Positions 1-64,000 of a DNA stretch of 64,000 nucleotides are shown in pieces. The stretch's first letter is position 1; each line of letters starts with the position of its first letter. The notes beneath the pieces were generated by a model, which ran no database searches, was not told where the DNA came from, and saw only the letters and a program-made list of their open reading frames with translations. Position numbers and translations under genes: made by a program. The stretch comes from Parabacteroides goldsteinii (lineage in GTDB: Bacteria > Bacteroidota > Bacteroidia > Bacteroidales > Tannerellaceae): positions 1-64,000 of the forward strand of contig NZ_JADNBB010000016.1 in the NCBI RefSeq assembly GCF_015550595.1, given 5' to 3'.

Positions 1-213
1 GCCATCCACAAAGAACGCTTTGCGTTCTCTGAAAGGCCTTCGGCGGGTGAGCGTCCGCGAAGGGGAAAGACGAAGCGTGAGGAGGCCGCGCTGTTTGAGC
101 GAAGCGAGTTCGCAGACGACAGCGTAGTCTTTCACCATAGCAGCGAAGCCGGTGCAGCCTTGAACTTTTGGTTACTTTTCTTTCAAGAGAAAAGTAACAT
201 TCAATTCTGACAA
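1..213. repeat. Right half of a large GC-rich palindromic repeat, cut by the window edge
   Basis: Bases 11-213 are almost identical to 39172-39374 (constant offset 39161, only a couple of substitutions), so this is the right arm of the element seen complete at 38901-39367. It ends in a perfect 10-bp hairpin at 171-198 (GTTACTTTTC, 8-nt loop, GAAAAGTAAC). No convincing protein is encoded. It stops about 30 bp before the beta-galactosidase start codon, so it forms the upstream flank of that gene. Confidence 0.85.
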
Positions 214-230
214 ATAGTGAAACAAATTAA

Positions 231-3350
<3,120 letters not shown>

Positions 3351-3391
3351 GGGAAGAAATGAACTATTTATAGTATTTATTTAAGCGACAG

Positions 3392-3432
3392 ATAGTAACT
3401 GATTCCCCTCTTGAGAGGGGAAAGGTTACTAT
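3392..3432 (+). terminator. Two-step stem-loop after the beta-galactosidase gene
   Basis: Outer arms ATAGTAAC/GTTACTAT and inner arms TTCCCCTC/GAGGGGAA are both perfect, with a TTGA loop and a small internal bulge. It starts about 40 bp after the stop codon. There is no long T-tract, so it may be a 3' stabilising structure rather than a strong terminator. The 22-bp tandem repeat begins 8 bp later. Confidence 0.55.
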
Positions 3433-3440
3433 TGTCACTG

Positions 3441-3616
3441 ACTTCTTCATCTCACGACGCTGACCTCTTCATCTCGAAGAGCAAACTTCTTCATCTCACG
3501 AAACAGACTTCTTCAAGTGTCGAAAGATACTTCTTCATGTTCCGATGCAAACTTCTTCAAGTGTCGGAACTTACTTCTTTAAGTTTCGGAAATTATTTCT
3601 TCAAGTGTCGGAATTG
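3441..3616. repeat. Eight-unit degenerate tandem repeat, exact 22-bp period
   Basis: Eight consecutive 22-bp units start at 3441, 3463, 3485, 3507, 3529, 3551, 3573 and 3595. Each begins ACTTCTTCA or a one- to two-base variant, and the middle is TCTCACGA in early units and AGTGTCGG in later ones. A partial ninth unit follows at 3617. Because 22 is not a multiple of three it does not encode a peptide repeat. It lies between two convergent genes, after the stem-loop of one and before the terminator of the other. Confidence 0.9.
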
Positions 3617-3642
3617 ACTTCTTATCCTTAAATATAAGGCAT

Positions 3643-3672
3643 AAAAAATCCCCTCCGGAAACCCGGAGGGGG
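3643..3672 (-). terminator. Rho-independent terminator of the HU-like gene
   Basis: The arms CCCCTCCGG and CCGGAGGGG pair perfectly across a 4-nt loop. Read on the minus strand the stem is followed by a run of six T. It sits 27 bp after the stop codon of the HU-like gene. Confidence 0.85.
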
Positions 3673-3698
3673 ATCATTTGTCATTCGGAAAATAAAAA

Positions 3699-4148
3699 TC
3701 ATTCAATAACCGGACGGTCGTCTTCGCCTGAGCCACCACCAGCATTCGTTTTACCTTCAACCAGTTTGTCAATCCATACAAAGTCGACTTTCTGCATGGC
3801 AGCTTTTAATTCTTCTCCGGGCTGAAAATTAATATTTACACAATTAATATCCGTAGCCTTCAAATCTTCTTTCTTCACCTTTCCGCTACTATTAAGGGAA
3901 GGATAAAATGTACCCCAATCACCGAGTTTCACACTATGTCCGTCTGCCATCAAACGTTGGATTATTTTCCGAAGCTGACGGATAGACATCAACGCTTCCG
4001 ACGGATTCAGAGTCGTCTCGTCGGCAATAAGTTCAGCCACCTTCGTTTCCGGAACCAACCCGGTAGAGTTCTGAACGGCATACCATTTCTTCGGTGCGTC
4101 TTTATCCCTGGGATTAGCACGCTGGATTGCTTTGATTAATATAGCCAT
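3699..4148 (-). CDS. HU-like (histone-like) DNA-binding protein
   Basis: A 149-residue protein of the Bacteroidales HU-related family, longer than classical 90-residue HU. The HU fold spans about residues 10-125 and includes the RQLRKIIQRL helix and the LGDWGTFYP beta-arm region. The C-terminus is a Gly/Ser-rich acidic tail (GGGSGEDD) instead of a basic tail, as in many relatives. It probably binds and bends DNA in the nucleoid. The start MAILIK is the only sensible one. An AT-rich leader with a perfect 12-bp palindrome (AAGTTATAACTT, about 4163-4174) lies just upstream and could be an operator. It has its own terminator, so it is likely monocistronic. Confidence 0.88.
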   Translation of the reverse strand: MAILIKAIQRANPRDKDAPKKWYAVQNSTGLVPETKVAELIADETTLNPSEALMSIRQLRKIIQRLMADGHSVKLGDWGTFYPSLNSSGKVKKEDLKATDINCVNINFQPGEELKAAMQKVDFVWIDKLVEGKTNAGGGSGEDDRPVIE

Positions 4149-4263
4149 GATTTATAAATTTAAAGTTATAACTTAAAATACATCGTATTTCGAAATGAGA
4201 AGCCATTCTTGCATGACATTGGGATTAACATCATAAGAATGTATGCCATCAACAGAGATCAAA

Positions 4264-4701
4264 TCAATTTACTCCACTACCTAATTGATAAATGATAGTA
4301 ATTGTTGTATTCGAGGTAATCGGAGGAAGTGTATAAGTTCCGCCAGAGGTACCAAGCACATAAGTTACACGACCATTATCGACAAGAATTTGAACAACCG
4401 TCTGACTAGAATATGAATAGGTAGAAAACGATACAACTCCATTAGCCCCTACATCTGCAATTCCATCATGATTAAAATTATGCGTACCGGTATCATCTGT
4501 ATACGTGGCATCATAAAAAGGCCCTGCTACTGAGACATCTAATCCAGTTGTAGATATCTCTAAAAAATTCACTTTATAAGTCGTACTCGTCACACTGAGA
4601 TTATTACCAGCAATTGCCTCTGCCTTATTCTGCGGAGCAGCAAAACACATACCGCATACAAAGAAGGAAAGCAACAACATAACAACTTTTGTCTTTTTCA
4701 T
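4264..4701 (-). CDS. Small secreted protein of unknown function
   Basis: A 145-residue protein with a clear signal peptide (MKKTKVVMLLLSFFVCGMCFA). The mature part is rich in Thr, Ser, Gly and Val with alternating hydrophobic residues, suggesting a small all-beta domain. I recognise no family. It lies between the HU-like gene and SusC/SusD pair 1 on the same strand, but a stem-loop at 4780-4798 separates it from susD. Codon use is AT-rich like the neighbouring SusC/SusD pair. Real-gene confidence comes from the signal peptide and length; function is unknown. Confidence 0.7.
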   Translation of the reverse strand: MKKTKVVMLLLSFFVCGMCFAAPQNKAEAIAGNNLSVTSTTYKVNFLEISTTGLDVSVAGPFYDATYTDDTGTHNFNHDGIADVGANGVVSFSTYSYSSQTVVQILVDNGRVTYVLGTSGGTYTLPPITSNTTITIIYQLGSGVN

Positions 4702-4779
4702 AATGCTTAAATTTTAAATTATTACCAGATATATTTAGTTGAATACACAACATAAAATCAAAAGATATGAACCAAAGGC

Positions 4780-4798
4780 CCCCTCTTTCACAGAGGGG
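4780..4798 (-). terminator. Stem-loop after susD of pair 1
   Basis: CCCCTCT and AGAGGGG pair perfectly around a 5-nt loop, about 30 bp after the susD stop codon on the minus strand. The T-rich tail is weak, so it is a likely but not certain terminator. Confidence 0.5.
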
Positions 4799-4829
4799 AA
4801 CCTTCCCACACATCAATTATAGTTTTATG

Positions 4830-6854
4830 CTAGTAGCCTATGGCTCCCGATGAGGTTAACGGCCATCCCGGGTTTTGGTAAATCACAGAAGATCCCAAAT
4901 CGTTAGGGTCGCTAGATGTATATTTGAAATGATGCAGTGCAATCGGATCAAGATAGTGTGCTTCACACCATTTATATCCGTCCCACATAAGATTGTTGCC
5001 TTGACTGATGACCCTGTAAGGACGTAAATATTCGCCGCTGTTTGCAAGGTTGGAAACATTTGCATTCGGTTGCCCTTCAGGAATAAGCAAACTTTCACCT
5101 GTGGGCTTTTTATCCTTATCCAATTTGGGATATGCGTCTTTCAAATCTGATCCCCAAAGGTTTACGCCTTCCACCTGAAAACCATTAACTTGATCCAGGG
5201 CTCTCCAACGTCTCAGGTCCATCATACGCAGACCTTCTTCTATCATTTCGCAACGGCGTTCGCGGCGGATGCAATATAGTAACGCAGATACTTGTCTTCC
5301 TGCAGAGTATACACCCCAATCAGACTCCTTATCCAGTTTTGTGGCATTCAGTGTAATACGATAATCCGGTAAATTAGCCCTGTCACGAATGGCATTCCAA
5401 TAGGCTTCGGATTCAGCAGATATGCTGTTCCCTCCCTTTTCCATGCAATCAGCCTCGATATAGTTCAAATATGCTTCGGCAGCCCGGAAAATAGGTGAGC
5501 CTTCTACAGATCTTTGATCGCCGCTAGTATAGTAAGTATCAGCTGCCAGACCTTTGCGCAGGCCATAACCTGTAACAGCTCTTACTTCCGGGTTGTCAAT
5601 GATGGTAGGAGCATAAGGCCACGAAAGTCCATTATATTCTCCGGCTTCATTTGTTTGTTTGTCTAGATGTTCGTAAGGACGCATCATAAAGAGATTAAGG
5701 CGCGACTCCCTGTCGGTTTCTACATCTTTAACGGATTTGTCGCCTTTATACAAGGGAGAAGCGTAAATAGGCAAGCCGTCTCTACATAAGAATGTTTCCA
5801 CATATTGACGGGTGAATCCGGTGTTACCTCCGGTTAATATATAAGAAGTGGCACCATGTTTTACACCTAATGTGAAGCTATACCGTTTCCACAAAAGTAT
5901 TTCGGGAGCCGAATTCATATCTTCCAAAGCAAACTGTGCGAAATAAGGATTGCTCATGCCACGGTTAGTCGTATCTGACAGATTGACACCTGTTTTATCG
6001 GTATTTTGTGCCAACAATCCCTGGTCTGCAAGCTCTTTGGATGCCGCTTTACATTCCTTCAGGAAGAAAGCGATCTCATTATCCAGGTTTGCGCCTGTGT
6101 ATTCGCCACCGGGCCATCCGGGGCCACCGGGGACTAAAGCCGTACCTTTATGGTAGGTCAGCCAGCTTGCTTCAAACAAAGCGACTCTTGATTTGATCAA
6201 TAAGGCTACATTACGGGTAATCCTGTTTTTCCCTCCCGACGGAGCCGTATTACTCAAAAGCATCAGGGCAGAATCCAAATCATTGATGATGAAGTGTGCG
6301 ACTTCATTACGAGGACTGCGTTTACTGGCTTCTATTAATTCCCCTTCTTCATCTATTAATGTATTTTTGATAATGGGAAAATCCCCTAATTTTTGTAATT
6401 TGGAGAAATAATTCCATGCTCGCTGCAAGTATACTTCGCCAATGTAATGCCTGATGTTATTGTCGTCACCTTGTATGCTCTTGGAATTATAACGCGGCAT
6501 TACAGTCTCTATGAAATAGTTGGCATTTCTTATTTTCTTGAAATTCCATGGATCATCATCTTCTTTGATGGATTCAGGAACTTTCCATTGCCCTGGCAAC
6601 CATTTGTTGTCGTAACCTGATGTTGCCTGGTTATCAGTGTTATTATCATTGCCCCAGCTCCCGATAGTATATTTTTCTTCATGTGCAGGAAAGTCGTATC
6701 CCTTGATGGCATAAGATGCCAAGTCGGCTTCGGACCACAAATAATTATTGGGAGTAACTTTATCCAAGGGTTCAAGGTCTAAGAAATCATTGCATGAACT
6801 CAGACCGACCAATCCTCCTGCTAATATAAATAAGTATTTATTTAATGTTTTCAT
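4830..6854 (-). CDS. SusD/RagB family outer-membrane lipoprotein (pair 1)
   Basis: A 674-residue surface lipoprotein that captures glycan or other oligomers for its SusC partner. The signal peptide ends in a lipobox (GLSSCNDFLDLEP), placing the acylated cysteine near residue 21. SusD features follow: the TPR-like N-terminal half with QRAWNYFSKLQKLGDFP, and the C-terminal RagB part with IRRERRCEMIEEGLRMMDLRRW. It ends in the usual SusD C-terminal region. The gene starts 11 bp after the SusC stop, so the two are co-transcribed. No glycosidase is adjacent, so the ligand cannot be deduced. Confidence 0.94.
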   Translation of the reverse strand: MKTLNKYLFILAGGLVGLSSCNDFLDLEPLDKVTPNNYLWSEADLASYAIKGYDFPAHEEKYTIGSWGNDNNTDNQATSGYDNKWLPGQWKVPESIKEDDDPWNFKKIRNANYFIETVMPRYNSKSIQGDDNNIRHYIGEVYLQRAWNYFSKLQKLGDFPIIKNTLIDEEGELIEASKRSPRNEVAHFIINDLDSALMLLSNTAPSGGKNRITRNVALLIKSRVALFEASWLTYHKGTALVPGGPGWPGGEYTGANLDNEIAFFLKECKAASKELADQGLLAQNTDKTGVNLSDTTNRGMSNPYFAQFALEDMNSAPEILLWKRYSFTLGVKHGATSYILTGGNTGFTRQYVETFLCRDGLPIYASPLYKGDKSVKDVETDRESRLNLFMMRPYEHLDKQTNEAGEYNGLSWPYAPTIIDNPEVRAVTGYGLRKGLAADTYYTSGDQRSVEGSPIFRAAEAYLNYIEADCMEKGGNSISAESEAYWNAIRDRANLPDYRITLNATKLDKESDWGVYSAGRQVSALLYCIRRERRCEMIEEGLRMMDLRRWRALDQVNGFQVEGVNLWGSDLKDAYPKLDKDKKPTGESLLIPEGQPNANVSNLANSGEYLRPYRVISQGNNLMWDGYKWCEAHYLDPIALHHFKYTSSDPNDLGSSVIYQNPGWPLTSSGAIGY

Positions 6855-6865
6855 TTGCTATTCAA

Positions 6866-9800
6866 TTAAAAATTAACACTAAGTCCTGTTGAAAATGTCT
6901 GTGACAGCGGATGTGTCTTGGCTGTAGAAGTCCCGTCATTCCAGTCTGCTCCATATCCTGTACCCAAAGTTTCGGGGTCGAAAGCATCGGGTAGTGAAGT
7001 TATGGTAAACAGGTTCTCGGCAGAGAAGAATATTCTCAGATTAGAGATTCTGGCCTTCTGCGTATAACGTGCCGGGATGGTGTACCCTATTTGCAGGTTC
7101 TTCAGGCGACAGTAAGCGGCATTCTGTAGGTAGCGAGTCTGTTTCTGTTGGTTCTGTGCATTGAACAATGGCCTCGGCAAGTAGGCATCGTGATTTTCGC
7201 CCCAGAAGTCATCAGCGTCACGGTAAAAGTCCATCTGGCTTTTGAAAAAGCCGGATTGCCACCTGTTTCCGGTAGCACCGAACATCATGTTTCCATCTAT
7301 ATAATAGTCTCTTTTCAATACACCTTGCAGGAATACGCGTATATCAAAGCCTTTCCATGAGGCATCCAAGTCAAGGCCAAACTTGTAACGCGGCGTGTTG
7401 TTGCCAATAATCTTCAAGTCGCCCGGATTGTCTACGGTAGTTCCTTTGTGGATTGTTCCGTCTCCGTCCAGGTCTTTGTACATGATATCACCGGCAGCCC
7501 AATTCTTGCCGACTTCACTTTGTCCGCCATTGGGCAGGGAAGCCAGGTAATCCTGCATTTCCTGATCGCTCTTGGCAATTCCAATCGTTTCGAATCCCCA
7601 GATTTCACCCATATATTCTCCGGTTCTCCATGTAGAAAGCAATCCTTTTTCATTCGGATATTTTAAGACCTTCTGCCGGTCGTCCGAAAGAAGCACATGT
7701 ACTCCATATTGTACTGCGTCGATACGGTCTCTCCATGAAAGGTCGAGTTCGAAACCGGTAGATTGTAAGTCGGCATTATTTGTTTTAGGAACGTCGGCAC
7801 CTAATACAGCAGGTAAAGTGGGAGCTGGCCCTACCATATTTACAGTCTTTCTGTTGAACCAGTCAAAGCTCATGTTGAAACGATTATTAAACATCCCCAG
7901 GTCGAAACCGATATTCCATGAACGCATGGTTTCCCAACCCAAAAGCGCTGAAATCAATTCGGGTGAAGCGGCTGTGTTCTCAAATTTGCTATTGCTTAAC
8001 AGCCAGTGGCTTTTGCTATCATTAGCAACAAATGGCATTGTCTGGATATAGGGATAAAGCGCTTTGGTATTTTGGTTGCCAAGTTCACCCCATGAACCAC
8101 GTATCTTTAATGTGTTGATCGTGTTTTCCAGCGGTTCCATAAATTCCTCACGTGCCACGTTCCAGCCGGCCGATACTGAAGGGAACCAGTTCCAACGCTT
8201 GTCGGCGGCAAAGCGGGAGGTGCCGTCATAACGCATGTTGAACTCTACCAGGTAACGTTCTTTATAATCATAGTTCAATCGTCCGAAGAAACCGGCTGTT
8301 GCCCAATGATTTTTGTCACCTGCATCCTTATCAATTTCAATTTTATCAGGTCCTGTGGCCGTATTCAAATCGGGAACTTTCTCTGTGATGAGGTCTGTAC
8401 GGCTGGCACCCAGTTTACGCCATTTATTCAGTTCGGCCTGAAAACCCACCATGACCTTAAAATTATGGCCACCTTCCAGTGATTTCATAAAATCAGAATA
8501 AACGTTCGGATTAAAGAAATTTGTTCTTTCGGCATATTCTGCGACAGAATTAGTATCTTCAAAATATTCTGTTCCATCTACATAATATTTGGGAAGATGT
8601 AATACATCCTTGTGTTGGAATCCATCGACAGTCTTATAATTCAACTCTCCGAATACCTTCCATCCTTTAACGGGTTCCAGTACAACCTGGAATTGCTGGT
8701 ACAACCAATCAGTCTGACTGGCATCCTTGCCCTGGTAAAGTAACTGTGACAGCAACCCAACCTGAGCATAACCGTTCGGATCATACATAGGTTCGGAGGG
8801 AAAACGCTTGGCCATGTCGTGATAATACTGGTTGTTATCCATGGTGGACGGCTTGCTGTAATCCTTACGCATATATTTGGTGCTGTAATTCACGTGCAAC
8901 CATGGAAATAATTCTGCATTGATTTTGGCTGTTACTGTGTATCTTTTTAGTTTATCGGGATTAAAACTTATCAGACCCGTTTGGTCCATAAAATTACCAG
9001 AGAGGTAATACTGGAACTTTTCAGTACCTCCATTAATACTTAATGAATGTTCCTGTGAAAAAGCAGTGCCTCCGAAGAAAATATCATACCAGTCATTATT
9101 TGAGTTTCCCAGCCAGTTCCATGTCTTGCCGTCCGCATTGGCAAACGTTGTCTGCGTGCTGGGAATTTCTCCTTTTTGATAAGCGAGCATGAGTTCCAGA
9201 TTCTGAGCCGGGAAAAGAGGCCCCTCTTGAGTATTGCTGGCTGCCAGGTTCATGTATTGCGCATAGGTATATGAATCCGGTAATTGCGGCATGTTAATGG
9301 CATGGCTCCAACGGAAATTATCGTTATAACTGATGTTGACTTTACCTGCCTTACCTTTCTTGGTAGTGATCAAAACGACACCGAATGGCGCACGTGAACC
9401 GTAGATGGAGGAGGCGGCAGCATCTTTCAAAACGGAAATACTTTCAATGTCATTCGGATTCAAGACATTCATATCACCTTCCATGCCGTCAATCAACACT
9501 AATGGCGAGGCATTGGAACCATTGCCGATAGTACCGGCGCCGCGGATATTAATTTTCATGTCCTGACCAATTTCACCACCATTGCCATCAGAACCATAGC
9601 TGAAGTTCATACCCGGCACTAAGCCTTGTAAGGCCTGGGATACGTTTGTAACCGGACGGGAAGTAAGCTCTTTGGCATCGACGACAGATACAGATCCTGT
9701 CAAGTTCACTTTCTTTTGTGAACCGAAACCAACGACAACGACTTCATCCAAAGCTTGTGAGTCGTCTTCTAAAACGATATCCAATGATTGCTGATTAGTA

Positions 9801-10159
9801 ATCTTTACGTTTACATCTTTGTACCCGATAAACGAAACTTTCAGGGTAGCCCCTACCGATACTTTTAAAGAGAAATTGCCATCCACATCAGTTACTGTCC
9901 CGATACTGGTTCCAGCAACAGATACGTTGGCTCCAATCACCGTTTCACCTGTAGCATCTTTTACAACACCTTTAATGATACGTTCACTTTGTTGGCTGAC
10001 CGGCATACCGGCACTTTCTTTAATAGTAGGATTTAAGGCAATCGAACCTTTTCCTGTGTCCGCTTTTGATTGGGCGGCAGAGAATAAAAAAAGAAGGGCA
10101 AAGGCCACATTCCAGTTTTTCATTCCCCGGAAATTCTCTCTCTTCATGTTTAATGTCAT
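6866..10159 (-). CDS. SusC/RagA TonB-dependent outer-membrane transporter (pair 1)
   Basis: Up to 1097 residues. It imports the ligand held by the SusD partner across the outer membrane using TonB energy. A signal peptide (core MKNWNVAFALLFLF) is followed by a carboxypeptidase-regulatory-like domain (about 62-135, GVVKDATGETVIGANV), a TonB-box-like segment (LDEVVVVGFG, about 137-146), the plug (about 150-275, including SVLKDAAASSIYGSRAP) and a 22-strand barrel ending in GLSVNF. Three in-frame starts are possible (10159, 10147, 10123), and the signal peptide is intact from any of them. I see no clear TAnnTTTG element within 350 bp upstream. No FecR/sigma or hybrid two-component regulator is nearby. 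Confidence 0.94.
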   Translation of the reverse strand: MTLNMKRENFRGMKNWNVAFALLFLFSAAQSKADTGKGSIALNPTIKESAGMPVSQQSERIIKGVVKDATGETVIGANVSVAGTSIGTVTDVDGNFSLKVSVGATLKVSFIGYKDVNVKITNQQSLDIVLEDDSQALDEVVVVGFGSQKKVNLTGSVSVVDAKELTSRPVTNVSQALQGLVPGMNFSYGSDGNGGEIGQDMKINIRGAGTIGNGSNASPLVLIDGMEGDMNVLNPNDIESISVLKDAAASSIYGSRAPFGVVLITTKKGKAGKVNISYNDNFRWSHAINMPQLPDSYTYAQYMNLAASNTQEGPLFPAQNLELMLAYQKGEIPSTQTTFANADGKTWNWLGNSNNDWYDIFFGGTAFSQEHSLSINGGTEKFQYYLSGNFMDQTGLISFNPDKLKRYTVTAKINAELFPWLHVNYSTKYMRKDYSKPSTMDNNQYYHDMAKRFPSEPMYDPNGYAQVGLLSQLLYQGKDASQTDWLYQQFQVVLEPVKGWKVFGELNYKTVDGFQHKDVLHLPKYYVDGTEYFEDTNSVAEYAERTNFFNPNVYSDFMKSLEGGHNFKVMVGFQAELNKWRKLGASRTDLITEKVPDLNTATGPDKIEIDKDAGDKNHWATAGFFGRLNYDYKERYLVEFNMRYDGTSRFAADKRWNWFPSVSAGWNVAREEFMEPLENTINTLKIRGSWGELGNQNTKALYPYIQTMPFVANDSKSHWLLSNSKFENTAASPELISALLGWETMRSWNIGFDLGMFNNRFNMSFDWFNRKTVNMVGPAPTLPAVLGADVPKTNNADLQSTGFELDLSWRDRIDAVQYGVHVLLSDDRQKVLKYPNEKGLLSTWRTGEYMGEIWGFETIGIAKSDQEMQDYLASLPNGGQSEVGKNWAAGDIMYKDLDGDGTIHKGTTVDNPGDLKIIGNNTPRYKFGLDLDASWKGFDIRVFLQGVLKRDYYIDGNMMFGATGNRWQSGFFKSQMDFYRDADDFWGENHDAYLPRPLFNAQNQQKQTRYLQNAAYCRLKNLQIGYTIPARYTQKARISNLRIFFSAENLFTITSLPDAFDPETLGTGYGADWNDGTSTAKTHPLSQTFSTGLSVNF

Positions 10160-10433
10160 TTTTTCTTTAAGTTTTTTCCTGAATAATTCTTTATTAACTC
10201 TGATTAGATCTCAAGGGCGGTTATACCCTTTCATCGCTGTGTTCTCTTTTTTAAATCATAGGCAATTTTTTATTTATTTCACACAGCAAAAGAAGCTATA
10301 TAGCCACTATTCAATATCCAATATCGTATAAAGAATGTTCGTTTTTAAATAAATCTCTTACCGAACAAGCCATACAGCGTACCCAGGAATATTCAATGAC
10401 ATTTCTATGGTTAAATCGAAGCTACGTTAACAA
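10160..10433. other. AT-rich non-coding leader of SusC pair 1
   Basis: About 270 bp with no credible ORF. It contains short direct and inverted motifs (for example GTTCG/CGAAC around 10338-10371) but nothing I can name. It presumably holds the promoter and 5' leader of the susC gene. Confidence 0.5.
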
Positions 10434-10477
10434 ATAAAAAAACGCAGCCACGTTATAAAATAACATGACTGCGTTTG
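10434..10477 (-). terminator. Terminator of the bamD-rpoZ-DUF4293 cluster
   Basis: A stem of AACGCAG..CGTTAT against ATAAC..CTGCGTT with small internal mismatches has a run of T on its minus-strand 3' side. It lies about 37 bp after the DUF4293 stop codon. Confidence 0.8.
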
Positions 10478-10513
10478 ATGTATTTATGCCACCTTAAAGG
10501 TGATATCTCATAT

Positions 10514-10975
10514 TTATCTCAACCGGTCGAGCGAACGAACCAGTGCTTCATCGGCACCGATATTACGGATTGCCAAGTAATCGAGGATCAGGCAGATCAA
10601 AGGGAAAGAGAGAGCGATCTTTACACTCAGTACGGCACCGCTCAACTGGTCTTTCAATATCCATGCAAAAAAGGCAAACAAACCGTAGAAACCCAGCATC
10701 AATATCCCGTTGAAGATACAGAGGCGGATCTGAAGCATTCTTTTCTTAAACAAGAAGATCGTGATCAGGGACAGGATAGAGATCACCGCTGTCAGGGCGA
10801 AAAGCCCCCACGTAGGATAGATCAGTTCCGGTTGTTCTGCGATCGTACTGATACCGGTTGCATCGAAAGAGTAAAACTGGTCACCGGCCTGAAACATGGC
10901 TAGCGGTAGAAATAACGTAGCGACCATCAAGGCCACGATAATTAGCAAGTAAACTGTTTGTATTCTCTGTAACAT
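10514..10975 (-). CDS. DUF4293 family inner-membrane protein
   Basis: A 153-residue integral membrane protein with four predicted transmembrane helices (about residues 5-27, 55-76, 84-107 and 115-138) and a short cytoplasmic tail (ADEALVRSLDRLR). The opening MLQRIQTVYLL and overall pattern match the Bacteroidota-specific DUF4293 family, whose function is not known. It is the last gene downstream of bamD and rpoZ, separated from rpoZ by 150 bp of palindromic DNA. A strong terminator follows. Confidence 0.88.
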   Translation of the reverse strand: MLQRIQTVYLLIIVALMVATLFLPLAMFQAGDQFYSFDATGISTIAEQPELIYPTWGLFALTAVISILSLITIFLFKKRMLQIRLCIFNGILMLGFYGLFAFFAWILKDQLSGAVLSVKIALSFPLICLILDYLAIRNIGADEALVRSLDRLR

Positions 10976-10980
10976 AATTT

Positions 10981-11120
10981 TTAAAGTTGACAGTTGACAA
11001 TTGACAAGTAAAGACAGACAGTAATTAAGCTAATAAAAATGGACAATTGCATTTTTATTAATTACAATTGCCCATTATATTTGGAACATTTCACTGTCAA
11101 CCGTTACTTGTCAACCGTCA
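10981..11120. repeat. Imperfect palindromic element between rpoZ and DUF4293
   Basis: Outer arms rich in GTTGAC/GTCAAC units (left: AGTTGACAGTTGACAATTGA; right: its imperfect reverse complement around 11095-11120) enclose a central hairpin, AATGGACAATTG (11038-11049) against CAATTGCCCATT (11065-11076). Similar GGTGACAGGTGACAAGTGAC units occur near 44170. It lies inside a transcription unit, so it would be present in mRNA as a long stem. Confidence 0.7.
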
Positions 11121-11125
11121 ACTCG

Positions 11126-11458
11126 TTAAAAGTTATTCTTTTCCTTAGCAGGGTTCTTATAATAAACCTTACCTTCTTCATACTCCTGAGCGGCAATCAA
11201 TGTCGACTTCGGAAGCTTTTCATAATAACGTGAAATCTCGATCTGTTCTCTGTTTTCGAAAACTTCTTCCAGATTATCATTATAAGAAGCAAACTCCTGA
11301 AGCTTCTTTTCCAGATCCTGCTTCATTTCAACACTAATCTGGTTAGCCCGTTTACCAATGATCATAACTGTTTCATACACATTACCCGTGTCGGCCGATA
11401 ACTTCATCATGTCACGGGTAACCGTATTCGAAGGGGCGTTAGACTTTCTGTAATCCAT
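11126..11458 (-). CDS. rpoZ: DNA-directed RNA polymerase omega subunit, Bacteroidota type
   Basis: A 110-residue small RNA polymerase subunit that helps assemble and stabilise beta-prime. The family is recognised from its opening MDYRKSNAPSNTVTRDM and the central ETVMIIGKRANQIS, which corresponds to the omega/Rpb6 core. It lies 27 bp downstream of bamD on the same strand, the usual arrangement in Bacteroidales. Length is normal for the phylum, longer than needed for the core, with a charged C-terminal extension. Confidence 0.9.
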   Translation of the reverse strand: MDYRKSNAPSNTVTRDMMKLSADTGNVYETVMIIGKRANQISVEMKQDLEKKLQEFASYNDNLEEVFENREQIEISRYYEKLPKSTLIAAQEYEEGKVYYKNPAKEKNNF

Positions 11459-11485
11459 CTTTGCTTTATTGATTAAATAATATCG

Positions 11486-12298
11486 TTAATACACATCTGT
11501 TATTCTCTTGCTGGCATAATCGTAATACTTCTGCGCCTGTTTTACGTATTGGCCTTCCGGATATTCGTTTATGTAGGTGTAGTATTCGTCTACCACCTCA
11601 CGATAACGACCCTGCAATTTTTCTTCCACACTGGCGATAGCCTGTTCATACTTCGCACGCAATACGTAGAACATAAACTCTTCCCGGTATTTCGAGTAAG
11701 GATAGTTCTTCAATGCGTTCTCAGCGGTAATCACGGCAGACAAATAGTTATTGTCGCGCATGTAAGTACCCAGGTTAAAATACAGCCTTACAGCCAACAG
11801 TTCCTTGTAAGCCAGTTTTTCCTGCAATTCGAACATGATCTTCTGGGCTTCGGCTGCACGTTCGCTCTGCGGATAATACTCCAGATAGAGCTGCAACTGG
11901 TTGATAGCTTCATACGTCTGTGTCTGGTCCAACCGCGGATCGGGTGAGTCCAGATACAAGCCATATCCTGAATAATAACGGGCTAACTCAGTGTATTCGC
12001 CCTTCGGATAGGTGGTGTAATACGTATTAAAGTATTGCGAAGCCGTCTGGTAATCTTTCTGTCCGTAATAGCTCTGGGCCAGCAGGTACAGGGATTCTTC
12101 GGCGTAAGCAGTTCCTTTAAAGATTGTAACCAGTTCATCCAACAGGGTAGCGGACTTGTTATATTGCTTTGCATTGAAATACTTCTTTGCATACGAATAC
12201 TTCAGTTCATAGTCCGTACTTTTCAGTATCTTGTTATATTCCCCGCAGGAGGATAACAAGACCGTAATCATCATCAATAAAAATACAACCTTTTTCAT
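11486..12298 (-). CDS. bamD: Outer membrane assembly lipoprotein BamD
   Basis: A 270-residue periplasmic lipoprotein of the BAM complex, which inserts beta-barrel proteins into the outer membrane. The signal peptide ends in a lipobox (VLLSSCGEY, cysteine near residue 18). The mature protein is a string of TPR-like helical hairpins (for example AKQYNKSATLLDELV and YAEESLYLLAQSYYGQKDYQ). It is first in a cluster with rpoZ and DUF4293. A TAACTTTG element lies just upstream at 12317-12324. Length is typical. Confidence 0.92.
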   Translation of the reverse strand: MKKVVFLLMMITVLLSSCGEYNKILKSTDYELKYSYAKKYFNAKQYNKSATLLDELVTIFKGTAYAEESLYLLAQSYYGQKDYQTASQYFNTYYTTYPKGEYTELARYYSGYGLYLDSPDPRLDQTQTYEAINQLQLYLEYYPQSERAAEAQKIMFELQEKLAYKELLAVRLYFNLGTYMRDNNYLSAVITAENALKNYPYSKYREEFMFYVLRAKYEQAIASVEEKLQGRYREVVDEYYTYINEYPEGQYVKQAQKYYDYASKRITDVY

Positions 12299-12316
12299 TC
12301 ACATACTTTTAGCGCG

Positions 12317-12324
12317 CAAAGTTA
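12317..12324 (-). promoter_or_regulatory. -7 promoter element for bamD
   Basis: TAACTTTG on the minus strand fits the Bacteroidetes -7 consensus TAnnTTTG and lies 19-26 bp before the bamD start codon. No clear -33 box was found at ideal spacing. Confidence 0.6.
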
Positions 12325-12365
12325 CATTTTTTATTGCAAAATAACGAAGCGCATAACGTTAATAT

Positions 12366-12791
12366 TTACAACTTATATAAATCGCTGGCTGCAATAAGCT
12401 CCAGTTTGTTGGCTTTCAGAACCTCCGCGCACTTCTCCACATTGTCGGGACGAATGATCACATTGGCCGCATCTCCTTGAGAGAAAGCATACATATATTC
12501 AACAAAAATACCGGCCGAAGTAATGATTTCCATCGCCTTAGCCAGCGCACCCGGTTGATTGGGGCAGTGCAGGCACACCACATCCGCCACACTCACCGCA
12601 TATAATTTTTCGCGAAGTACTTGAATTGCTTTTTCCGTATCCGACACGATCAGACGCAAGATACCGAAATCAGAATTCTCCGCCACCGTAAAGGCCGACA
12701 TGTTCACTCCCGCTTCACCCAAAATCTTTGCCACTTCCGTAAAACGGCCTTTCTTGTTCTCAAGAAAGATAGATAACTGTTTAATTAACAT
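12366..12791 (-). CDS. Tandem ACT-domain protein
   Basis: A 141-residue cytoplasmic protein made of two ACT domains (about 1-70 and 72-141). The first holds LSIFLENKKGRFTEVAKILG, the second the NQPGALAKAMEIITSAGI turn. ACT pairs bind amino acids. In Bacteroidales this gene commonly sits next to phenylacetate-CoA ligase, as here (20 bp downstream of it), so it probably senses an aromatic amino acid and tunes that pathway. That role is inference from context. Confidence 0.88.
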   Translation of the reverse strand: MLIKQLSIFLENKKGRFTEVAKILGEAGVNMSAFTVAENSDFGILRLIVSDTEKAIQVLREKLYAVSVADVVCLHCPNQPGALAKAMEIITSAGIFVEYMYAFSQGDAANVIIRPDNVEKCAEVLKANKLELIAASDLYKL

Positions 12792-12811
12792 AGCACTTTA
12801 TTTTTTTAGGT

Positions 12812-14113
12812 TTAAACTAACTTACGATTGTCGATCACGTGTTTAGCCTTGCCCTGACTGCGTTCGAGGCTACGCGGTTCCACAATCTTTATATCAGGCT
12901 GAATACCGATCACGCTCTGCATACGGGCGGCGATCTTCTTCTTCAGCGCAATCATCTTATTCATTTCGTCCGAATAATAATCCGGGCGTACTTCCACCTG
13001 GATCTGGAAGGTATCGGTATTGTTCACACGATCCACCACGATCAGGTAATGTGGTTCGAATTCCGGCATTTCCAGCAATACGGACTCTACCTGCGACGGG
13101 AAAACGTTTACACCACGGATGATCATCATATCGTCGCTACGTCCGAGGATACGACCCATACGTACGGCCGTACGCCCGCATTCGCACTTTTCATAGATCA
13201 GATGTGTCAGGTCGCGCGTACGGTAACGGATCATCGGCATACCTTCCTTCGTCAGTGTTGTAAATACCAGTTCACCCTGTTCGCCCGGAGCTACCGGCTG
13301 CAAAGTCACCGGATCGACGATTTCAGGGAAGAAATGGTCTTCCCAAAGGTGCGTACCGTTCTGGCACTGGCATTCGCCTCCTACACCCGGACCACAGATT
13401 TCTGTCAGGCCATATATATCGTATGCTTTGATGTTCAGCTTTTGTTCCAGTTCCTTACGCATATTTTCCGTCCAGGGCTCCGCTCCGAAAGCTCCTACCC
13501 TCAACTGGAACTCTTCCAGAGGTATACCGGAACTATGGATCGTTTCCGCCAGATACAAGGCGTAAGAAGGCGTACAAGCCAACCCTTTTGCTCCGAAGTC
13601 GTGCATCAGTTGTATCTGTTTCTGCGTGTTACCGCTACTCATCGGAATAACGGTTCCACCGATATTTTCAACTCCCCCGTGAGCCCCCAGTCCACCGGTA
13701 AACAAACCGTAGCCGTAGGAAACCTGCACAGAGTCATCCTTTGTAATGCCATAGGCCGTCAGGCAGCGTGCCACCACTTCCGACCAGATAGACAAGTCCT
13801 TACGGGTATATCCAACCACGATCGGTTTTCCTGTCGTACCTGAAGAGGCATGTAAACGAACAATTTCAGACATCGGCACAGCCATCAGTCCGAAAGGATA
13901 ATTATCTCTTAAATCCTGCTTTACCGTGAACGGCAGCTTAGATATATCTTCAATCGATTGAATATCATCCGGGGTAATACCCATTTCCTGCATTTTCCTG
14001 CGATAGAAAGGGGTGTTATGGTAAACGTGTTCGACAACCCGTTTCAACCGGATACTCTGTAATTTCCGCATTTCTTCGCGGTCCATACATTCAATAGTCT
14101 CATTCCAAATCAT
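12812..14113 (-). CDS. paaK: Phenylacetate--CoA ligase (PaaK family)
   Basis: A 433-residue cytoplasmic AMP-forming ligase that activates phenylacetate or another aryl acid to its CoA thioester. The adenylate P-loop HASSGTTGKPIVVGY is at about 88-102. YDIYGLTEICGPG carries the conserved adenylate-binding Glu, followed by RTRDL. The C-terminal domain has GRSDDMMIIRGVNVFPSQ and the catalytic-lysine region SQGKAKHVID. A Cys-rich stretch in the GGECQCQ and CECGRT regions is normal for the family. It forms an operon with the ACT protein. In anaerobic gut Bacteroidales such ligases usually act with indolepyruvate/aryl-pyruvate oxidoreductases, which are not in this window. Confidence 0.9.
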   Translation of the reverse strand: MIWNETIECMDREEMRKLQSIRLKRVVEHVYHNTPFYRRKMQEMGITPDDIQSIEDISKLPFTVKQDLRDNYPFGLMAVPMSEIVRLHASSGTTGKPIVVGYTRKDLSIWSEVVARCLTAYGITKDDSVQVSYGYGLFTGGLGAHGGVENIGGTVIPMSSGNTQKQIQLMHDFGAKGLACTPSYALYLAETIHSSGIPLEEFQLRVGAFGAEPWTENMRKELEQKLNIKAYDIYGLTEICGPGVGGECQCQNGTHLWEDHFFPEIVDPVTLQPVAPGEQGELVFTTLTKEGMPMIRYRTRDLTHLIYEKCECGRTAVRMGRILGRSDDMMIIRGVNVFPSQVESVLLEMPEFEPHYLIVVDRVNNTDTFQIQVEVRPDYYSDEMNKMIALKKKIAARMQSVIGIQPDIKIVEPRSLERSQGKAKHVIDNRKLV

Positions 14114-14217
14114 GGTATCAGTTTGTTATCTTTTAAATGTTAGTAGTCTAAATCTGTCGCAAAGTAAGAACTTTTTTACTAACTGGCAATAAATAATAAG
14201 GGTAAATCAAAACATTG

Positions 14218-14225
14218 TATCTTTG
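14218..14225 (+). promoter_or_regulatory. -7 promoter element for the MFS gene
   Basis: TATCTTTG matches TAnnTTTG and lies 28 bp before the ATG at 14253. It overlaps an upstream in-frame TTG at 14223, which argues that the ATG at 14253, not the TTG, is the true start. Confidence 0.65.
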
Positions 14226-14252
14226 CGGTACGCTAAGAAAAGATACAGCCAA

Positions 14253-15425
14253 ATGAAACGGAATATACTTGCACTATACATTATTAAGTTGTCCAAATGG
14301 TTCACCCTGGTGATGCCGATTATCGTACTCTTCTATGAAGACCATGGGTTGGGATTACAGGATGTATTTATATTGAAAAGCGTTTATTCGATCGCAGCCG
14401 TGGCGTTAGAGATACCTTCGGGCTATCTGGCAGACGTTTGGGGACGTCGCAAATGTCTGATACTAGGATGTATTCTTTTCTTCTTCGGTTATTTGTGCTA
14501 TTCCTTCACCTCCACCTTTGCCGCATTCGCCATTGCGGAAATATTGCTGGGAACGGGACAGACACTTGTCAACGGGGCAGACTCCGCCTTGCTGTACGAT
14601 ACGACCGTACAGTATAAGAAAGAGAATCTGTATCTGCGTTACGAGGGACGTATCACCATGATCGGAAACTTTGCGGAAGCCGTTGCCGGTATCTTCGGCG
14701 GATTGCTGGCCGCCTATTCCCTGCGCTATCCTTTTTATGCCCAGGCGGTGATCGCCTTCAGCGGTATCCCTGCCGCCTTTGCCCTGCGGGAACTCAATAT
14801 CAAGAGTAAAGTACAAAGCCCGGTACAGGAGATCATGCGAATCATCAAATACTCGCTGGTCACGAACAAGAGGCTATGCTATAATATAATGTATTCGGGG
14901 ATTATCGGAGCGGCAACACTGACGATGGCCTGGTTTGTGCAACCCTACCTGATGTATATGAAAACTCCAACTTCCTGGTTCGGGGTCATCTGGACGGTGC
15001 TGAACCTGACCGTCGGCATCGCCGCCCTTTACTCGGACCGGGTAGACAGTTATTTCGGGCCTAAAAAGATGGGGATACTGATCCTGACATTCGTGGCAGG
15101 CGGTTATGTGGCGCTGGCATTCAACCTAACGTATGCCGGGTTGGCTATCCTGCTCGTCTTCTATGTGATCAGAGGGTTTGCTACGCCGATATTAAAAGGG
15201 TATATCAACCAGATGACCTTCTCGGAGATGCGGGCGACTGTCCTGTCTATCCGTAACTTTATCATCCGGCTGATGTTTGCCGCCATCGCCCCGTTCATCG
15301 GATGGCTGAATGATGTTTATTCATTGCGCACTGCGTTATTGGCATCGGCAGCCATTATCCTGATTCCGGGAGCGTTGTTCCTTTGGTTGCAGCTGACGGC
15401 GAAACATCAAGAGGAGGAAATATAG
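14253..15425 (+). CDS. Major facilitator superfamily transporter
   Basis: A 390-residue inner-membrane protein with about 12 transmembrane helices. The MFS signature between helices 2 and 3 is visible (GYLADVWGRRKCLILG), as is a second-half loop at YSDRVDSYFGPKKMG. It resembles drug-efflux or exporter-type MFS proteins, but the substrate is unknown. The start was chosen at MKRNILALYI because a promoter element overlaps the further upstream TTG. It is divergent from paaK and convergent with susD of pair 2. Confidence 0.88.
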   Translation: MKRNILALYIIKLSKWFTLVMPIIVLFYEDHGLGLQDVFILKSVYSIAAVALEIPSGYLADVWGRRKCLILGCILFFFGYLCYSFTSTFAAFAIAEILLGTGQTLVNGADSALLYDTTVQYKKENLYLRYEGRITMIGNFAEAVAGIFGGLLAAYSLRYPFYAQAVIAFSGIPAAFALRELNIKSKVQSPVQEIMRIIKYSLVTNKRLCYNIMYSGIIGAATLTMAWFVQPYLMYMKTPTSWFGVIWTVLNLTVGIAALYSDRVDSYFGPKKMGILILTFVAGGYVALAFNLTYAGLAILLVFYVIRGFATPILKGYINQMTFSEMRATVLSIRNFIIRLMFAAIAPFIGWLNDVYSLRTALLASAAIILIPGALFLWLQLTAKHQEEEI

Positions 15426-15456
15426 TTTCATCCAGGTGAAAACATAGTTTTATAAA

Positions 15457-15483
15457 GACACCGGGAGCAAAAGCCCCGATGTC
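15457..15483. terminator. Stem-loop between convergent MFS and susD genes
   Basis: GACACCGGGAGC and GCCCCGATGTC pair around an AAAA loop. A moderately T-rich tail follows on the minus strand. It is placed to serve both the MFS gene and susD of pair 2. Confidence 0.55.
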
Positions 15484-15517
15484 CGTAAAAACTCCTTTCT
15501 ATTCATGCCATTTCTTT

Positions 15518-17005
15518 TTATTTAATCCACCAAAGAGGGTCGGATGTCCTGTCGTTCCCTCCGAACTGCGACTGAAGGGCAGCCTCCACGCCGGCGGCAT
15601 TATTGTTATACTCGTCCTGCGGATACATCCAGCGGTATGGCAGACTCACTCCGGATGCCCGGCGAAATTCAGGATAACCCGTACGCAACTGGTCGTAGTA
15701 AGGCATCCACATGCTGCCTTGCAGGAAAGTAGGAATATACTTCTGAAGGATGATGCGTTCTATCTTCTGCTCTTTTGTCAGCGAAGAGGCATAAGCCACC
15801 TTGTCGCCCTGCAGATAAGCCTCAGCCGCATCTTCTCCCAGATACTGGGCTACGGAAGAGGCATATTTCTCATAGAAGCGGAAAGAGGCCTTGACCGCCG
15901 ATTCGTAGAACGCCTTGTCATCTCCGGAAATCCAGCCGCGAACCACCGCTTCCGCCAGAAGCAACTGCTGCTCGGTATATCCCAACAGGATCATCGGTTC
16001 GTTGGTCGGATGCTGGTAATAACGGGTGGCGGGTTTGGAACAACCGCCCAACGTCACCTTATCATTGACCAGACTGTAAGGGATCGCCGGATCGCCACCA
16101 TCATAAGAAGAGAAATCATCCACAGCCAGTCCCGCCTTTTCCGCCGCAGGGGTCTGCGTACAGAAAGCGAACAGACGGGGATCTTTCCGGGTAGCCAGGA
16201 CAGCCACATAGGTAGAATCCATATAACGTCCGGAGCCGAAGTCACTGTCGTTAAAATAAGGATAACGGTCGTCCTGCTGATCAAGGAATACCAGCTGGCC
16301 GTTGTCAGCTTCACCGGTCATCAGCGGTTCACTAAGGAAGATACGGGCAAAGGTTGACTTCACATCCGTCCCTCCTACGGTCTGTTTGTTCGACAAGGAC
16401 ATCAGGATACGCAACCGGTAGGCATTGATCAGGCGGCGCCATTTCAGCAGATCGCCTCCATAGATAATATCGCCGCTGATAATGCTGTTATTGTCGGTCA
16501 ACAACGTATTCGCTTCTTCCAGTTTGGCAAGCACGGTAGACAGTACCGTCTCCTGCGGATCGTATTTGGGCTGGTACAATTCGTTCGTTTCGCCCTGCAA
16601 CGCTTCGCTGCAAGGTACATCGCCGAACTTCATCGTCAGCATATAGTAATAATGTGCTTCGAAGAAAAGAGCCAGAGCCTCATAAGCCGTCTGATCGTTC
16701 TTCTCCGCTTCCTCCTTCATCTTCGTCACATCGCGCAGGTTGCTGTAGTAGTCGAAGCCGCCGCGTGTCCATTTATACACCTGATAAGGACTTTCGCCGG
16801 AAGTCAGGATCAACTGCTTGGTGGCGTGGCAGACCTGTGCATCCGATTCTTCGAATGTTTTGAAGGATAATCCGGTGAGCAGCAGTGCCGGATCGGTGGT
16901 CGTCGGGTTGTTCGGATCGACATTCATCTCTTCCAGGTCGATACACGAGTTGCAGGTAACTGCCAGAGCAGTCCCGGCTATTATATATTTCAGATATTTC
17001 TTCAT
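15518..17005 (-). CDS. SusD-like nutrient-binding lipoprotein, SusD-like-2 type (pair 2)
   Basis: A 495-residue lipoprotein with its signal peptide ending at VTCNSCIDLEEMNVDPNNP. The DPNNP motif straight after the lipidated cysteine is typical of the SusD-like-2 subfamily. The helical, TPR-like body ends in SDPLWWIK. It begins 15 bp after the SusC stop, so the pair is co-transcribed. No carbohydrate-active enzyme is nearby, so the cargo is unknown; such pairs need not be glycan-specific. Confidence 0.92.
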   Translation of the reverse strand: MKKYLKYIIAGTALAVTCNSCIDLEEMNVDPNNPTTTDPALLLTGLSFKTFEESDAQVCHATKQLILTSGESPYQVYKWTRGGFDYYSNLRDVTKMKEEAEKNDQTAYEALALFFEAHYYYMLTMKFGDVPCSEALQGETNELYQPKYDPQETVLSTVLAKLEEANTLLTDNNSIISGDIIYGGDLLKWRRLINAYRLRILMSLSNKQTVGGTDVKSTFARIFLSEPLMTGEADNGQLVFLDQQDDRYPYFNDSDFGSGRYMDSTYVAVLATRKDPRLFAFCTQTPAAEKAGLAVDDFSSYDGGDPAIPYSLVNDKVTLGGCSKPATRYYQHPTNEPMILLGYTEQQLLLAEAVVRGWISGDDKAFYESAVKASFRFYEKYASSVAQYLGEDAAEAYLQGDKVAYASSLTKEQKIERIILQKYIPTFLQGSMWMPYYDQLRTGYPEFRRASGVSLPYRWMYPQDEYNNNAAGVEAALQSQFGGNDRTSDPLWWIK

Positions 17006-17020
17006 TGCTTTATCGTAGGA

Positions 17021-20000
17021 TTATAATTTTATGGTTGCGCTGATACCGATATAACGGGCGGAAGGGTCCTGCAGGTCCGAGTCGCTGGCGCCGAAGTCAG
17101 GGTCGAGATAAGGCGTCTTCTTCCAGACTGCCAGGTTGTTGCCGAACAAGGTCACGTCTAATCCTTTGATCGTATTCGAATCGAAAAGGTTCTTCAGATC
17201 GTAAGATATGGCTACGCGGCGCAGCTTCAGATAAGAACGGTTGAAAGTGTTGGCGAACAACTCGTTCTCGCTGGTACGGACCACGGCACGATAGGGATAG
17301 TTCTGTGCCCAGGTCTGGATATTAACGGCTGTTTCATTCTTTTTATATACACGGGTATCTGTCAGGATATTTCCGTTCACATCGTAAGTAACCTCACCGC
17401 TGACGATGTTTACGCCTTCCGGCACATAGATCGCCTTGCCGCCGTTCTCGTATTCTTCCTGACGGTACATGGTCGACTTCGGATGTTTCCCGCCCCACCA
17501 CATCTTCTGGGTGGTAGTCGACACCAATGTGCCTCCGATCGCTCCGTCTATATCGATATTGACGGTGAACTTTTTGATCTTAAACGCATTCTGAAGCCCG
17601 TAACGAACGTCGGGCGACTGGTTGCCGATATGGGTGGTAAACGCGCTCTTGGTCGGCATACCGTTAGCATCCAGTATCAACTGCCCGTCCGGAGTCTTTT
17701 CCCATTCGGTAGCGTACATAGCATCCGCCCGGTCGCCCACCTTCAGGTCGCCGAATTTATCCTGGCCACCGTAAATCTTGGTCAGCTTGCGGATATTACT
17801 GCTCCAGTTGGTCGACACATTCCAGGTGAAGTTCTTTTTTTGTACAGGTGTGGCATTCACGATCAGCTCGAAGCCGTTCGTCGTATATTCATTGCCGTTC
17901 ACAAAGCGGTAAGGGAAACCGGATGCCTCGGAGATAGGCAGCTTGATGATGCTGTTCTGGTCGAGCATACGGTAGTAAGTCAGATCCAATCCCAGACGGT
18001 TATGGAGAAAGGAGGTAGACATGCCGACTTCAAAGGAAGAGGTCTTCTGAGGCAGGATATCCGGATTCACCAAGGCTGTCACCGTTCCTGAACCGGAAGG
18101 GTCGGTCACGACATTGGGATACGTCACCGAAGGCGTGCTACCATAGAGGATACCTTTTGCATAGGTTGCCTGCAGGGCATACGGATCGAGGTCGCTGGAC
18201 ACCTGTGCCCAGGCGGCATTGACCTTCAGATAATCCATCCACGAAGGCAGCTTCACATATTCGTTCACCAGCGTACTGGCGGAAACAGAGGGATAGAAAT
18301 AAGAATTGTTGGCAGCGGAAAGCGTAGACGACCAGTCGTTACGTCCGGTGAATGTTAAGAAAAGGGCCTCGAACAAGTCGATATTCACAGAGCCGTAGAC
18401 ACTCTCGATCGCCTTCTCGTTCATCAGGTTGGTTGCACTGACCGGGTTCAGGCTGTTACCCATATTATATACTTTCGGGACGATCAGCCCGTCGGTAGCC
18501 TGCGTTTCCTTGCGTATCTGACGGTAGTACAAAGAAGTTCCGAGATTGGCTGTAAAGGCGAAATCCTTGCTGACAGCCTGTGTATACGTGGCCAAAGCGT
18601 CCGCATTGATATCCAGCTGGTCGCTGTTCCAAGTCTTGTAGTCACCGTTACGCGAATCGCCGTAGTTCATATACGACTTCGGGCTTTTCATATCTTCGAA
18701 CGTACTTTCCAGACGACCGGCGGCACGTCCCTGCAGGGTCAGTCCGGGCAATACGTCCCAGTTGAGTTTCACCTGTCCGTTCACCGTATTGCGGTCGTGT
18801 TTCTGTGTCAGCTCATTGGCTGCAAAATAGGGATTGTTATACCAGGCATAGTTATAGTTCGCCTGCCGTGTTCCTTCCGAATCCGGACGATACATATGCT
18901 GTGCCAACTCCTTCCCGTTCACATCGTTACCCATCCACAGCAGGATCGTGTACATATGGTTCTTCGGTCCGTAACCGTAGCGGGGATAGTTGGGGGAATA
19001 GACCTTATTATATGACAGATTGGAGGAAAGGGTCACCGTATTGCTCAGGTTGAACATACTGTTGAAGTTCAGCCCGCCCGTATAGATCGACGTATTCGGA
19101 ACCAGTCCTTGTTGCTTGGAAAAATCGCCGTTGAAGTTGTAGTTGGCTTTCTTTGTTTTATTCGCCACGGAGAAAGTCGCCTTGGTGATCACTCCCGTAC
19201 GAAGGAAATCCTTCAGGTTGTCGTGTGCTTCCCAGGTGATCGGTACACGTTCGTAGCGCGTACGGTCATTGTAGATAGAACCGGCGACATCGCCCCACCA
19301 GGAAATCTCTTCACCCGTTTGCTTGTCGCGGATCGGGCTGTTCCACTGGGCGATCTTCTGCCCTTCGAAACGGGGTCCCCACGTCATATCGCCATCGGAG
19401 ATACCGCCGTCGGCACCGTCCCAGAACTCATACTGTCCGTTCGACCCCGAACCGAACTCATTCTGTGTCTCAGGAAACACGGTGAAACCGGCCGTTACCA
19501 TGCTGGATATGCCGGCTGTCACCACCAGCCCCTCTTCTTTCGCCAGCCTGGTCGTGATCAGGATCGCACCGTCCTTACCTCTCGAACCGTACAGGGCTGC
19601 TGCTGCCGTACCTTTCAGCACGTTAATGCTTTCGATATTCTCCGGAGAGACATCGAACAGGTCGGACTCCACCGGAATACCGTCCACTACCATCAACGGA
19701 GTCTTACCACGCAGGGAGAAGCTCGGTGCCTGGAAGATACCTGTCGGGTTATTAACGGTCAGACCGGCTACCTGGCCGGAAAGGGCGTTACCCACGTTCA
19801 CCGTCCCCGGTTGTTCGAGGGCTTCCGTGCTCACTTGTTGGGTGGTATACCCCAGTTTCTTTTTCTGTTGTTTGATACCGATGGCTGTTACCACCACCTC
19901 ATCTATCAGCTTGACGTCGTCGGACATCTCTACATTGATCACTTTCAGGTCGCCTATCGGGCGTTCCACCGTTTCGTATCCGACAAAAGAGAATATCAGG

Positions 20001-20203
20001 GTAGCGTTCTTCGGCGCTTCAATCTCGTAGTTACCGTCTATATCGGTCACTGTACCGACCGTAGAGTTCTTCACGACTACCGCAGCTCCGATCACAGGAC
20101 CCAGCTTATCCGTTACCGTACCGGTCACTTTCACCGACTGGGCAAAAGCCAGGGAGGTGCAGAGCAGGAGCCCGCAAATCATTAAGTAAAATTTGTTCTT
20201 CAT
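17021..20203 (-). CDS. SusC/RagA TonB-dependent transporter (pair 2)
   Basis: About 1060 residues from the start chosen at 20203, where MKNKFYLMICGLLLCTSLAF gives a proper signal peptide; the open frame extends further upstream to 20278 but that part lacks signal-peptide character. Domains: carboxypeptidase-regulatory-like (GTVTDKLGPVIGAAVVVKN), TonB-box-like IDEVVVTAIG, a plug with NVLKGTAAAALYGSRGKDG, then a barrel ending GISATIKL. It works with the SusD-like-2 protein downstream. It is preceded on the same strand by a small secreted protein, likely in the same transcription unit. Confidence 0.93.
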   Translation of the reverse strand: MKNKFYLMICGLLLCTSLAFAQSVKVTGTVTDKLGPVIGAAVVVKNSTVGTVTDIDGNYEIEAPKNATLIFSFVGYETVERPIGDLKVINVEMSDDVKLIDEVVVTAIGIKQQKKKLGYTTQQVSTEALEQPGTVNVGNALSGQVAGLTVNNPTGIFQAPSFSLRGKTPLMVVDGIPVESDLFDVSPENIESINVLKGTAAAALYGSRGKDGAILITTRLAKEEGLVVTAGISSMVTAGFTVFPETQNEFGSGSNGQYEFWDGADGGISDGDMTWGPRFEGQKIAQWNSPIRDKQTGEEISWWGDVAGSIYNDRTRYERVPITWEAHDNLKDFLRTGVITKATFSVANKTKKANYNFNGDFSKQQGLVPNTSIYTGGLNFNSMFNLSNTVTLSSNLSYNKVYSPNYPRYGYGPKNHMYTILLWMGNDVNGKELAQHMYRPDSEGTRQANYNYAWYNNPYFAANELTQKHDRNTVNGQVKLNWDVLPGLTLQGRAAGRLESTFEDMKSPKSYMNYGDSRNGDYKTWNSDQLDINADALATYTQAVSKDFAFTANLGTSLYYRQIRKETQATDGLIVPKVYNMGNSLNPVSATNLMNEKAIESVYGSVNIDLFEALFLTFTGRNDWSSTLSAANNSYFYPSVSASTLVNEYVKLPSWMDYLKVNAAWAQVSSDLDPYALQATYAKGILYGSTPSVTYPNVVTDPSGSGTVTALVNPDILPQKTSSFEVGMSTSFLHNRLGLDLTYYRMLDQNSIIKLPISEASGFPYRFVNGNEYTTNGFELIVNATPVQKKNFTWNVSTNWSSNIRKLTKIYGGQDKFGDLKVGDRADAMYATEWEKTPDGQLILDANGMPTKSAFTTHIGNQSPDVRYGLQNAFKIKKFTVNIDIDGAIGGTLVSTTTQKMWWGGKHPKSTMYRQEEYENGGKAIYVPEGVNIVSGEVTYDVNGNILTDTRVYKKNETAVNIQTWAQNYPYRAVVRTSENELFANTFNRSYLKLRRVAISYDLKNLFDSNTIKGLDVTLFGNNLAVWKKTPYLDPDFGASDSDLQDPSARYIGISATIKL

Positions 20204-20305
20204 ATCTAAATCAATTGGTGTACACAGAAAGCCTCGAGGCAGGAAACAGACCTGCCCTAAAACTTTATTTATCAACAAAACTTATCAGGGGAAAGAGGGG
20301 GTAAA

Positions 20306-20842
20306 TTAATAGAGGTTCTTCAGTTTGACATTGTCGAAGATAGCCAGCAGGCGGGAGGAATCTTTTTTATTACCCTGGAGGGCTTCTTCAAAGGTGTTGG
20401 TATCGGAGTCGATAGCAGCCAGGGCGATCTTCAGGACATTCGCGAACTCGTCTGCCGCGTCTTCCTTCGTCAGCTTATTGCTTTTCACATCCTTATTCAA
20501 CTGTTTTTCGATGGAACGGACCGCATTATAAATACTCGGCTTGCGGATCACCGTACGGCGGGCAGGATCACCCGGAACGACTTCTTCCTTCACCACATAC
20601 ATATCCATAAACGCATTGTACAAACATCCGACTTCTTTGCCGAACCTATGATTGTTCGCGTTAGCCAGTTCTTCAGCAGTAGGTTCCTGCACAGCAGAAT
20701 AGAACTCCCATGTTTCGACAGGAGCAGCTTCCACATTTGCCTTGCTTGTCTTGTCGTTATCTCCATCGGCAACAGTCGCAGCACGCAGCAGGGAGAATGA
20801 AGTACCCAATAAAACAACTAATAACACTAAACTCTTTTTCAT
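20306..20842 (-). CDS. Small secreted protein upstream of SusC pair 2, unknown family
   Basis: A 178-residue protein with a signal peptide (about 1-21) and a charged, mostly helical mature region. Lys/Asp-rich stretches (KQLNKDVKSNKLTKEDAADE) and NTFEEALQGNKKDSSRLLAI suggest a soluble helical periplasmic protein. I do not recognise the family. It has its own promoter element (20874-20881) and lies about 100 bp upstream of susC on the same strand. A shared function with the SusC/SusD pair is plausible but unproven. Confidence 0.72.
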   Translation of the reverse strand: MKKSLVLLVVLLGTSFSLLRAATVADGDNDKTSKANVEAAPVETWEFYSAVQEPTAEELANANNHRFGKEVGCLYNAFMDMYVVKEEVVPGDPARRTVIRKPSIYNAVRSIEKQLNKDVKSNKLTKEDAADEFANVLKIALAAIDSDTNTFEEALQGNKKDSSRLLAIFDNVKLKNLY

Positions 20843-20873
20843 AACTATTTTCTTTTGCTATTAAATTATGCTG

Positions 20874-20881
20874 CAAATGTA
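20874..20881 (-). promoter_or_regulatory. -7 promoter element for the pair 2 operon
   Basis: TACATTTG on the minus strand fits TAnnTTTG and lies about 32-39 bp upstream of the start codon of the small secreted protein gene. It is the only such element seen before this gene cluster. Confidence 0.6.
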
Positions 20882-21078
20882 GAGGTGGCGTGTTACAAAA
20901 CAGATACAAAGGAATTAAGTTATATTTACCTTTTTGTTACATGAAAACAACTCAAATACATTTGAATAAAGACAGTACTGTGAATATAAAACAGTTAAAT
21001 ACACTATTCCGGTAACATTCAAGGAAAACCTTAATAAGCCTGCAATTGTTAATTGATTATCCCGGCTTCATTTTACAA

Positions 21079-21240
21079 TCACCCAACAGGCAACCCCAGC
21101 AACACCAAAATAATTACCAAAATAGTATTTCCCCATCGGACAAGAAAAGGCGGAATCTGACCGATCAGGTTCCGCACTTTCTCACTACGGAGTTCAATTA
21201 GTTCCTGGTCATTGGAAGCCTGCCGCTTCATATCAAACAT
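21079..21240 (-). pseudogene. HlyD-type adaptor, N-terminal fragment only (one membrane helix)
   Basis: From the ATG at 21240 (another at 21231) this encodes about 50 residues. The sequence IELRSEKVRNLIGQIPPF followed by LVRWGNTILVIILVLL matches the N-terminus of Bacteroidales HlyD-family secretion adaptors: a short cytoplasmic segment, then the single transmembrane helix. The frame stops (LPVG, then TGA) just after the helix, where the long periplasmic hairpin should begin, and no continuation is visible downstream. It could be a decayed gene or a real membrane mini-protein. It is divergent from the orphan secreted protein at 21356. Confidence 0.5.
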
Positions 21241-21355
21241 TATATGATAAAAAACATGCCATAGAACATACTGGGTAATTTTATTACACACTTTAATTTT
21301 TATATCTTTAGAGTAGTTTCAACTTCATTTATTAACCTAAAAAAAATCAAACGTC

Positions 21356-21871
21356 ATGAGAAAGAAAATCACCTTTATTTTGTTGTTGTCTTTTGCATTT
21401 TTGCAAATAAACGCCCAGGATAATGCACCGTCAAGTATGTCAAGCTTTGGCTGTAGTGAAGAAGGTTTAACTATCACATCAGGAGGAGGAAGTTATGCAG
21501 TTGATATAAATGAACCAAGGGTAATAAGCATAAATGGCCCTCAAAGACCAGAAGTAGGAGAAGAGGTTTTTTATGAGGCAGTATTAGATTTTAGTGTACC
21601 AGGAGTAACATATAATTGGACTGTACCTTCTTCGGCAACAATAATTTATAATCTTGGCTCCAGGATTTTGGTAAAGTTTGCACAATATGGTGTTTTTTGG
21701 ATACAATGTAGTGCTGGTACCACAACTCTAGAATATGCTAAAAAAGTAGAGGTTATGCGCCCTATACCTCCTCAATATAGTATTTCATCAGAATCAAATT
21801 CAGATATGGTTACTATTAACAAAACGGTTCAACAAGCCAGTGAACAGCCTGTTTTAATATCTGTTCATTAA
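21356..21871 (+). CDS. Orphan secreted PKD/Ig-like protein
   Basis: A 171-residue protein with a signal peptide (MRKKITFILLLSFAFLQINA). The mature part has an Ig/PKD-like region at about 55-130, including PEVGEEVFYEAV, VTYNWTVPSSATII and FWIQCSAGTTTLEYAKKVEV, a pattern typical of PKD folds. The coding sequence is clearly more AT-rich than the housekeeping neighbours, which suggests acquired DNA. A perfect 14-bp stem terminator follows. No sorting domain for type IX secretion is obvious. Function unknown. Confidence 0.72.
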   Translation: MRKKITFILLLSFAFLQINAQDNAPSSMSSFGCSEEGLTITSGGGSYAVDINEPRVISINGPQRPEVGEEVFYEAVLDFSVPGVTYNWTVPSSATIIYNLGSRILVKFAQYGVFWIQCSAGTTTLEYAKKVEVMRPIPPQYSISSESNSDMVTINKTVQQASEQPVLISVH

Positions 21872-21903
21872 AAAGATATTTATTAGACAATCTTTTTAAT
21901 GAG

Positions 21904-21945
21904 TTTACCCCTGCTACAGATAGTAGCAGGGGTAAATTTCATTTT
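21904..21945 (+). terminator. Strong terminator of the orphan secreted protein gene
   Basis: A perfect 14-bp stem, TTTACCCCTGCTAC against GTAGCAGGGGTAAA with a 5-nt loop, is followed by TTTCATTTTT. Confidence 0.9.
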
Positions 21946-21984
21946 TAGGGCTCGTTGAATAACCTCTTTTTAATATCATATTGA

Positions 21985-22150
21985 TTAGAATTTATAGTGT
22001 ATCCCTACCTGCCAATAATTTCGGCTCACTCCGATATCTTAGTGTACAAACCAGGACGAACATCCCTGTCCACCCTGGTTTTAAAATAATGTGTCTTGTT
22101 TAGGTTCTCTCAGGCTTTGGCTTCAATGGTTTAATAAATAAACCTACTCG
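21985..22150 (-). pseudogene. C-terminal remnant of an outer-membrane beta-barrel protein
   Basis: On the minus strand the last codons read SRNYWQVGIHYKF and a stop, the aromatic-ending final strand expected of outer-membrane barrels. The frame immediately upstream is broken; neighbouring frames give NLNKTHYFKTRVDRDVRPG and RVGLFIKPLKPKP, which read as pieces of one protein separated by frameshifts. No intact gene remains. The parent family cannot be named. Confidence 0.4.
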
Positions 22151-22193
22151 TTGATTTTAATAATGTATGATATTAAATAAAAAAGTGAGTTTA

Positions 22194-23693
22194 TCAGTTG
22201 ACGCCGGTGCGGGTATCCCACCACATCTGTTTACCCCAACAATAATCGGTAACACCAACTGCGGCTGCTTCCACATTTTCTCTATTATAATCATATTGAT
22301 TATTGGGGTATGGCATGCGGAATGGAACATCAGTATGTTCAGTACCCCATTTCGACTTAGCACCCGGATATTGCTTAGTTACTCCATCCGAACCAACTGC
22401 CGTCTGGATATACGTTGGATAACCTGTCCTGCGATAAAAGCTCCATGCCTCGGTACATTCTTTGAATAAACCAACCCATTGTTCAAAGAAGAGACGACCT
22501 TTTGTGCCATCCCATTTACCTTTTCCTGCCAAATAGGCTTCAGTTTCTTCAGTACTTATCTCATTATCTTCCATCGAAAGACGGACAGCCTTTTCGTAAG
22601 CTTCTTGGGCAGTCATCGGAACATTCCAACCATTTAAAGCAGCTTCTGCCATCATAAAATAAGTTTCGCAGGCCTTATAGAATGGAGAAAATCCGTCAGG
22701 ATCACCTGCATAAAATGTCCCGATCAAAGAATAATTGGTCATATTAGGAAGATTCTGGGAGTTATATCCATGTTCGCCACCGCGATATTCGCCATCAGCT
22801 TCACTAGGCTGTGCCATTACCTTCAAACGAGGATCATCCATTTCTTTCAAATGGTTGATGAAGATTTCCGACATACAATAGTCTGTACGTGTGCGGAAAG
22901 TTTCAAACCAACGTTCGAAGTAATCGCCACTACCCTGCCACCAGAAATAAGCATTCTGGTCGCATTCTTCAATTACCGGGTATTGAGATGGATTGTTTAG
23001 TATTTCTTCCACAATACCTTGTGAGCCGGAATAGACAGCCGAAATCCGAATGGCCAAACGCAAACGGAGAGAATTACAGAAGCGCTGCCATTTTCCAACA
23101 TCGCCCTTATATAGAAAATCTCCTTCTCCCAAGTCATCTGTACCTAAACCGGTAGCCCAACTGTCGGCTATATCTTTCAGATTCGACAATATCTGCGGAT
23201 AAATTTCAGACTGTTCGTCGTATGGTGTCTGCAGAACGCCACCATCTTCCGGAGCGCCTTTGAATGCTTCCGAATAAGGTATGTCACCAAAGCAGTCCGT
23301 ACAAAGAGATAGTAAGTAGTTCTGCATCAAAAGTGCTACATTGTGCATATTTTTAGTATTCGTTTCATCCGTGCGTTCTACAATATCCTGCAACTGCACA
23401 TGACCATAATAACACTGAAACCATTTGTTACCATAAGTATTATTGGTTGGTAAGTAACCGCTGTAATCATCGATATACATACGATTGGAAATGTATCCTG
23501 ACCACAACGAAAGTCCCGGTAAATCGTCACCGAACTGGCGTGCCGTGCGAGCCAGTACCTCTCCCAACATATTGGTAGTAGGAACAGTTGTATATGCATC
23601 CGGATCGGTATTGATATCGTCGAAATCGCCTGTACAACCTGCTGTTACGACTAAGAACGTCGCTAATACTGATATTTTTAATATATTCTTCAT
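22194..23693 (-). CDS. SusD-like nutrient-binding lipoprotein, SusD-like-2 type (pair 3)
   Basis: A 499-residue lipoprotein; the signal peptide ends in VVTAGCTGDFDDINTDPDAY, the Cys-x(n)-INTDP start of the SusD-like-2 subfamily. The helical body includes LSLCTDCFGDIPYSEAFKG, which lines up with the family core. It ends CWGKQMWWDTRTGVN. It starts 20 bp after the SusC stop, so both depend on the promoter upstream of susC, which lies inside a probable invertible segment. Confidence 0.92.
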   Translation of the reverse strand: MKNILKISVLATFLVVTAGCTGDFDDINTDPDAYTTVPTTNMLGEVLARTARQFGDDLPGLSLWSGYISNRMYIDDYSGYLPTNNTYGNKWFQCYYGHVQLQDIVERTDETNTKNMHNVALLMQNYLLSLCTDCFGDIPYSEAFKGAPEDGGVLQTPYDEQSEIYPQILSNLKDIADSWATGLGTDDLGEGDFLYKGDVGKWQRFCNSLRLRLAIRISAVYSGSQGIVEEILNNPSQYPVIEECDQNAYFWWQGSGDYFERWFETFRTRTDYCMSEIFINHLKEMDDPRLKVMAQPSEADGEYRGGEHGYNSQNLPNMTNYSLIGTFYAGDPDGFSPFYKACETYFMMAEAALNGWNVPMTAQEAYEKAVRLSMEDNEISTEETEAYLAGKGKWDGTKGRLFFEQWVGLFKECTEAWSFYRRTGYPTYIQTAVGSDGVTKQYPGAKSKWGTEHTDVPFRMPYPNNQYDYNRENVEAAAVGVTDYCWGKQMWWDTRTGVN

Positions 23694-23712
23694 TTTATAT
23701 TACTCTCCACTA

Positions 23713-26700
23713 TTAAAATGTTAAACCAACTTTAATACCAAAGCTTCTGGATGACGGAACAGAAGCCTGTTCGAATCCAACACCACGGCTATCACTTGAA
23801 ACACCACCTGCTTCCGGATCCAGACGCATCGTATTCGACTTGTCTACCCATAGCAAAGCAACATTGTTTGCCACGAAAGAAATTGTTGCCCGACTAAAGT
23901 ATCTGGTTTGGGCAAGTAAATGTTTCGGGAATTCATATGAGACATACAATTCACGCAGTTTCAGGTAAGAACCTTTGAATATGTAATCTTCAGCAACACC
24001 ATATTGCTCAAACCAAGTCTGCGCGTCAGTCTCGATCGTGTTTTCCACCCAGTTACCGCCGGCATCTTGCATGACGTAGCGGTTTTGCGTCATTACATCT
24101 TTACCGGCAACTATGGCACGTTCGCGAACACCGTTCTCTACCGTATATTCAGCAACACCGGCAGTATAGCCATGATTCATAGTCTGTGACCAGATATCGC
24201 CGCCAATACGTAAATCGAACATAAAGCCAAAACCAAACTGTTTGATAGCAAAATCATTACGCCATCCCATCAGGAAATCAGGTGTCACATTACCTAGTTT
24301 TTGTGAGGATGCCTGATAAGGAGCACCGCTGCTGTTCACCTTAACCGCACCGATCTGATCAGACGTTGCCGTGCCTTTGGTTACATCTTCCTCCGTAACA
24401 CGGTTATATCCCGTCCCCATCAAATCACCCCATTTTTCACCCACAGTAGCATAAGTACCAATGCCCCATGTCCAACCGATATTGTAGGTATTCAAACCTT
24501 CATAAAGGCTCTTTACTTCACTTCGGTCTTTAGAAAAATTTAATGTAGAAGTCCAATTCAACCCTTCCTTATTTTGCAGCACATCTCCTTTTAGTTGCAA
24601 TTCGACGCCCTTATTATCAATACGTCCAGCATTGACCAACATAGAAGAAAATCCGACAACATTGGAAGTCGTAACTGATAAAATCTGATCTTCCGTTTTC
24701 TTCTGGTAATATGCCAAATCCAAATGCAAACGATTGTTGAGCAGTCCGATTTCCGTACCTATTTCCCAGGTTGTGACCTTCTCCGGTTTTAAATCTTCGT
24801 TTGGATACGTATAGCTCTTATGCATCAACGAAACGCCATTATGGGAAGGTGCATACGACGATTCCGGATAATAGTAATAAGAATTACGATAAGCTGATGT
24901 GGCAGAACCAACCTGGGCAATGCCGCCACGCAACTTCCAGAAAGAAAATATATCGTTCGTTAATTCGGGAAAACTTTCTGTCGGAATCCAGCTCAGGCTG
25001 ACCGAGGGATAAAAGAATGCATCGTGGATAGTTGAACTCCAATCGTTACGTGCACTGGCATCTACATACAACTGGTGTTTCCATCCCAGGGATACATTTG
25101 CATATATAGAATTGGAACGAATATGACTGTGATCCATAGTTGCAATTGCGTCGCCCGACTTATTACTCAAAGTATAAACGCCTGGCACTGTCAATGCGCT
25201 GGCACCCGATTCTCCTTTTTCCCAATTTACGTCACGATAGTTAGCGCCTAACAAACCGGTGATATTAAAATCGCCGAAAGTTTTGTTGGCAGAGGCTATG
25301 AAGTCTGCATTAAACTCGGTATTCATTATTCTGGTCTGCAGGAAAGCGCCATCGGGATTGTCGAAATCGAAATAATGACGTTCAAACGACTGGGAATGAT
25401 AATAATCCACACCGACACGTCCTTCAAATTTCAACCATTCAAACGGCTGGTAGTACAAAGACGATTTTCCGAAAATACGGTCACGCTGGTAGCTATTTGT
25501 GTTCTCGTTAACCGTGAAATAGGGGTTCATGTGGAAATTGGAGTTCCAGTTATAATAAGTATAATCTCCATTTACATCTTTTTGATCCCAGTTGTTTTTC
25601 AACGACTGCATATTGATCTGACGTCCGGACCAAGCAACCAGGGAATTGATCGGATTGTTATTGGCATATCCCTGTCCCAGTAAATTATCGCTCTGCGTGC
25701 GTGTATAACTGGCAGAGAGATCATAAGAAATATACTTGTTCAGTTTCATATTGGTATTTACCTGACCGGAATATTTCTTTTGGTCTGTATTGGGCACCGT
25801 TCCTATTTGGTTTCTGTAAGATAAAGATGCACGTGTAGTCATTTTCTCTGAGCGAGATTGCACCGAAACCGTATGGTTTTGAGTCGTACCCGTCTGGAAA
25901 AAGTCTTTTACATTATTCTTTCTGGAAACCCAGGGAGTCGCTTCACCATTACTGTCGAATTGTACCAAATTCAGCCCGGCATCCAAACGAGGCCCCCACG
26001 ATTCGTCTGTACCGTCATTTACACCGTTACCGGCACCGTCCAGATAAGAGAAACCATATCGAGAAGCATAATCCTGATACGAAAGTCCGTTGCCGTTCAG
26101 ACCGTAATGGTATTCATCGCCGTCATATCCTTGTCCATAAGAATTCTGCAACTTCGGTATGGTAGAGATACGATCGAATGTGATGCTTCCATCATAAGAG
26201 ATGGTTACCCCGTCGGTTCCTTTGCCACTCTTGGTGGTGATAAGGATAACTCCGTTACCGGCACGCATACCGTAAAGAGCAGCCGATCCTCCTTTCAGAA
26301 CAGAGATCGATTCGATATCTTCCGGGTTAATATCATTCAAACCCGAACCATAGTCGACTCCGTTATAGGTATTATCGCCTGAACGCTGGGTATCATTCGA
26401 AATAGGTACACCATCTACAACAATCAACGGCTGTTGATCAGCAGACAAAGAAGAGTTTCCACGGACAGATATACGAGACGAAGCTCCAACCGAACCTCCA
26501 AACTGATTAACTTGCACACCGGCTACTTTACCGGATAAAGAGCTTGTTAAACTGGGAGCAGCCGCTTTTGTCAGTTCCTCAGAGCCAACTTCCTGAATAG
26601 CATATCCCAGTGACCTTTTTTCACGGGAAATCCCCATCGCCGTAACCACCACCTCTTCCAAATGTTTCACATCCGATTGAAGGACAACCACCACATGTGG

Positions 26701-26967
26701 TTTTACGGCTACTTCCTGCATGCTCATGCCAACATAAGAAATCTGTAAAATTTTGTTTTTCTCAGGAACATCGAGGGAGAAATTACCATCCAGATCGGTG
26801 ATAGTTCCGATACTTGTTCCTTTTACCAGAATAGTTGCACCGATAATCGGTTCACCGTCATCACCCGAGGTCACCGTTCCGGTTACCTTCACTGTCTGAG
26901 CCAGCACTATACTTATACTTGCAAAGAAGAATAGCATAGTAATTGTAAATCGCTTCTTCATAGACAC
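23713..26967 (-). CDS. SusC/RagA TonB-dependent transporter (pair 3), probably phase-variable
   Basis: A 1084-residue transporter (MSMKKRF; Met3 at 26961 is an alternative start). Signal peptide, carboxypeptidase-regulatory-like domain (GTVTSGDDGEPIIGATILVK), TonB-box-like segment LEEVVVTAMG, plug with SVLKGGSAALYGMRAGNGV and a barrel ending SFGIKVGLTF. It imports whatever the SusD-like-2 partner binds. The -7 element at 27265-27272 lies about 300 bp upstream, between two perfect 18-bp inverted repeats (27023-27040 and 27449-27466), so expression may be switched by DNA inversion. No carbohydrate-active enzymes accompany the pair. Confidence 0.93.
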   Translation of the reverse strand: MSMKKRFTITMLFFFASISIVLAQTVKVTGTVTSGDDGEPIIGATILVKGTSIGTITDLDGNFSLDVPEKNKILQISYVGMSMQEVAVKPHVVVVLQSDVKHLEEVVVTAMGISREKRSLGYAIQEVGSEELTKAAAPSLTSSLSGKVAGVQVNQFGGSVGASSRISVRGNSSLSADQQPLIVVDGVPISNDTQRSGDNTYNGVDYGSGLNDINPEDIESISVLKGGSAALYGMRAGNGVILITTKSGKGTDGVTISYDGSITFDRISTIPKLQNSYGQGYDGDEYHYGLNGNGLSYQDYASRYGFSYLDGAGNGVNDGTDESWGPRLDAGLNLVQFDSNGEATPWVSRKNNVKDFFQTGTTQNHTVSVQSRSEKMTTRASLSYRNQIGTVPNTDQKKYSGQVNTNMKLNKYISYDLSASYTRTQSDNLLGQGYANNNPINSLVAWSGRQINMQSLKNNWDQKDVNGDYTYYNWNSNFHMNPYFTVNENTNSYQRDRIFGKSSLYYQPFEWLKFEGRVGVDYYHSQSFERHYFDFDNPDGAFLQTRIMNTEFNADFIASANKTFGDFNITGLLGANYRDVNWEKGESGASALTVPGVYTLSNKSGDAIATMDHSHIRSNSIYANVSLGWKHQLYVDASARNDWSSTIHDAFFYPSVSLSWIPTESFPELTNDIFSFWKLRGGIAQVGSATSAYRNSYYYYPESSYAPSHNGVSLMHKSYTYPNEDLKPEKVTTWEIGTEIGLLNNRLHLDLAYYQKKTEDQILSVTTSNVVGFSSMLVNAGRIDNKGVELQLKGDVLQNKEGLNWTSTLNFSKDRSEVKSLYEGLNTYNIGWTWGIGTYATVGEKWGDLMGTGYNRVTEEDVTKGTATSDQIGAVKVNSSGAPYQASSQKLGNVTPDFLMGWRNDFAIKQFGFGFMFDLRIGGDIWSQTMNHGYTAGVAEYTVENGVRERAIVAGKDVMTQNRYVMQDAGGNWVENTIETDAQTWFEQYGVAEDYIFKGSYLKLRELYVSYEFPKHLLAQTRYFSRATISFVANNVALLWVDKSNTMRLDPEAGGVSSDSRGVGFEQASVPSSRSFGIKVGLTF

Positions 26968-27022
26968 ACTTGTTTTAATTTAGATTAACTAGATATTTAT
27001 GCTGTTTTTATTTTATCGACAT

Positions 27023-27466
27023 AGTCTTAGAAGAACTATGACACTTTTTTGATATATAATAATATATATACCAAAACTATTGATTATCACAATCTTACCA
27101 TGTGTATATATAACCCTAATTAAAAGTAGGGTATAAACTAAGTATCTTTTAATTGAAATATGATCCAGAATTTGATGCTTAGTTTATCGGTAAATTAGCT
27201 TTTCCTCTCTCAGAATAGCAGATAAAATCATTTTACCGATAGATTAATATTTTATATAACAATGCAAATATAAATGAAAATTATGAAATAAACAAGTCTT
27301 TCAGGAAATAATTTGATATTATTATCGACTGAGTAATAACATTTCACCACTTCCTATTCATTCTTATATATGCAATAAGACTTTCCCATCCGGGTGTGAA
27401 TATATATTAAATGCTGATCGTTGCAAGGATCTCTTCTTTTTGAATGAACATAGTTCTTCTAAGACT
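27023..27466. promoter_or_regulatory. Probable invertible promoter segment bounded by perfect 18-bp inverted repeats
   Basis: AGTCTTAGAAGAACTATG at 27023-27040 is exactly reversed and complemented as CATAGTTCTTCTAAGACT at 27449-27466, with 408 bp between them. Matching stops at both arm edges. The enclosed DNA is AT-rich, has no real ORF, and carries a promoter-like TATATTTG pointing at susC. This is the layout of the known invertible promoters of Bacteroides capsule and SusC/SusD operons. The first 15 bases of the left arm also fit AGTYYYN4GDACT, which I recall as a published consensus for one class of those repeats. No recombinase gene is in the window, so the inversion enzyme would act from elsewhere. 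In the orientation given, the promoter faces susC (ON). Confidence 0.72.
27265..27272 (-). promoter_or_regulatory. -7 element inside the invertible segment, facing SusC pair 3
   Basis: TATATTTG on the minus strand, with CTTG 20 bp upstream (27293-27296) as a -33-like box, fits the Bacteroidetes promoter arrangement. A second weaker candidate (TAGTTTTG) lies at 27072-27079. From 27265 the mRNA leader would be about 290 nt and would include two hairpins: ACCCTA/TAGGGT near 27111-27131 and TATCGGTAAA/TTTACCGATA at about 27185-27242. Confidence 0.62.
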
Positions 27467-27787
27467 TCTCCCTTTTTTTAAACGTTCAACCTCCCCTTTC
27501 GGCAGTATTTTTCGTAGTTCGTTTTTTTTTACGGATAATAAAAATAAATTATATTTGCAACGGACATTCCGTTCTTCAAAGTCTCCTCTCTGCAAATAAT
27601 AAGCAACAATATATGGTATTCATTTCGACAGCATAGTAGCGTTGTGTCCCTATCACTTTAGTGACAAATCGGTGACACAATTGTCTTAAACAGGCTTATA
27701 GCATACCAGAACCGGTATTCGAACTTTTGTCGACAGAATAACATATCCATACCAAACACCTCTCCCATCAATTTTACAAAATCATAA
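27467..27787. other. Non-coding stretch right of the invertible segment, with a + strand promoter-like site and a nested palindrome
   Basis: TATATTTG at 27550-27557 points right. A nested palindrome follows: outer arms TTGTGTC (27642-27648) and GACACAA (27674-27680), with inner CACT/AGTG at 27654-27663. It could be an operator or recombinase site. No intact gene is present. A minus-strand frame at about 27470-27540 reads KNELRKILPKGEVERLKK, like the start of a small helix-turn-helix protein, but it has no start codon and runs into the inverted repeat. Confidence 0.5.
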
Positions 27788-27934
27788 ACAACGCAAAAAC
27801 AGCAAACTTTTTTTGATGAAAACAAGGTATCATTTAAAGCCTACAAACAATACCTGAAACATCAAACTGACAGAAAAAAGGTACTTAACGAGACTGCCAG
27901 CTATCTATTAAGCCTTAAATATCCAGAAAAGAGG

Positions 27935-28261
27935 ATGTTAGCCTTTAAAAATAATTTTTTCGAGACTTTCGCCCACGAACTGGCCGACAATTCCGGGTGC
28001 AGTGAGGTTCTACCCGATCATCTGCGCATACAAACCAAGGGATGGGAACAATTCCTGATCGAAATAATGAACGCCGCACGCTTATCGGGCAACCTGGGCA
28101 AGATAACCATCAAACGACTTGCCCGCATATTGGTCTGCATCCTCGATACTAATTACGACCAGGCAGGGATGATCAACCGGCTTAAAAACAAAAATCCGCA
28201 GTATGAGGAGATTTACAAGCTGGTCGAAGATTTGGCATCGCATATCGAAAAAAATATTTAG
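27935..28261 (+). CDS. Hypothetical protein, probably 5'-truncated
   Basis: From the ATG at 27935 this gives 108 residues, mainly helical, containing GWEQFLIEIMNAARLSG and KITIKRLARILVCILDTNYD. The same frame stays open upstream to 27788 and reads like protein (KAYKQYLKHQTDRKKVLNE), but there is no ATG, GTG or TTG in that extension. This suggests the original start has been lost. I do not recognise the family with confidence; the C-terminal pattern is vaguely like RteC-type conjugative-element regulators. Surrounding DNA is degraded mobile or accessory material. Confidence 0.45.
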   Translation: MLAFKNNFFETFAHELADNSGCSEVLPDHLRIQTKGWEQFLIEIMNAARLSGNLGKITIKRLARILVCILDTNYDQAGMINRLKNKNPQYEEIYKLVEDLASHIEKNI

Positions 28262-28520
28262 TATTTAATCAGGGAGAGGTGTTTGTTCATTTTTTTGGTG
28301 GCGGCAGTTACCGCTTTTTGTGCATATAGACCATTTTCCAAACAATACAGCACTTATTATCAGCTCCTTGACGCCCCCAAATACGGTTATACGGATTACC
28401 CTCCCCTGTTGTATGTTTGTAAATGAAAAGCGTAAGCTCCTTTATGTCTTAATAAAGAGATAAGTCTTATTATATTAAAGAGATCGTTCGGGAAATAAAC
28501 AGCATGTGGAACCTAAATAA

Positions 28521-29092
28521 AAGACAATCATAAAACAGGAAAACACATTTCAACACCCCCTTCCTCCCCCCGTACCGGCATCGGAAGAGATGGAACTGGC
28601 CGTCATCATGGCCGTTATCGCCCAGAGCGGAGCCATTGCCGACGTGACACAACGCCTTTTGCCGGATATGTTCACCAACCCCTCCTACCGCCTGGTGTAC
28701 CGTGCCATGACGGCCCTGTACGACCACGAAGCCGATATCGACATATTGAGTATCGAAGAGGAAATGCGCCTGCTCGACCCTACACGGGCTACGGAACTGA
28801 ACGGGCTGGAATTTATTGCCGACCGGATGCTGACCGTTCGCAACGCAGCACATATCCGTACCTATGCCGCCTCGGTGATCCGCTGTTGGGTGTTGCGCCG
28901 CCTTTGTGCGGACATGCAGGAGCATACGTTGAAGGCGCACGACCCGGCAGTCGATGCGGTGTCGCTCCTGGGCGGCATCCACAAAGGGGTGCAGAAGCTG
29001 GAAGACTTTTTCGCCGTAAGCAGTACCACCCACGAGGCAGGCGACGTGAGCCGGCAGGTACTGGCCGGACGTCCTTCGATGGGGAAAACGAC
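28521..29092 (+). pseudogene. dnaB: Replicative helicase DnaB, N-terminal domain with most of the motor deleted
   Basis: The frame encodes the DnaB N-terminal domain (PDMFTNPSYRLVYRAMTALY, then ILSIEEEMRLLD) and the helical linker up to HEAGDVSRQ. It then jumps straight to the Walker A motif VLAGRPSMGKT, with the intervening motor sequence missing. After the Walker lysine and threonine (about 29090) the sequence changes abruptly to AT-rich non-homologous DNA, exactly where a 50-bp repeat starts; the frame runs on as meaningless sequence to 29273. There is no good start codon upstream of the ATG at 28590, though the frame is open from 28521. ATPase motifs after Walker A are absent, so it cannot be a working helicase. 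Confidence 0.75.
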
Positions 29093-29140
29093 ACTACATT
29101 CATATCTGACAATAATTGAAACATTCACATCTGTCAAAAA
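29091..29140 (+). repeat. Copy A of a 50-bp dispersed repeat (ACACTACATTCA...)
   Basis: About 40 of 50 bases match 44561-44610 starting from ACACTACATTCA. The core (CATTCA, CTGACAAT, GAAACAT) also matches the flank right of both palindromic elements (199-230 and 39360-39388). It begins at the truncation point of the dnaB remnant. Confidence 0.6.
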
Positions 29141-29173
29141 ACGAACAAAAAACAAATTCAAAACATTTTCTTA

Positions 29174-30529
29174 CTATACAGCCATCTTATTCAATATCTT
29201 CGGAAACTGTATGGCAAAAATAATCGTACAACAAATAGCTGCCGTCGCATCCGATATAGCCTCCGCCGAATAAACGCCGATCATCCCCATGAAACGTGGT
29301 AAGATCAGGGCCAGCGGGACAAGTAGAAAGACCTTACGAAGTAATGCGATAAAGATAGAAATCTTGGCCTGCCCAAGGGCAACGAACATATTCTGACAGG
29401 CACGTTGCAAACCGAAAATGGTCATTCCCGCTAAAAAGACAGGCATCACTTCCGTTACTGTTTGTATCAGTTCCTGGTCTGACGTAAAAGCAGAAGCGAT
29501 AACCGACGGGAACAAGATCATCAACAACATCAAAATTAAGTTGAACAGAAACATAAAGATCATCGCTATCTTGAAACATTCCTTTACCCGCTTCTTGTTT
29601 CCATGTCCGTAATTATAACTCACTATGGGTACAAAACCCAAGGCAAACCCGGTAAGCGGCACACTTACAAAAAGCATGGAGCTCTGCATGACAGTCAATG
29701 CACTCACATAAATATCCCCAAACGTCTTAAGTGTCCCGTTCAGAACGAAACCGACCAGGCTTTCGGTACTTGCCATAATAAAAGGGGAAACGCCGAGTGC
29801 CAGTATAGCCCCGATCACCTTTTTATCCGGTTTCATATAATTGACTTCAAGCCGCAGGGAAGCACGGGAAGAAGTCAGGAACGACAATACCCAGATAGCA
29901 GTCGCGGCCTGCGAGATAATAGTGGCCAGGGCTGCACCTTTCACCCCCATATTGAATACAAAAATGAAAAGCGGATCGAGCAGGATATTGAGTATGGCAC
30001 CAATCACCACCGACCACATCGCTATGGCAGGACGTCCCTGCGTATTGATAAAAGTATTCAAACCGACCGATATCTCGACAAACAAGGTACCGATAAGATA
30101 GATCGAAAGATAGTCTGTCGCATACCCCAGCGTTTGTTCGGATGCGCCGGTAAACAACAGTATCGGCTCCATGAATATATATGACAGGCTGGATGTCAGG
30201 ACGGTGAATAATAATAACAGGACAAAACCATTCCCGAGTATCCTTCCGGCCTGCTGACGATTCCCCTGCCCGAGTGCAATAGCAGCAAGCGGAGCACCTC
30301 CACCGGCCACGATAGCAGAAAAAGCGGAGATCAGGATAATAATAGAACCTGCCACACCGATACCGGCTAACGCCGGAGTTCCTATTCCGGGAATATGGCC
30401 GATATAAATGCGGTCTACTATATTATAAAGCAAATTGACCATCTGGGCAATTACCGCAGGAAGTGCCATCCGGAAAACAAGCGGCAACATCCTATCGGTA
30501 CCCAGCCGCTCTTCGTATATATTATTCAT
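29174..30529 (-). CDS. MATE family efflux transporter
   Basis: A 451-residue inner-membrane protein with about 12 transmembrane helices. It expels drugs, dyes or other cations by sodium or proton antiport. Family marks include the N-terminal LVFRMALPAVIAQMVNLLYN and the repeat-related FIPIVSYNYGHGNKKRVKE region. The start codon lies 3 bp after the dihydroorotase stop, so the two are co-transcribed. Its C-terminal end lies beside the tail of the dnaB remnant on the opposite strand. Substrate unknown. Confidence 0.92.
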   Translation of the reverse strand: MNNIYEERLGTDRMLPLVFRMALPAVIAQMVNLLYNIVDRIYIGHIPGIGTPALAGIGVAGSIIILISAFSAIVAGGGAPLAAIALGQGNRQQAGRILGNGFVLLLLFTVLTSSLSYIFMEPILLFTGASEQTLGYATDYLSIYLIGTLFVEISVGLNTFINTQGRPAIAMWSVVIGAILNILLDPLFIFVFNMGVKGAALATIISQAATAIWVLSFLTSSRASLRLEVNYMKPDKKVIGAILALGVSPFIMASTESLVGFVLNGTLKTFGDIYVSALTVMQSSMLFVSVPLTGFALGFVPIVSYNYGHGNKKRVKECFKIAMIFMFLFNLILMLLMILFPSVIASAFTSDQELIQTVTEVMPVFLAGMTIFGLQRACQNMFVALGQAKISIFIALLRKVFLLVPLALILPRFMGMIGVYSAEAISDATAAICCTIIFAIQFPKILNKMAV

Positions 30530-30532
30530 GAA

Positions 30533-31873
30533 TCAAATATACCGGACTTCCATTCCCCGAACGGCATCATTGATGTTGCCATTGTCATAAACCAGCTCTC
30601 CGTTCACGAATGTTTGGGAAACACTGTGATGGAACGTCGTTCCTTCAAAAGGCGACCAGCCGCATTTATACATTATATTTTCGGGAACAACTGTCCAGCT
30701 CTTATCCGGATCGACCAGTACAAGGTCGGCATAATAACCCGGACGAATATATCCGCGACGGTCGATATGGAATAGTTCTGCCGGCATATGCGCCATCTTC
30801 TCCACCACCTTTTCATACGTAAAGCAACCTTCAGCTACCATTTCGAGCATAGCCACCAGTGAATGTTGTACCAACGGACCACCCGAAGCAGCTTTCAGGC
30901 AACTTCCCTCCTTCTCCGACAATAAATGCGGAGCATGATCGGTTGCCACGATATCGATCGTATTATTCTTAACGGCATCACGCAAAGCGATACGGTCGGC
31001 CAGCGTCTTGATGGAAGGGTTCCATTTGATCCGGTTACCGTACTTAGCATAATCGCCATCGTGAAACCAGAGATGGTGCACACATACCTCACCTGTAATT
31101 CTCTTTTCACTCAAAGGGATTGCGTTACTCAGCAATGTCAACTCTTTGGCGGTAGACAGATGGAGAATATGTAAACGTGAATTCAGGCGCGTTGCCAATT
31201 CTACCGCTTCCGAAGAGGATGCATAACAAGCCTCTTCGCTTCTGATCTTGCTATGGTAGGATATATCGAGATCCTCGCCAAACAGTCCGGTGTAATAGGT
31301 CAGGTTGCGTTTGATCACTTCCTCTTTTTCCGCATGGATGGCAATCAGCATATCCGCTTCGCCGAAGATACGTTCGAGACTTTCTTTTTTATCTACCAGC
31401 ATATTTCCCGTTGAGGAACCGAGAAAGAGCTTCAATCCCGGTACACGGCTACGATCCAGTTTACGGATCTCATCCATGTTATCGTTCGTCCCTCCGAAGA
31501 AGAAAGAATAGTTGGCAGCCGAGGTTTCCGCACCTCGTTGTAACTTCCATTCCAGATCGGCGACGGTAGTTGTCTGCGGCTTGGTGTTGGGCATATCCAT
31601 AAAGGTCGTTATACCACCGGCTACGGCGGCACGGCTTTCACTGGAGATGTCTCCCTTGTGCGTCAGGCCCGGTTCGCGGAAATGCACCTGGTCGTCAATA
31701 GCGCCCGGCAACAGAAGTTTTCCTTCGGCATCGATTACCTGTACGTTTCCTGTCGTTTCAGGAACAGTTCCTTCAACAACTTCGGCTATCTTATCTCCAT
31801 CAATGAGGACTGATCCCTTAAACATGCGTCCCTCGTTAATGATGCAAGCGTTTTTTATCAGAATTTTATTCAT
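30533..31873 (-). CDS. pyrC: Dihydroorotase
   Basis: A 446-residue cytoplasmic enzyme of pyrimidine synthesis that cyclises carbamoyl-aspartate to dihydroorotate. The amidohydrolase motif is [16 protein letters not shown], where Gln replaces the first His of the usual HxH metal pair; I recall this form as common in Bacteroidota. Other metal ligands and motifs are present ([27 protein letters not shown]). The ATG at 31873 was preferred over the upstream frame because a TACATTTG promoter element ends 20 bp before it and MNKILIKNA is the family start. It is followed directly by the MATE gene. Confidence 0.9.
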
Positions 31874-31893
31874 ATATTTTGTGTTTATTGTCA

Positions 31894-31901
31894 CAAATGT
31901 A
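31894..31901 (-). promoter_or_regulatory. -7 promoter element for dihydroorotase
   Basis: TACATTTG on the minus strand, 20 bp before the ATG at 31873. It lies between the pyrC start and the GH106 stop, so pyrC need not depend on read-through from the glycosidase genes. Confidence 0.6.
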
Positions 31902-31937
31902 CATGATTCTATTCAAAAACAATACAAGCCGGAGCGG

Positions 31938-34900
31938 TTATTCATAAGAATAAGCCTGAATTTCTACCGGACCGAGCAAACCGGACGATTGCAGAGGTGA
32001 GTCGGATTTCCAGGGATTCACGTTTGTCCAGGTTGCACGTTCTTTTTCAGGTAATGCATCATCGCCGATCAAACGATTCATCCAGTTATTCACCACTTCC
32101 ACTTCGATCAGGTTTTCTCCTTTTTGCAGAAACTCCCCGACAGGCAGGCGGTAAGGCGTTGTCCAGACACCACCGGCATATTGTCCGTTGATCTTTACTT
32201 TCGCCATCACCATCACTTTTCCCAGATCCAGGTAAAGTGCTTTCTGGGGTAATTCATCCAGTGTGATCCGGTTGGTGTAGACTGCTTTTCCTGAGAAATA
32301 ACGGATAGAAGGGTCGGCATGCATTGTCCAGTCCTGTAGTTCCGGGAAAGCAACAGTTCCTTCCGGTCCTCTTTTGCCCTTTTCAAAAGCGACTTGCCAG
32401 GGAGAAGTTATTGCGGCAAGTATCTCTTTACGCGGATAATTCCGGGCAGTCGTTTCCCCGGGAGCACCTTTCTTACGGAAAACAATAAATGAACTTTCAT
32501 AACCTTCCAGACGTATAGGGACAGTTGTAGCTCCACCGGAACAAGTAAACTCAGGCAGGCTACGTATCTCTGCCGTCAACGGATTCCAAAGTTCCGGTAT
32601 TTTACTGGTCACACGGAAGGAAGGACTTATCTCAATCGGGTTTTCACTCTGGTTAGAAATGAAATAAATATCACCTGCCTGTGTCGCACGATGAATAAAC
32701 AAAACAGGACTATCCGAAGCAACGCTTAAATCGGCTTTTATATCCAGAGCATCCAATACAGGCTGTAAAGAGGTGGACGGCATAAATAAACGTCCCTTTC
32801 CGATAGTACGCACTGGTTCCGTTTGGCTGCCCCAAAGTTCAGCAGCCAAAGATTTTACTTCCCGGTCGGCTGCCGGATAATTACTCAGGCTGGGAGAACA
32901 GGCAGGGGCAGGTCCCATGATGCAGGCTCCGGCCAACAACAACTCCTTTATCTTCCGTAGTACTTCCGGACGCATTGTTTCCAACCGAGGCAAAACAAGC
33001 AGACGATATTTCATTCCACCCGGTAAAACGATGTTGCCACCTTCCACTGTTGCACGTTCCAACAGAACTTCTCCATTGATATAGTCGAACGAATACCCTG
33101 TCGGGAGTTCCGGTGTACAAACGCCGGTCATCTTGGGAGCATCTTCTCCGATGAAATAGGCTACATCTGCTACATATTGGCCTTGTTGCAGCATGAAATT
33201 ACATCTTTTCAGATATTCGATGAAAACATCCATCTGGCCGAACCAGGTATTCTTCCGGTTAAATTCGTTTCCGAACCAGGCATCCAATCCCGGTTCACGA
33301 TCTTCAAACGGCTGATGAATAAACAGATGCAATAAAGTACTGTTTATTCCTTCCGTAAAGAAACGGTCCCCACGTTGCTTCATCAGGTAAGGATAACGGC
33401 TGAAGGCTGGCCCACCGCTGGTAAACGACTCGGCCCAGATCCGTTTCTTCCCATAGATATGTCCGCAGGAAGAGGCAGCCCGGTTCTCGATATCTCCCAG
33501 CGAACCTTCACTCCAGAACTCTCCGGCTATCTCGTCAGACTGTCCGCCATATTGCAGGAATTCACCCGGGAATCCCCAATGCCCGTAATTCTCCAGCCAG
33601 GTTGTCAATCCGTATTGATGGCAAACATCTCGCAAGCCACCTACATAATCGTAAGAAACCCGGTCGGCCACCAACCGCCGCAAGTCCCATAGGAAACGGT
33701 CTGATATATCGGGACTTCCAACTACGACCCCATTCAAGGCCGGAAGGTAAGGAACCGGATCATATCCGTAGCGTTCTTTGAAAACAGTAATCATATCATC
33801 TGTCCAGTTTTGTCCTCCGGTTTCATAACTATCCTGTACTACGACTTTAAAACTTTTCCGGTCGGCTTCCGGGATACGTTTCAATATCTCGCCGATAAAG
33901 GCGTCGAAATGGAAAGCCACATGTTCCCGGCTCATCTTATCGATCTCAGGCCCGGTTGCTTCGGGAGCTGCCGGGGAGTTCGTTACACCTGTCGGCAGCA
34001 TAACCATCCGGCGGATCACCCAGTCTCCTTCAGGTACTTCCCAGTCCAACACCCCTTCTCGGGCGAAAGCGGTCAGGTCTTTGATCGCCTCCGGAGAAAC
34101 CAGTAAAGAAGCATCGTTCACAGCCGGCTGTTTCTCCCAGAGATAATCATCCCACATAGGCAGCGGGGTTTGGAACATCTTGGCCAACGACTTTTCTGGA
34201 TAACGCTCTACCATCGGAGAAGAAGAAAGTGTCACTTCCCCTACACCGTCTCCCTCGGCGGACATCTCCAGACGAAACTGCGAAGCGGTGATTTCCGGAA
34301 GAGAGATAACGACGGGAGCGTAAGGAATAAAGCCCACATTTAGAGCCGGATTACTCCGGTCGATGGCGAACTGCCGTACCAGTTTTTCCTGCCCTCCCTT
34401 TTTAACCCATAGTTTTGCGGTTGTTTTAAAAGGAGTGTTAGCCTGATAGATTAACGTACGTATAGTTTCCTCTCCATCGAAGATCAAGACGGAGGAAGTC
34501 TGCTGCCCGGACTTCTTATTTATGGTCCAACTCTTTTCCGTTACTGCCTTACCCGACGAAGGATACGCGATAACGCATACATCCTGTTCGTCTTTTCCCA
34601 CAGAGGGTAAAACCAGTTGCATACGCTTAGGCCCGGTTACAATCGTATCGGCAGAGGTAAGATAACGCATGGCTTGTGAACTTTTCACCCAAGGCCCCCC
34701 GGACTGGCTCCATCCCGGACTATTAAATATCCCTATCTCGATATCCAGCTCCGTGGCCTTCTTCAATGCCGCATGCAGTATCTCCCACCACTCGGAACTT
34801 AACAATTTATTATCGCCATAATCAATGCCGTCTATACCGATGTTACCGATAAATGCACGGTTTATCCCGGCTACCTTCATCGCTTCCAGATCCCGTTCGA

Positions 34901-35093
34901 CACCTTCTTTTGATATATTGTCTGAGATCCAGTACCAGTAAACACCGATCTGTGTGCTGTCGGGGATCGTACGGAAACCTTGTTCGATATCGGCAAAAGA
35001 AGCATAGTTCTCCGATATATCTCCTTTATTACAGGAAAGAAAACTCAGACAAGCCCCAATGGCAAGGGAGGATAGAAGTGTTATTTTCGTCAT
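31938..35093 (-). CDS. GH106-like alpha-L-rhamnosidase, lipoprotein
   Basis: A 1051-residue enzyme expected to release rhamnose from complex glycans. A signal peptide ends at a lipobox (LSFLSCNKGD), so it is membrane-anchored, probably facing the periplasm or outside. The GH106 start is clear: IGVYWYWISDNISKEGVERD followed by LEAMKVAGINRAFIGNIG. Large central domains contain VVQDSYETGGQNWTDDM, a catalytic-region segment of the family. The C-terminus carries a GH2-type jelly roll (KVMVMAKVKINGQYAGGVW). It lies 104 bp downstream of a PL8 lyase on the same strand, so both likely attack one polysaccharide. Confidence 0.85.
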   Translation of the reverse strand: MTKITLLSSLAIGACLSFLSCNKGDISENYASFADIEQGFRTIPDSTQIGVYWYWISDNISKEGVERDLEAMKVAGINRAFIGNIGIDGIDYGDNKLLSSEWWEILHAALKKATELDIEIGIFNSPGWSQSGGPWVKSSQAMRYLTSADTIVTGPKRMQLVLPSVGKDEQDVCVIAYPSSGKAVTEKSWTINKKSGQQTSSVLIFDGEETIRTLIYQANTPFKTTAKLWVKKGGQEKLVRQFAIDRSNPALNVGFIPYAPVVISLPEITASQFRLEMSAEGDGVGEVTLSSSPMVERYPEKSLAKMFQTPLPMWDDYLWEKQPAVNDASLLVSPEAIKDLTAFAREGVLDWEVPEGDWVIRRMVMLPTGVTNSPAAPEATGPEIDKMSREHVAFHFDAFIGEILKRIPEADRKSFKVVVQDSYETGGQNWTDDMITVFKERYGYDPVPYLPALNGVVVGSPDISDRFLWDLRRLVADRVSYDYVGGLRDVCHQYGLTTWLENYGHWGFPGEFLQYGGQSDEIAGEFWSEGSLGDIENRAASSCGHIYGKKRIWAESFTSGGPAFSRYPYLMKQRGDRFFTEGINSTLLHLFIHQPFEDREPGLDAWFGNEFNRKNTWFGQMDVFIEYLKRCNFMLQQGQYVADVAYFIGEDAPKMTGVCTPELPTGYSFDYINGEVLLERATVEGGNIVLPGGMKYRLLVLPRLETMRPEVLRKIKELLLAGACIMGPAPACSPSLSNYPAADREVKSLAAELWGSQTEPVRTIGKGRLFMPSTSLQPVLDALDIKADLSVASDSPVLFIHRATQAGDIYFISNQSENPIEISPSFRVTSKIPELWNPLTAEIRSLPEFTCSGGATTVPIRLEGYESSFIVFRKKGAPGETTARNYPRKEILAAITSPWQVAFEKGKRGPEGTVAFPELQDWTMHADPSIRYFSGKAVYTNRITLDELPQKALYLDLGKVMVMAKVKINGQYAGGVWTTPYRLPVGEFLQKGENLIEVEVVNNWMNRLIGDDALPEKERATWTNVNPWKSDSPLQSSGLLGPVEIQAYSYE

Positions 35094-35197
35094 AGTCCAT
35101 CAATTTACAGATAACAATAAACTCCGGAGAGCATTTATACAGACAAAAATAAACCTTATATCCTCCCTGACTGCTTATAAAAATGACAATATATCTT

Positions 35198-37405
35198 TCA
35201 ATTCTGACATTGAGCCAAGGTCCTTGTCGCCGCATAGGTTACGGAGATACTTTGCCCCGGAGCATGACCGGATGGCACGATTATCTTCAGGTCATAATCG
35301 TTGATCTTCAAAGAGAAAGAGGATTGCGTATGGGTAGGATCGGCAGCATCGATACGAATATTACCGTCTTTCTCTTCGATCTTGTAAATACCCGGTGTTT
35401 TTATTTCCAGCGACAGATCGACAGCCAGACGGATCGTCCCTTCTTCGTAAGCGGTAATATAATAATAACCAGGTATTGCCACAGCCTGTATAGAGGCATC
35501 GTTACGAAGTATACGGATATCTTCCGTGCGGAAAGAAGCCGTTCGTTCGGCGGAAGAAGCCGGCAGGACAAGGTATTGGTAAGAGGCCGGAGCCTGCTTT
35601 TGGTGACGAATATACAGAGATATCACCTCTCCTTCCACCGTCTGCGGCGTGTATGAACCCATAAAGTCAGCCCAGCGTCCGGAACGCTTTTCTGAGATTG
35701 CCACACAGTTCTCCGGTTGCATCAGGATATAACCAATGCTATCGTGGAAGAAACGCAACGCCTTTCCGCTGGCGGTAATCGTACCGTTCACCGGGTTCCA
35801 GCGGTTGTTCTCGAAGTAAGACAAATCTCCCCGCTTCTTCCGCTGATCGATGGAAGTTGTTATATTCAGCGTACTGTCCGACTGGATACCGGCTCCCAGG
35901 CATAACATGAAATCATCGGTAATCACCCACGATTTACGGGCGTTAAGGCCGTCACGGTTCAAGATCATAGCCGTCATACCTGTGCAGCCATCGGTAACGC
36001 CTCCGACAAAAGCCGTTTCATTACGAGTATGTGCACCATAGCTACGTGGAGACGGAACCGGTGCGTCACTCTCGTAAGAAGTTATACCCGGTATTTTACG
36101 CCAATCCCAGAAAGGGAAAACATTCATATATTCATCCCCGTTACGATAGATATAAGTGGCACCGTCGCCCATATAGAAACCTTTCAGATTGTCTTCGTTG
36201 ACAAGCTCCGTCCCGATCACCCGCTCAGAAGCCATCTTTATGGAAGCCATCCACTTCGGTGCACGGTGAATGGTCTGGTCCGAGTCCCAGAAATGTTTCT
36301 GTCCGGTAAAGGCTGTTCCCCGGGGTTGTTGCGGAGGGAAATTATCGTCGAGGAAAGCTTGTAGCTTCCCTGCATCGGCAGGAGAACTTCCTCTCCGGAG
36401 CGAGTTTGCAGCATTCCCCATAGCAAGAGCCTTGTGGATGGGAGCATTATGGAACAACTGGCGGTCGAGCGCATTCACATCCATATAGCCACGCCAGATG
36501 ATCCAGCGGTAACCTTCCGTCAGCAGGTTATTCAGGATAGATTGCTGTTCGGCATTCAAGGCAAATGATGTCCCGGCAAACAGTCCCGAATAGAAACTCA
36601 TCTCCGAAAGATAGGCTAACCCATAGTTGCCGAATTGCTGCTGCGGCCCGTGCTGGTGGAAACTCCAGTCTCCCTTGATCCCCTCCTCGCGTCCGGTGGT
36701 TATTTCGGAAACGATCGTATCGCGGGCAGCCTTCACCAATTCATAATCGTCCAGCAAAAGCCCTTTCATCAATACGTTTCCGGCCAGCCATACTTTATTT
36801 TGTCCTGTCATACCGAAGCGTGCGTTGTCCATCACCTTGACAGCCTCCTTCTGTTCGGCTGGTGTCATCTGCGTACGAAGCAGGATAAAAGCCGGACCGA
36901 AGGTCTTGGGAATACCGATCTCATTATACCACCAGTTCTTACAGACCGGCTTCGTACGAAACCAATAATCGAGTGCCTGATGGATCACTGTCGAAAAACG
37001 GGGCGACCAGGTGCAGGATGGTCCTTCGGCATGATATAATTTAGCCAGTTCCAACACACGGTCGGCATGCTTCTTTGCATCCCATCCGCTACGTTTTGTA
37101 TCCGCATAATTGATATCCGGCCAGGAGCCGTCTTCATTGATCTGTTCCATATAGCCTTTTATCTCCTCCATGTTGAAGGGATACCGCTGATGCAGTTCAA
37201 TAACCACCTGGTCCGACATTTCCGTCTCAGGCGGAATACCTGCCAGGATACGGTTCAACAGGTCGGAATCATCGTTGGAGTCGATTAAAGATTGGATATA
37301 GTTTTGCCGGATATGTTCCAGCTCTTCACCGGATGTCCGCGAAAACACATTCACAGACAAAAACAAAAGTGCGGATAACAATAAGGTGTTTCTAAAGAGT
37401 TTCAT
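35198..37405 (-). CDS. Polysaccharide lyase family 8 (chondroitin/hyaluronan/xanthan lyase type)
   Basis: A 735-residue secreted lyase (signal peptide MKLFRNTLLLSALLFLSVNV). PL8 enzymes cut uronic-acid-containing polymers by beta-elimination. The alpha/alpha toroid domain has CKNWWYNEIGIPKTFG (about 156-170). The catalytic set can be placed at N203 (GQNKVW), H252 and Y261 (HQHGPQQQFGNY); the 49- and 9-residue spacings match known PL8 lyases. The beta-sandwich half follows to the C-terminus. It begins 10 bp after the polyprenol glycosyltransferase stop and precedes the GH106 gene. The exact substrate cannot be told; pairing with a rhamnosidase favours a rhamnose-plus-uronate glycan over plain chondroitin. 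Confidence 0.85.
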   Translation of the reverse strand: MKLFRNTLLLSALLFLSVNVFSRTSGEELEHIRQNYIQSLIDSNDDSDLLNRILAGIPPETEMSDQVVIELHQRYPFNMEEIKGYMEQINEDGSWPDINYADTKRSGWDAKKHADRVLELAKLYHAEGPSCTWSPRFSTVIHQALDYWFRTKPVCKNWWYNEIGIPKTFGPAFILLRTQMTPAEQKEAVKVMDNARFGMTGQNKVWLAGNVLMKGLLLDDYELVKAARDTIVSEITTGREEGIKGDWSFHQHGPQQQFGNYGLAYLSEMSFYSGLFAGTSFALNAEQQSILNNLLTEGYRWIIWRGYMDVNALDRQLFHNAPIHKALAMGNAANSLRRGSSPADAGKLQAFLDDNFPPQQPRGTAFTGQKHFWDSDQTIHRAPKWMASIKMASERVIGTELVNEDNLKGFYMGDGATYIYRNGDEYMNVFPFWDWRKIPGITSYESDAPVPSPRSYGAHTRNETAFVGGVTDGCTGMTAMILNRDGLNARKSWVITDDFMLCLGAGIQSDSTLNITTSIDQRKKRGDLSYFENNRWNPVNGTITASGKALRFFHDSIGYILMQPENCVAISEKRSGRWADFMGSYTPQTVEGEVISLYIRHQKQAPASYQYLVLPASSAERTASFRTEDIRILRNDASIQAVAIPGYYYITAYEEGTIRLAVDLSLEIKTPGIYKIEEKDGNIRIDAADPTHTQSSFSLKINDYDLKIIVPSGHAPGQSISVTYAATRTLAQCQN

Positions 37406-37415
37406 GAGTATCCTC

Positions 37416-38153
37416 CTATTTCTTCTGCGGATACTTACGAAACAGGCTCCACCACTTCAGCTTAAGCACACCGAACAACGCCTCCCCGAAGATGGAAGAG
37501 TTCATTTTCGACGTTCCCAATACACGGTTAATGAAGATAATAGGTACTTCCACCAATTTGAAACCGCACTTATAAGCGGTAAACTTCATCTCGATCTGGA
37601 AAGCATATCCTTTAAAATGAATATGATCGAGATCAATCGTTTCAAGCACTTCGCGACGGTAACATTTGAAACCGGCTGTCGTATCCTGCACCTTCATCCC
37701 GGTAACGAAACGGACATATACAGATGCATAATAAGACATCAGAACGCGACCGAGCGGCCAGTTCACCACGTTTACGCCATTGCTGTAACGCGAACCGATA
37801 GCGACATCGCCTCCCTGCTCCGTGCAGGCAGCATATAATTTAGGAAGATCATTCGGGTTATGACTAAAGTCGGCATCCATTTCGAAGATGAAATCGTACT
37901 TATGTTCGATCGCCCATTTAAAACCACAGATGTAAGCAGTACCCAATCCCAACTTACCTTGTCTTTCCACCATAAAAAGACGTTCGGGAAATTCTTTCTG
38001 CAAACGCTTCACAATATCCGCCGTACCGTCGGGAGAACCATCATCTATAATCAAAATATGAAACTCTTTTTCCAACCCAAACACCGCACGGATAATATTC
38101 TCAACATTCTCTTTCTCGTTATAAGTAGGAATAATTACAATACTGTCTGACAT
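37416..38153 (-). CDS. Polyprenol monophosphomannose synthase (DPM1-like GT2)
   Basis: A 245-residue cytoplasmic-face GT2 glycosyltransferase that moves a sugar, usually mannose from GDP-mannose, onto polyprenyl phosphate. Motifs: VIIPTYNEKENVENII at the N-terminus, ILIIDDGSPDGTADIV, and the metal-binding EMDADFSHNPNDLPKL. There are no C-terminal membrane helices, as in the single-domain class. The ATG at 38153 (MSDSIVIIPTYN) is the family start. Its usual Bacteroidales neighbour dihydroorotase lies 5.5 kb downstream, with PL8 and GH106 in between. Confidence 0.9.
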   Translation of the reverse strand: MSDSIVIIPTYNEKENVENIIRAVFGLEKEFHILIIDDGSPDGTADIVKRLQKEFPERLFMVERQGKLGLGTAYICGFKWAIEHKYDFIFEMDADFSHNPNDLPKLYAACTEQGGDVAIGSRYSNGVNVVNWPLGRVLMSYYASVYVRFVTGMKVQDTTAGFKCYRREVLETIDLDHIHFKGYAFQIEMKFTAYKCGFKLVEVPIIFINRVLGTSKMNSSIFGEALFGVLKLKWWSLFRKYPQKK

Positions 38154-38376
38154 ATACGAATTATTTATGATCAACTATGAAGCACAAAACTACAAACTAT
38201 TTGTCGATTATGCCCTAATTTTATTGAAATTTACGCTTGCAGGAGATAAATCCTTCTTAAAAAGCTTTGCTCCATCTCCATCCGAAGAAAAAAGAAACAA
38301 GGAAAAGGATACCGAATATCCGGAAATGGAGCGATACAAAATAAACCGTTACTAAGCGAGATTATTCAAGCTACTG

Positions 38377-38896
38377 TTGAAGGGATATAAATTTAATTTG
38401 AATGTGAAAAAAGTCTACTCCATCAGTATCCTTTATTTCGACCTCGGCGTGGGAACGGATTATATCTATCATGGTCAGAACCACTTCACCGGTGTGCATA
38501 CCGGCGACTGTCTGCGTATCAACGCGCGCGATCGTGACGCTGTCATCACTCGCCTGCCGGCAGAAATCTTTCCGGAATATATCTTGATCCGCGTAAACGA
38601 ATTCGACAAAGTGGCTACAACACCGCTCGACGAATGGATCACATACCTGAAAGACGGTACGATCCGTCCCGATACAACTACTCCATGTCTTCGAGTGAGC
38701 GCCATGCATACGATGAACATCTGAACGCGATCATGATCCAGAATGATGTCCTCAATACCGCCAAGTGGGAAGGACGGCTCGAAGGACTTGCCGAAGGCAA
38801 AGCCAAACAGCAGGCAACATGAAGCGTATGGGGATAAGTATATCCGATATCGGTAAGTGTACAGGATTGCCGGTAGAGGAGATAGAGAAGTTATAG
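38377..38896 (+). pseudogene. Rpn/PD-(D/E)XK family transposase-nuclease remnant, three frames
   Basis: Three successive frames together match the C-terminal two thirds of the Bacteroidales PD-(D/E)XK nuclease family transposase (Rpn-like). Frame 1 (from 38377) reads VKKVYSISILYFDLG, PAEIFPEYILIRVNEFDKVA and TTPLDEWITYLKDGTIRPD. A small deletion and shift leads to YSMSSSERHAYDEHLNAIM, then QNDVLNTAKWEGRLEGLAEG. A last shift gives MKRMGISISDIGKCTGLPVE ending at 38896. The N-terminal catalytic core is missing. It is therefore inactive debris of a mobile gene. Confidence 0.8.
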
Positions 38897-38900
38897 AAAT

Positions 38901-39367
38901 AATTGAACCTACTTTTGGCTTGATCCAAAAGTAGTCAAAAGATCAAGGCTGCACCTGGTTCGCTACTCCGCATCCTACGTTCGCTGTCGCCTCCGAACTC
39001 GCTTCGCTCAGACAGCGGATGCTCCGGACGCTCACTCCGGCTGCTGCGTTTAACGCTCGCCAGCTGACGCCTTTCATAGGAAGCAAAGCTTCCTCTTAGG
39101 ATGGCCGATACTGTCAGTTAAAGGCGAAAACACCTGTTGTATTATAAAGGTGTCGGTATCGGCAATCCCAAAAGAACGCTTTGCGTTCTCTGACAGGCCT
39201 TCGGCGGGTGAGCGTCCGCGAAGGGGAAAGACGAAGCGTGAGGAGGCTGCGCTGTTTGAGCGAAGCGAGTTCGCAGACGACAGCGTAGTCTTTCACCATA
39301 GCAGCGAAGCCGGTGCAGCCTTGAACTTTTGGTTACTTTTCTTTCAAGAGAAAAGTAACATTCAATT
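38901..39367. repeat. Complete large imperfect palindromic element, about 0.45 kb
   Basis: The ends are inverted: AATTGAACCTACTTTTGG on the left and TTACTTTTC...GTAACATTCAATT on the right. Each end holds its own perfect 10-bp hairpin (38909-38934 and 39332-39359). Inside, long GC-rich arms pair imperfectly: CAAGGCTGCACC at left against GGTGCAGCCTTG at right, and GAACTCGCTTCGCTC against GAGCGAAGCGAGTTC. The centre near 39075-39180 has several short hairpins. Nothing codes for protein. The right half recurs at 1-213. It lies just after a transposase remnant and just before a truncated glucosaminidase. Confidence 0.85.
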
Positions 39368-39425
39368 CTGACAATAACAGAAACATTCATCACCAATAAA
39401 TTACTATCAACAACTTCATTCGATC

Positions 39426-39665
39426 ATGACAAAACAAGAATTCATCCGTCTCTATCTCTCCGATGCTTCGGAGGCAGGCGGGAAATACCAGATCAACCCC
39501 ATCGTTATCCTGGCACAGGCCGCCATCGAATCGGGCTGGGGCGAAAGCGTACTCGCCAGGGAACATAACAACCTGTTCGCTCCAACGACAGTCGGCCGGC
39601 AGGCTTGCAAACAACTTATTCATCAACCAATAATCGGCTACCTGTACAAAATATATCTCTCATAA
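39426..39665 (+). pseudogene. Truncated glucosaminidase (FlgJ/GH73-like) N-terminal fragment
   Basis: The first 50 residues match the start of peptidoglycan endo-beta-N-acetylglucosaminidases: EFIRLYLSDASEAGGKYQIN, VILAQAAIESGWGESVLA (with the catalytic-type Glu) and REHNNLF. After NNLFAPT the sequence no longer resembles the family and stops 25 codons later, so about two thirds of the usual domain is missing. The upstream flank (39360-39388) carries the dispersed CATTCA..CTGACAAT..GAAACAT motif. It is almost certainly non-functional. Confidence 0.72.
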
Positions 39666-39687
39666 ACATCCGGCGTAGTACACCTTG

Positions 39688-40359
39688 TCATCTGACCAGC
39701 TTATACCCGATCCCCCGGACATTCAGTATCTTGATCCGGGGGTCTTTTTCCAGTTTATGCCGGAGCTTCGTGACGAACACATGCAAGCTACGGGCATTGT
39801 AGAAGCTGTCGTTCCCCCAGAGTTCCAATAGGATATCCTTGGTGTTGACCGGAAGATTCCCGCTCTCGCAAAGCAACCGGAGCAACTCCGACTCCTTGAA
39901 GGAAAGCTCGACCGATTCACCGCCTGCCTCCAACGTCTGCGTAGACGGATAAAACGTGTACAACCCGATTTCGTGATACGCGACGGCGACAGGCTCAGCC
40001 TTGTTCTTGACGATCAATGCCTTCACCCGGACAATCAGTTCGCGCAGGCTGAAAGGCTTCCGCAGGTAGTCGTTCGCCCCCAATTCGAACCCTTGCACGA
40101 TATCGTCTACCGACGAACGGGCACTGAGGAACAGGACAGGCACCTCCTTATCCATCCGGCGGATACGGCGCACCATCTCGAAACCATCCACCTCCGGCAT
40201 CATCACGTCGGCAATAATCAGTGCCGGATGCTCTTTGAAATAATGCTCTATCCCATCCAGTCCGTCGCGGGCTACCGTTACTTCGTAGCCTTCCTCTTCC
40301 AATGCGTCTTTGACGATCATGGCTAGGGAGACTTCGTCTTCTACTAATAAAATATCCAT
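39688..40359 (-). CDS. OmpR-family response regulator
   Basis: A 223-residue transcription regulator. The receiver domain (1-115) has the acidic pocket ED at 7-8, phospho-acceptor D51 in IIADVMMPEVDGF, and K101 in YLRKPF. The winged-helix DNA-binding domain (about 130-223) contains SFKESELLRLLCESGN and RSLHVFVTKLRHKLEKDP. It begins 10 bp after the sensor kinase stop, forming one operon. The likely target is the divergent outer-membrane receptor at 42005, by position. Confidence 0.94.
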   Translation of the reverse strand: MDILLVEDEVSLAMIVKDALEEEGYEVTVARDGLDGIEHYFKEHPALIIADVMMPEVDGFEMVRRIRRMDKEVPVLFLSARSSVDDIVQGFELGANDYLRKPFSLRELIVRVKALIVKNKAEPVAVAYHEIGLYTFYPSTQTLEAGGESVELSFKESELLRLLCESGNLPVNTKDILLELWGNDSFYNARSLHVFVTKLRHKLEKDPRIKILNVRGIGYKLVR

Positions 40360-40369
40360 AAGCTTGGGG

Positions 40370-41830
40370 TTATTGCGGTAATGTGATTATAAAACAGGAA
40401 CCCTGGCCGGACACGCTCTCTACGGTGACCGTCCCGCCATGCTTCTCCACCATTGTCTTCACGTAAAAGAGTCCGATGCCGTAGCCCTTCACCTGCGAAT
40501 GGCGGCTGGAAGGCAACCGGTAAAACTTATCGAAGAGATGCCGGCGGTACTCTTCAGGAATACCGGGGCCGTTGTCCTGCACACGCAGCTGTACCTTTCC
40601 TCCGGCAGCCTCCGCCCGTATCGTTATCTCCGGTTCCTTGTCCGCATATTTGACGGCATTATCCACCAGGTTGCTGATGATACTGTACAAATGTACACGG
40701 TCGGCTTTCAGAGTTATTTCCTCCGGGACAGACTCCACACGGATACGGAAAGGGCGTGACGACTTGATCTTCTGCTGTTCCAGTATCTTACCGATCAGGG
40801 CATTCAACGAAATATCCTCCATCACCAGGCGGATCTCTTTCCGTTTTTCCAGGCTAAGGGTCAGGATCTGTTCGACCATTCCGCCCAGCCGTTCCAGTTC
40901 CTCGTGGCAAAGGTGGAGGTATTTATCGGCCTTCTCCTTATTTCCCAGGAGGTTATAATGGATGATCGACTCGATGGCGGCATAGGATATGGCGATGGGT
41001 GTCTTCAACTCGTGCGTCACGTTATGGGTGAAGTCGTCTTTCAGTTGCTCCACCGTCTTCTGGTGGAGCAGGAACCAGATCATGTAGGCGAACGACAGCA
41101 CCAGTATCAACAGGATCAGAAACGAAGAGACCAGGATACCCGTCATTCCCGCCAGCGAAGCCAGCCGGGTCGGTTCCACATAGACATAATAGGCTTTCGG
41201 ATGATAGGTGGTATACTCCCAAGTATAACGGTCGTAATGCGCCGGGTCTTCCCCAGTGGGGACGGAAGAGGCGACCACCGTACTGTCGGCAAGAGACCGT
41301 ATCTCCGTGAAATGGCGGAGGTGCAGTTTTTTCTCCCGGAGACCGGCGGTCAGCAAGCTGTCGAACTTCGCCAGGTCGACGGGAAAGATCGTATCGATCA
41401 CCTCGTGGAGGCTGCGTTGCATCTGCAACCCCAGCTGGCCCAGCGAACTGAAATCGTCGCCTACCCTGACCTTGCCGCTTTCGAGTACTTTCTTCATCTC
41501 GGCATTCACTTCGGGCATAAGGGGGAGTCCGGCTTCTTTCTCGACGATCCGGACGGTCGCCGGTACCGAGTCCTTACTCCGGAAACGGGTAGTCAGGGCG
41601 ATACCTCCCCGGTCGTCGGCCTGCGAAAAGGTCTCCCGACGCTTGTTCGCCAACCGGCTGATGGTGTCGGCACGGCTGAACAGTTCGATATGGTCGGCAT
41701 TGCGGATCGCCTCGATGATATAGTCCCTGTTCTGCTGCTGGTGGGAATGGTACAGCCGGTTGATCCAGAACAACTGGTAGGCGAATATCCCGGATAACGA
41801 CACGATCACCAGTGCAATGATATATTTCAT
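40370..41830 (-). CDS. Membrane sensor histidine kinase
   Basis: About 486 residues from the ATG at 41830 (MKYIIALVIVSLSGIFAYQ; 41842 is an alternative). An N-terminal membrane helix, a periplasmic sensor region of about 230 residues, and a second helix (about residues 220-245 of this start) precede the kinase core. The H-box is HNVTHELKTPIA, the N-box NLVDNAVKYA, and the G-boxes DNGPGIPEEYR and GYGIGLFYVK. It phosphorylates the response regulator encoded next. The long upstream open frame was rejected because a TATATTTG promoter lies inside it. Confidence 0.92.
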   Translation of the reverse strand: MKYIIALVIVSLSGIFAYQLFWINRLYHSHQQQNRDYIIEAIRNADHIELFSRADTISRLANKRRETFSQADDRGGIALTTRFRSKDSVPATVRIVEKEAGLPLMPEVNAEMKKVLESGKVRVGDDFSSLGQLGLQMQRSLHEVIDTIFPVDLAKFDSLLTAGLREKKLHLRHFTEIRSLADSTVVASSVPTGEDPAHYDRYTWEYTTYHPKAYYVYVEPTRLASLAGMTGILVSSFLILLILVLSFAYMIWFLLHQKTVEQLKDDFTHNVTHELKTPIAISYAAIESIIHYNLLGNKEKADKYLHLCHEELERLGGMVEQILTLSLEKRKEIRLVMEDISLNALIGKILEQQKIKSSRPFRIRVESVPEEITLKADRVHLYSIISNLVDNAVKYADKEPEITIRAEAAGGKVQLRVQDNGPGIPEEYRRHLFDKFYRLPSSRHSQVKGYGIGLFYVKTMVEKHGGTVTVESVSGQGSCFIITLPQ

Positions 41831-41847
41831 GGATGATTTCATGCAAA

Positions 41848-41855
41848 CAAATATA
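41848..41855 (-). promoter_or_regulatory. -7 promoter element of the two-component operon
   Basis: TATATTTG on the minus strand fits TAnnTTTG and is 18 bp before the ATG at 41830. It argues against any more upstream start for the kinase. Confidence 0.65.
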
Positions 41856-42004
41856 GGGATTCTCCGGCTTGCCGCCTGCCGCTTTAAACCAAAATAACAC
41901 AGTTTCGGACGAATGTTATTTAGTCTTACCAAATGCAGGCGTTTTTTGGAACTGTTCAGGGCCCTTTCTACCTTTCGTATAAAAATCACGAAAAGCACAA
42001 GAAC

Positions 42005-44149
42005 ATGAAAAGAATCTATTACCTGTTATTGATAGCCAACCTGCTCCCGCTGCCCGCCCGGTTATCGGCGCAAAAGCAGACTGACGGCAAAGAAACGATC
42101 CTGGTGAACGACAGCATCACGCTGGAACTGCCGGAGGTATTCGTCAAAGCCGAACGCCCGCTGGTGAAGATGAGCGAAGGAAAACTCCAGTACGACATTC
42201 CCAACCTGATGAAAAGCAAACCGGTGGACAATGCGTTCGATGTCCTGGGAGAACTGCCGGGCGTGGAAAAGAAAGGCGACAATATCTCGCTGCTCGGCAC
42301 ATCGGGTACAACGATCATCATCAACGGCCGGAAAAGCAGCATGACGCCGGAGCAGCTGGCCGATATGCTGAAGTCGACCTCTGCCGATAAGGTAAAAAAG
42401 GTGGAGGTGATGTACAGTACCCCGCCGCAATACGGTGTACAGGGTGCCTCCATCAACCTGGTCATCGAGAACGACAAGAGCCTGAAAGATATCCTGAAAG
42501 GGGAAGTGTCGCTGACGGGGGAACAGGGGTACTATTTCTCTCCTTCGGGAAGAATGAACCTGTCGTACACGGGAAAGAAATATACGACGGACTTCTCCTA
42601 CTCGACGGGGTACCGACACAGCCGCTCGACGGAAGATATGCATGCGGAACCGACCGTCGGCGGACAGAGGTACGATATCCTGCAAAAGAACTGGTCGGAG
42701 AACAAAAGCATCGCCCACAACCTGCGGGGTGCTTTCGAATATGACTTCGACAACAAGGACAAACTCTCGGCTTCCTACACGGGACGGTATGTACAGGACG
42801 GCCCCGCTTCCCACCGGGGCGGACGGACGGAGTTCACAGGCATCGAAACGGTAAACACCGCCAGCCGGACGACCGGACCGACCTTCCTGCACAGTGCACG
42901 CATTGATTACAACGGCCATAAGAACCTGAACGCGGGTATCGATTATACCTTCTACAAAGATAAATCGTTGCAGGAGCTGGTCAACAATTTTGAAGACGAC
43001 ACCGACCAGGACAGGCGCAACGAAAGCCACCAGCAGACGCAACGGGCCAATATCTACCTGAACCATTTCGTTGTTACCGCGAACAAGTGGAAACTGTCCT
43101 ACGGGCTGGAGGCTTCGTTGTCGGGGACGGATAACAAGGCGGAAGCGTTGCTCGACAACACGGAAGAGCGCGAAGGGACATTCGACCTGACGCAGAGGGA
43201 ACATTCGGTCGGCGCTTTCGGCGGTTTCTCGCGGTCGTTCGGGAAGAAGCTGACACTGGATGCTTCGCTGACCGTCCGGTATTATAAGGCTTCGATCGAC
43301 TCAGCGGGAAAGAAAAATACGTTATGGGACAGGGCGGACCTCTTCCCTGCCCTGTCGGTCGTTTACCGGATCGATCCATCCAACATGTTGCAGTTCTCCT
43401 TATCGAGCAACCGGAAGTATCCTTCTTATTGGGCGACTACACCGAATACTTATTATATGAATGTTTACAGCGTGATCAAAGGTAATCCGGAACTGAAACC
43501 GGAGCTGAATTATTCGATGCAACTGACCTATATCCTCAAAAACAAGTATGTGCTTGGGGCCTTCGCCAATTTCCAGCCGGATAAGATACAACAGATGTCG
43601 TACCAGTCGCCCGACCGCCTGCAATCGGTCTTCCATACGATCAACCTGGATACGCACAATATGTTCGGACTGATGGCGGTCGTTCCTTTCCGTGTCGGCG
43701 AGGTGCTTAGTTCGCGGCTGACATTGATGGGCTTCGGTATCCACGACAAAGGGACGCTGGTCGATGTCCGTTTCGACCGGAAGAAGCTCTTCGGGCGGGC
43801 CATGCTGACCAACACGATCTTCCTGACCCACAACAAAAAACTCTCCCTCGACCTCACCGGCGATTACTGTACGAAGGTGATACAGGGCCTTTACGATATC
43901 GACCCGCTCTACAGCCTGGATGCCGCCCTGGTATGGACGCTTCCCAAACAGAAGCTCCGCCTGACCCTCAAAGGCAACGACCTGTTGAACAGCCAAAAGC
44001 CACTCACCCACATCGACCGGCAGGGTCAGAAGAGCCGCATGGAACTGTTTCAGGACAATCGTTCGGTCTTGCTGACGATCCGTTACAGCTTCGGCGGCTA
44101 CAAGGAGAAGAAGGTAAAGGCGGTGGATACGTCACGGTTCGGAACATAG
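42005..44149 (+). CDS. TonB-dependent receptor-like outer-membrane beta-barrel protein
   Basis: A 714-residue outer-membrane protein from the ATG at 42005 (MKRIYYLLLIANLLPLPARL, signal peptide). A short plug-like domain (GELPGVEKKGDNISLLGTSG, then TIIINGRKSSMTPEQLADML) leads into a long barrel of the outer-membrane beta-barrel family 3 type, ending near SFGGYKEKKVKAV. There is no carboxypeptidase-like N-terminal domain, unlike SusC proteins. It is divergent from a two-component operon 174 bp away, so that system probably controls it. The ligand is unknown; metal chelates or peptides are possible. Confidence 0.87.
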   Translation: MKRIYYLLLIANLLPLPARLSAQKQTDGKETILVNDSITLELPEVFVKAERPLVKMSEGKLQYDIPNLMKSKPVDNAFDVLGELPGVEKKGDNISLLGTSGTTIIINGRKSSMTPEQLADMLKSTSADKVKKVEVMYSTPPQYGVQGASINLVIENDKSLKDILKGEVSLTGEQGYYFSPSGRMNLSYTGKKYTTDFSYSTGYRHSRSTEDMHAEPTVGGQRYDILQKNWSENKSIAHNLRGAFEYDFDNKDKLSASYTGRYVQDGPASHRGGRTEFTGIETVNTASRTTGPTFLHSARIDYNGHKNLNAGIDYTFYKDKSLQELVNNFEDDTDQDRRNESHQQTQRANIYLNHFVVTANKWKLSYGLEASLSGTDNKAEALLDNTEEREGTFDLTQREHSVGAFGGFSRSFGKKLTLDASLTVRYYKASIDSAGKKNTLWDRADLFPALSVVYRIDPSNMLQFSLSSNRKYPSYWATTPNTYYMNVYSVIKGNPELKPELNYSMQLTYILKNKYVLGAFANFQPDKIQQMSYQSPDRLQSVFHTINLDTHNMFGLMAVVPFRVGEVLSSRLTLMGFGIHDKGTLVDVRFDRKKLFGRAMLTNTIFLTHNKKLSLDLTGDYCTKVIQGLYDIDPLYSLDAALVWTLPKQKLRLTLKGNDLLNSQKPLTHIDRQGQKSRMELFQDNRSVLLTIRYSFGGYKEKKVKAVDTSRFGT

Positions 44150-44169
44150 AAAAAGGTTTCACCTTTTTC
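44149..44169 (+). terminator. Stem-loop at the end of the receptor gene
   Basis: GAAAAAGGT and ACCTTTTTC pair perfectly around a TTC loop, starting at the last base of the stop codon. It lacks a separate T-tract, though the 3' arm is T-rich. Confidence 0.5.
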
Positions 44170-44248
44170 AGGTGACAGGTGACAAGTGACAGTTTGGCTT
44201 CGCGTTCGAATATAGGAAGAATTGAACTTATACATAAACGAATATTGT

Positions 44249-44358
44249 CCAATAGAACTGTCATACTATCATTTTTGACTTCTTGCGTATTGAAATCTAA
44301 TGCTTACAGACTATGATAGTTCGTGTGATAGTTCCATTTTCAACCATCATACTATCAT
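44249..44358. repeat. Cluster of direct and inverted CATACTATCAT / GAACTATCA motifs
   Basis: CATACTATCAT occurs twice in direct orientation (about 44262 and 44343), and ATGATAGTTC and GTGATAGTTCC occur between them in inverted orientation, so the region can fold or bind a repeated factor. There is no ORF. It lies upstream of the 23-bp repeat in the 460-bp gap between the receptor and the TPR gene. Confidence 0.5.
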
Positions 44359-44413
44359 AAAACAGCTTGACAAAACAGGCTGGGTATATGACTTATTTTC
44401 AGCGAAGTAGGAA

Positions 44414-44505
44414 CTTTTCTTTTCTGAGACCCGGGTCCCAGTACCCTTCACATCCGGATCTTAGCATCGTTCAAACCCGGGTGTAAAAGGGCCTGAAAAG
44501 GGGAT
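44414..44505. repeat. Four-unit degenerate tandem repeat, exact 23-bp period
   Basis: Units start at 44414, 44437, 44460 and 44483 and end in CCCGGGT, TCCGGAT, CCCGGGT and GGGGAT. The palindromic CCCGGG or TCCGGA core recurs every 23 bp while the rest has diverged. Non-coding. It resembles the 22-bp array at 3441-3616 in style but not in sequence. Confidence 0.75.
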
Positions 44506-44560
44506 CTCAAGGAGAAGAATAAGTAGTTTTCGTGAAAATAACTGCCATATTTGAGCTAAG

Positions 44561-44610
44561 ACACTACATTCAAAACTGATAATTATTGAAACATGAAAAT
44601 CTGATAAAAT
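44561..44610 (+). repeat. Copy B of the 50-bp dispersed repeat
   Basis: ACACTACATTCA followed by CTGATAAT and GAAACAT matches 29091-29140 over about 40 of 50 bases. It ends directly at the ATG of the TPR gene, so here it supplies the whole immediate 5' region. Confidence 0.6.
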
Positions 44611-45903
44611 ATGCGACAAAGAAACCTTTATTTATTCGTTATCCTTTGCTGGCTGTGCACATACGGTTCTCCGGTACAAGCGCAGGATGACCCTCTGCAT
44701 GCCGTCGAGGAAGCGATAAGCAATTACAACTACCAACAGGCAATCGACCTTATCGGCCGACTGGATTCACTCTCTCCCGACCTGCAACGGAAGAAGCTGG
44801 CAGCCTACAAGGAACTGAACCGATACGGTGAAGCAGTCCGCCTGCTGGATGAAATGATCGAAGCGGATTCGCTGAACATGAATCTCTACATCGAACGGGC
44901 CAACTGTTACCTGATGCAGAACAGCGACAACAAAGCGTTGGAAGAATACGGAAAGGCGTTGAAGCTATCTCCCGAAAACACTTATATCCGGACAAAAATG
45001 GGACAGCTCTATTTCCGCAACGAACAATACACAGAAGCGAAAGCCCTTGCCGAAACGATGCTTTCCGGAGACACCACCCAGTATGCCCTGCGCCTGTTGG
45101 GCGATTGCTACGGAAAAACGGAACAACCGGATTCCGCCCTCTATCTGTACGAACTGGCACTGGAAAGGGATTCGTCGGACTATGCGGCAGTGCTCCGCCT
45201 GTCGAACCTGTATCTGGAAATGGATTCGGTAGATGCAGCGATCCGTTATACCGACAAGTACATCGGACAGGATTCCCTGAATCTGCCTGTCAAGCGAGTC
45301 AATGCTTTCGCCTATTTCCAGAAAGAACAGTTCCGGGAGGCCCTGGAAAAATACCGTAACCTCTCGCAACTGGGCGATAACACAGCTAACACAAACTATT
45401 ATCTGGGTCTCTGTTACCTGAAGAACGACAGCCTGCAGAAAGCCTACGAATGTCTGGACAAGGCCAATAAGAAAGCAAAGGAAAAGAATCCGCAGATACT
45501 CACTTACCTGGGTATCGCAGCGATTGAAATGCCGGGATATGCCACCGAAGGGATCGAGGCTACGGAGAAGGCGATCCAGTTGATCCTGCCGGACAGTACG
45601 TTGATGTTCTCTCTGTATAACACACTGGCTAAAGGGTTCGTCATGCGCCGTGAGTTGAAAGAAGAGATCGTGGCATTGAAGACCTCCCTGTCTTATAGCC
45701 CGCAATCGTCCGTCACCCTCAATCATATCGCCTATGCTTACGATCTACTGAAGGACAACAAGAATGCCGTCAAATACTACAAACTCTTCCTCAACAGCAT
45801 CAGCCGTCGCGAAAAGCTATCCGGCTATATGCAAAAGCTGAAAGAAGCCGCCGAGGAGAGGTTGCAGTATTACAGGGAAGAGGAATTCTTCAAAGGGACT
45901 TGA
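44611..45903 (+). CDS. Secreted tetratricopeptide-repeat protein
   Basis: A 430-residue periplasmic protein with a signal peptide (MRQRNLYLFVILCWLCTYG, cleavage near PVQAQ). About ten TPR units follow, for example NKALEEYGKALKLSPENTYI, EAKALAETMLSGDTTQYALR and NAVKYYKLFLNSISRR. TPR solenoids act as protein-binding scaffolds. It has no other domain and no obvious operon partner. It starts immediately after a dispersed repeat and is followed by a minus-strand enzyme remnant. Confidence 0.85.
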   Translation: MRQRNLYLFVILCWLCTYGSPVQAQDDPLHAVEEAISNYNYQQAIDLIGRLDSLSPDLQRKKLAAYKELNRYGEAVRLLDEMIEADSLNMNLYIERANCYLMQNSDNKALEEYGKALKLSPENTYIRTKMGQLYFRNEQYTEAKALAETMLSGDTTQYALRLLGDCYGKTEQPDSALYLYELALERDSSDYAAVLRLSNLYLEMDSVDAAIRYTDKYIGQDSLNLPVKRVNAFAYFQKEQFREALEKYRNLSQLGDNTANTNYYLGLCYLKNDSLQKAYECLDKANKKAKEKNPQILTYLGIAAIEMPGYATEGIEATEKAIQLILPDSTLMFSLYNTLAKGFVMRRELKEEIVALKTSLSYSPQSSVTLNHIAYAYDLLKDNKNAVKYYKLFLNSISRREKLSGYMQKLKEAAEERLQYYREEEFFKGT

Positions 45904-45909
45904 ATTCGT

Positions 45910-46251
45910 TTATCGGGTAAGTACCTGCCCTGCCGGAACGATCGAAACAGCCTCTCCTTTCCCTAAGGTCAGCTTGAGAAATCCGTTATCCACAGGTATT
46001 GCCGATGATTTCAGAGTCGGTTCATTCATGGATATGGAATAAATGTCTACGGCATCGACAAAGGCAACCCGTTCCAGACGGCTCAGGTAATACCAAGGCA
46101 ATGTCATGGTACAGAACTGAGACAGGAAGCCGGGCAGATTAGCCAGGTCTTTCTGGAAGATCTTATCGTCCGGGAACCACCACGACATCGGCTGAAGCCC
46201 CACAAAACCCTCACCTGCAGGGTGAGCCCAGAAAACACTAACTACCAGAAA
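45910..46251 (-). pseudogene. C-terminal fragment of a large secreted enzyme-like protein
   Basis: The open frame reads VFWAHPAGEGFVGLQPMSWW, then FPDDKIFQKDLANLPGFLSQ, and a final beta-rich segment ending VPAGQVLTR. It looks like the last 110 residues of a carbohydrate-active or related secreted protein, with no start codon, signal peptide or upstream part; a stop lies directly upstream. I cannot name the family. It sits at the edge of the sigma/FecR-controlled locus, so it may be what is left of one of that locus's enzymes. Confidence 0.5.
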
Positions 46252-46327
46252 TTACAGTCCCGTCGGCAGGAAACTAACGTTCCCGGCGGAAGAAGCTGAA
46301 AGGACATCGGATACCGGTACAAATAAG

Positions 46328-46366
46328 AAGGCTTGACAAAGAACATTCCTTGCCAAGCCTTTTTCC
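46328..46366. terminator. Bidirectional terminator-like hairpin after the cupin gene
   Basis: AAGGCTTG-CAA pairs with TTG-CAAGCCTT across a 10-nt loop, with TTTTT on the plus-strand side. It ends 12 bp before the stop codon of the minus-strand cupin gene. Confidence 0.7.
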
Positions 46367-46377
46367 TAAAATCAATC

Positions 46378-47100
46378 TTATTTACTTAAGAAATGGTCAT
46401 TGATCTTCTTATCCAGATGACGGACGGCTTCGTTGACATGGCCGTTGGCTACTTCCGTAATAATGGCGCCCTCTTCTCCGGCATACTGCCAGTGATGCGT
46501 CAATACCTGTTTAAGTGGAACAAACTCACCAACCCCGGTTGGAGTGACATTCTTTACGGTGACCGTACCGTTCTCATGACATGCAGGGATTTGGATTTCC
46601 GGGTAATCCGCCAGGTTATCCTCGCCCACTCCTACAATGTAACTTTTACCGTTCCTGACCAGCCAGCCTTCCAGTTTGGCAGGATATTTATTGATCTTTT
46701 CATGCCAGTGTTCGGGAAGCATCTGACCCGGTAAAAGGAAAAGGTCCTGCAACATATATCCGTCATCCAGGCTGTTGGCATAGCCGATACAGGCCAATCC
46801 CAGTTCAGCATAACGTCCGGTGCCATAATCGCTGACCCAGATTTGTCCGCGTGTTTTGGCGGTAACAGGATAATTGTAATATTTCATCAACGTGATGACA
46901 GCGTCCTTGGCGGCTTCCTCATCGAACTGACCGTCTGCGGTGTAGAAATCTTCATTGTCAAAATTCAATGAGATTATTTCTGCAATCGCTTCCTGTCCGT
47001 CAGGGTTTCCAGCCTGTTCTTTCGATGTGGTCTGATTACATGCTATCAGGGCTGTCAGTGCCAGGGAGCATAAGAATAACTTTTTCATGATCGTATTCAT
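46378..47100 (-). CDS. Exported D-lyxose-isomerase-like cupin lipoprotein
   Basis: A 240-residue cupin. The N-terminus is a lipoprotein signal (LTALIACNQTTSK, start at 47100 or 47088). The core resembles D-lyxose ketol-isomerases: WVSDYGTGRYAELGL, then the metal-binding LPEHWHEKI with a Glu in PAKLEGWLV and a His in LTHHWQYAGEEG. The family normally works in the cytoplasm on pentoses such as lyxose, so an exported, lipid-anchored copy is unusual. It lies 20 bp downstream of the propeller enzyme and probably acts on the same sugar. Isomerase activity is an inference; it may instead bind a sugar. Confidence 0.7.
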   Translation of the reverse strand: MNTIMKKLFLCSLALTALIACNQTTSKEQAGNPDGQEAIAEIISLNFDNEDFYTADGQFDEEAAKDAVITLMKYYNYPVTAKTRGQIWVSDYGTGRYAELGLACIGYANSLDDGYMLQDLFLLPGQMLPEHWHEKINKYPAKLEGWLVRNGKSYIVGVGEDNLADYPEIQIPACHENGTVTVKNVTPTGVGEFVPLKQVLTHHWQYAGEEGAIITEVANGHVNEAVRHLDKKINDHFLSK

Positions 47101-47120
47101 TTTATTATTTACAGATAGGC

Positions 47121-48776
47121 TTACTTCACCGGGGATGTTTGAAAGCTGTAGGTGGAAACAACATTATCCGACGTACGGATGGTCAGCAGGAAGTCGTATG
47201 CTTTTCCTTTCTCGAACTTCGTTTTAGTGGAAAGCGTCGCATTCGTTTTGCCGTAAGGGGTTAGAGCGGCGACCTTTGCCTGTCCTATCTCCTTCCTGTT
47301 CCCGTCCTGAAGTTGTTCAAGTTTGAGGACAGCCGGTTTGGAGGCTACCTGGCCAAAGTTTTCCACGACGATCTTTATATCCTGCCCGCCTGAGATAAAT
47401 TCCGGCATCCGGGCAGAAAGGATCGGGTCATTATAACTCACCCAGGGAAGGCGGGCATATCCGTACAGAAGTTTACCGGAAGTTGTTTTACCCAGTAACT
47501 TAGGGGCGAACTCTTCGGCAGTTATTCCGTGACCTTTGGCATCGAAGGTGACGATCAGGTCTTTCCCCTCTTTCTTTGTATTTTGCACTTTGCATCCTTT
47601 GCCAAAATTCACTTCCGTAGATGCACCGAAACGCAAGGAATTGAGATCGATATCCGTCTGCGGATCAAAACCTTCCTCAGCAGCGATCTTTACACGTATT
47701 GTTTTCGTCTTATCCGTGATAGGTTTGGTGTCGAGTACGGTCAGTAACAGGCCAGGATTCAGCGGGATACTGATGTTTTTGGAGCTGTGGTTATCGTTCG
47801 GCAGATCCTCAACCTTCAACGTGTCGATTACCGCAAAGTTTGCCTGGATGGCACGGCCGTATTTATCCTGGAATATTTTGATCCGTTCATATTTGAACCA
47901 GTCTTCTACCTTACCATCTTCATGGAAAGAGACTCCCGGCAGGTAAGCCTCGCCCGGATCCGTCACCCAGTTGATACCGTCTTTCGAACGTTGATAGAAG
48001 GCGATACGTCCCAGCCAGTCATTTACAATCAGGTGGTATTGTATATGGTCGCGCCAGATAACGGGGTCTTCAAACTCCCCTTTCACCGGCGGATATGCCC
48101 GTTTATCGGAGATCTGGTTGTATGGAGAAAGTCCGGTCTCGCTGATCCAGGAACCACCTCCACGGCAGACCATCAAGTAAGAGCCATCTTCACGTTGGGC
48201 AAAGGTAAGGTTCGACAGGCCTTCTATGATCGGGCGATCCCGTTTGTCGAAATCAAACTTCTTACGGGTCCACGGGCCGTTCAGATCGTCCGCCAGATAA
48301 TAGCCGTCGATGACGTAGACTACCACGCGCCCGTCTTTCAACCGGAAAGCCTCCGGGTTATGTCCCGGACCGATCGTATCTTTGATGATAAACGGACCGA
48401 TCGAATTGTCGCAAACCGCATGGTAAACCGTAGAGTTCGGCCAGAACATATGTCCTTTAGGAGAGTTCTCGGGCCAGCCACAGACGTATAAATGAAATTG
48501 CCCCGCATCATCTTTCAGTATATTACCCCCCCAATAGGAACGTACATCATCTTCAATCCCGTTATCTACATAGCGGGGAATCACATTTTTCGCCCCCCAG
48601 ACATCGCTACTTAATTTTCCGACAGGCATCGGAAGAAAACGATCTATAAATCGTGCTCCCTCAACCAAGTGATCCCACTCTGCCGGACGTGGTCTTTCGG
48701 TGATCTGGGCTTGCGTATTTTGAATACCGAAACAAAAGGCGGCAGATACACATAATAAGAAAGAATAGAGTTTCAT
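47121..48776 (-). CDS. GH43/GH117-like five-bladed propeller hydrolase
   Basis: A 551-residue secreted protein (signal peptide MKLYSFLLCVSAAFCFGIQN). Residues about 60-340 show the repeated pattern of five-bladed glycosidase propellers: HNPEAFRLKDGRVVVYVIDG, LSNLTFAQREDGSYLMVCRG and FEDPVIWRDHIQYHLIVNDW, where DPVIW looks like a blade active-site strand. The C-terminal 200 residues are beta-sandwich-like. It has its own promoter element (48806-48813), while the upstream gene has a strong terminator, so it and the cupin form a separate unit. The exact GH family and substrate are uncertain. Confidence 0.75.
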   Translation of the reverse strand: MKLYSFLLCVSAAFCFGIQNTQAQITERPRPAEWDHLVEGARFIDRFLPMPVGKLSSDVWGAKNVIPRYVDNGIEDDVRSYWGGNILKDDAGQFHLYVCGWPENSPKGHMFWPNSTVYHAVCDNSIGPFIIKDTIGPGHNPEAFRLKDGRVVVYVIDGYYLADDLNGPWTRKKFDFDKRDRPIIEGLSNLTFAQREDGSYLMVCRGGGSWISETGLSPYNQISDKRAYPPVKGEFEDPVIWRDHIQYHLIVNDWLGRIAFYQRSKDGINWVTDPGEAYLPGVSFHEDGKVEDWFKYERIKIFQDKYGRAIQANFAVIDTLKVEDLPNDNHSSKNISIPLNPGLLLTVLDTKPITDKTKTIRVKIAAEEGFDPQTDIDLNSLRFGASTEVNFGKGCKVQNTKKEGKDLIVTFDAKGHGITAEEFAPKLLGKTTSGKLLYGYARLPWVSYNDPILSARMPEFISGGQDIKIVVENFGQVASKPAVLKLEQLQDGNRKEIGQAKVAALTPYGKTNATLSTKTKFEKGKAYDFLLTIRTSDNVVSTYSFQTSPVK

Positions 48777-48805
48777 CGTATATAAGAATTAAGTTTTTAA
48801 TGGAT

Positions 48806-48813
48806 CAAATGTA
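48806..48813 (-). promoter_or_regulatory. -7 promoter element for the propeller hydrolase and cupin
   Basis: TACATTTG on the minus strand lies 30-37 bp before the start codon at 48776. It supports independent transcription from the upstream oxidoreductase gene. Confidence 0.6.
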
Positions 48814-48846
48814 TAACTTTTGATGCTTGGATACAGCCGCTTATAC

Positions 48847-48878
48847 GAAAAAAAACTACGCAAAGGTTTGCGTAGTTT
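48847..48878 (-). terminator. Strong terminator after the FAD oxidoreductase gene
   Basis: A perfect 12-bp stem, AAACTACGCAAA against TTTGCGTAGTTT with a 2-nt loop, is followed on the minus strand by eight T. Confidence 0.9.
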
Positions 48879-48893
48879 ATGCAGGGTAACAGC

Positions 48894-48923
48894 ACAACTG
48901 TACTGGTTTCGCAGTACAGTTGT
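48894..48923. other. Second perfect 12-bp hairpin in the same 3' region
   Basis: ACAACTGTACTG pairs with CAGTACAGTTGT across a 6-nt loop, 16 bp from the terminator stem. It lacks a T-tract. It may protect the mRNA 3' end or bind a factor; CAGTACAA recurs just beyond it. Confidence 0.6.
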
Positions 48924-48993
48924 ATTGTCTTTTCAGTACAATAGGAATAGTTAGTCAAAACAGTAGTCCTATGGTGGATAGCAATATTTACCG

Positions 48994-50856
48994 TCACTCA
49001 ATCGCCGGTTTTTCTTTCAATGTTCCGCCCTCATTATATTTCTGATTATTAGGCAGCCCCTTCTTTCCTATTCCTTTTTCCATCAACTCTTTCAGATCGG
49101 GTAGATAATACCGGTACACTCCACGGGGCTGTACTCCGTACTTCTTACATAATGAAGCAGCCATTCCTACGACTTCGCCCATCATTCCGGTGGTACGCAT
49201 GACACGGACAGTACCCAGGGCTACATGCGTAACACTGATATTGCGTCCGGCCATAAACAGGTTATCGACGTTTCTGGAATACAGGCAACGATAAGGTATA
49301 GGATACGGATGGATATTGATATGTTTTGCTATTGACTTAAATTCCGCTCCGGGGAAATTCTCCGTATTCTTAGGATCCGGATAATGTAAGTCAATACTCC
49401 ATGTTGAAGCGGCTCCACCGTCTTCGTGTACAACATGTCGGCGGATATCGTCTTCCTTCAAAATATAATCGCCCAATAAACGACGTGACTCACGTTTACC
49501 TGAAATATAGGCTACCCAACCCAGTTTCAAGTTTCTGTACTGACTGTTCTCTTTCATCCTGTTTTTCAGAAAGCTCCAGTTTGAGTAAACAACCATCAGG
49601 CCATAATCACGGATACGTTCGAAGTCTTTGATCTGATCGAGGTTCATTCCGGTTTCCCAGGTCCATTCCCCCATTGTGACAGGTTCACAGTTCTTTTCAT
49701 TGAATTCTATACCGTAACTAAAATACGGGAAGGCACTCGGTTTCTTATTATCCACGGAATACCATTGAACGGAAGCCCCCATCGTCATCTTATCCGCTTT
49801 TTCGGGAGCCGTGCTCTCTGCGAATTCGCTGCGAGCTTCACGCCCCATGTGATAATCGGCACCAGCCAGATAACCGACAGTACCGTCTCCCGTACAGTCG
49901 GAGAAGACAGGAGCTTCAAAACTCAGTTCTTTACCATTTTCTATGTGTTTGGCAACCACAGAGGTGATTTTATCACCCTCCTTTGCGACCCTTATGGCAC
50001 GATAGTTGGCAAACAACGTTACGTTCTTTTCCTGAGCCAGCCAATCCATTTTCTTCCGGTCTTCATAATATTCCGCTGGCTGAGCATTTCCTCCACGGGT
50101 CGGGCCAAATTCCTTTTGCAGATTACCCAGCTCTTTATAAGGGCCAGCCTCTATTCGTCCTCCCAAATGTACACGAATCTCAGAACTATTATTGCCTCCA
50201 ATCACCGGACGGTCGTTGATCAAAGCTACTTTACAGCCCAGACGGGCGGCTGATACGGCAGCACTCATGCCTGCAATACCCGCACCGACAACAACCAGAT
50301 CGAATTGCCCGGCCGAAGGTGCTACAGCTGGTAAATTCAGTTTCTGTCGCCGAAAGGCTGAAAGTTTATCCATATCCGACGGTGGTATCTGATCTTTTTC
50401 CGTTGTAAAATAGATTGCATCACAACGACCGTCAAATCCGGTCAGATCTTTCAGACTGATTTCAGTCTTCAGTTCTTTTACCGATACACTTCCGGCGAGT
50501 TGCCACATCCAGGCATTCCCTTCTGCTCCAAGCGGCGATACCATTTTTTTATTATCGACATACAGATTGAACTTACCCGGACCTTCACCGTCTTTCCAGG
50601 GAGAAGTCCAATTATATGTACGAACATATACATAGTATTTTCCTTTCTCCGGAAAAACAACTTCTGTTCGCGCATCTTCCACAGGTTCGCCCATTCCATG
50701 CGCCAGCAAATAGGAAGAGCCCATCAAATCCATAAACTGCTGATCGACTACCCAACCACCTTTATGGGTGAAGCTTTCGGCTTCGACAAAAAGGTCGGCC
50801 GACTGTGCAGTCAGGAAGTTTAATAAGATCATTAAAACTGATAATTTAATCTTCAT
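48994..50856 (-). CDS. Secreted FAD-dependent oxidoreductase
   Basis: A 620-residue flavoprotein with a signal peptide (to about residue 20). Residues about 22-150 form a beta-sandwich resembling a carbohydrate-binding module (LFVEAESFTHKGGWVVDQQF). The FAD_oxidored domain starts with the dinucleotide-binding fold DLVVVGAGIAGMSAAVSAAR (about 186-205) and RPVIGGNNSSEIRVHLGG. The C-terminal part includes DNLFMAGRNISVTHVALG. Exported members of this family occur in polysaccharide loci, where they may oxidise or otherwise modify a sugar; the reaction is not established. It sits 12 bp after the propeller lipoprotein gene and ends in a strong terminator. Confidence 0.85.
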   Translation of the reverse strand: MKIKLSVLMILLNFLTAQSADLFVEAESFTHKGGWVVDQQFMDLMGSSYLLAHGMGEPVEDARTEVVFPEKGKYYVYVRTYNWTSPWKDGEGPGKFNLYVDNKKMVSPLGAEGNAWMWQLAGSVSVKELKTEISLKDLTGFDGRCDAIYFTTEKDQIPPSDMDKLSAFRRQKLNLPAVAPSAGQFDLVVVGAGIAGMSAAVSAARLGCKVALINDRPVIGGNNSSEIRVHLGGRIEAGPYKELGNLQKEFGPTRGGNAQPAEYYEDRKKMDWLAQEKNVTLFANYRAIRVAKEGDKITSVVAKHIENGKELSFEAPVFSDCTGDGTVGYLAGADYHMGREARSEFAESTAPEKADKMTMGASVQWYSVDNKKPSAFPYFSYGIEFNEKNCEPVTMGEWTWETGMNLDQIKDFERIRDYGLMVVYSNWSFLKNRMKENSQYRNLKLGWVAYISGKRESRRLLGDYILKEDDIRRHVVHEDGGAASTWSIDLHYPDPKNTENFPGAEFKSIAKHINIHPYPIPYRCLYSRNVDNLFMAGRNISVTHVALGTVRVMRTTGMMGEVVGMAASLCKKYGVQPRGVYRYYLPDLKELMEKGIGKKGLPNNQKYNEGGTLKEKPAIE

Positions 50857-50868
50857 ATACTCATCTGT

Positions 50869-53349
50869 TTAATTATAGTCCAACCAGGCTGTTGCTTTCG
50901 TATCCTTATCGGCAACAAACCGTATCCATCTTGCTTGAAATTCAGCAGGTAGCAGTTGCACAAACTGTTCTCCCGGTTTTACCGTACAAGTAGCATACTC
51001 CATCCAGTCGCCGTTGCCGGTAGGATCTACTTCTATTGCAAATGTAACAGCTTTATCGCTTTGATGTGACAAACTCAGTTTTTTCTTATCATAAAAAGCG
51101 ATCAGATAAGGATCAGAAGGGATACCGGCCTTTATCACAGCGTCTTTCCAGGGTCCACCTTGTCCAACGGGTTTTCCCAATTGCCACAGATCATCAATGA
51201 CACCCACCCAGACTGCCGCTTTTCCATCATCCGAAATGATGATATGAGGATTTCCTTTCCCCTCTTCTGGCCTCACACCTGTCAGGATAAGCATTCCCCG
51301 ATAAGAAGCATAATCATTTATACGATATTGGTGAGACGATACAGGGCGGATTTTTGCATAGCCATCCGCATTCTCAGCCGGCAGTTCATAGAATGTTCCC
51401 ATACAACTAAACAAATCACGCTCTGTCGCAACTTCACGACAAACACGTAGGTTTCCTTGATCTGTAAGCTTTTTATACGTCTCATTCCCTAAAGGTAAAC
51501 GCCAACGACGACCATTGTCATCAACAATCAGAACAGAACTGTTCTCTATGATGATGGCCTGCCGGGGTATTGCAAACCTACTGCGGATAAAGTCTGCAGT
51601 TTCGTTATCTTCTTTACGAACCAACTCCAACTTGTCTCCCATTTCGTAATAACCGGTTTCCGAGATTTTACCATCGGTTACCGTTCCGGCCAGCAATCCC
51701 AATGCCCGCCTGTCGTTTCCCAAGCCATACAATAACCCTTCCTTCAGGTTTGTCTCGTTAACAGAGGCTAACCCGTCATAAATAGAAGCCGGTTGCACGG
51801 AGCGATTATCTGTATCTGTATAAGAGAAGCTGACTGTTGCTACCGTATTTTTATCCGTTCTCACACGGATCCACTCTCCTTTATCCTCTGCAGTAAAAAA
51901 GACACTGGCGGATTTACCCGGTTTAACGGTTACGGATCTGAGTGTTTTCCATTTGTTTGTACCGGTTTCATCAACTTCCAGTGTAAATGAAACTTGCTGT
52001 GTACCTTCATTTTTTATCCAACCGCAGCGTTTAGACCATCCGGCAAACAAAAATGGTTCAGACACTTCATCAGCCTTTACTTTTTCTTTTGCCCAAACAG
52101 CGCCACCAACTGTGGCCGGCCCCAGTTCATCCGGTTTTGTCAGCGAGGTAAACCATAAATTGGAATTAGATTGTCCGGGACCTTCTATATCTCCTTTGGC
52201 TTTACGCTTATTCAAAAATTCTTTCTGAGCCGAGTCGTCACAACCGAATACCAACTGATTATTCCAACGGGTAAAATCTCCAATAACTTTCAGATAGGCC
52301 GACCGCGGACGGATTCCGGCACTGCTATCTGCCGTAAACCAACCGGGAAAATGCCAGAACAAACCATGCATTGTCATAAGATAATCCGGAGCAGACTCCG
52401 TTCCTATATTGCGTATACGCGGCCATTCCGTATTCCAACCATGAGCTCCGTCGTAGCTATGACTTGCTTTGGGAAGACGGAAGAAAGACCAACCCTTTTT
52501 TGCATCACGTACGCCCAATAAAACCGATTTATGATCCCAACCGGTTGCCCACAACGGATCGGTATCCGGATTAGCATTTCCATCAATACCACCGGGGCCT
52601 GTTACTTCCACAAACTGATTCCGCCGTACTGTTTTCCATTCTTTTCCATCCCATTCAGCCAAGACACCGGCTTCTACGTCAAATTTCTTTAACGCTTCCT
52701 GAGTACCTTCGCCATTGTTGGTGAAAAGCATTACTCCCTGACCGGAATACAAGCCCTTACCATGAACTCCGGGTAATAAAGCATTGATTGGCCCGGCATC
52801 TGTATCATTCTTTTTCTGCTGTTTTTTATTGCCATCCTGATATAGTTCTTTTACGGCAAGCGAATGTACATCTACTTCATAAAACCCTTCTTCCATTGTC
52901 CCGTAATAAATCTTATTTTCCGGATCGGTCAGATGCCGCGCATTTCCCGTATGGCGTCCGGCCATGACATCATAGGGAATTACACGTACATTCCGGGCTT
53001 TATCAATGGCATACGGGCCGATGAAAAGCTGGTTACTTTCTTTATGTATCATGCGGTTAGCAGGAGTTCCCCCGATACTTTCCGGCCTTACGATCTGTTG
53101 GTAATCAGACGTTATCTCATACAATTTATCAGAAGAGCCATTCGGCAGATGAGGTCCGTACGTAATAACCCACAAGCGATCAGCCCAGGGAACAACTGCA
53201 CCGGTACCACATTCTCCCTCATTATTATAATATGCCAGACGGGGATAAATACCGGAAATAGATTCAGGTATTTTCTTTATATCTTTCCGGGCCGTACATC
53301 CAACAACAGAAAGTGTAGCCAAAACCCCAAGGATTGTTTTAATATTCAT
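50869..53349 (-). CDS. Large propeller-type surface lipoprotein with duplicated C-terminal module
   Basis: An 826-residue lipoprotein (lipobox LSVVGCTARKD). Residues about 30-420 have repeated propeller-like segments (RLWVITYGPHLPNGSSDKLY, KIYYGTMEEGFYEVDVHSLA). A beta-sandwich module of about 80 residues occurs twice, near 426-505 and near 745-826. The copies share SFTLEVDETG/TFAIEVDPTG, SVTVKPGKSA/TCTVKPGEQF, and WIRVRTDKNT/WIRFVADKDT. I do not recognise a named family. It is co-transcribed with SusD, 27 bp downstream of it, and with the FAD oxidoreductase, so it is likely a surface glycan-binding or glycan-processing protein. Confidence 0.72.
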   Translation of the reverse strand: MNIKTILGVLATLSVVGCTARKDIKKIPESISGIYPRLAYYNNEGECGTGAVVPWADRLWVITYGPHLPNGSSDKLYEITSDYQQIVRPESIGGTPANRMIHKESNQLFIGPYAIDKARNVRVIPYDVMAGRHTGNARHLTDPENKIYYGTMEEGFYEVDVHSLAVKELYQDGNKKQQKKNDTDAGPINALLPGVHGKGLYSGQGVMLFTNNGEGTQEALKKFDVEAGVLAEWDGKEWKTVRRNQFVEVTGPGGIDGNANPDTDPLWATGWDHKSVLLGVRDAKKGWSFFRLPKASHSYDGAHGWNTEWPRIRNIGTESAPDYLMTMHGLFWHFPGWFTADSSAGIRPRSAYLKVIGDFTRWNNQLVFGCDDSAQKEFLNKRKAKGDIEGPGQSNSNLWFTSLTKPDELGPATVGGAVWAKEKVKADEVSEPFLFAGWSKRCGWIKNEGTQQVSFTLEVDETGTNKWKTLRSVTVKPGKSASVFFTAEDKGEWIRVRTDKNTVATVSFSYTDTDNRSVQPASIYDGLASVNETNLKEGLLYGLGNDRRALGLLAGTVTDGKISETGYYEMGDKLELVRKEDNETADFIRSRFAIPRQAIIIENSSVLIVDDNGRRWRLPLGNETYKKLTDQGNLRVCREVATERDLFSCMGTFYELPAENADGYAKIRPVSSHQYRINDYASYRGMLILTGVRPEEGKGNPHIIISDDGKAAVWVGVIDDLWQLGKPVGQGGPWKDAVIKAGIPSDPYLIAFYDKKKLSLSHQSDKAVTFAIEVDPTGNGDWMEYATCTVKPGEQFVQLLPAEFQARWIRFVADKDTKATAWLDYN

Positions 53350-53376
53350 TCTATGTATACAATTAAAATATAATCA

Positions 53377-55089
53377 CTAATAGCCCTCATTTTGTCTCAG
53401 GTTCTCATTAATTAAAATCTCTTTAGTCGGAATGGGCCATAGATATTGACGATCATTCCATAAACGTTGTGACAGGACAGCAATCTGTCCGGCTTTCTCC
53501 ATTTCCGAAAAATCAGGAATACCATCTTCATCTATGCCTGGTGTACCAGGCCAGAACCATCCGCCTTTGCCGGTTACATTCTCTATTAGTAAAGAGGCTG
53601 GGTATAATAATCCATAACTCTTATTTGACAAGGCTTTTGTAGCCAGCCGCCAACGCACCAGATCCATATACCGGAGTCCTTCATAGGCTAATTCCATCCG
53701 ACGTTCCAGACGTACTATTTTACGAAGTTCCGATTGATCGGTCACCGTAACAGCCGGATATAAATTTGTCGCTGATTTATCAACACCATAAGCCCTTGCC
53801 CTTACCATATTAATAGCATCCAGAACGGACTGGTCGATCTGATTCAGTTCTATTTTAGCTTCTGCATACATCAGTAAAACATCTGCATAACGGATAATTA
53901 TATAATCCGGGTCTACATCTTTCCCATTATCCAGCCAGGTTTCATCAACTCCTTTTTTCCATATTAAGCCATTAAAAGAAGCATACTGTGCATTGGCACG
54001 GGTATCATTATTTTTCTGCATCTTACCTGTATTGTAATTCATTACTTCCAGTGCTTCCGGATGCGGATCGTAATCAAAGCCCAAATGACGGGAGCCAAAA
54101 GCTACAATCGTAGCAGTACAACGCGGGTCACGATTCTTAAATGGGTCATGCGAATCGAACAACGGTGATTCATCGATCGGTAAACCATCCGTACAAGTAT
54201 ATGCGGCCAGCAGATCCCATGACGGATCTTTGGCTGACCAACCACCCGAATTACGGGAAATAACATTCAAGACTTCTTCACTACCCAGCGTGACTTTATC
54301 CGAAACAGAACGTGGTAAAACAAAGATCGATTCTTCTGAATTCCGGGTTGTCGACAAAAACAAATCAGAGAAATCCGGATGCAGCTTATATCTATCCAGC
54401 TCGATGCAAGCCTTAGCGGCCTCCATTGCTACCGTCCAATCCCCCATATAAAGGGCAAAACGGGCTTTCAATGCCAAAGCAGCACCTTTAGTTGCACGCT
54501 GAGAAGTCGATCCGGAATAAGAGACAGGCAACGTTGCCGCTGCTTTATCAAAATCGTTATACACTTCTGGAATAATCTCCGCTTTAGGAGTACGGCCTAC
54601 TTTAAAAGCCTCTTCAATACTGATCACTTCCGTAACATACACCACATCTCCAAAATGAGAGATCAGGCGGGCATACATCGACGCTCTCAGAAAATAAGCT
54701 TCCGCCGTATAGAGGTCTATTTTATTTTGCGGAATATTTAATGATTGCGCCTTTTCCATATTGGCTAAAATGGTGTTAGCCCTGGCTATGGCCTTATATT
54801 GTTTTTTCCACATATCGGTAACAGAACCATCCTGCCCGTTCAATGTGCCATTTACGATAGATGAATTTGTTTCACGATAGACATAATCGTCTGTCCATTC
54901 TTCCTTGTCTTTTGGCCAGAAATCAATCCGGTATCCATCCTTAAGAGCCATTTCAATTTCAGTTTCCGAAGAATACCAATTCTCACTGGAGCCTTGAGCC
55001 AAAGGGTTTATATCCAACTCATAGCAGGAATTCAGCAAACAGCAACCACCCAATAAAAGTGTTATTATATTGTGTTTCATAATATTCAA
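53377..55089 (-). CDS. SusD/RagB family outer-membrane lipoprotein (pair 4)
   Basis: A 570-residue glycan-capturing lipoprotein (lipobox LLNSCYELDINPLAQ). It has the usual SusD elements: AEAYFLRASMYARLISHFGD in the TPR half, RYADVLLMYAEAKIELNQID, and VRLERRMELAYEGLRYMDLV. It ends in the family's NENLRQNEGY. It follows SusC by only 3 bp. Together they form the uptake core of the sigma/FecR-controlled locus. Confidence 0.95.
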   Translation of the reverse strand: MNIMKHNIITLLLGGCCLLNSCYELDINPLAQGSSENWYSSETEIEMALKDGYRIDFWPKDKEEWTDDYVYRETNSSIVNGTLNGQDGSVTDMWKKQYKAIARANTILANMEKAQSLNIPQNKIDLYTAEAYFLRASMYARLISHFGDVVYVTEVISIEEAFKVGRTPKAEIIPEVYNDFDKAAATLPVSYSGSTSQRATKGAALALKARFALYMGDWTVAMEAAKACIELDRYKLHPDFSDLFLSTTRNSEESIFVLPRSVSDKVTLGSEEVLNVISRNSGGWSAKDPSWDLLAAYTCTDGLPIDESPLFDSHDPFKNRDPRCTATIVAFGSRHLGFDYDPHPEALEVMNYNTGKMQKNNDTRANAQYASFNGLIWKKGVDETWLDNGKDVDPDYIIIRYADVLLMYAEAKIELNQIDQSVLDAINMVRARAYGVDKSATNLYPAVTVTDQSELRKIVRLERRMELAYEGLRYMDLVRWRLATKALSNKSYGLLYPASLLIENVTGKGGWFWPGTPGIDEDGIPDFSEMEKAGQIAVLSQRLWNDRQYLWPIPTKEILINENLRQNEGY

Positions 55090-55092
55090 TTT

Positions 55093-58000
55093 TTAAAAGT
55101 TAACAGATACACCAAATAAAACAGAGGTTGTAATAGGATATTTATCATATCCCATTTCAGGATCCCAACCTGTCGGATATTTACTTAAACAGAACAGGTC
55201 GTTTGCACTTACATATACTCTTAGATTATTAATACTAATCTTCTGAACAATCCTTTCAGGTATAGTATATCCGAATGTCAGATTTTTTAAACGCAGGTAG
55301 CGACCTTCGAATAGCCAGAAATCCGACATGGCATAATTAGAAGATGCATTTGCATAAGTCAACCTGGGATATTTCGCATTCAGATTTTCTGCTTCCGAAT
55401 TCAAAGGACTCCAGTAGTTCCCATCCAAAAAACCCGGAACATTACCGAAGTTTTCCCTTAACGGTTGAACCATCTGTGTGTTCATCCTGACTAACTGGCT
55501 ACCCACTCCCTGGAAAGCCATAGACAAGTCAAACCCTTTGTATCCTACATTTACAGTTCCGCCGAACATATATCTTGGAAGAGAACCTCCTAACAATACA
55601 CGATCGTATTCCGAAGAGATCTTTCCATCAGGAACTCCATCGGGACCAGAGATATCTTTATATTTCACATCTCCTACTTTTATATTGTTATTCAATTTGG
55701 GTAAATTATCCACTTCTTCCTGAGTTTGATACAGACCATCACTTAAATAACCGTACCATTCATTAAACTGGCTACCTTTCATTTTAACCTGATCACCTAA
55801 AAACTCTGTACCTCCTAAATCACCCATCTTCGATATAAAATCAGAAAAGTTGACAGATACACCATAACGCCAGTCGCCTACCTGATCATTCCAACCTAAA
55901 TCGAATTCATATCCTTTTGTATGCATATTCCCGGTATTCTTCTGGGGATTATCAAAACCTACATAGTCAGGAATTTCGAGTGCCAACAACATATCTTTTG
56001 TTTTTTTCTTATAATAATCAGCCGTAAAGCGCAAGCGACTATTAAAGAACTGAGCGTCTAATCCGATATCAAAAGATTCCGTCTTTTCCCACGAGATATT
56101 CTCGATAGCATAAATCTGCTGAGCTGCTGAAAGCTGCGAAAGAGGTTGTCCGTTCTGATAGAACAATACATTGCTGAAGGCAATAGCAGCCTGATACGGA
56201 TAATAATTCTGGTCAGTTGTATTTGGCTTGTATATACGTTCATTACCCAATGTTCCCCAGGAGGCACGAGCTTTCAGGAAAGAAAGCCAACCCAGATTAG
56301 CCTCTTTCATAAATCGCTCCTCACTTACAACCCATCCGGCAGAAAATGAAGGGAAAGATCCCCAGCGGAATTTTTTGTGAAAACGTGAAGAGCCGTCATA
56401 ACGAATATTTGCCTGCAACAAATAACGATTATCATAATTATACATTACACGCCCAAACCACGAACGATAAGAGACTTCCTCCGCATTGCCTTTATTGTCA
56501 CGCATAGAAAGAGGACCCAAATCCAGATACGGGTAATTATTTAATTCATACTGGTCGCGGGATGCCTCCAGATTCTCCCAAAAAGCATAATAAGCTTCAT
56601 AACCGGCCATCAGGTTCAGATCATGTTTACCAAATGACTTCATATAATTTGCAATTCCCTGAATAGTTACATTATAATTATCATTCCGGTTTTCAGTCAG
56701 TTTGGTTGTGGTTTGTCCTTCCAGATATCCACCGACCGTGCTCGGATCATCCGCCAATGTATAGGGAACCGCCTTATTGAAATTCTTTATCTTGGCAAAA
56801 TTATACACCGGGGCGATTACACCGGATACTTTTAACCCTTCTATCGGAGTCAGATCCAAAGAGGCTTTACCACCGATCTGGTTATTCCACTCGTCACGAG
56901 TTCCTCCTTCCATGACCCTGCCATATACATTTGATCCGGATTTACCTTCAGCAATACGTCCGTCATCCCACATAGCAGCATAAACCGGTGGAGAGATCCT
57001 CATTCTGTCAAACGGTTCGAATGTAGGCCGGTGCGCCTTTGATCTTTTGAAATTGAAATCCAGTGTAGCTCCCAGGTACTTATTAATCTTAAAGTCATTA
57101 TTAACACGGACCATAAAACGTTCATAAAAACGATCGGCATATAAGCCATCTATTTTATCATACGTAAAAGAAGCTTTTGTACGTACCGCTTTAGTACCGC
57201 CGGCAATATTAATGGCATGTGTCTGACGGGGAGCCGATCCTTTCAGGATTAAATCCGTCCAATCTGTATTCGGATAATTATTGGGATCTGTTTGATTATA
57301 TTTCAACCAGTTATTTACCTGGTCTTCCGAATAAGTCTGGAACCATCCTCCCGCATTATTGTCATTATAACGCAATTCATTAGTCATTTCCAAATAGCGT
57401 TGTACTCCTACATACTCAGGTTGTTTGAGCGGTATCTCCCAGCCATATTCAAAATTATATCCTAAAGATAAATCATTTTCTTTGGCTCGTTTTGTCGTAA
57501 TAAGAATTACTCCGGCAGCAGCACGCGAACCATAGATCGAAGAAGAGGCTGCATCTTTCAAAACAGACATATTTTCAACATCATTCGGATTCACTTGATT
57601 AATATCTCCCGGTACGCCATCTATAATAACCAGCGGACTGGTATCTCCGATCGTTGTTACGCCACGTACTTTAATACTTCCGGCAGTAGCACCGGGAGCT
57701 CCGTTATCGCGTGTAACCAAAACTCCGGCTACAGCACCTTGTAGAGCCGTTGAGAGTTGAGTAGTTTTACGGGCAGCCAGATCCCCTCCTTTAATGGCAC
57801 TAACCGCACCTGTCAAGTCTTTCTTTTTCATTGTGCCATAACCTACTACGACTACTTCATCCAACGTTTCGGAGTCTTCCCGCAAAACTATTGTAAAAGT
57901 ACTGTGCTTTTCGACCTTTATTTCCTGCGGTATATAACCTATATAGGTTATCATTAGTGTAGCATCTGGTGCTACACTAAGCGTGAAATTACCTTGTACA

Positions 58001-58488
58001 TCGGATATAGTGCCGTTGGTAGTTCCTTTTTCAACAACATTTGCGCCAATGACCGGATCTCCGCTTGTATCCATAATAATCCCACTGACTTGTTTTTGCT
58101 GATTAATATTTTGAGCCAGAAGTTTTCTATTGGACAACACAATCTGTTTATCCAGAATACGGTATTGTACATCTGTTCCGCCAAATAATGTCTCTAATGT
58201 TTCATTAATATTCTTACCTTGAATATTTACATTCACTTTCCAGTCGATATCTACTGACTTATCTGTAAAAAGAAAAGAATATTCTGTCTCTTTCTCTATC
58301 CTGTCAATAACTTGTTCCACCGTTACATTCTCCAACTTCAAATTAATAACGGTACTTTGTGAATATAGGCTTTCCGCACGCAGCTGAGCTATTATTATAA
58401 ATAGTAGGAATATACCGACTCTCATAACACGCACTGATTTAAGTATACATTGGGGGATATCCCCATTGGATTGTTTTAGAATTTTCAT
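55093..58488 (-). CDS. SusC/RagA transporter with N-terminal signalling (STN) domain (pair 4)
   Basis: A 1131-residue TonB-dependent transporter. After the signal peptide (core VGIFLLFIIIAQLRAE) comes an STN domain (about 46-125, INLKLENVTVEQVIDRIEKE), which contacts the FecR-type anti-sigma factor. It is followed by the carboxypeptidase-like domain (GIIMDTSGDPVIGANVVEKG), TonB-box-like LDEVVVVGYG, a plug with SVLKDAASSSIYGSRAAAGV, and the barrel ending VLFGVSVNF. Of the four complete SusC proteins here it is the only one with an STN domain, matching the FecR gene just upstream. Substrate binding should signal through it to switch on its own operon. Confidence 0.95.
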   Translation of the reverse strand: MKILKQSNGDIPQCILKSVRVMRVGIFLLFIIIAQLRAESLYSQSTVINLKLENVTVEQVIDRIEKETEYSFLFTDKSVDIDWKVNVNIQGKNINETLETLFGGTDVQYRILDKQIVLSNRKLLAQNINQQKQVSGIIMDTSGDPVIGANVVEKGTTNGTISDVQGNFTLSVAPDATLMITYIGYIPQEIKVEKHSTFTIVLREDSETLDEVVVVGYGTMKKKDLTGAVSAIKGGDLAARKTTQLSTALQGAVAGVLVTRDNGAPGATAGSIKVRGVTTIGDTSPLVIIDGVPGDINQVNPNDVENMSVLKDAASSSIYGSRAAAGVILITTKRAKENDLSLGYNFEYGWEIPLKQPEYVGVQRYLEMTNELRYNDNNAGGWFQTYSEDQVNNWLKYNQTDPNNYPNTDWTDLILKGSAPRQTHAINIAGGTKAVRTKASFTYDKIDGLYADRFYERFMVRVNNDFKINKYLGATLDFNFKRSKAHRPTFEPFDRMRISPPVYAAMWDDGRIAEGKSGSNVYGRVMEGGTRDEWNNQIGGKASLDLTPIEGLKVSGVIAPVYNFAKIKNFNKAVPYTLADDPSTVGGYLEGQTTTKLTENRNDNYNVTIQGIANYMKSFGKHDLNLMAGYEAYYAFWENLEASRDQYELNNYPYLDLGPLSMRDNKGNAEEVSYRSWFGRVMYNYDNRYLLQANIRYDGSSRFHKKFRWGSFPSFSAGWVVSEERFMKEANLGWLSFLKARASWGTLGNERIYKPNTTDQNYYPYQAAIAFSNVLFYQNGQPLSQLSAAQQIYAIENISWEKTESFDIGLDAQFFNSRLRFTADYYKKKTKDMLLALEIPDYVGFDNPQKNTGNMHTKGYEFDLGWNDQVGDWRYGVSVNFSDFISKMGDLGGTEFLGDQVKMKGSQFNEWYGYLSDGLYQTQEEVDNLPKLNNNIKVGDVKYKDISGPDGVPDGKISSEYDRVLLGGSLPRYMFGGTVNVGYKGFDLSMAFQGVGSQLVRMNTQMVQPLRENFGNVPGFLDGNYWSPLNSEAENLNAKYPRLTYANASSNYAMSDFWLFEGRYLRLKNLTFGYTIPERIVQKISINNLRVYVSANDLFCLSKYPTGWDPEMGYDKYPITTSVLFGVSVNF

Positions 58489-58559
58489 AACTTTGTACTT
58501 GAATTTTATAATTAAACGAATTAGGACCGATTGCCGTCGGACTTAATTTTTTGATTAGG

Positions 58560-58591
58560 GGACAAGGATAAGTTGACGCTTATGCTTGTCC
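58560..58591. other. Long hairpin between fecR and susC
   Basis: GGACAAGGATAAG and CTTATGCTTGTCC pair with one mismatch around a 6-nt loop. It lies in the 168-bp gap between the FecR stop and the SusC start on the same strand. It could be a terminator, attenuator or leader structure; the minus-strand tail is only moderately T-rich. Confidence 0.55.
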
Positions 58592-58656
58592 TTTCCTTTT
58601 TACGACTACCTGTTTGTTCTTTTACGACCTCCTTTCTCTAATTTATTCCACTTATT

Positions 58657-59589
58657 TTACTTTAACCAAATATCTATACGCTGACGCGGATAAGACGAAT
58701 CCTGTAGTTGTTTTGCTTCTACAATCTTCCATTCCATAGGAGCTACTAACTTCAGATAATCAAGTATCTGGTTTATACTTTCAGTGCTAAATGAAGCTCT
58801 GCATTTATAATCAATATCAGTCTTTTTATGCATAACAATATCTACGTTATACCGTCGTGACAACTGTTTTATTACTTCATCCAGTGGAGTATTCCTAAAT
58901 ATCAGGTATCCATCCTTCCAGGCTATTTTCTCATCAACATTAACTGTACGAATCAATATTTTTTTATTCGATTTGTCATAATAAGCCTGTTCATTAGGTT
59001 TCAACAATACAGTTTGTTTGTTAATAGTAACATCGACCAGACCGGTTTCCAACGTTGTCTCTACCCACATCTCATCATTATAAGCATTCACGTTAAATTT
59101 GGTTCCATGTGCCATTACTTTCATTTCTTCATTTACTGATACATAAAAGGGATGCTGCTTATCTGATTGTACTTCAAAGTATCCTTCACCTGATAAATAT
59201 ACATTTCTTTCATCACCAACAAAGCGGGACGGATAACGGAGTGAACTACCTGCATTAAGCCAAACTTTTGATTTATCAGGCAACTCCATCTGTGTTACAA
59301 TCCCCGGTGCTGAAACAACTTCCAGATAAGAAATATGCTTATCCTCCTGTAATCGACTCATATATAAATATGATAATATGCCCGTTGATAAAATAAAAGG
59401 AAGTAGCAATATGGATGCGATCCGCATTGCACTCCTAAAAATACTTTGTTTCCAGAAATACTTGGTGATTCTTTTCTGATTCTTCATAAAAGCCTGCCCG
59501 ATATCATAATTATCATAATCACTAATATCATCGTTGATAGCTTTTGCCATACGGATATATTCTTTTATTTCTCTTTTATCCTGTTCCAT
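58657..59589 (-). CDS. FecR-family anti-sigma factor
   Basis: A 310-residue inner-membrane regulator. A short cytoplasmic N-terminus binds the ECF sigma factor; one transmembrane helix lies at about 52-75 (ILLLPFILSTGILSYLYM). The periplasmic FecR domain (about 90-200, including LPDKSKVWLNAGSSLRYPSR) and a C-terminal DUF4974-type domain that senses the STN domain of SusC follow. It is divergent from its sigma factor across 145 bp, whereas most such pairs are arranged head to tail. Downstream on the same strand is susC of pair 4. Confidence 0.93.
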   Translation of the reverse strand: MEQDKREIKEYIRMAKAINDDISDYDNYDIGQAFMKNQKRITKYFWKQSIFRSAMRIASILLLPFILSTGILSYLYMSRLQEDKHISYLEVVSAPGIVTQMELPDKSKVWLNAGSSLRYPSRFVGDERNVYLSGEGYFEVQSDKQHPFYVSVNEEMKVMAHGTKFNVNAYNDEMWVETTLETGLVDVTINKQTVLLKPNEQAYYDKSNKKILIRTVNVDEKIAWKDGYLIFRNTPLDEVIKQLSRRYNVDIVMHKKTDIDYKCRASFSTESINQILDYLKLVAPMEWKIVEAKQLQDSSYPRQRIDIWLK

Positions 59590-59691
59590 AGTATATGATT
59601 ACCTTTTATAAATAGACACACCAGCACGGGAAAGGGGACATTCTCTTCTTATTTTTTTATAAAAAAAGTGAGGTTTATATTTTCTCATTAC

Positions 59692-59699
59692 TATCTTTG
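59692..59699 (+). promoter_or_regulatory. -7 promoter element for the ECF sigma gene
   Basis: TATCTTTG fits TAnnTTTG and lies 36 bp before the GTG start at 59735. Basal sigma expression from here would prime the system. Confidence 0.65.
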
Positions 59700-59734
59700 T
59701 TTGACAAAATGAACAGACTCAATGTATATTTATT

Positions 59735-60325
59735 GTGGAAAGACCTGATACAGATAGCATAGATTATCTTTTATGGAGTATCTCCAATAATGATGACCAA
59801 GTGGCTTACCGTTCTTTATTCGAACAGTATTACGTTGCGTTGTGCCAATTTGCCAGACGGTATATCGACGACCAGGAGACACGGGAAGATATCGTACAAG
59901 ACGTATTCTTTACTATTTGGGAAAAAAGAAAAACCATCGCCCCCTGCACTTCTGCCAGGAATTTCCTGATAACATGTGTCAAGAACCTGAGCTTAAATCA
60001 CCTGCGGAACCAGGGGTACAAACAGGACTACGAAACAACGCTCCAGAAGAAACTGCCTCTCTATCTGGAAGACCAGGACGATATCTATACATTACAGGAA
60101 CTGCAAAACCTCTTAAACAAGACATTGGAAAAGTTACCTGCCGAATACCGGCTGGCTTTCGAAATGAACCGTTTTGAAAATAAGAGTATCGAAGAGATTG
60201 CTGAAATAATGGGAGTTTCCAGCAGAACGGTAAAGAGATATAAAAGTAGGGCCATAGAAATACTGAGAGAAGAGCTAAAAGATTATTTGCCTTTATTCTT
60301 ATTATTTACCCGCTTCCTTAATTAG
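59735..60325 (+). CDS. ECF-type RNA polymerase sigma factor (Bacteroidales PUL family)
   Basis: A 196-residue sigma factor. Region 2 (about 25-90) includes LFEQYYVALCQFARRYIDDQ and REDIVQDVFFTIWEKR. Region 4 (about 125-180) includes LPAEYRLAFEMNRFENKSIE and the helix-turn-helix IAEIMGVSSRTVKRYKSRAI. The start is a GTG at 59735; no ATG exists in this frame upstream of region 2. It should drive the susC/susD operon when FecR releases it. It is transcribed away from fecR and the pair 4 operon, and toward the GH2 gene. Confidence 0.93.
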   Translation: MERPDTDSIDYLLWSISNNDDQVAYRSLFEQYYVALCQFARRYIDDQETREDIVQDVFFTIWEKRKTIAPCTSARNFLITCVKNLSLNHLRNQGYKQDYETTLQKKLPLYLEDQDDIYTLQELQNLLNKTLEKLPAEYRLAFEMNRFENKSIEEIAEIMGVSSRTVKRYKSRAIEILREELKDYLPLFLLFTRFLN

Positions 60326-60327
60326 AA

Positions 60328-60385
60328 GAAATTTAAATCTCATCTAAGAGTCCTGAAAATCGGCCTTAAGCAAGATTTAAATTTC
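60328..60385. terminator. 13-bp inverted repeat between convergent sigma and GH2 genes
   Basis: GAAATTTAAATCT (60328-60340) and AGATTTAAATTTC (60373-60385) are perfect inverted copies. The position between two convergent stops suggests a bidirectional terminator, though the stem is AT-rich and the loop is 32 nt. Confidence 0.45.
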
Positions 60386-60414
60386 CGGTTTGTACCATGA
60401 ATATTTATATCCGG

Positions 60415-63327
60415 TTAATACAATGATATTTCCCCCAGCCCGGCGCGTCCTTCGGAAACATTATCTATTGTCAGACGAAGATATTTTATTTCACGGTCGA
60501 CAGTCATCGGTTTGAATTCCCAGCCTGTACATTCCCGTTCATACAAAAGTTCCCAGTGTTCGCCATCCTGTGACGTCTCCACTTTGTGCTTATAGGAAGA
60601 ACTGTCTTTCTGGAAAAGAATACGGCTGGCTGCTACATAGCCCGGACGATCCAACGCCAGCGTGATTACCTGCGGAAGTTTATCTTCGCCTGCGATCCAC
60701 CAGGTGTGGTCATCATTATCTATGATATTCGAGGACGGATACCCGTTCTGACTACTGCCTACCTGGACGGAACCGATCTTCAGACGGGGCCTTTCCAATA
60801 TACGCTTCTGCCAGGAAGAGGGCTTCACGACTACATCATCTTCTTCCTGCCCTTTGAATACCGTATGTTCTCCATCCGGCAAATAAGAGTTACGGAAAGG
60901 TTCCGTCATAACCTCTGCCCTACCGGCTGATAAACCGTCTGCGGTGGCTTCCACAACGATCTTACCGGCCTTTTTCGTCGTACGTATAAAGACAAAACCG
61001 ATACCGCCTTCGACTTTTTGCGGATTGATTCCGATACGGCTGATTGTATCGCCAATCAGTGAACCTTCTCCCGAGACCTGTATCCGGATCTCCTGCTGGG
61101 AGTTGTAGACTAAAGTGCCATTCTTATCGCAAACCTTAAAATAGACAGGAATCATATCCGAACCGTCTGCCACCGGGATAATACCATTCGTTTTGATATC
61201 TACTACCAGGTGATCCGCCTGCTCCGGTGTCGTCACATGATGTGTAGCCACTACTTTTCCATCCACAAGAGCTTCCGCTTTCAATGTCCCGGCTTCATAT
61301 TCTCCGGCATTGAAGATGAATACGGGGCTGCCCCCTTTTTCAACGACCGGACGATACAAGGGTGTCCTTTCCTCGCGTGTCTGTTTTCCTATCAGTTGAT
61401 CGTTACGGTATAATTTTACTTCATCACAATTGGAAAAGACCGTAATATCCGTTGTAGAAGAGGTGAAATCTACTGATGCATTATAGGAAGCGATAAAGAC
61501 CATCGGTCCATCGTACAATCCCGGCTGAGAGACAGACTTATCACGCATACTCTGCAACATGAAATAACTGAACTTCGGATAACGGTTGATGTCGACCACA
61601 CCGCTGTACATCGTTTCATCCTGGCTACCACGTGCATAATCGTTGTAACTCCATACAAAATGCCCACCCATATGCGGATTGGCATCCAGCATGCACCAGT
61701 CGAAATACCCTTTGCCATTCAACTGTTCGATACGGCTGCGACACTGACGCATCTGTTCTTCTTCGTTCTCTTTCAGACTGACACGGGGCTTCTCTCCTAC
61801 ACCGTCTCCCCACTCGCGGGTAAACAAGGGTTTGACCACGATGAAGTCTTCGGGATAATTGCTCATTACATCGCCATCTTTCGGGAATTTGGATACCTGT
61901 TTGTAAAAGACATCGTAATAAGGTTCCATATCGGCATGCCCGAAGTAATCACCGGCTGTATACATCTGGTCACCCGGATATTCCGCATGGGACAGTTCCT
62001 GGATTTCTTTTGCCAATGAGACCGGATAACGGGATTCATTCAGCGCCGTTTCCCAAAGTACAACAGAAGGATGATTCCGATCCCGGCGAATCATCCGACA
62101 TCCTACATCATAAAGCCGTTTGATAAATGTGGAATCGGTATTATAAAACTGCCAGCCGGGAATACATTCGACAACCAACAGGCCATACTTATCGCAGGCA
62201 TCGAGAAAAGCCGGATCACTCGGATAATGGGCGGCACGGACGGCATTGTAGCCACCCTGCTTCAGGTCGATCGCATCCCGTACCTGCATCGAATTGGAAG
62301 CAGCATCACCGACATTGGCAAAAGCCTGGTGACGGTTGGCTCCGCGCATATACAGTTTTTCTCCATTGATAAAGAAACCCTCCTCCGCTGTGTAACGGAT
62401 CGTACGGATACCGACTTTTTCCTCTGTCTCGTCCAGTACTTTTTCACCGGATAAGATTTGTGTCTGCAAGGTATAAAGATGGGGTGCGTAAGGATGCCAT
62501 AAGGCGGGATTGTCGACAATCAAATCCTGCGCTACTGTTTCGTCCGACTGTTTCTGCAAATCGACCGGAGTCTTTATTCCGGCAACCACATACCCCGTAG
62601 AATCTTTTAGCTGAGAGAATAAGGTCAACGTTTCATTCTTATCCGATCGATTACGGATATGTGTGGAGACATGGACTCTTGCCCTTTCTTTTGTCACCTC
62701 CGGAAAAGTGATGAACTGGCCGCCACCGGCTACTATCTCTTCCTGTAAAGGATCGGTTATATATATTCTATCGGTAATAACCATTCTGACATCCCGGTAT
62801 ATACCGCTATAATAATAGAAGTCCATCTTATCCTGCGGCTTTCCCGGAGGAGTCAGCGGATCATGTTCAGCAGAGACACGAACTGCCAGTACATTATTAC
62901 CGTTCCAGTCGACATGATCCGTCAGATCAGCCACAAATCCCATATAACCGCCATGATGTTTTGTTATCTTTTTCCCGTTTAAATAGACATCGCAGTTCGT
63001 CATTACTCCTTCGAAAGAGACAACGACACGTTTATCCTTATCGTTATCAGGAAGTTTAAAATAACGGCGATACCAACCGACGCCGTCATATATCGAGTTT
63101 CCTCCGCAATGCTTTGTTTCCAGTTGCATGATATGCGGCAGGGCGACGGGTATCCAGCCGGAATCATCCAAATCCATCCTGCCACCGTCAACCACTTCAC
63201 CCCGGAAGAAGGCCCAGTCAGTATTCATATCCAATACCTGACGGCCGGAAGAGGTAACGTTACAGCCATATCCCGAAAGCAGGCCGGCAAGCAGGAAAAG
63301 GGAATAGAGTATGTTTGTGTATTTCAT
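60415..63327 (-). CDS. GH2 glycosidase lipoprotein with C-terminal F5/8 (discoidin) domain
   Basis: A 970-residue enzyme, probably a beta-galactosidase, beta-glucuronidase or beta-mannosidase-like GH2. Lipobox GLLSGYGCNVTSS. Domains: sugar-binding jelly roll (about 35-185), Ig-like (about 200-300), TIM barrel (about 305-600) with the acid/base Glu in WETALNESRYP and nucleophile Glu in FTREWGDGVG, further Ig-like domains, and a discoidin module (about 850-970: SSNIIDNDDHTWWIAGEDKL, SQDGEHWELLYERECTGW) that may bind galactose or fucose units. It lies 91 bp downstream of a SusD gene on the same strand, separated by a hairpin, so it belongs to the locus running off the right edge. Confidence 0.9.
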   Translation of the reverse strand: MKYTNILYSLFLLAGLLSGYGCNVTSSGRQVLDMNTDWAFFRGEVVDGGRMDLDDSGWIPVALPHIMQLETKHCGGNSIYDGVGWYRRYFKLPDNDKDKRVVVSFEGVMTNCDVYLNGKKITKHHGGYMGFVADLTDHVDWNGNNVLAVRVSAEHDPLTPPGKPQDKMDFYYYSGIYRDVRMVITDRIYITDPLQEEIVAGGGQFITFPEVTKERARVHVSTHIRNRSDKNETLTLFSQLKDSTGYVVAGIKTPVDLQKQSDETVAQDLIVDNPALWHPYAPHLYTLQTQILSGEKVLDETEEKVGIRTIRYTAEEGFFINGEKLYMRGANRHQAFANVGDAASNSMQVRDAIDLKQGGYNAVRAAHYPSDPAFLDACDKYGLLVVECIPGWQFYNTDSTFIKRLYDVGCRMIRRDRNHPSVVLWETALNESRYPVSLAKEIQELSHAEYPGDQMYTAGDYFGHADMEPYYDVFYKQVSKFPKDGDVMSNYPEDFIVVKPLFTREWGDGVGEKPRVSLKENEEEQMRQCRSRIEQLNGKGYFDWCMLDANPHMGGHFVWSYNDYARGSQDETMYSGVVDINRYPKFSYFMLQSMRDKSVSQPGLYDGPMVFIASYNASVDFTSSTTDITVFSNCDEVKLYRNDQLIGKQTREERTPLYRPVVEKGGSPVFIFNAGEYEAGTLKAEALVDGKVVATHHVTTPEQADHLVVDIKTNGIIPVADGSDMIPVYFKVCDKNGTLVYNSQQEIRIQVSGEGSLIGDTISRIGINPQKVEGGIGFVFIRTTKKAGKIVVEATADGLSAGRAEVMTEPFRNSYLPDGEHTVFKGQEEDDVVVKPSSWQKRILERPRLKIGSVQVGSSQNGYPSSNIIDNDDHTWWIAGEDKLPQVITLALDRPGYVAASRILFQKDSSSYKHKVETSQDGEHWELLYERECTGWEFKPMTVDREIKYLRLTIDNVSEGRAGLGEISLY

Positions 63328-63353
63328 GTCTTCAAGTCTTTTCGATACAAAAT

Positions 63354-63388
63354 AAGGGATATATCAGAAATAATCCAATATATCCCTT
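63354..63388 (-). other. Hairpin between susD and the GH2 gene, possible attenuator
   Basis: AAGGGATATAT and ATATATCCCTT form a perfect 11-bp stem with a 13-nt loop. It lies between co-oriented genes. There is no strong T-run, so partial read-through into the GH2 gene is likely, giving more SusD than enzyme. Confidence 0.5.
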
Positions 63389-63418
63389 CACTTAATCAAT
63401 ATAGTTGTCAATACCTAA

Positions 63419-64000
63419 TTAATAGCCGGTATTCTGTTTCAGATTCGGATTCTTATCCAGGTAATCCTGTTTGATAGGCAGATAACGGTTATGAGTAGCA
63501 AACGAACGGTTCTCGATCAGGCTTGTACCGGAAACCGTTGCACGTTTATACGGATCGGATTCACCGGTATTTACGGTACCTGATACGCGGGTCAACGGAC
63601 CGTTCATCAGTGTTTCGGCCAGCATCTTGCCGCTATCGTCTTTCCAACGCAGGATATCGGCACGGCGAAGGCCTTCACCAGCCAGTTCGACAGAACGTTC
63701 ACGGCGGATCAATTCACGCAATTTTGCTTGCGTAGCATATTTACCACGGTCTACTGCCGGCATACCGACACGGTTACGAACCTGATCCAACATACCGTAT
63801 ATTTCGGCAGACGGACCATTTAATTCGTTTTCTGCTTCGGCATAACTCAGTAATACTTCGGCATACCGGAAGATAATCACGGAGGCATTCGTAGCCCACA
63901 TATCGGCATATTGTGACTTGTCCAACAGATATTTGCCCCAAGTCAATCCTGTCTTGGAAGCATTATCGGCATCGTCCGGATTATTCGGATTCTTACTTCC
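63419..64000 (-). CDS. SusD/RagB family lipoprotein, C-terminal part (cut by window edge)
   Basis: The frame is open to the end of the window, giving about 193 residues of the C-terminus. SusD marks: IIFRYAEVLLSYAEAENELN, LRELIRRERSVELAGEGLRR, and the family ending DKNPNLKQNTGY. Its susC partner should lie beyond the right edge. The GH2 enzyme follows on the same strand. Confidence 0.92.
   Translation of the reverse strand, partial: GSKNPNNPDDADNASKTGLTWGKYLLDKSQYADMWATNASVIIFRYAEVLLSYAEAENELNGPSAEIYGMLDQVRNRVGMPAVDRGKYATQAKLRELIRRERSVELAGEGLRRADILRWKDDSGKMLAETLMNGPLTRVSGTVNTGESDPYKRATVSGTSLIENRSFATHNRYLPIKQDYLDKNPNLKQNTGY

Follow-up and report, generated by a model that had tools for sequence, protein, structure and literature searches.

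A probable invertible promoter upstream of a susC–susD pair in Parabacteroides goldsteinii and a genome-wide family of similar sites

The susC–susD locus and its inverted repeats

The window, i.e., the whole stretch of 64,000 nucleotides of Parabacteroides goldsteinii DNA analysed here, contains a susC–susD pair preceded by a short segment enclosed by two inverted repeats. The features of the locus are listed below; G000 denotes the strain's own genome, and G004, G019, and G022 are the relatives that share the locus.

22194–23693, minus strand: susD-like gene, downstream of susC (PF12771, 255 bits)
23713–26961, minus strand: susC, encoding a SusC/RagA TonB-linked outer-membrane transporter (TIGR04056, 673 bits, cut-off 368)
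27023–27040, plus strand: putative left recombination site (arm), AGTCTTAGAAGAACTATG, with presumed half-sites AGTCT and GAACT around the spacer TAGAA
27041–27448, no strand: probable invertible segment, 408 bp, 26% GC, lying the opposite way to the susC flank in both G022 and G019
27179–27247, minus strand: hairpin predicted for the early part of the susC leader RNA, TATCGGTAAA / TTTACCGATA, from single-sequence folds
27265–27295, minus strand: predicted Bacteroidota-type promoter facing susC (ON as assembled), with TTG at 27295–27293, a 20-nt gap, and TATATTTG at 27272–27265
27449–27466, minus strand: putative right recombination site (arm), the reverse complement of the left arm
27550–27557, plus strand: further promoter-like TATATTTG, not enclosed by the repeats, directed to the right and shared with G019
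27788–28261, plus strand: open frame of 157 codons, across the switch from susC, with an intact 158-aa counterpart in G019

The two 18-nt arms are 100% complementary, with 408 nt between them, and form the sole perfect 18-bp inverted pair in the window with a spacing of up to 2 kb. First-order Markov models gave no such pair, either in 60 sequences of 64 kb based on the window or in 400 sequences of 2 kb based on 26.95–27.95 kb; no further copies of the arm were found in the window with up to three mismatches allowed, and none of 100 shuffles gave two matches. A chance repeat is ruled out by these 460 random sequences and 100 shuffles. The GC content of the segment is 26.0%, compared with 45.8% for the window. 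In both arms AGTCTTAGAAGAACT matches AGTYYYN4GDACT, the repeat consensus of the Tsr0667-type inverton class of Bacteroides fragilis; the string itself was not found in the literature searched. The description in the earlier note, of two perfect repeats around 408 bp of AT-rich DNA, very unlikely to arise by chance, and of a left arm whose first 15 bases fit this consensus, is thus confirmed. A site of the Mpi type was also considered and ruled out, as the arm lacks ACGT and the adjoining gene is susC. No target-site duplication was seen at the outer edges of the repeats.

The -7 element facing susC, noticed previously, is indeed present on the minus strand as part of TTG-N20-TATATTTG at 27295–27265, in which TTG, separated from the downstream TATATTTG by 20 nt, agrees with the -33 consensus TTTG in three of four bases. 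This arrangement is close to the Bacteroides promoter consensus, -33 TTTG and -7 TANNTTTGY, given in PMC8748976. A second -7-like sequence, TAGTTTTG, at 27079 on the minus strand, is not conserved in two sister species. The left arm and the ATG of susC at 26961 are separated by 61 nt. The hairpin at 27179–27247 is located just after the promoter, and the G019 letters differ at both places yet could pair; as a conserved leader structure it was rejected, being alike by eye, but with disagreeing folds in four species.

The search with the SusC protein of the window found 24 loci, the best of them 70% identical, although very near records may be absent from this set. No NCBIfam family was found for the susD-like product. 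A scan of 27 of the 92 listed window ORFs revealed neither a sigma factor nor a FecR gene, and the closest two-component genes seen are those at 39688–41998, more than 12 kb from the switch; within this set, the absence of such regulators nearby, as claimed earlier, holds.

The region at 27.5–28.3 kb, previously called decayed, doubtfully deserves this name, since its 157-codon frame matches the intact 158-aa ORF of G019 and the region has its own TATATTTG at 27550. The region is kept in G019 with 77% identity over 800 bp; the G019 counterpart of the frame starts with ATG where the window reads ATA, and no Pfam family scored above the cut-off for the frame. In the OFF state this frame would be placed downstream of the invertible promoter and would gain transcription. 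Further along, the 227-aa product of the ORF at 28590–29273 matches the N-terminal domain of DnaB and no other part of the helicase; the ORF is 88% identical over 498 bp in G019.

Orientation of the segment in related genomes

When positions 26900–27700 were compared at the DNA level with 147 genomes, 15 of them gave matches, mostly shorter than 70 bp, the own genome being counted in both figures; the locus is carried convincingly by G022, G019, and G004. In G019 the segment is reversed while both outer flanks keep the order and strand of the window, the collinear flanks being the susC side and, on the far side, the 800 bp together with the DnaB-like gene. In G022 the susC flank and the segment match on opposite strands, with the switch of strand at the arm; the far flank is unrelated to that of the window, save for a short match elsewhere. 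The promoter is kept in both genomes as TTG-N20-TATGTTTG, pointing away from susC. The G004 contig ends inside the segment, and the visible 38-bp piece with the promoter has the orientation of the window. Among the four species, two are therefore ON (the window and G004) and two OFF (G022 and G019). Another susC-like start, 78% identical and cut by the contig end, is found on a second G004 contig.

The arms of G022 are the same as those of the window, letter for letter, and the same arm occurs in G004; the G019 arms differ from those of the window at three positions, changed alike in both arms. At the G022 locus (L144:7386–7949) the perfect inverted repeat extends over 140 bp rather than 18, with the sole N in 16 kb exactly at its end. 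On one side of this N lies the OFF junction beside susC and on the other side the ON junction at the far arm. The G022 assembly thus probably holds both orientations, with OFF-type and ON-type pieces joined by the assembler; the 140-bp repeat could instead be a real duplication. The comparison across relatives, proposed in the earlier note, has therefore yielded a segment inverted in G022 and G019 and in the same orientation in G004. Because the segment is inverted in two sister species, the promoter is conserved, and G022 seemingly contains both orientations, the locus is best read as an invertible ON/OFF promoter that is ON as assembled.

A family of sites, their spacers, and a candidate recombinase

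The broad motif AGTYYYN4GDACT is hardly enriched in the genome, with 135 matches against 115 for the reversed control, whereas the tighter motif AGTYYTN4GAACT matches 89 times and its reversed pattern 20 times. The lists of places covered 100 of the 135 broad matches and all 89 tighter matches in G000, 100 of the 103 matches in G019, and all 88 in the remaining listing. Inverted pairs, defined as arms less than 1 kb apart with at most three mismatches between them, were collected from the window and 27 regions fetched from the motif lists. The genome contains at least 26 such short pairs, a lower bound because of the chosen regions and the mismatch limit; an estimated 1.4 or so opposite-strand pairs would be expected by chance from 69 and 66 random places in 6.5 Mb. 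The genome search suggested in the earlier note has thus revealed other sites of the same class.

A SusC gene pointing away from the pair adjoins 17 of the 26 pairs; this is a plain count, TIGR04056 having been scored for 56 of 181 candidates in this genome. When these 17 neighbours were re-tested, 15 were above the TIGR04056 cut-off and two (C84 and C22:39603) were recognized by SusC-type Pfam domains; the neighbour at C22:192306 has just 739 aa and matches profile positions 2–612. At C10 a FecR gene stands between the pair and susC. An ECF sigma factor gene pointing away adjoins five of the other nine pairs, and one more pair precedes a gene for a large hybrid regulator:

G000:C85:131725–131926: pair beside ECF sigma factor
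G000:C22:202822–202978: pair beside ECF sigma factor
G000:C44:31362–31524: pair beside ECF sigma factor
G000:C11:376537–376747: pair beside ECF sigma factor
G000:C34:21267–21484: pair beside ECF sigma factor
G000:C7:133746–133971: pair in front of a 1413-aa hybrid two-component regulator

The last three pairs are located one each beside genes for an outer-membrane efflux protein, a sulfatase, and a DUF4469/HU protein. The ECF sigma factor and hybrid two-component pairs may possibly represent phase variation of regulators rather than of transporters, although the target of several pairs, C34 and C7:133746 among them, is a guess because their other flank also has a gene pointing away. If the invertase also flips regulator promoters, whole nutrient programmes, and not single transporters alone, may be phase-variable.

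At least one TANNTTTG is present in 25 of the 26 segments, compared with a mean of 10.2 and a maximum of 16 in 300 sets of random sequences of the same make-up; the segment without it, C22:202822, belongs to a sigma-factor pair. At the 15 susC loci where a SusC gene stands on just one side and all promoters run the same way, these promoters face susC in five cases and away from it in ten, as assembled.

Two further arrangements are worth describing. At G000:C85:54277–54713 an inverted pair lies between two divergent SusC genes, where a flip of the promoters could swap which SusC transporter is made. In addition, two inverted AGTCCTTTATGAACT sites, at G000:C11:30022 and 56279 and thus at a distance of 26 kb, flank two convergent susC genes, each site standing about 1.6 kb beyond one of them; the same two sites, also 26 kb apart, occur at G022:C8:3541701 and 3567999. 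Those on C11 possibly bound a 26-kb invertible segment.

The central 5-bp spacers of the sites were compared for all pairs of tighter-motif sites within 1 kb, with no similarity filter, in three genomes. The central 5-mers were exact inverses in 19 of 19 pairs in G000, 28 of 28 in G019 (100 of the 103 matches listed), and 19 of 19 in G022, i.e., in 66 of 66 pairs, which are not independent because the three species are related. No direct pairs and no mismatched spacers occurred among neighbouring sites less than 1 kb apart in these genomes, whereas distant pairs, located on different contigs or more than 10 kb apart, had matching spacers in 18 of 2249, 22 of 3122, and 12 of 2053 cases, or about 0.7%. 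The spacers also agree in all 26 filtered G000 pairs, C85:54277 included, and 23 distinct spacers are found among 25 of them (the C85:54277 pair left out). Differences between the arms of the 26 pairs are confined to positions 4 and 12, outside the spacer; the motif itself permits differences at positions 4–10 and 12 alone. Each switch thus seems to have its own 'address', its 5-bp spacer. Identity of the overlap is an established need of tyrosine recombinases, with loxP as an example, and for this reason the spacer is plausibly a private address. The rule predicts that altering the spacer of one arm would stop inversion and that altering both alike would restore it. No title on point concerning the spacer specificity of such invertases was present in the literature listing, whose coverage leaves out most subscription papers.

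The recombinase search, proposed in the earlier note for the vicinity of the locus, found a candidate tyrosine recombinase with linked sites, on another contig and not nearby: none of the 48 Phage_integrase matches in the genome is on the contig of the window. The candidate was picked by comparing 44 of the 48 own matches with 30 of the 45 of G012. In this comparison eleven own recombinases were more than 60% identical to a G012 one, and these presumably include XerC/XerD-like and ICE-type proteins, judging by size. For one recombinase of this genome, the closest named homologues among the best 120 of 4496 matches come from Parabacteroides (P. goldsteinii, 96%; Parabacteroides sp. HGS0025, 92%). 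Two proteins were profiled over the relatives, the one encoded at C55:118890–120050 and C85:210019. The former is the candidate:

G000:C55:118890–120050: candidate tyrosine recombinase of 387 aa, with arm-binding, SAM-like, and catalytic domains

The C55 gene has no stops, and comparison of the enzyme with solved structures gave two distant integrase matches; a homologue in G022 is 96% identical. Four AGTCTTTGCAGAACT sites (C55:101711–114033), the nearest at 4.9 kb from the gene, stand among four ORFs with TonB-receptor domains. Against a home-made SusC profile, one of whose five seeds (window 31938–35093) is an alpha-L-rhamnosidase, three of these ORFs scored at least 400 bits and one 344; the cluster is probably a SusC shufflon. 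The same 15-mer AGTCTTTGCAGAACT occurs near the enzyme gene in G013, G019, G021, G022, G040, and G052.

Motif enrichment, defined as an uncorrected p < 0.01 in a one-sided binomial test with the reversed pattern as reference, was observed in 16 of 146 relatives. A C55 homologue at E ≤ 1e-80 is present in 15 of the 16 enriched genomes and 22 of the 130 others (Fisher p about 1e-9), and one with at least 70% identity in 10 of 16 and 8 of 130, respectively (p 3e-7); C85:210019, of 317 aa, was found at E ≤ 1e-80 in 4 of 16 and 2 of 130 (p 0.0013), relatedness being uncorrected in all three tests. Eight of the 22 relatives that have the homologue without significant enrichment carry it at 70% identity or more (G001, G016, G017, G025, G032, G036, G058, and G068). 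In G001, G016, G017, and G025, with homologues 74–77% identical, motif matches are fewer than in the control; G016 has a single inverted pair with matching spacers, at about 5 kb from the enzyme gene. In the motif-enriched G004 no C55 homologue was found at E ≤ 1e-40, and C85:210019 is present. On its counts in enriched and other relatives, C85:210019 was set aside as the less likely candidate.

Sites within 1.5 kb of a C55-type gene were found at 4 of 30 loci, with about two sites expected by chance, as estimated from the reversed control of the broad motif. Five of the six sites near C55-type genes are the identical 15-mer AGTCTTTGCAGAACT, and the sixth is one letter off. In eight of nine genomes viewed more widely (G000, G012, G013, G016, G019, G021, G022, and G040), a site at most 5.5 kb from the gene is matched in its spacer by an inverted partner no more than 17.5 kb from that gene; the nine were hand-chosen, with stretches of unequal length and no random control. 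The ninth, G001, has one single site. Together, these observations point to the C55 protein as the best candidate for the invertase. Four other tyrosine recombinases of 304–306 aa, 62–72% identical paralogues encoded at G000:C66:237516, C66:137768, C33:98178, and C85:15530, are each located near a gene for a protein of 455–483 aa; they are perhaps local invertases of another surface system.

Proposed mechanism, alternatives, and comparison with known systems

It is highly probable that the segment 27041–27448 is an inverton, flipped via its arms by a tyrosine recombinase supplied in trans and switching susC–susD ON and OFF. The recombinase would pair the two 18-bp arms, and strand exchange inside their identical central spacer, TAGAA, would flip the segment. 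In the assembled orientation TTG-N20-TATATTTG would read through the left arm into susC–susD (ON); after flipping, the promoter would point away and susC would lose its promoter (OFF). We infer that the segment flips in this strain, that its orientation sets the expression of susC, and that the C55 protein is the enzyme. The invertible-promoter reading of the earlier note is thus supported by the orientation in relatives and by the genome-wide family of like sites, and the switch is very probably a real invertible promoter of an already known kind, that of the Bacteroides SusC/SusD invertons. A broader proposal, which in our estimate could as easily fail as hold, is that one tyrosine invertase acting in trans serves about 19–28 short switches per genome in these Parabacteroides, distinguished by private 5-bp spacers and controlling the promoters of susC and ECF sigma factor genes, perhaps also those of hybrid two-component regulators.

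An alternative to the assignment to the C55 enzyme is that the inverton is a true one flipped by a different recombinase. The many Phage_integrase matches in the genome, the four paralogues among them, provide other possible enzymes; G004 is enriched in sites with no C55 homologue detected and has C85:210019, a protein itself associated with enrichment, and 22 genomes combine a C55 homologue with no enrichment. We nevertheless consider this rather unlikely, as 12 of the 16 enriched genomes gave no C85:210019 match at E ≤ 1e-80 and spacer-matched sets of sites lie near the C55-type gene in eight of the nine genomes viewed widely.

Less likely still is a fossil switch that flipped in ancestors and is now locked in this strain, with susC expressed from a fixed promoter. 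The single orientation in the assembly of the window agrees with it, but the arms are still perfect over 18 bp, those of G019 have changed in step, the candidate recombinase gene is without stops, and G022 looks mixed. Scarcely credible, finally, is a static inverted repeat or the ends of a small mobile element in place of recombination sites: short perfect terminal repeats around AT-rich non-coding DNA would also fit a MITE, yet mobile-element ends are largely ruled out by the lack of a visible target duplication, by arms whose spacers vary from locus to locus, and by the reversal of the segment in place in two species.

Among SusC/SusD invertons, the probable switch at 27041–27448 provides a Parabacteroides example with comparatively good support. 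With a genome-wide set of pairs and a named candidate enzyme, a single gene deletion could test about 26 candidate switches together. Switching of SusC/SusD pairs bears on the nutrient niche of gut commensals, on their sensitivity to phages, and on how the immune system recognizes them.

The closest known system is that of B. fragilis YCH46, in which Nakayama-Imaohji et al. reportedly described in 2009 invertible regions controlled by Tsr0667 (BF0667) as well as shufflons of SusC/SusD genes. Invertible SusC/SusD regions under Tsr0667 in B. fragilis also appear in PMC4747536 and PMC11852207. The two systems share short repeats of the AGTYYYN4GDACT type, a promoter between them with susC/susD downstream, many scattered loci, a trans-acting tyrosine recombinase (a candidate here), and SusC shufflons. 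They differ in the host, Parabacteroides here and B. fragilis there, and in number, although the 26 pairs predicted here and the 12 regions reported for Tsr0667 set prediction against experiment and are not a fair comparison. Unlike in the Tsr0667 system, ECF sigma factors stand beside five of the pairs; regarding sigma-factor invertons, no title on point was present among the literature matches listed, most subscription papers lying outside their coverage.

Mpi is a serine recombinase with another repeat sequence, ARACGTWCGT. Capsule promoters of B. fragilis controlled by Mpi/FinA are treated in PMC4747536 and PMC3090145, and the latter reports both promoter orientations of capsule loci in the shotgun data of one culture. 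In these sources, as here, the promoter is invertible and one master enzyme (a candidate in the present case) serves many distant loci; the presence of ON and OFF forms in the same shotgun data has a counterpart in the seemingly mixed G022 assembly. The Mpi/FinA system switches capsule loci and the one described here susC.

Inversion sites have also been reported for P. distasonis (PMC5903667), and invertons of gut Bacteroidota have been found from reads (PMC8748976, PMC11892184, and PMC10939037). The latter invertons resemble the locus analysed here in having -33/-7 (TANNTTTGY) promoters inside inverted repeats, some of them beside SusC/SusD genes; they were scored from reads, while the present locus is known from the comparison of genomes.
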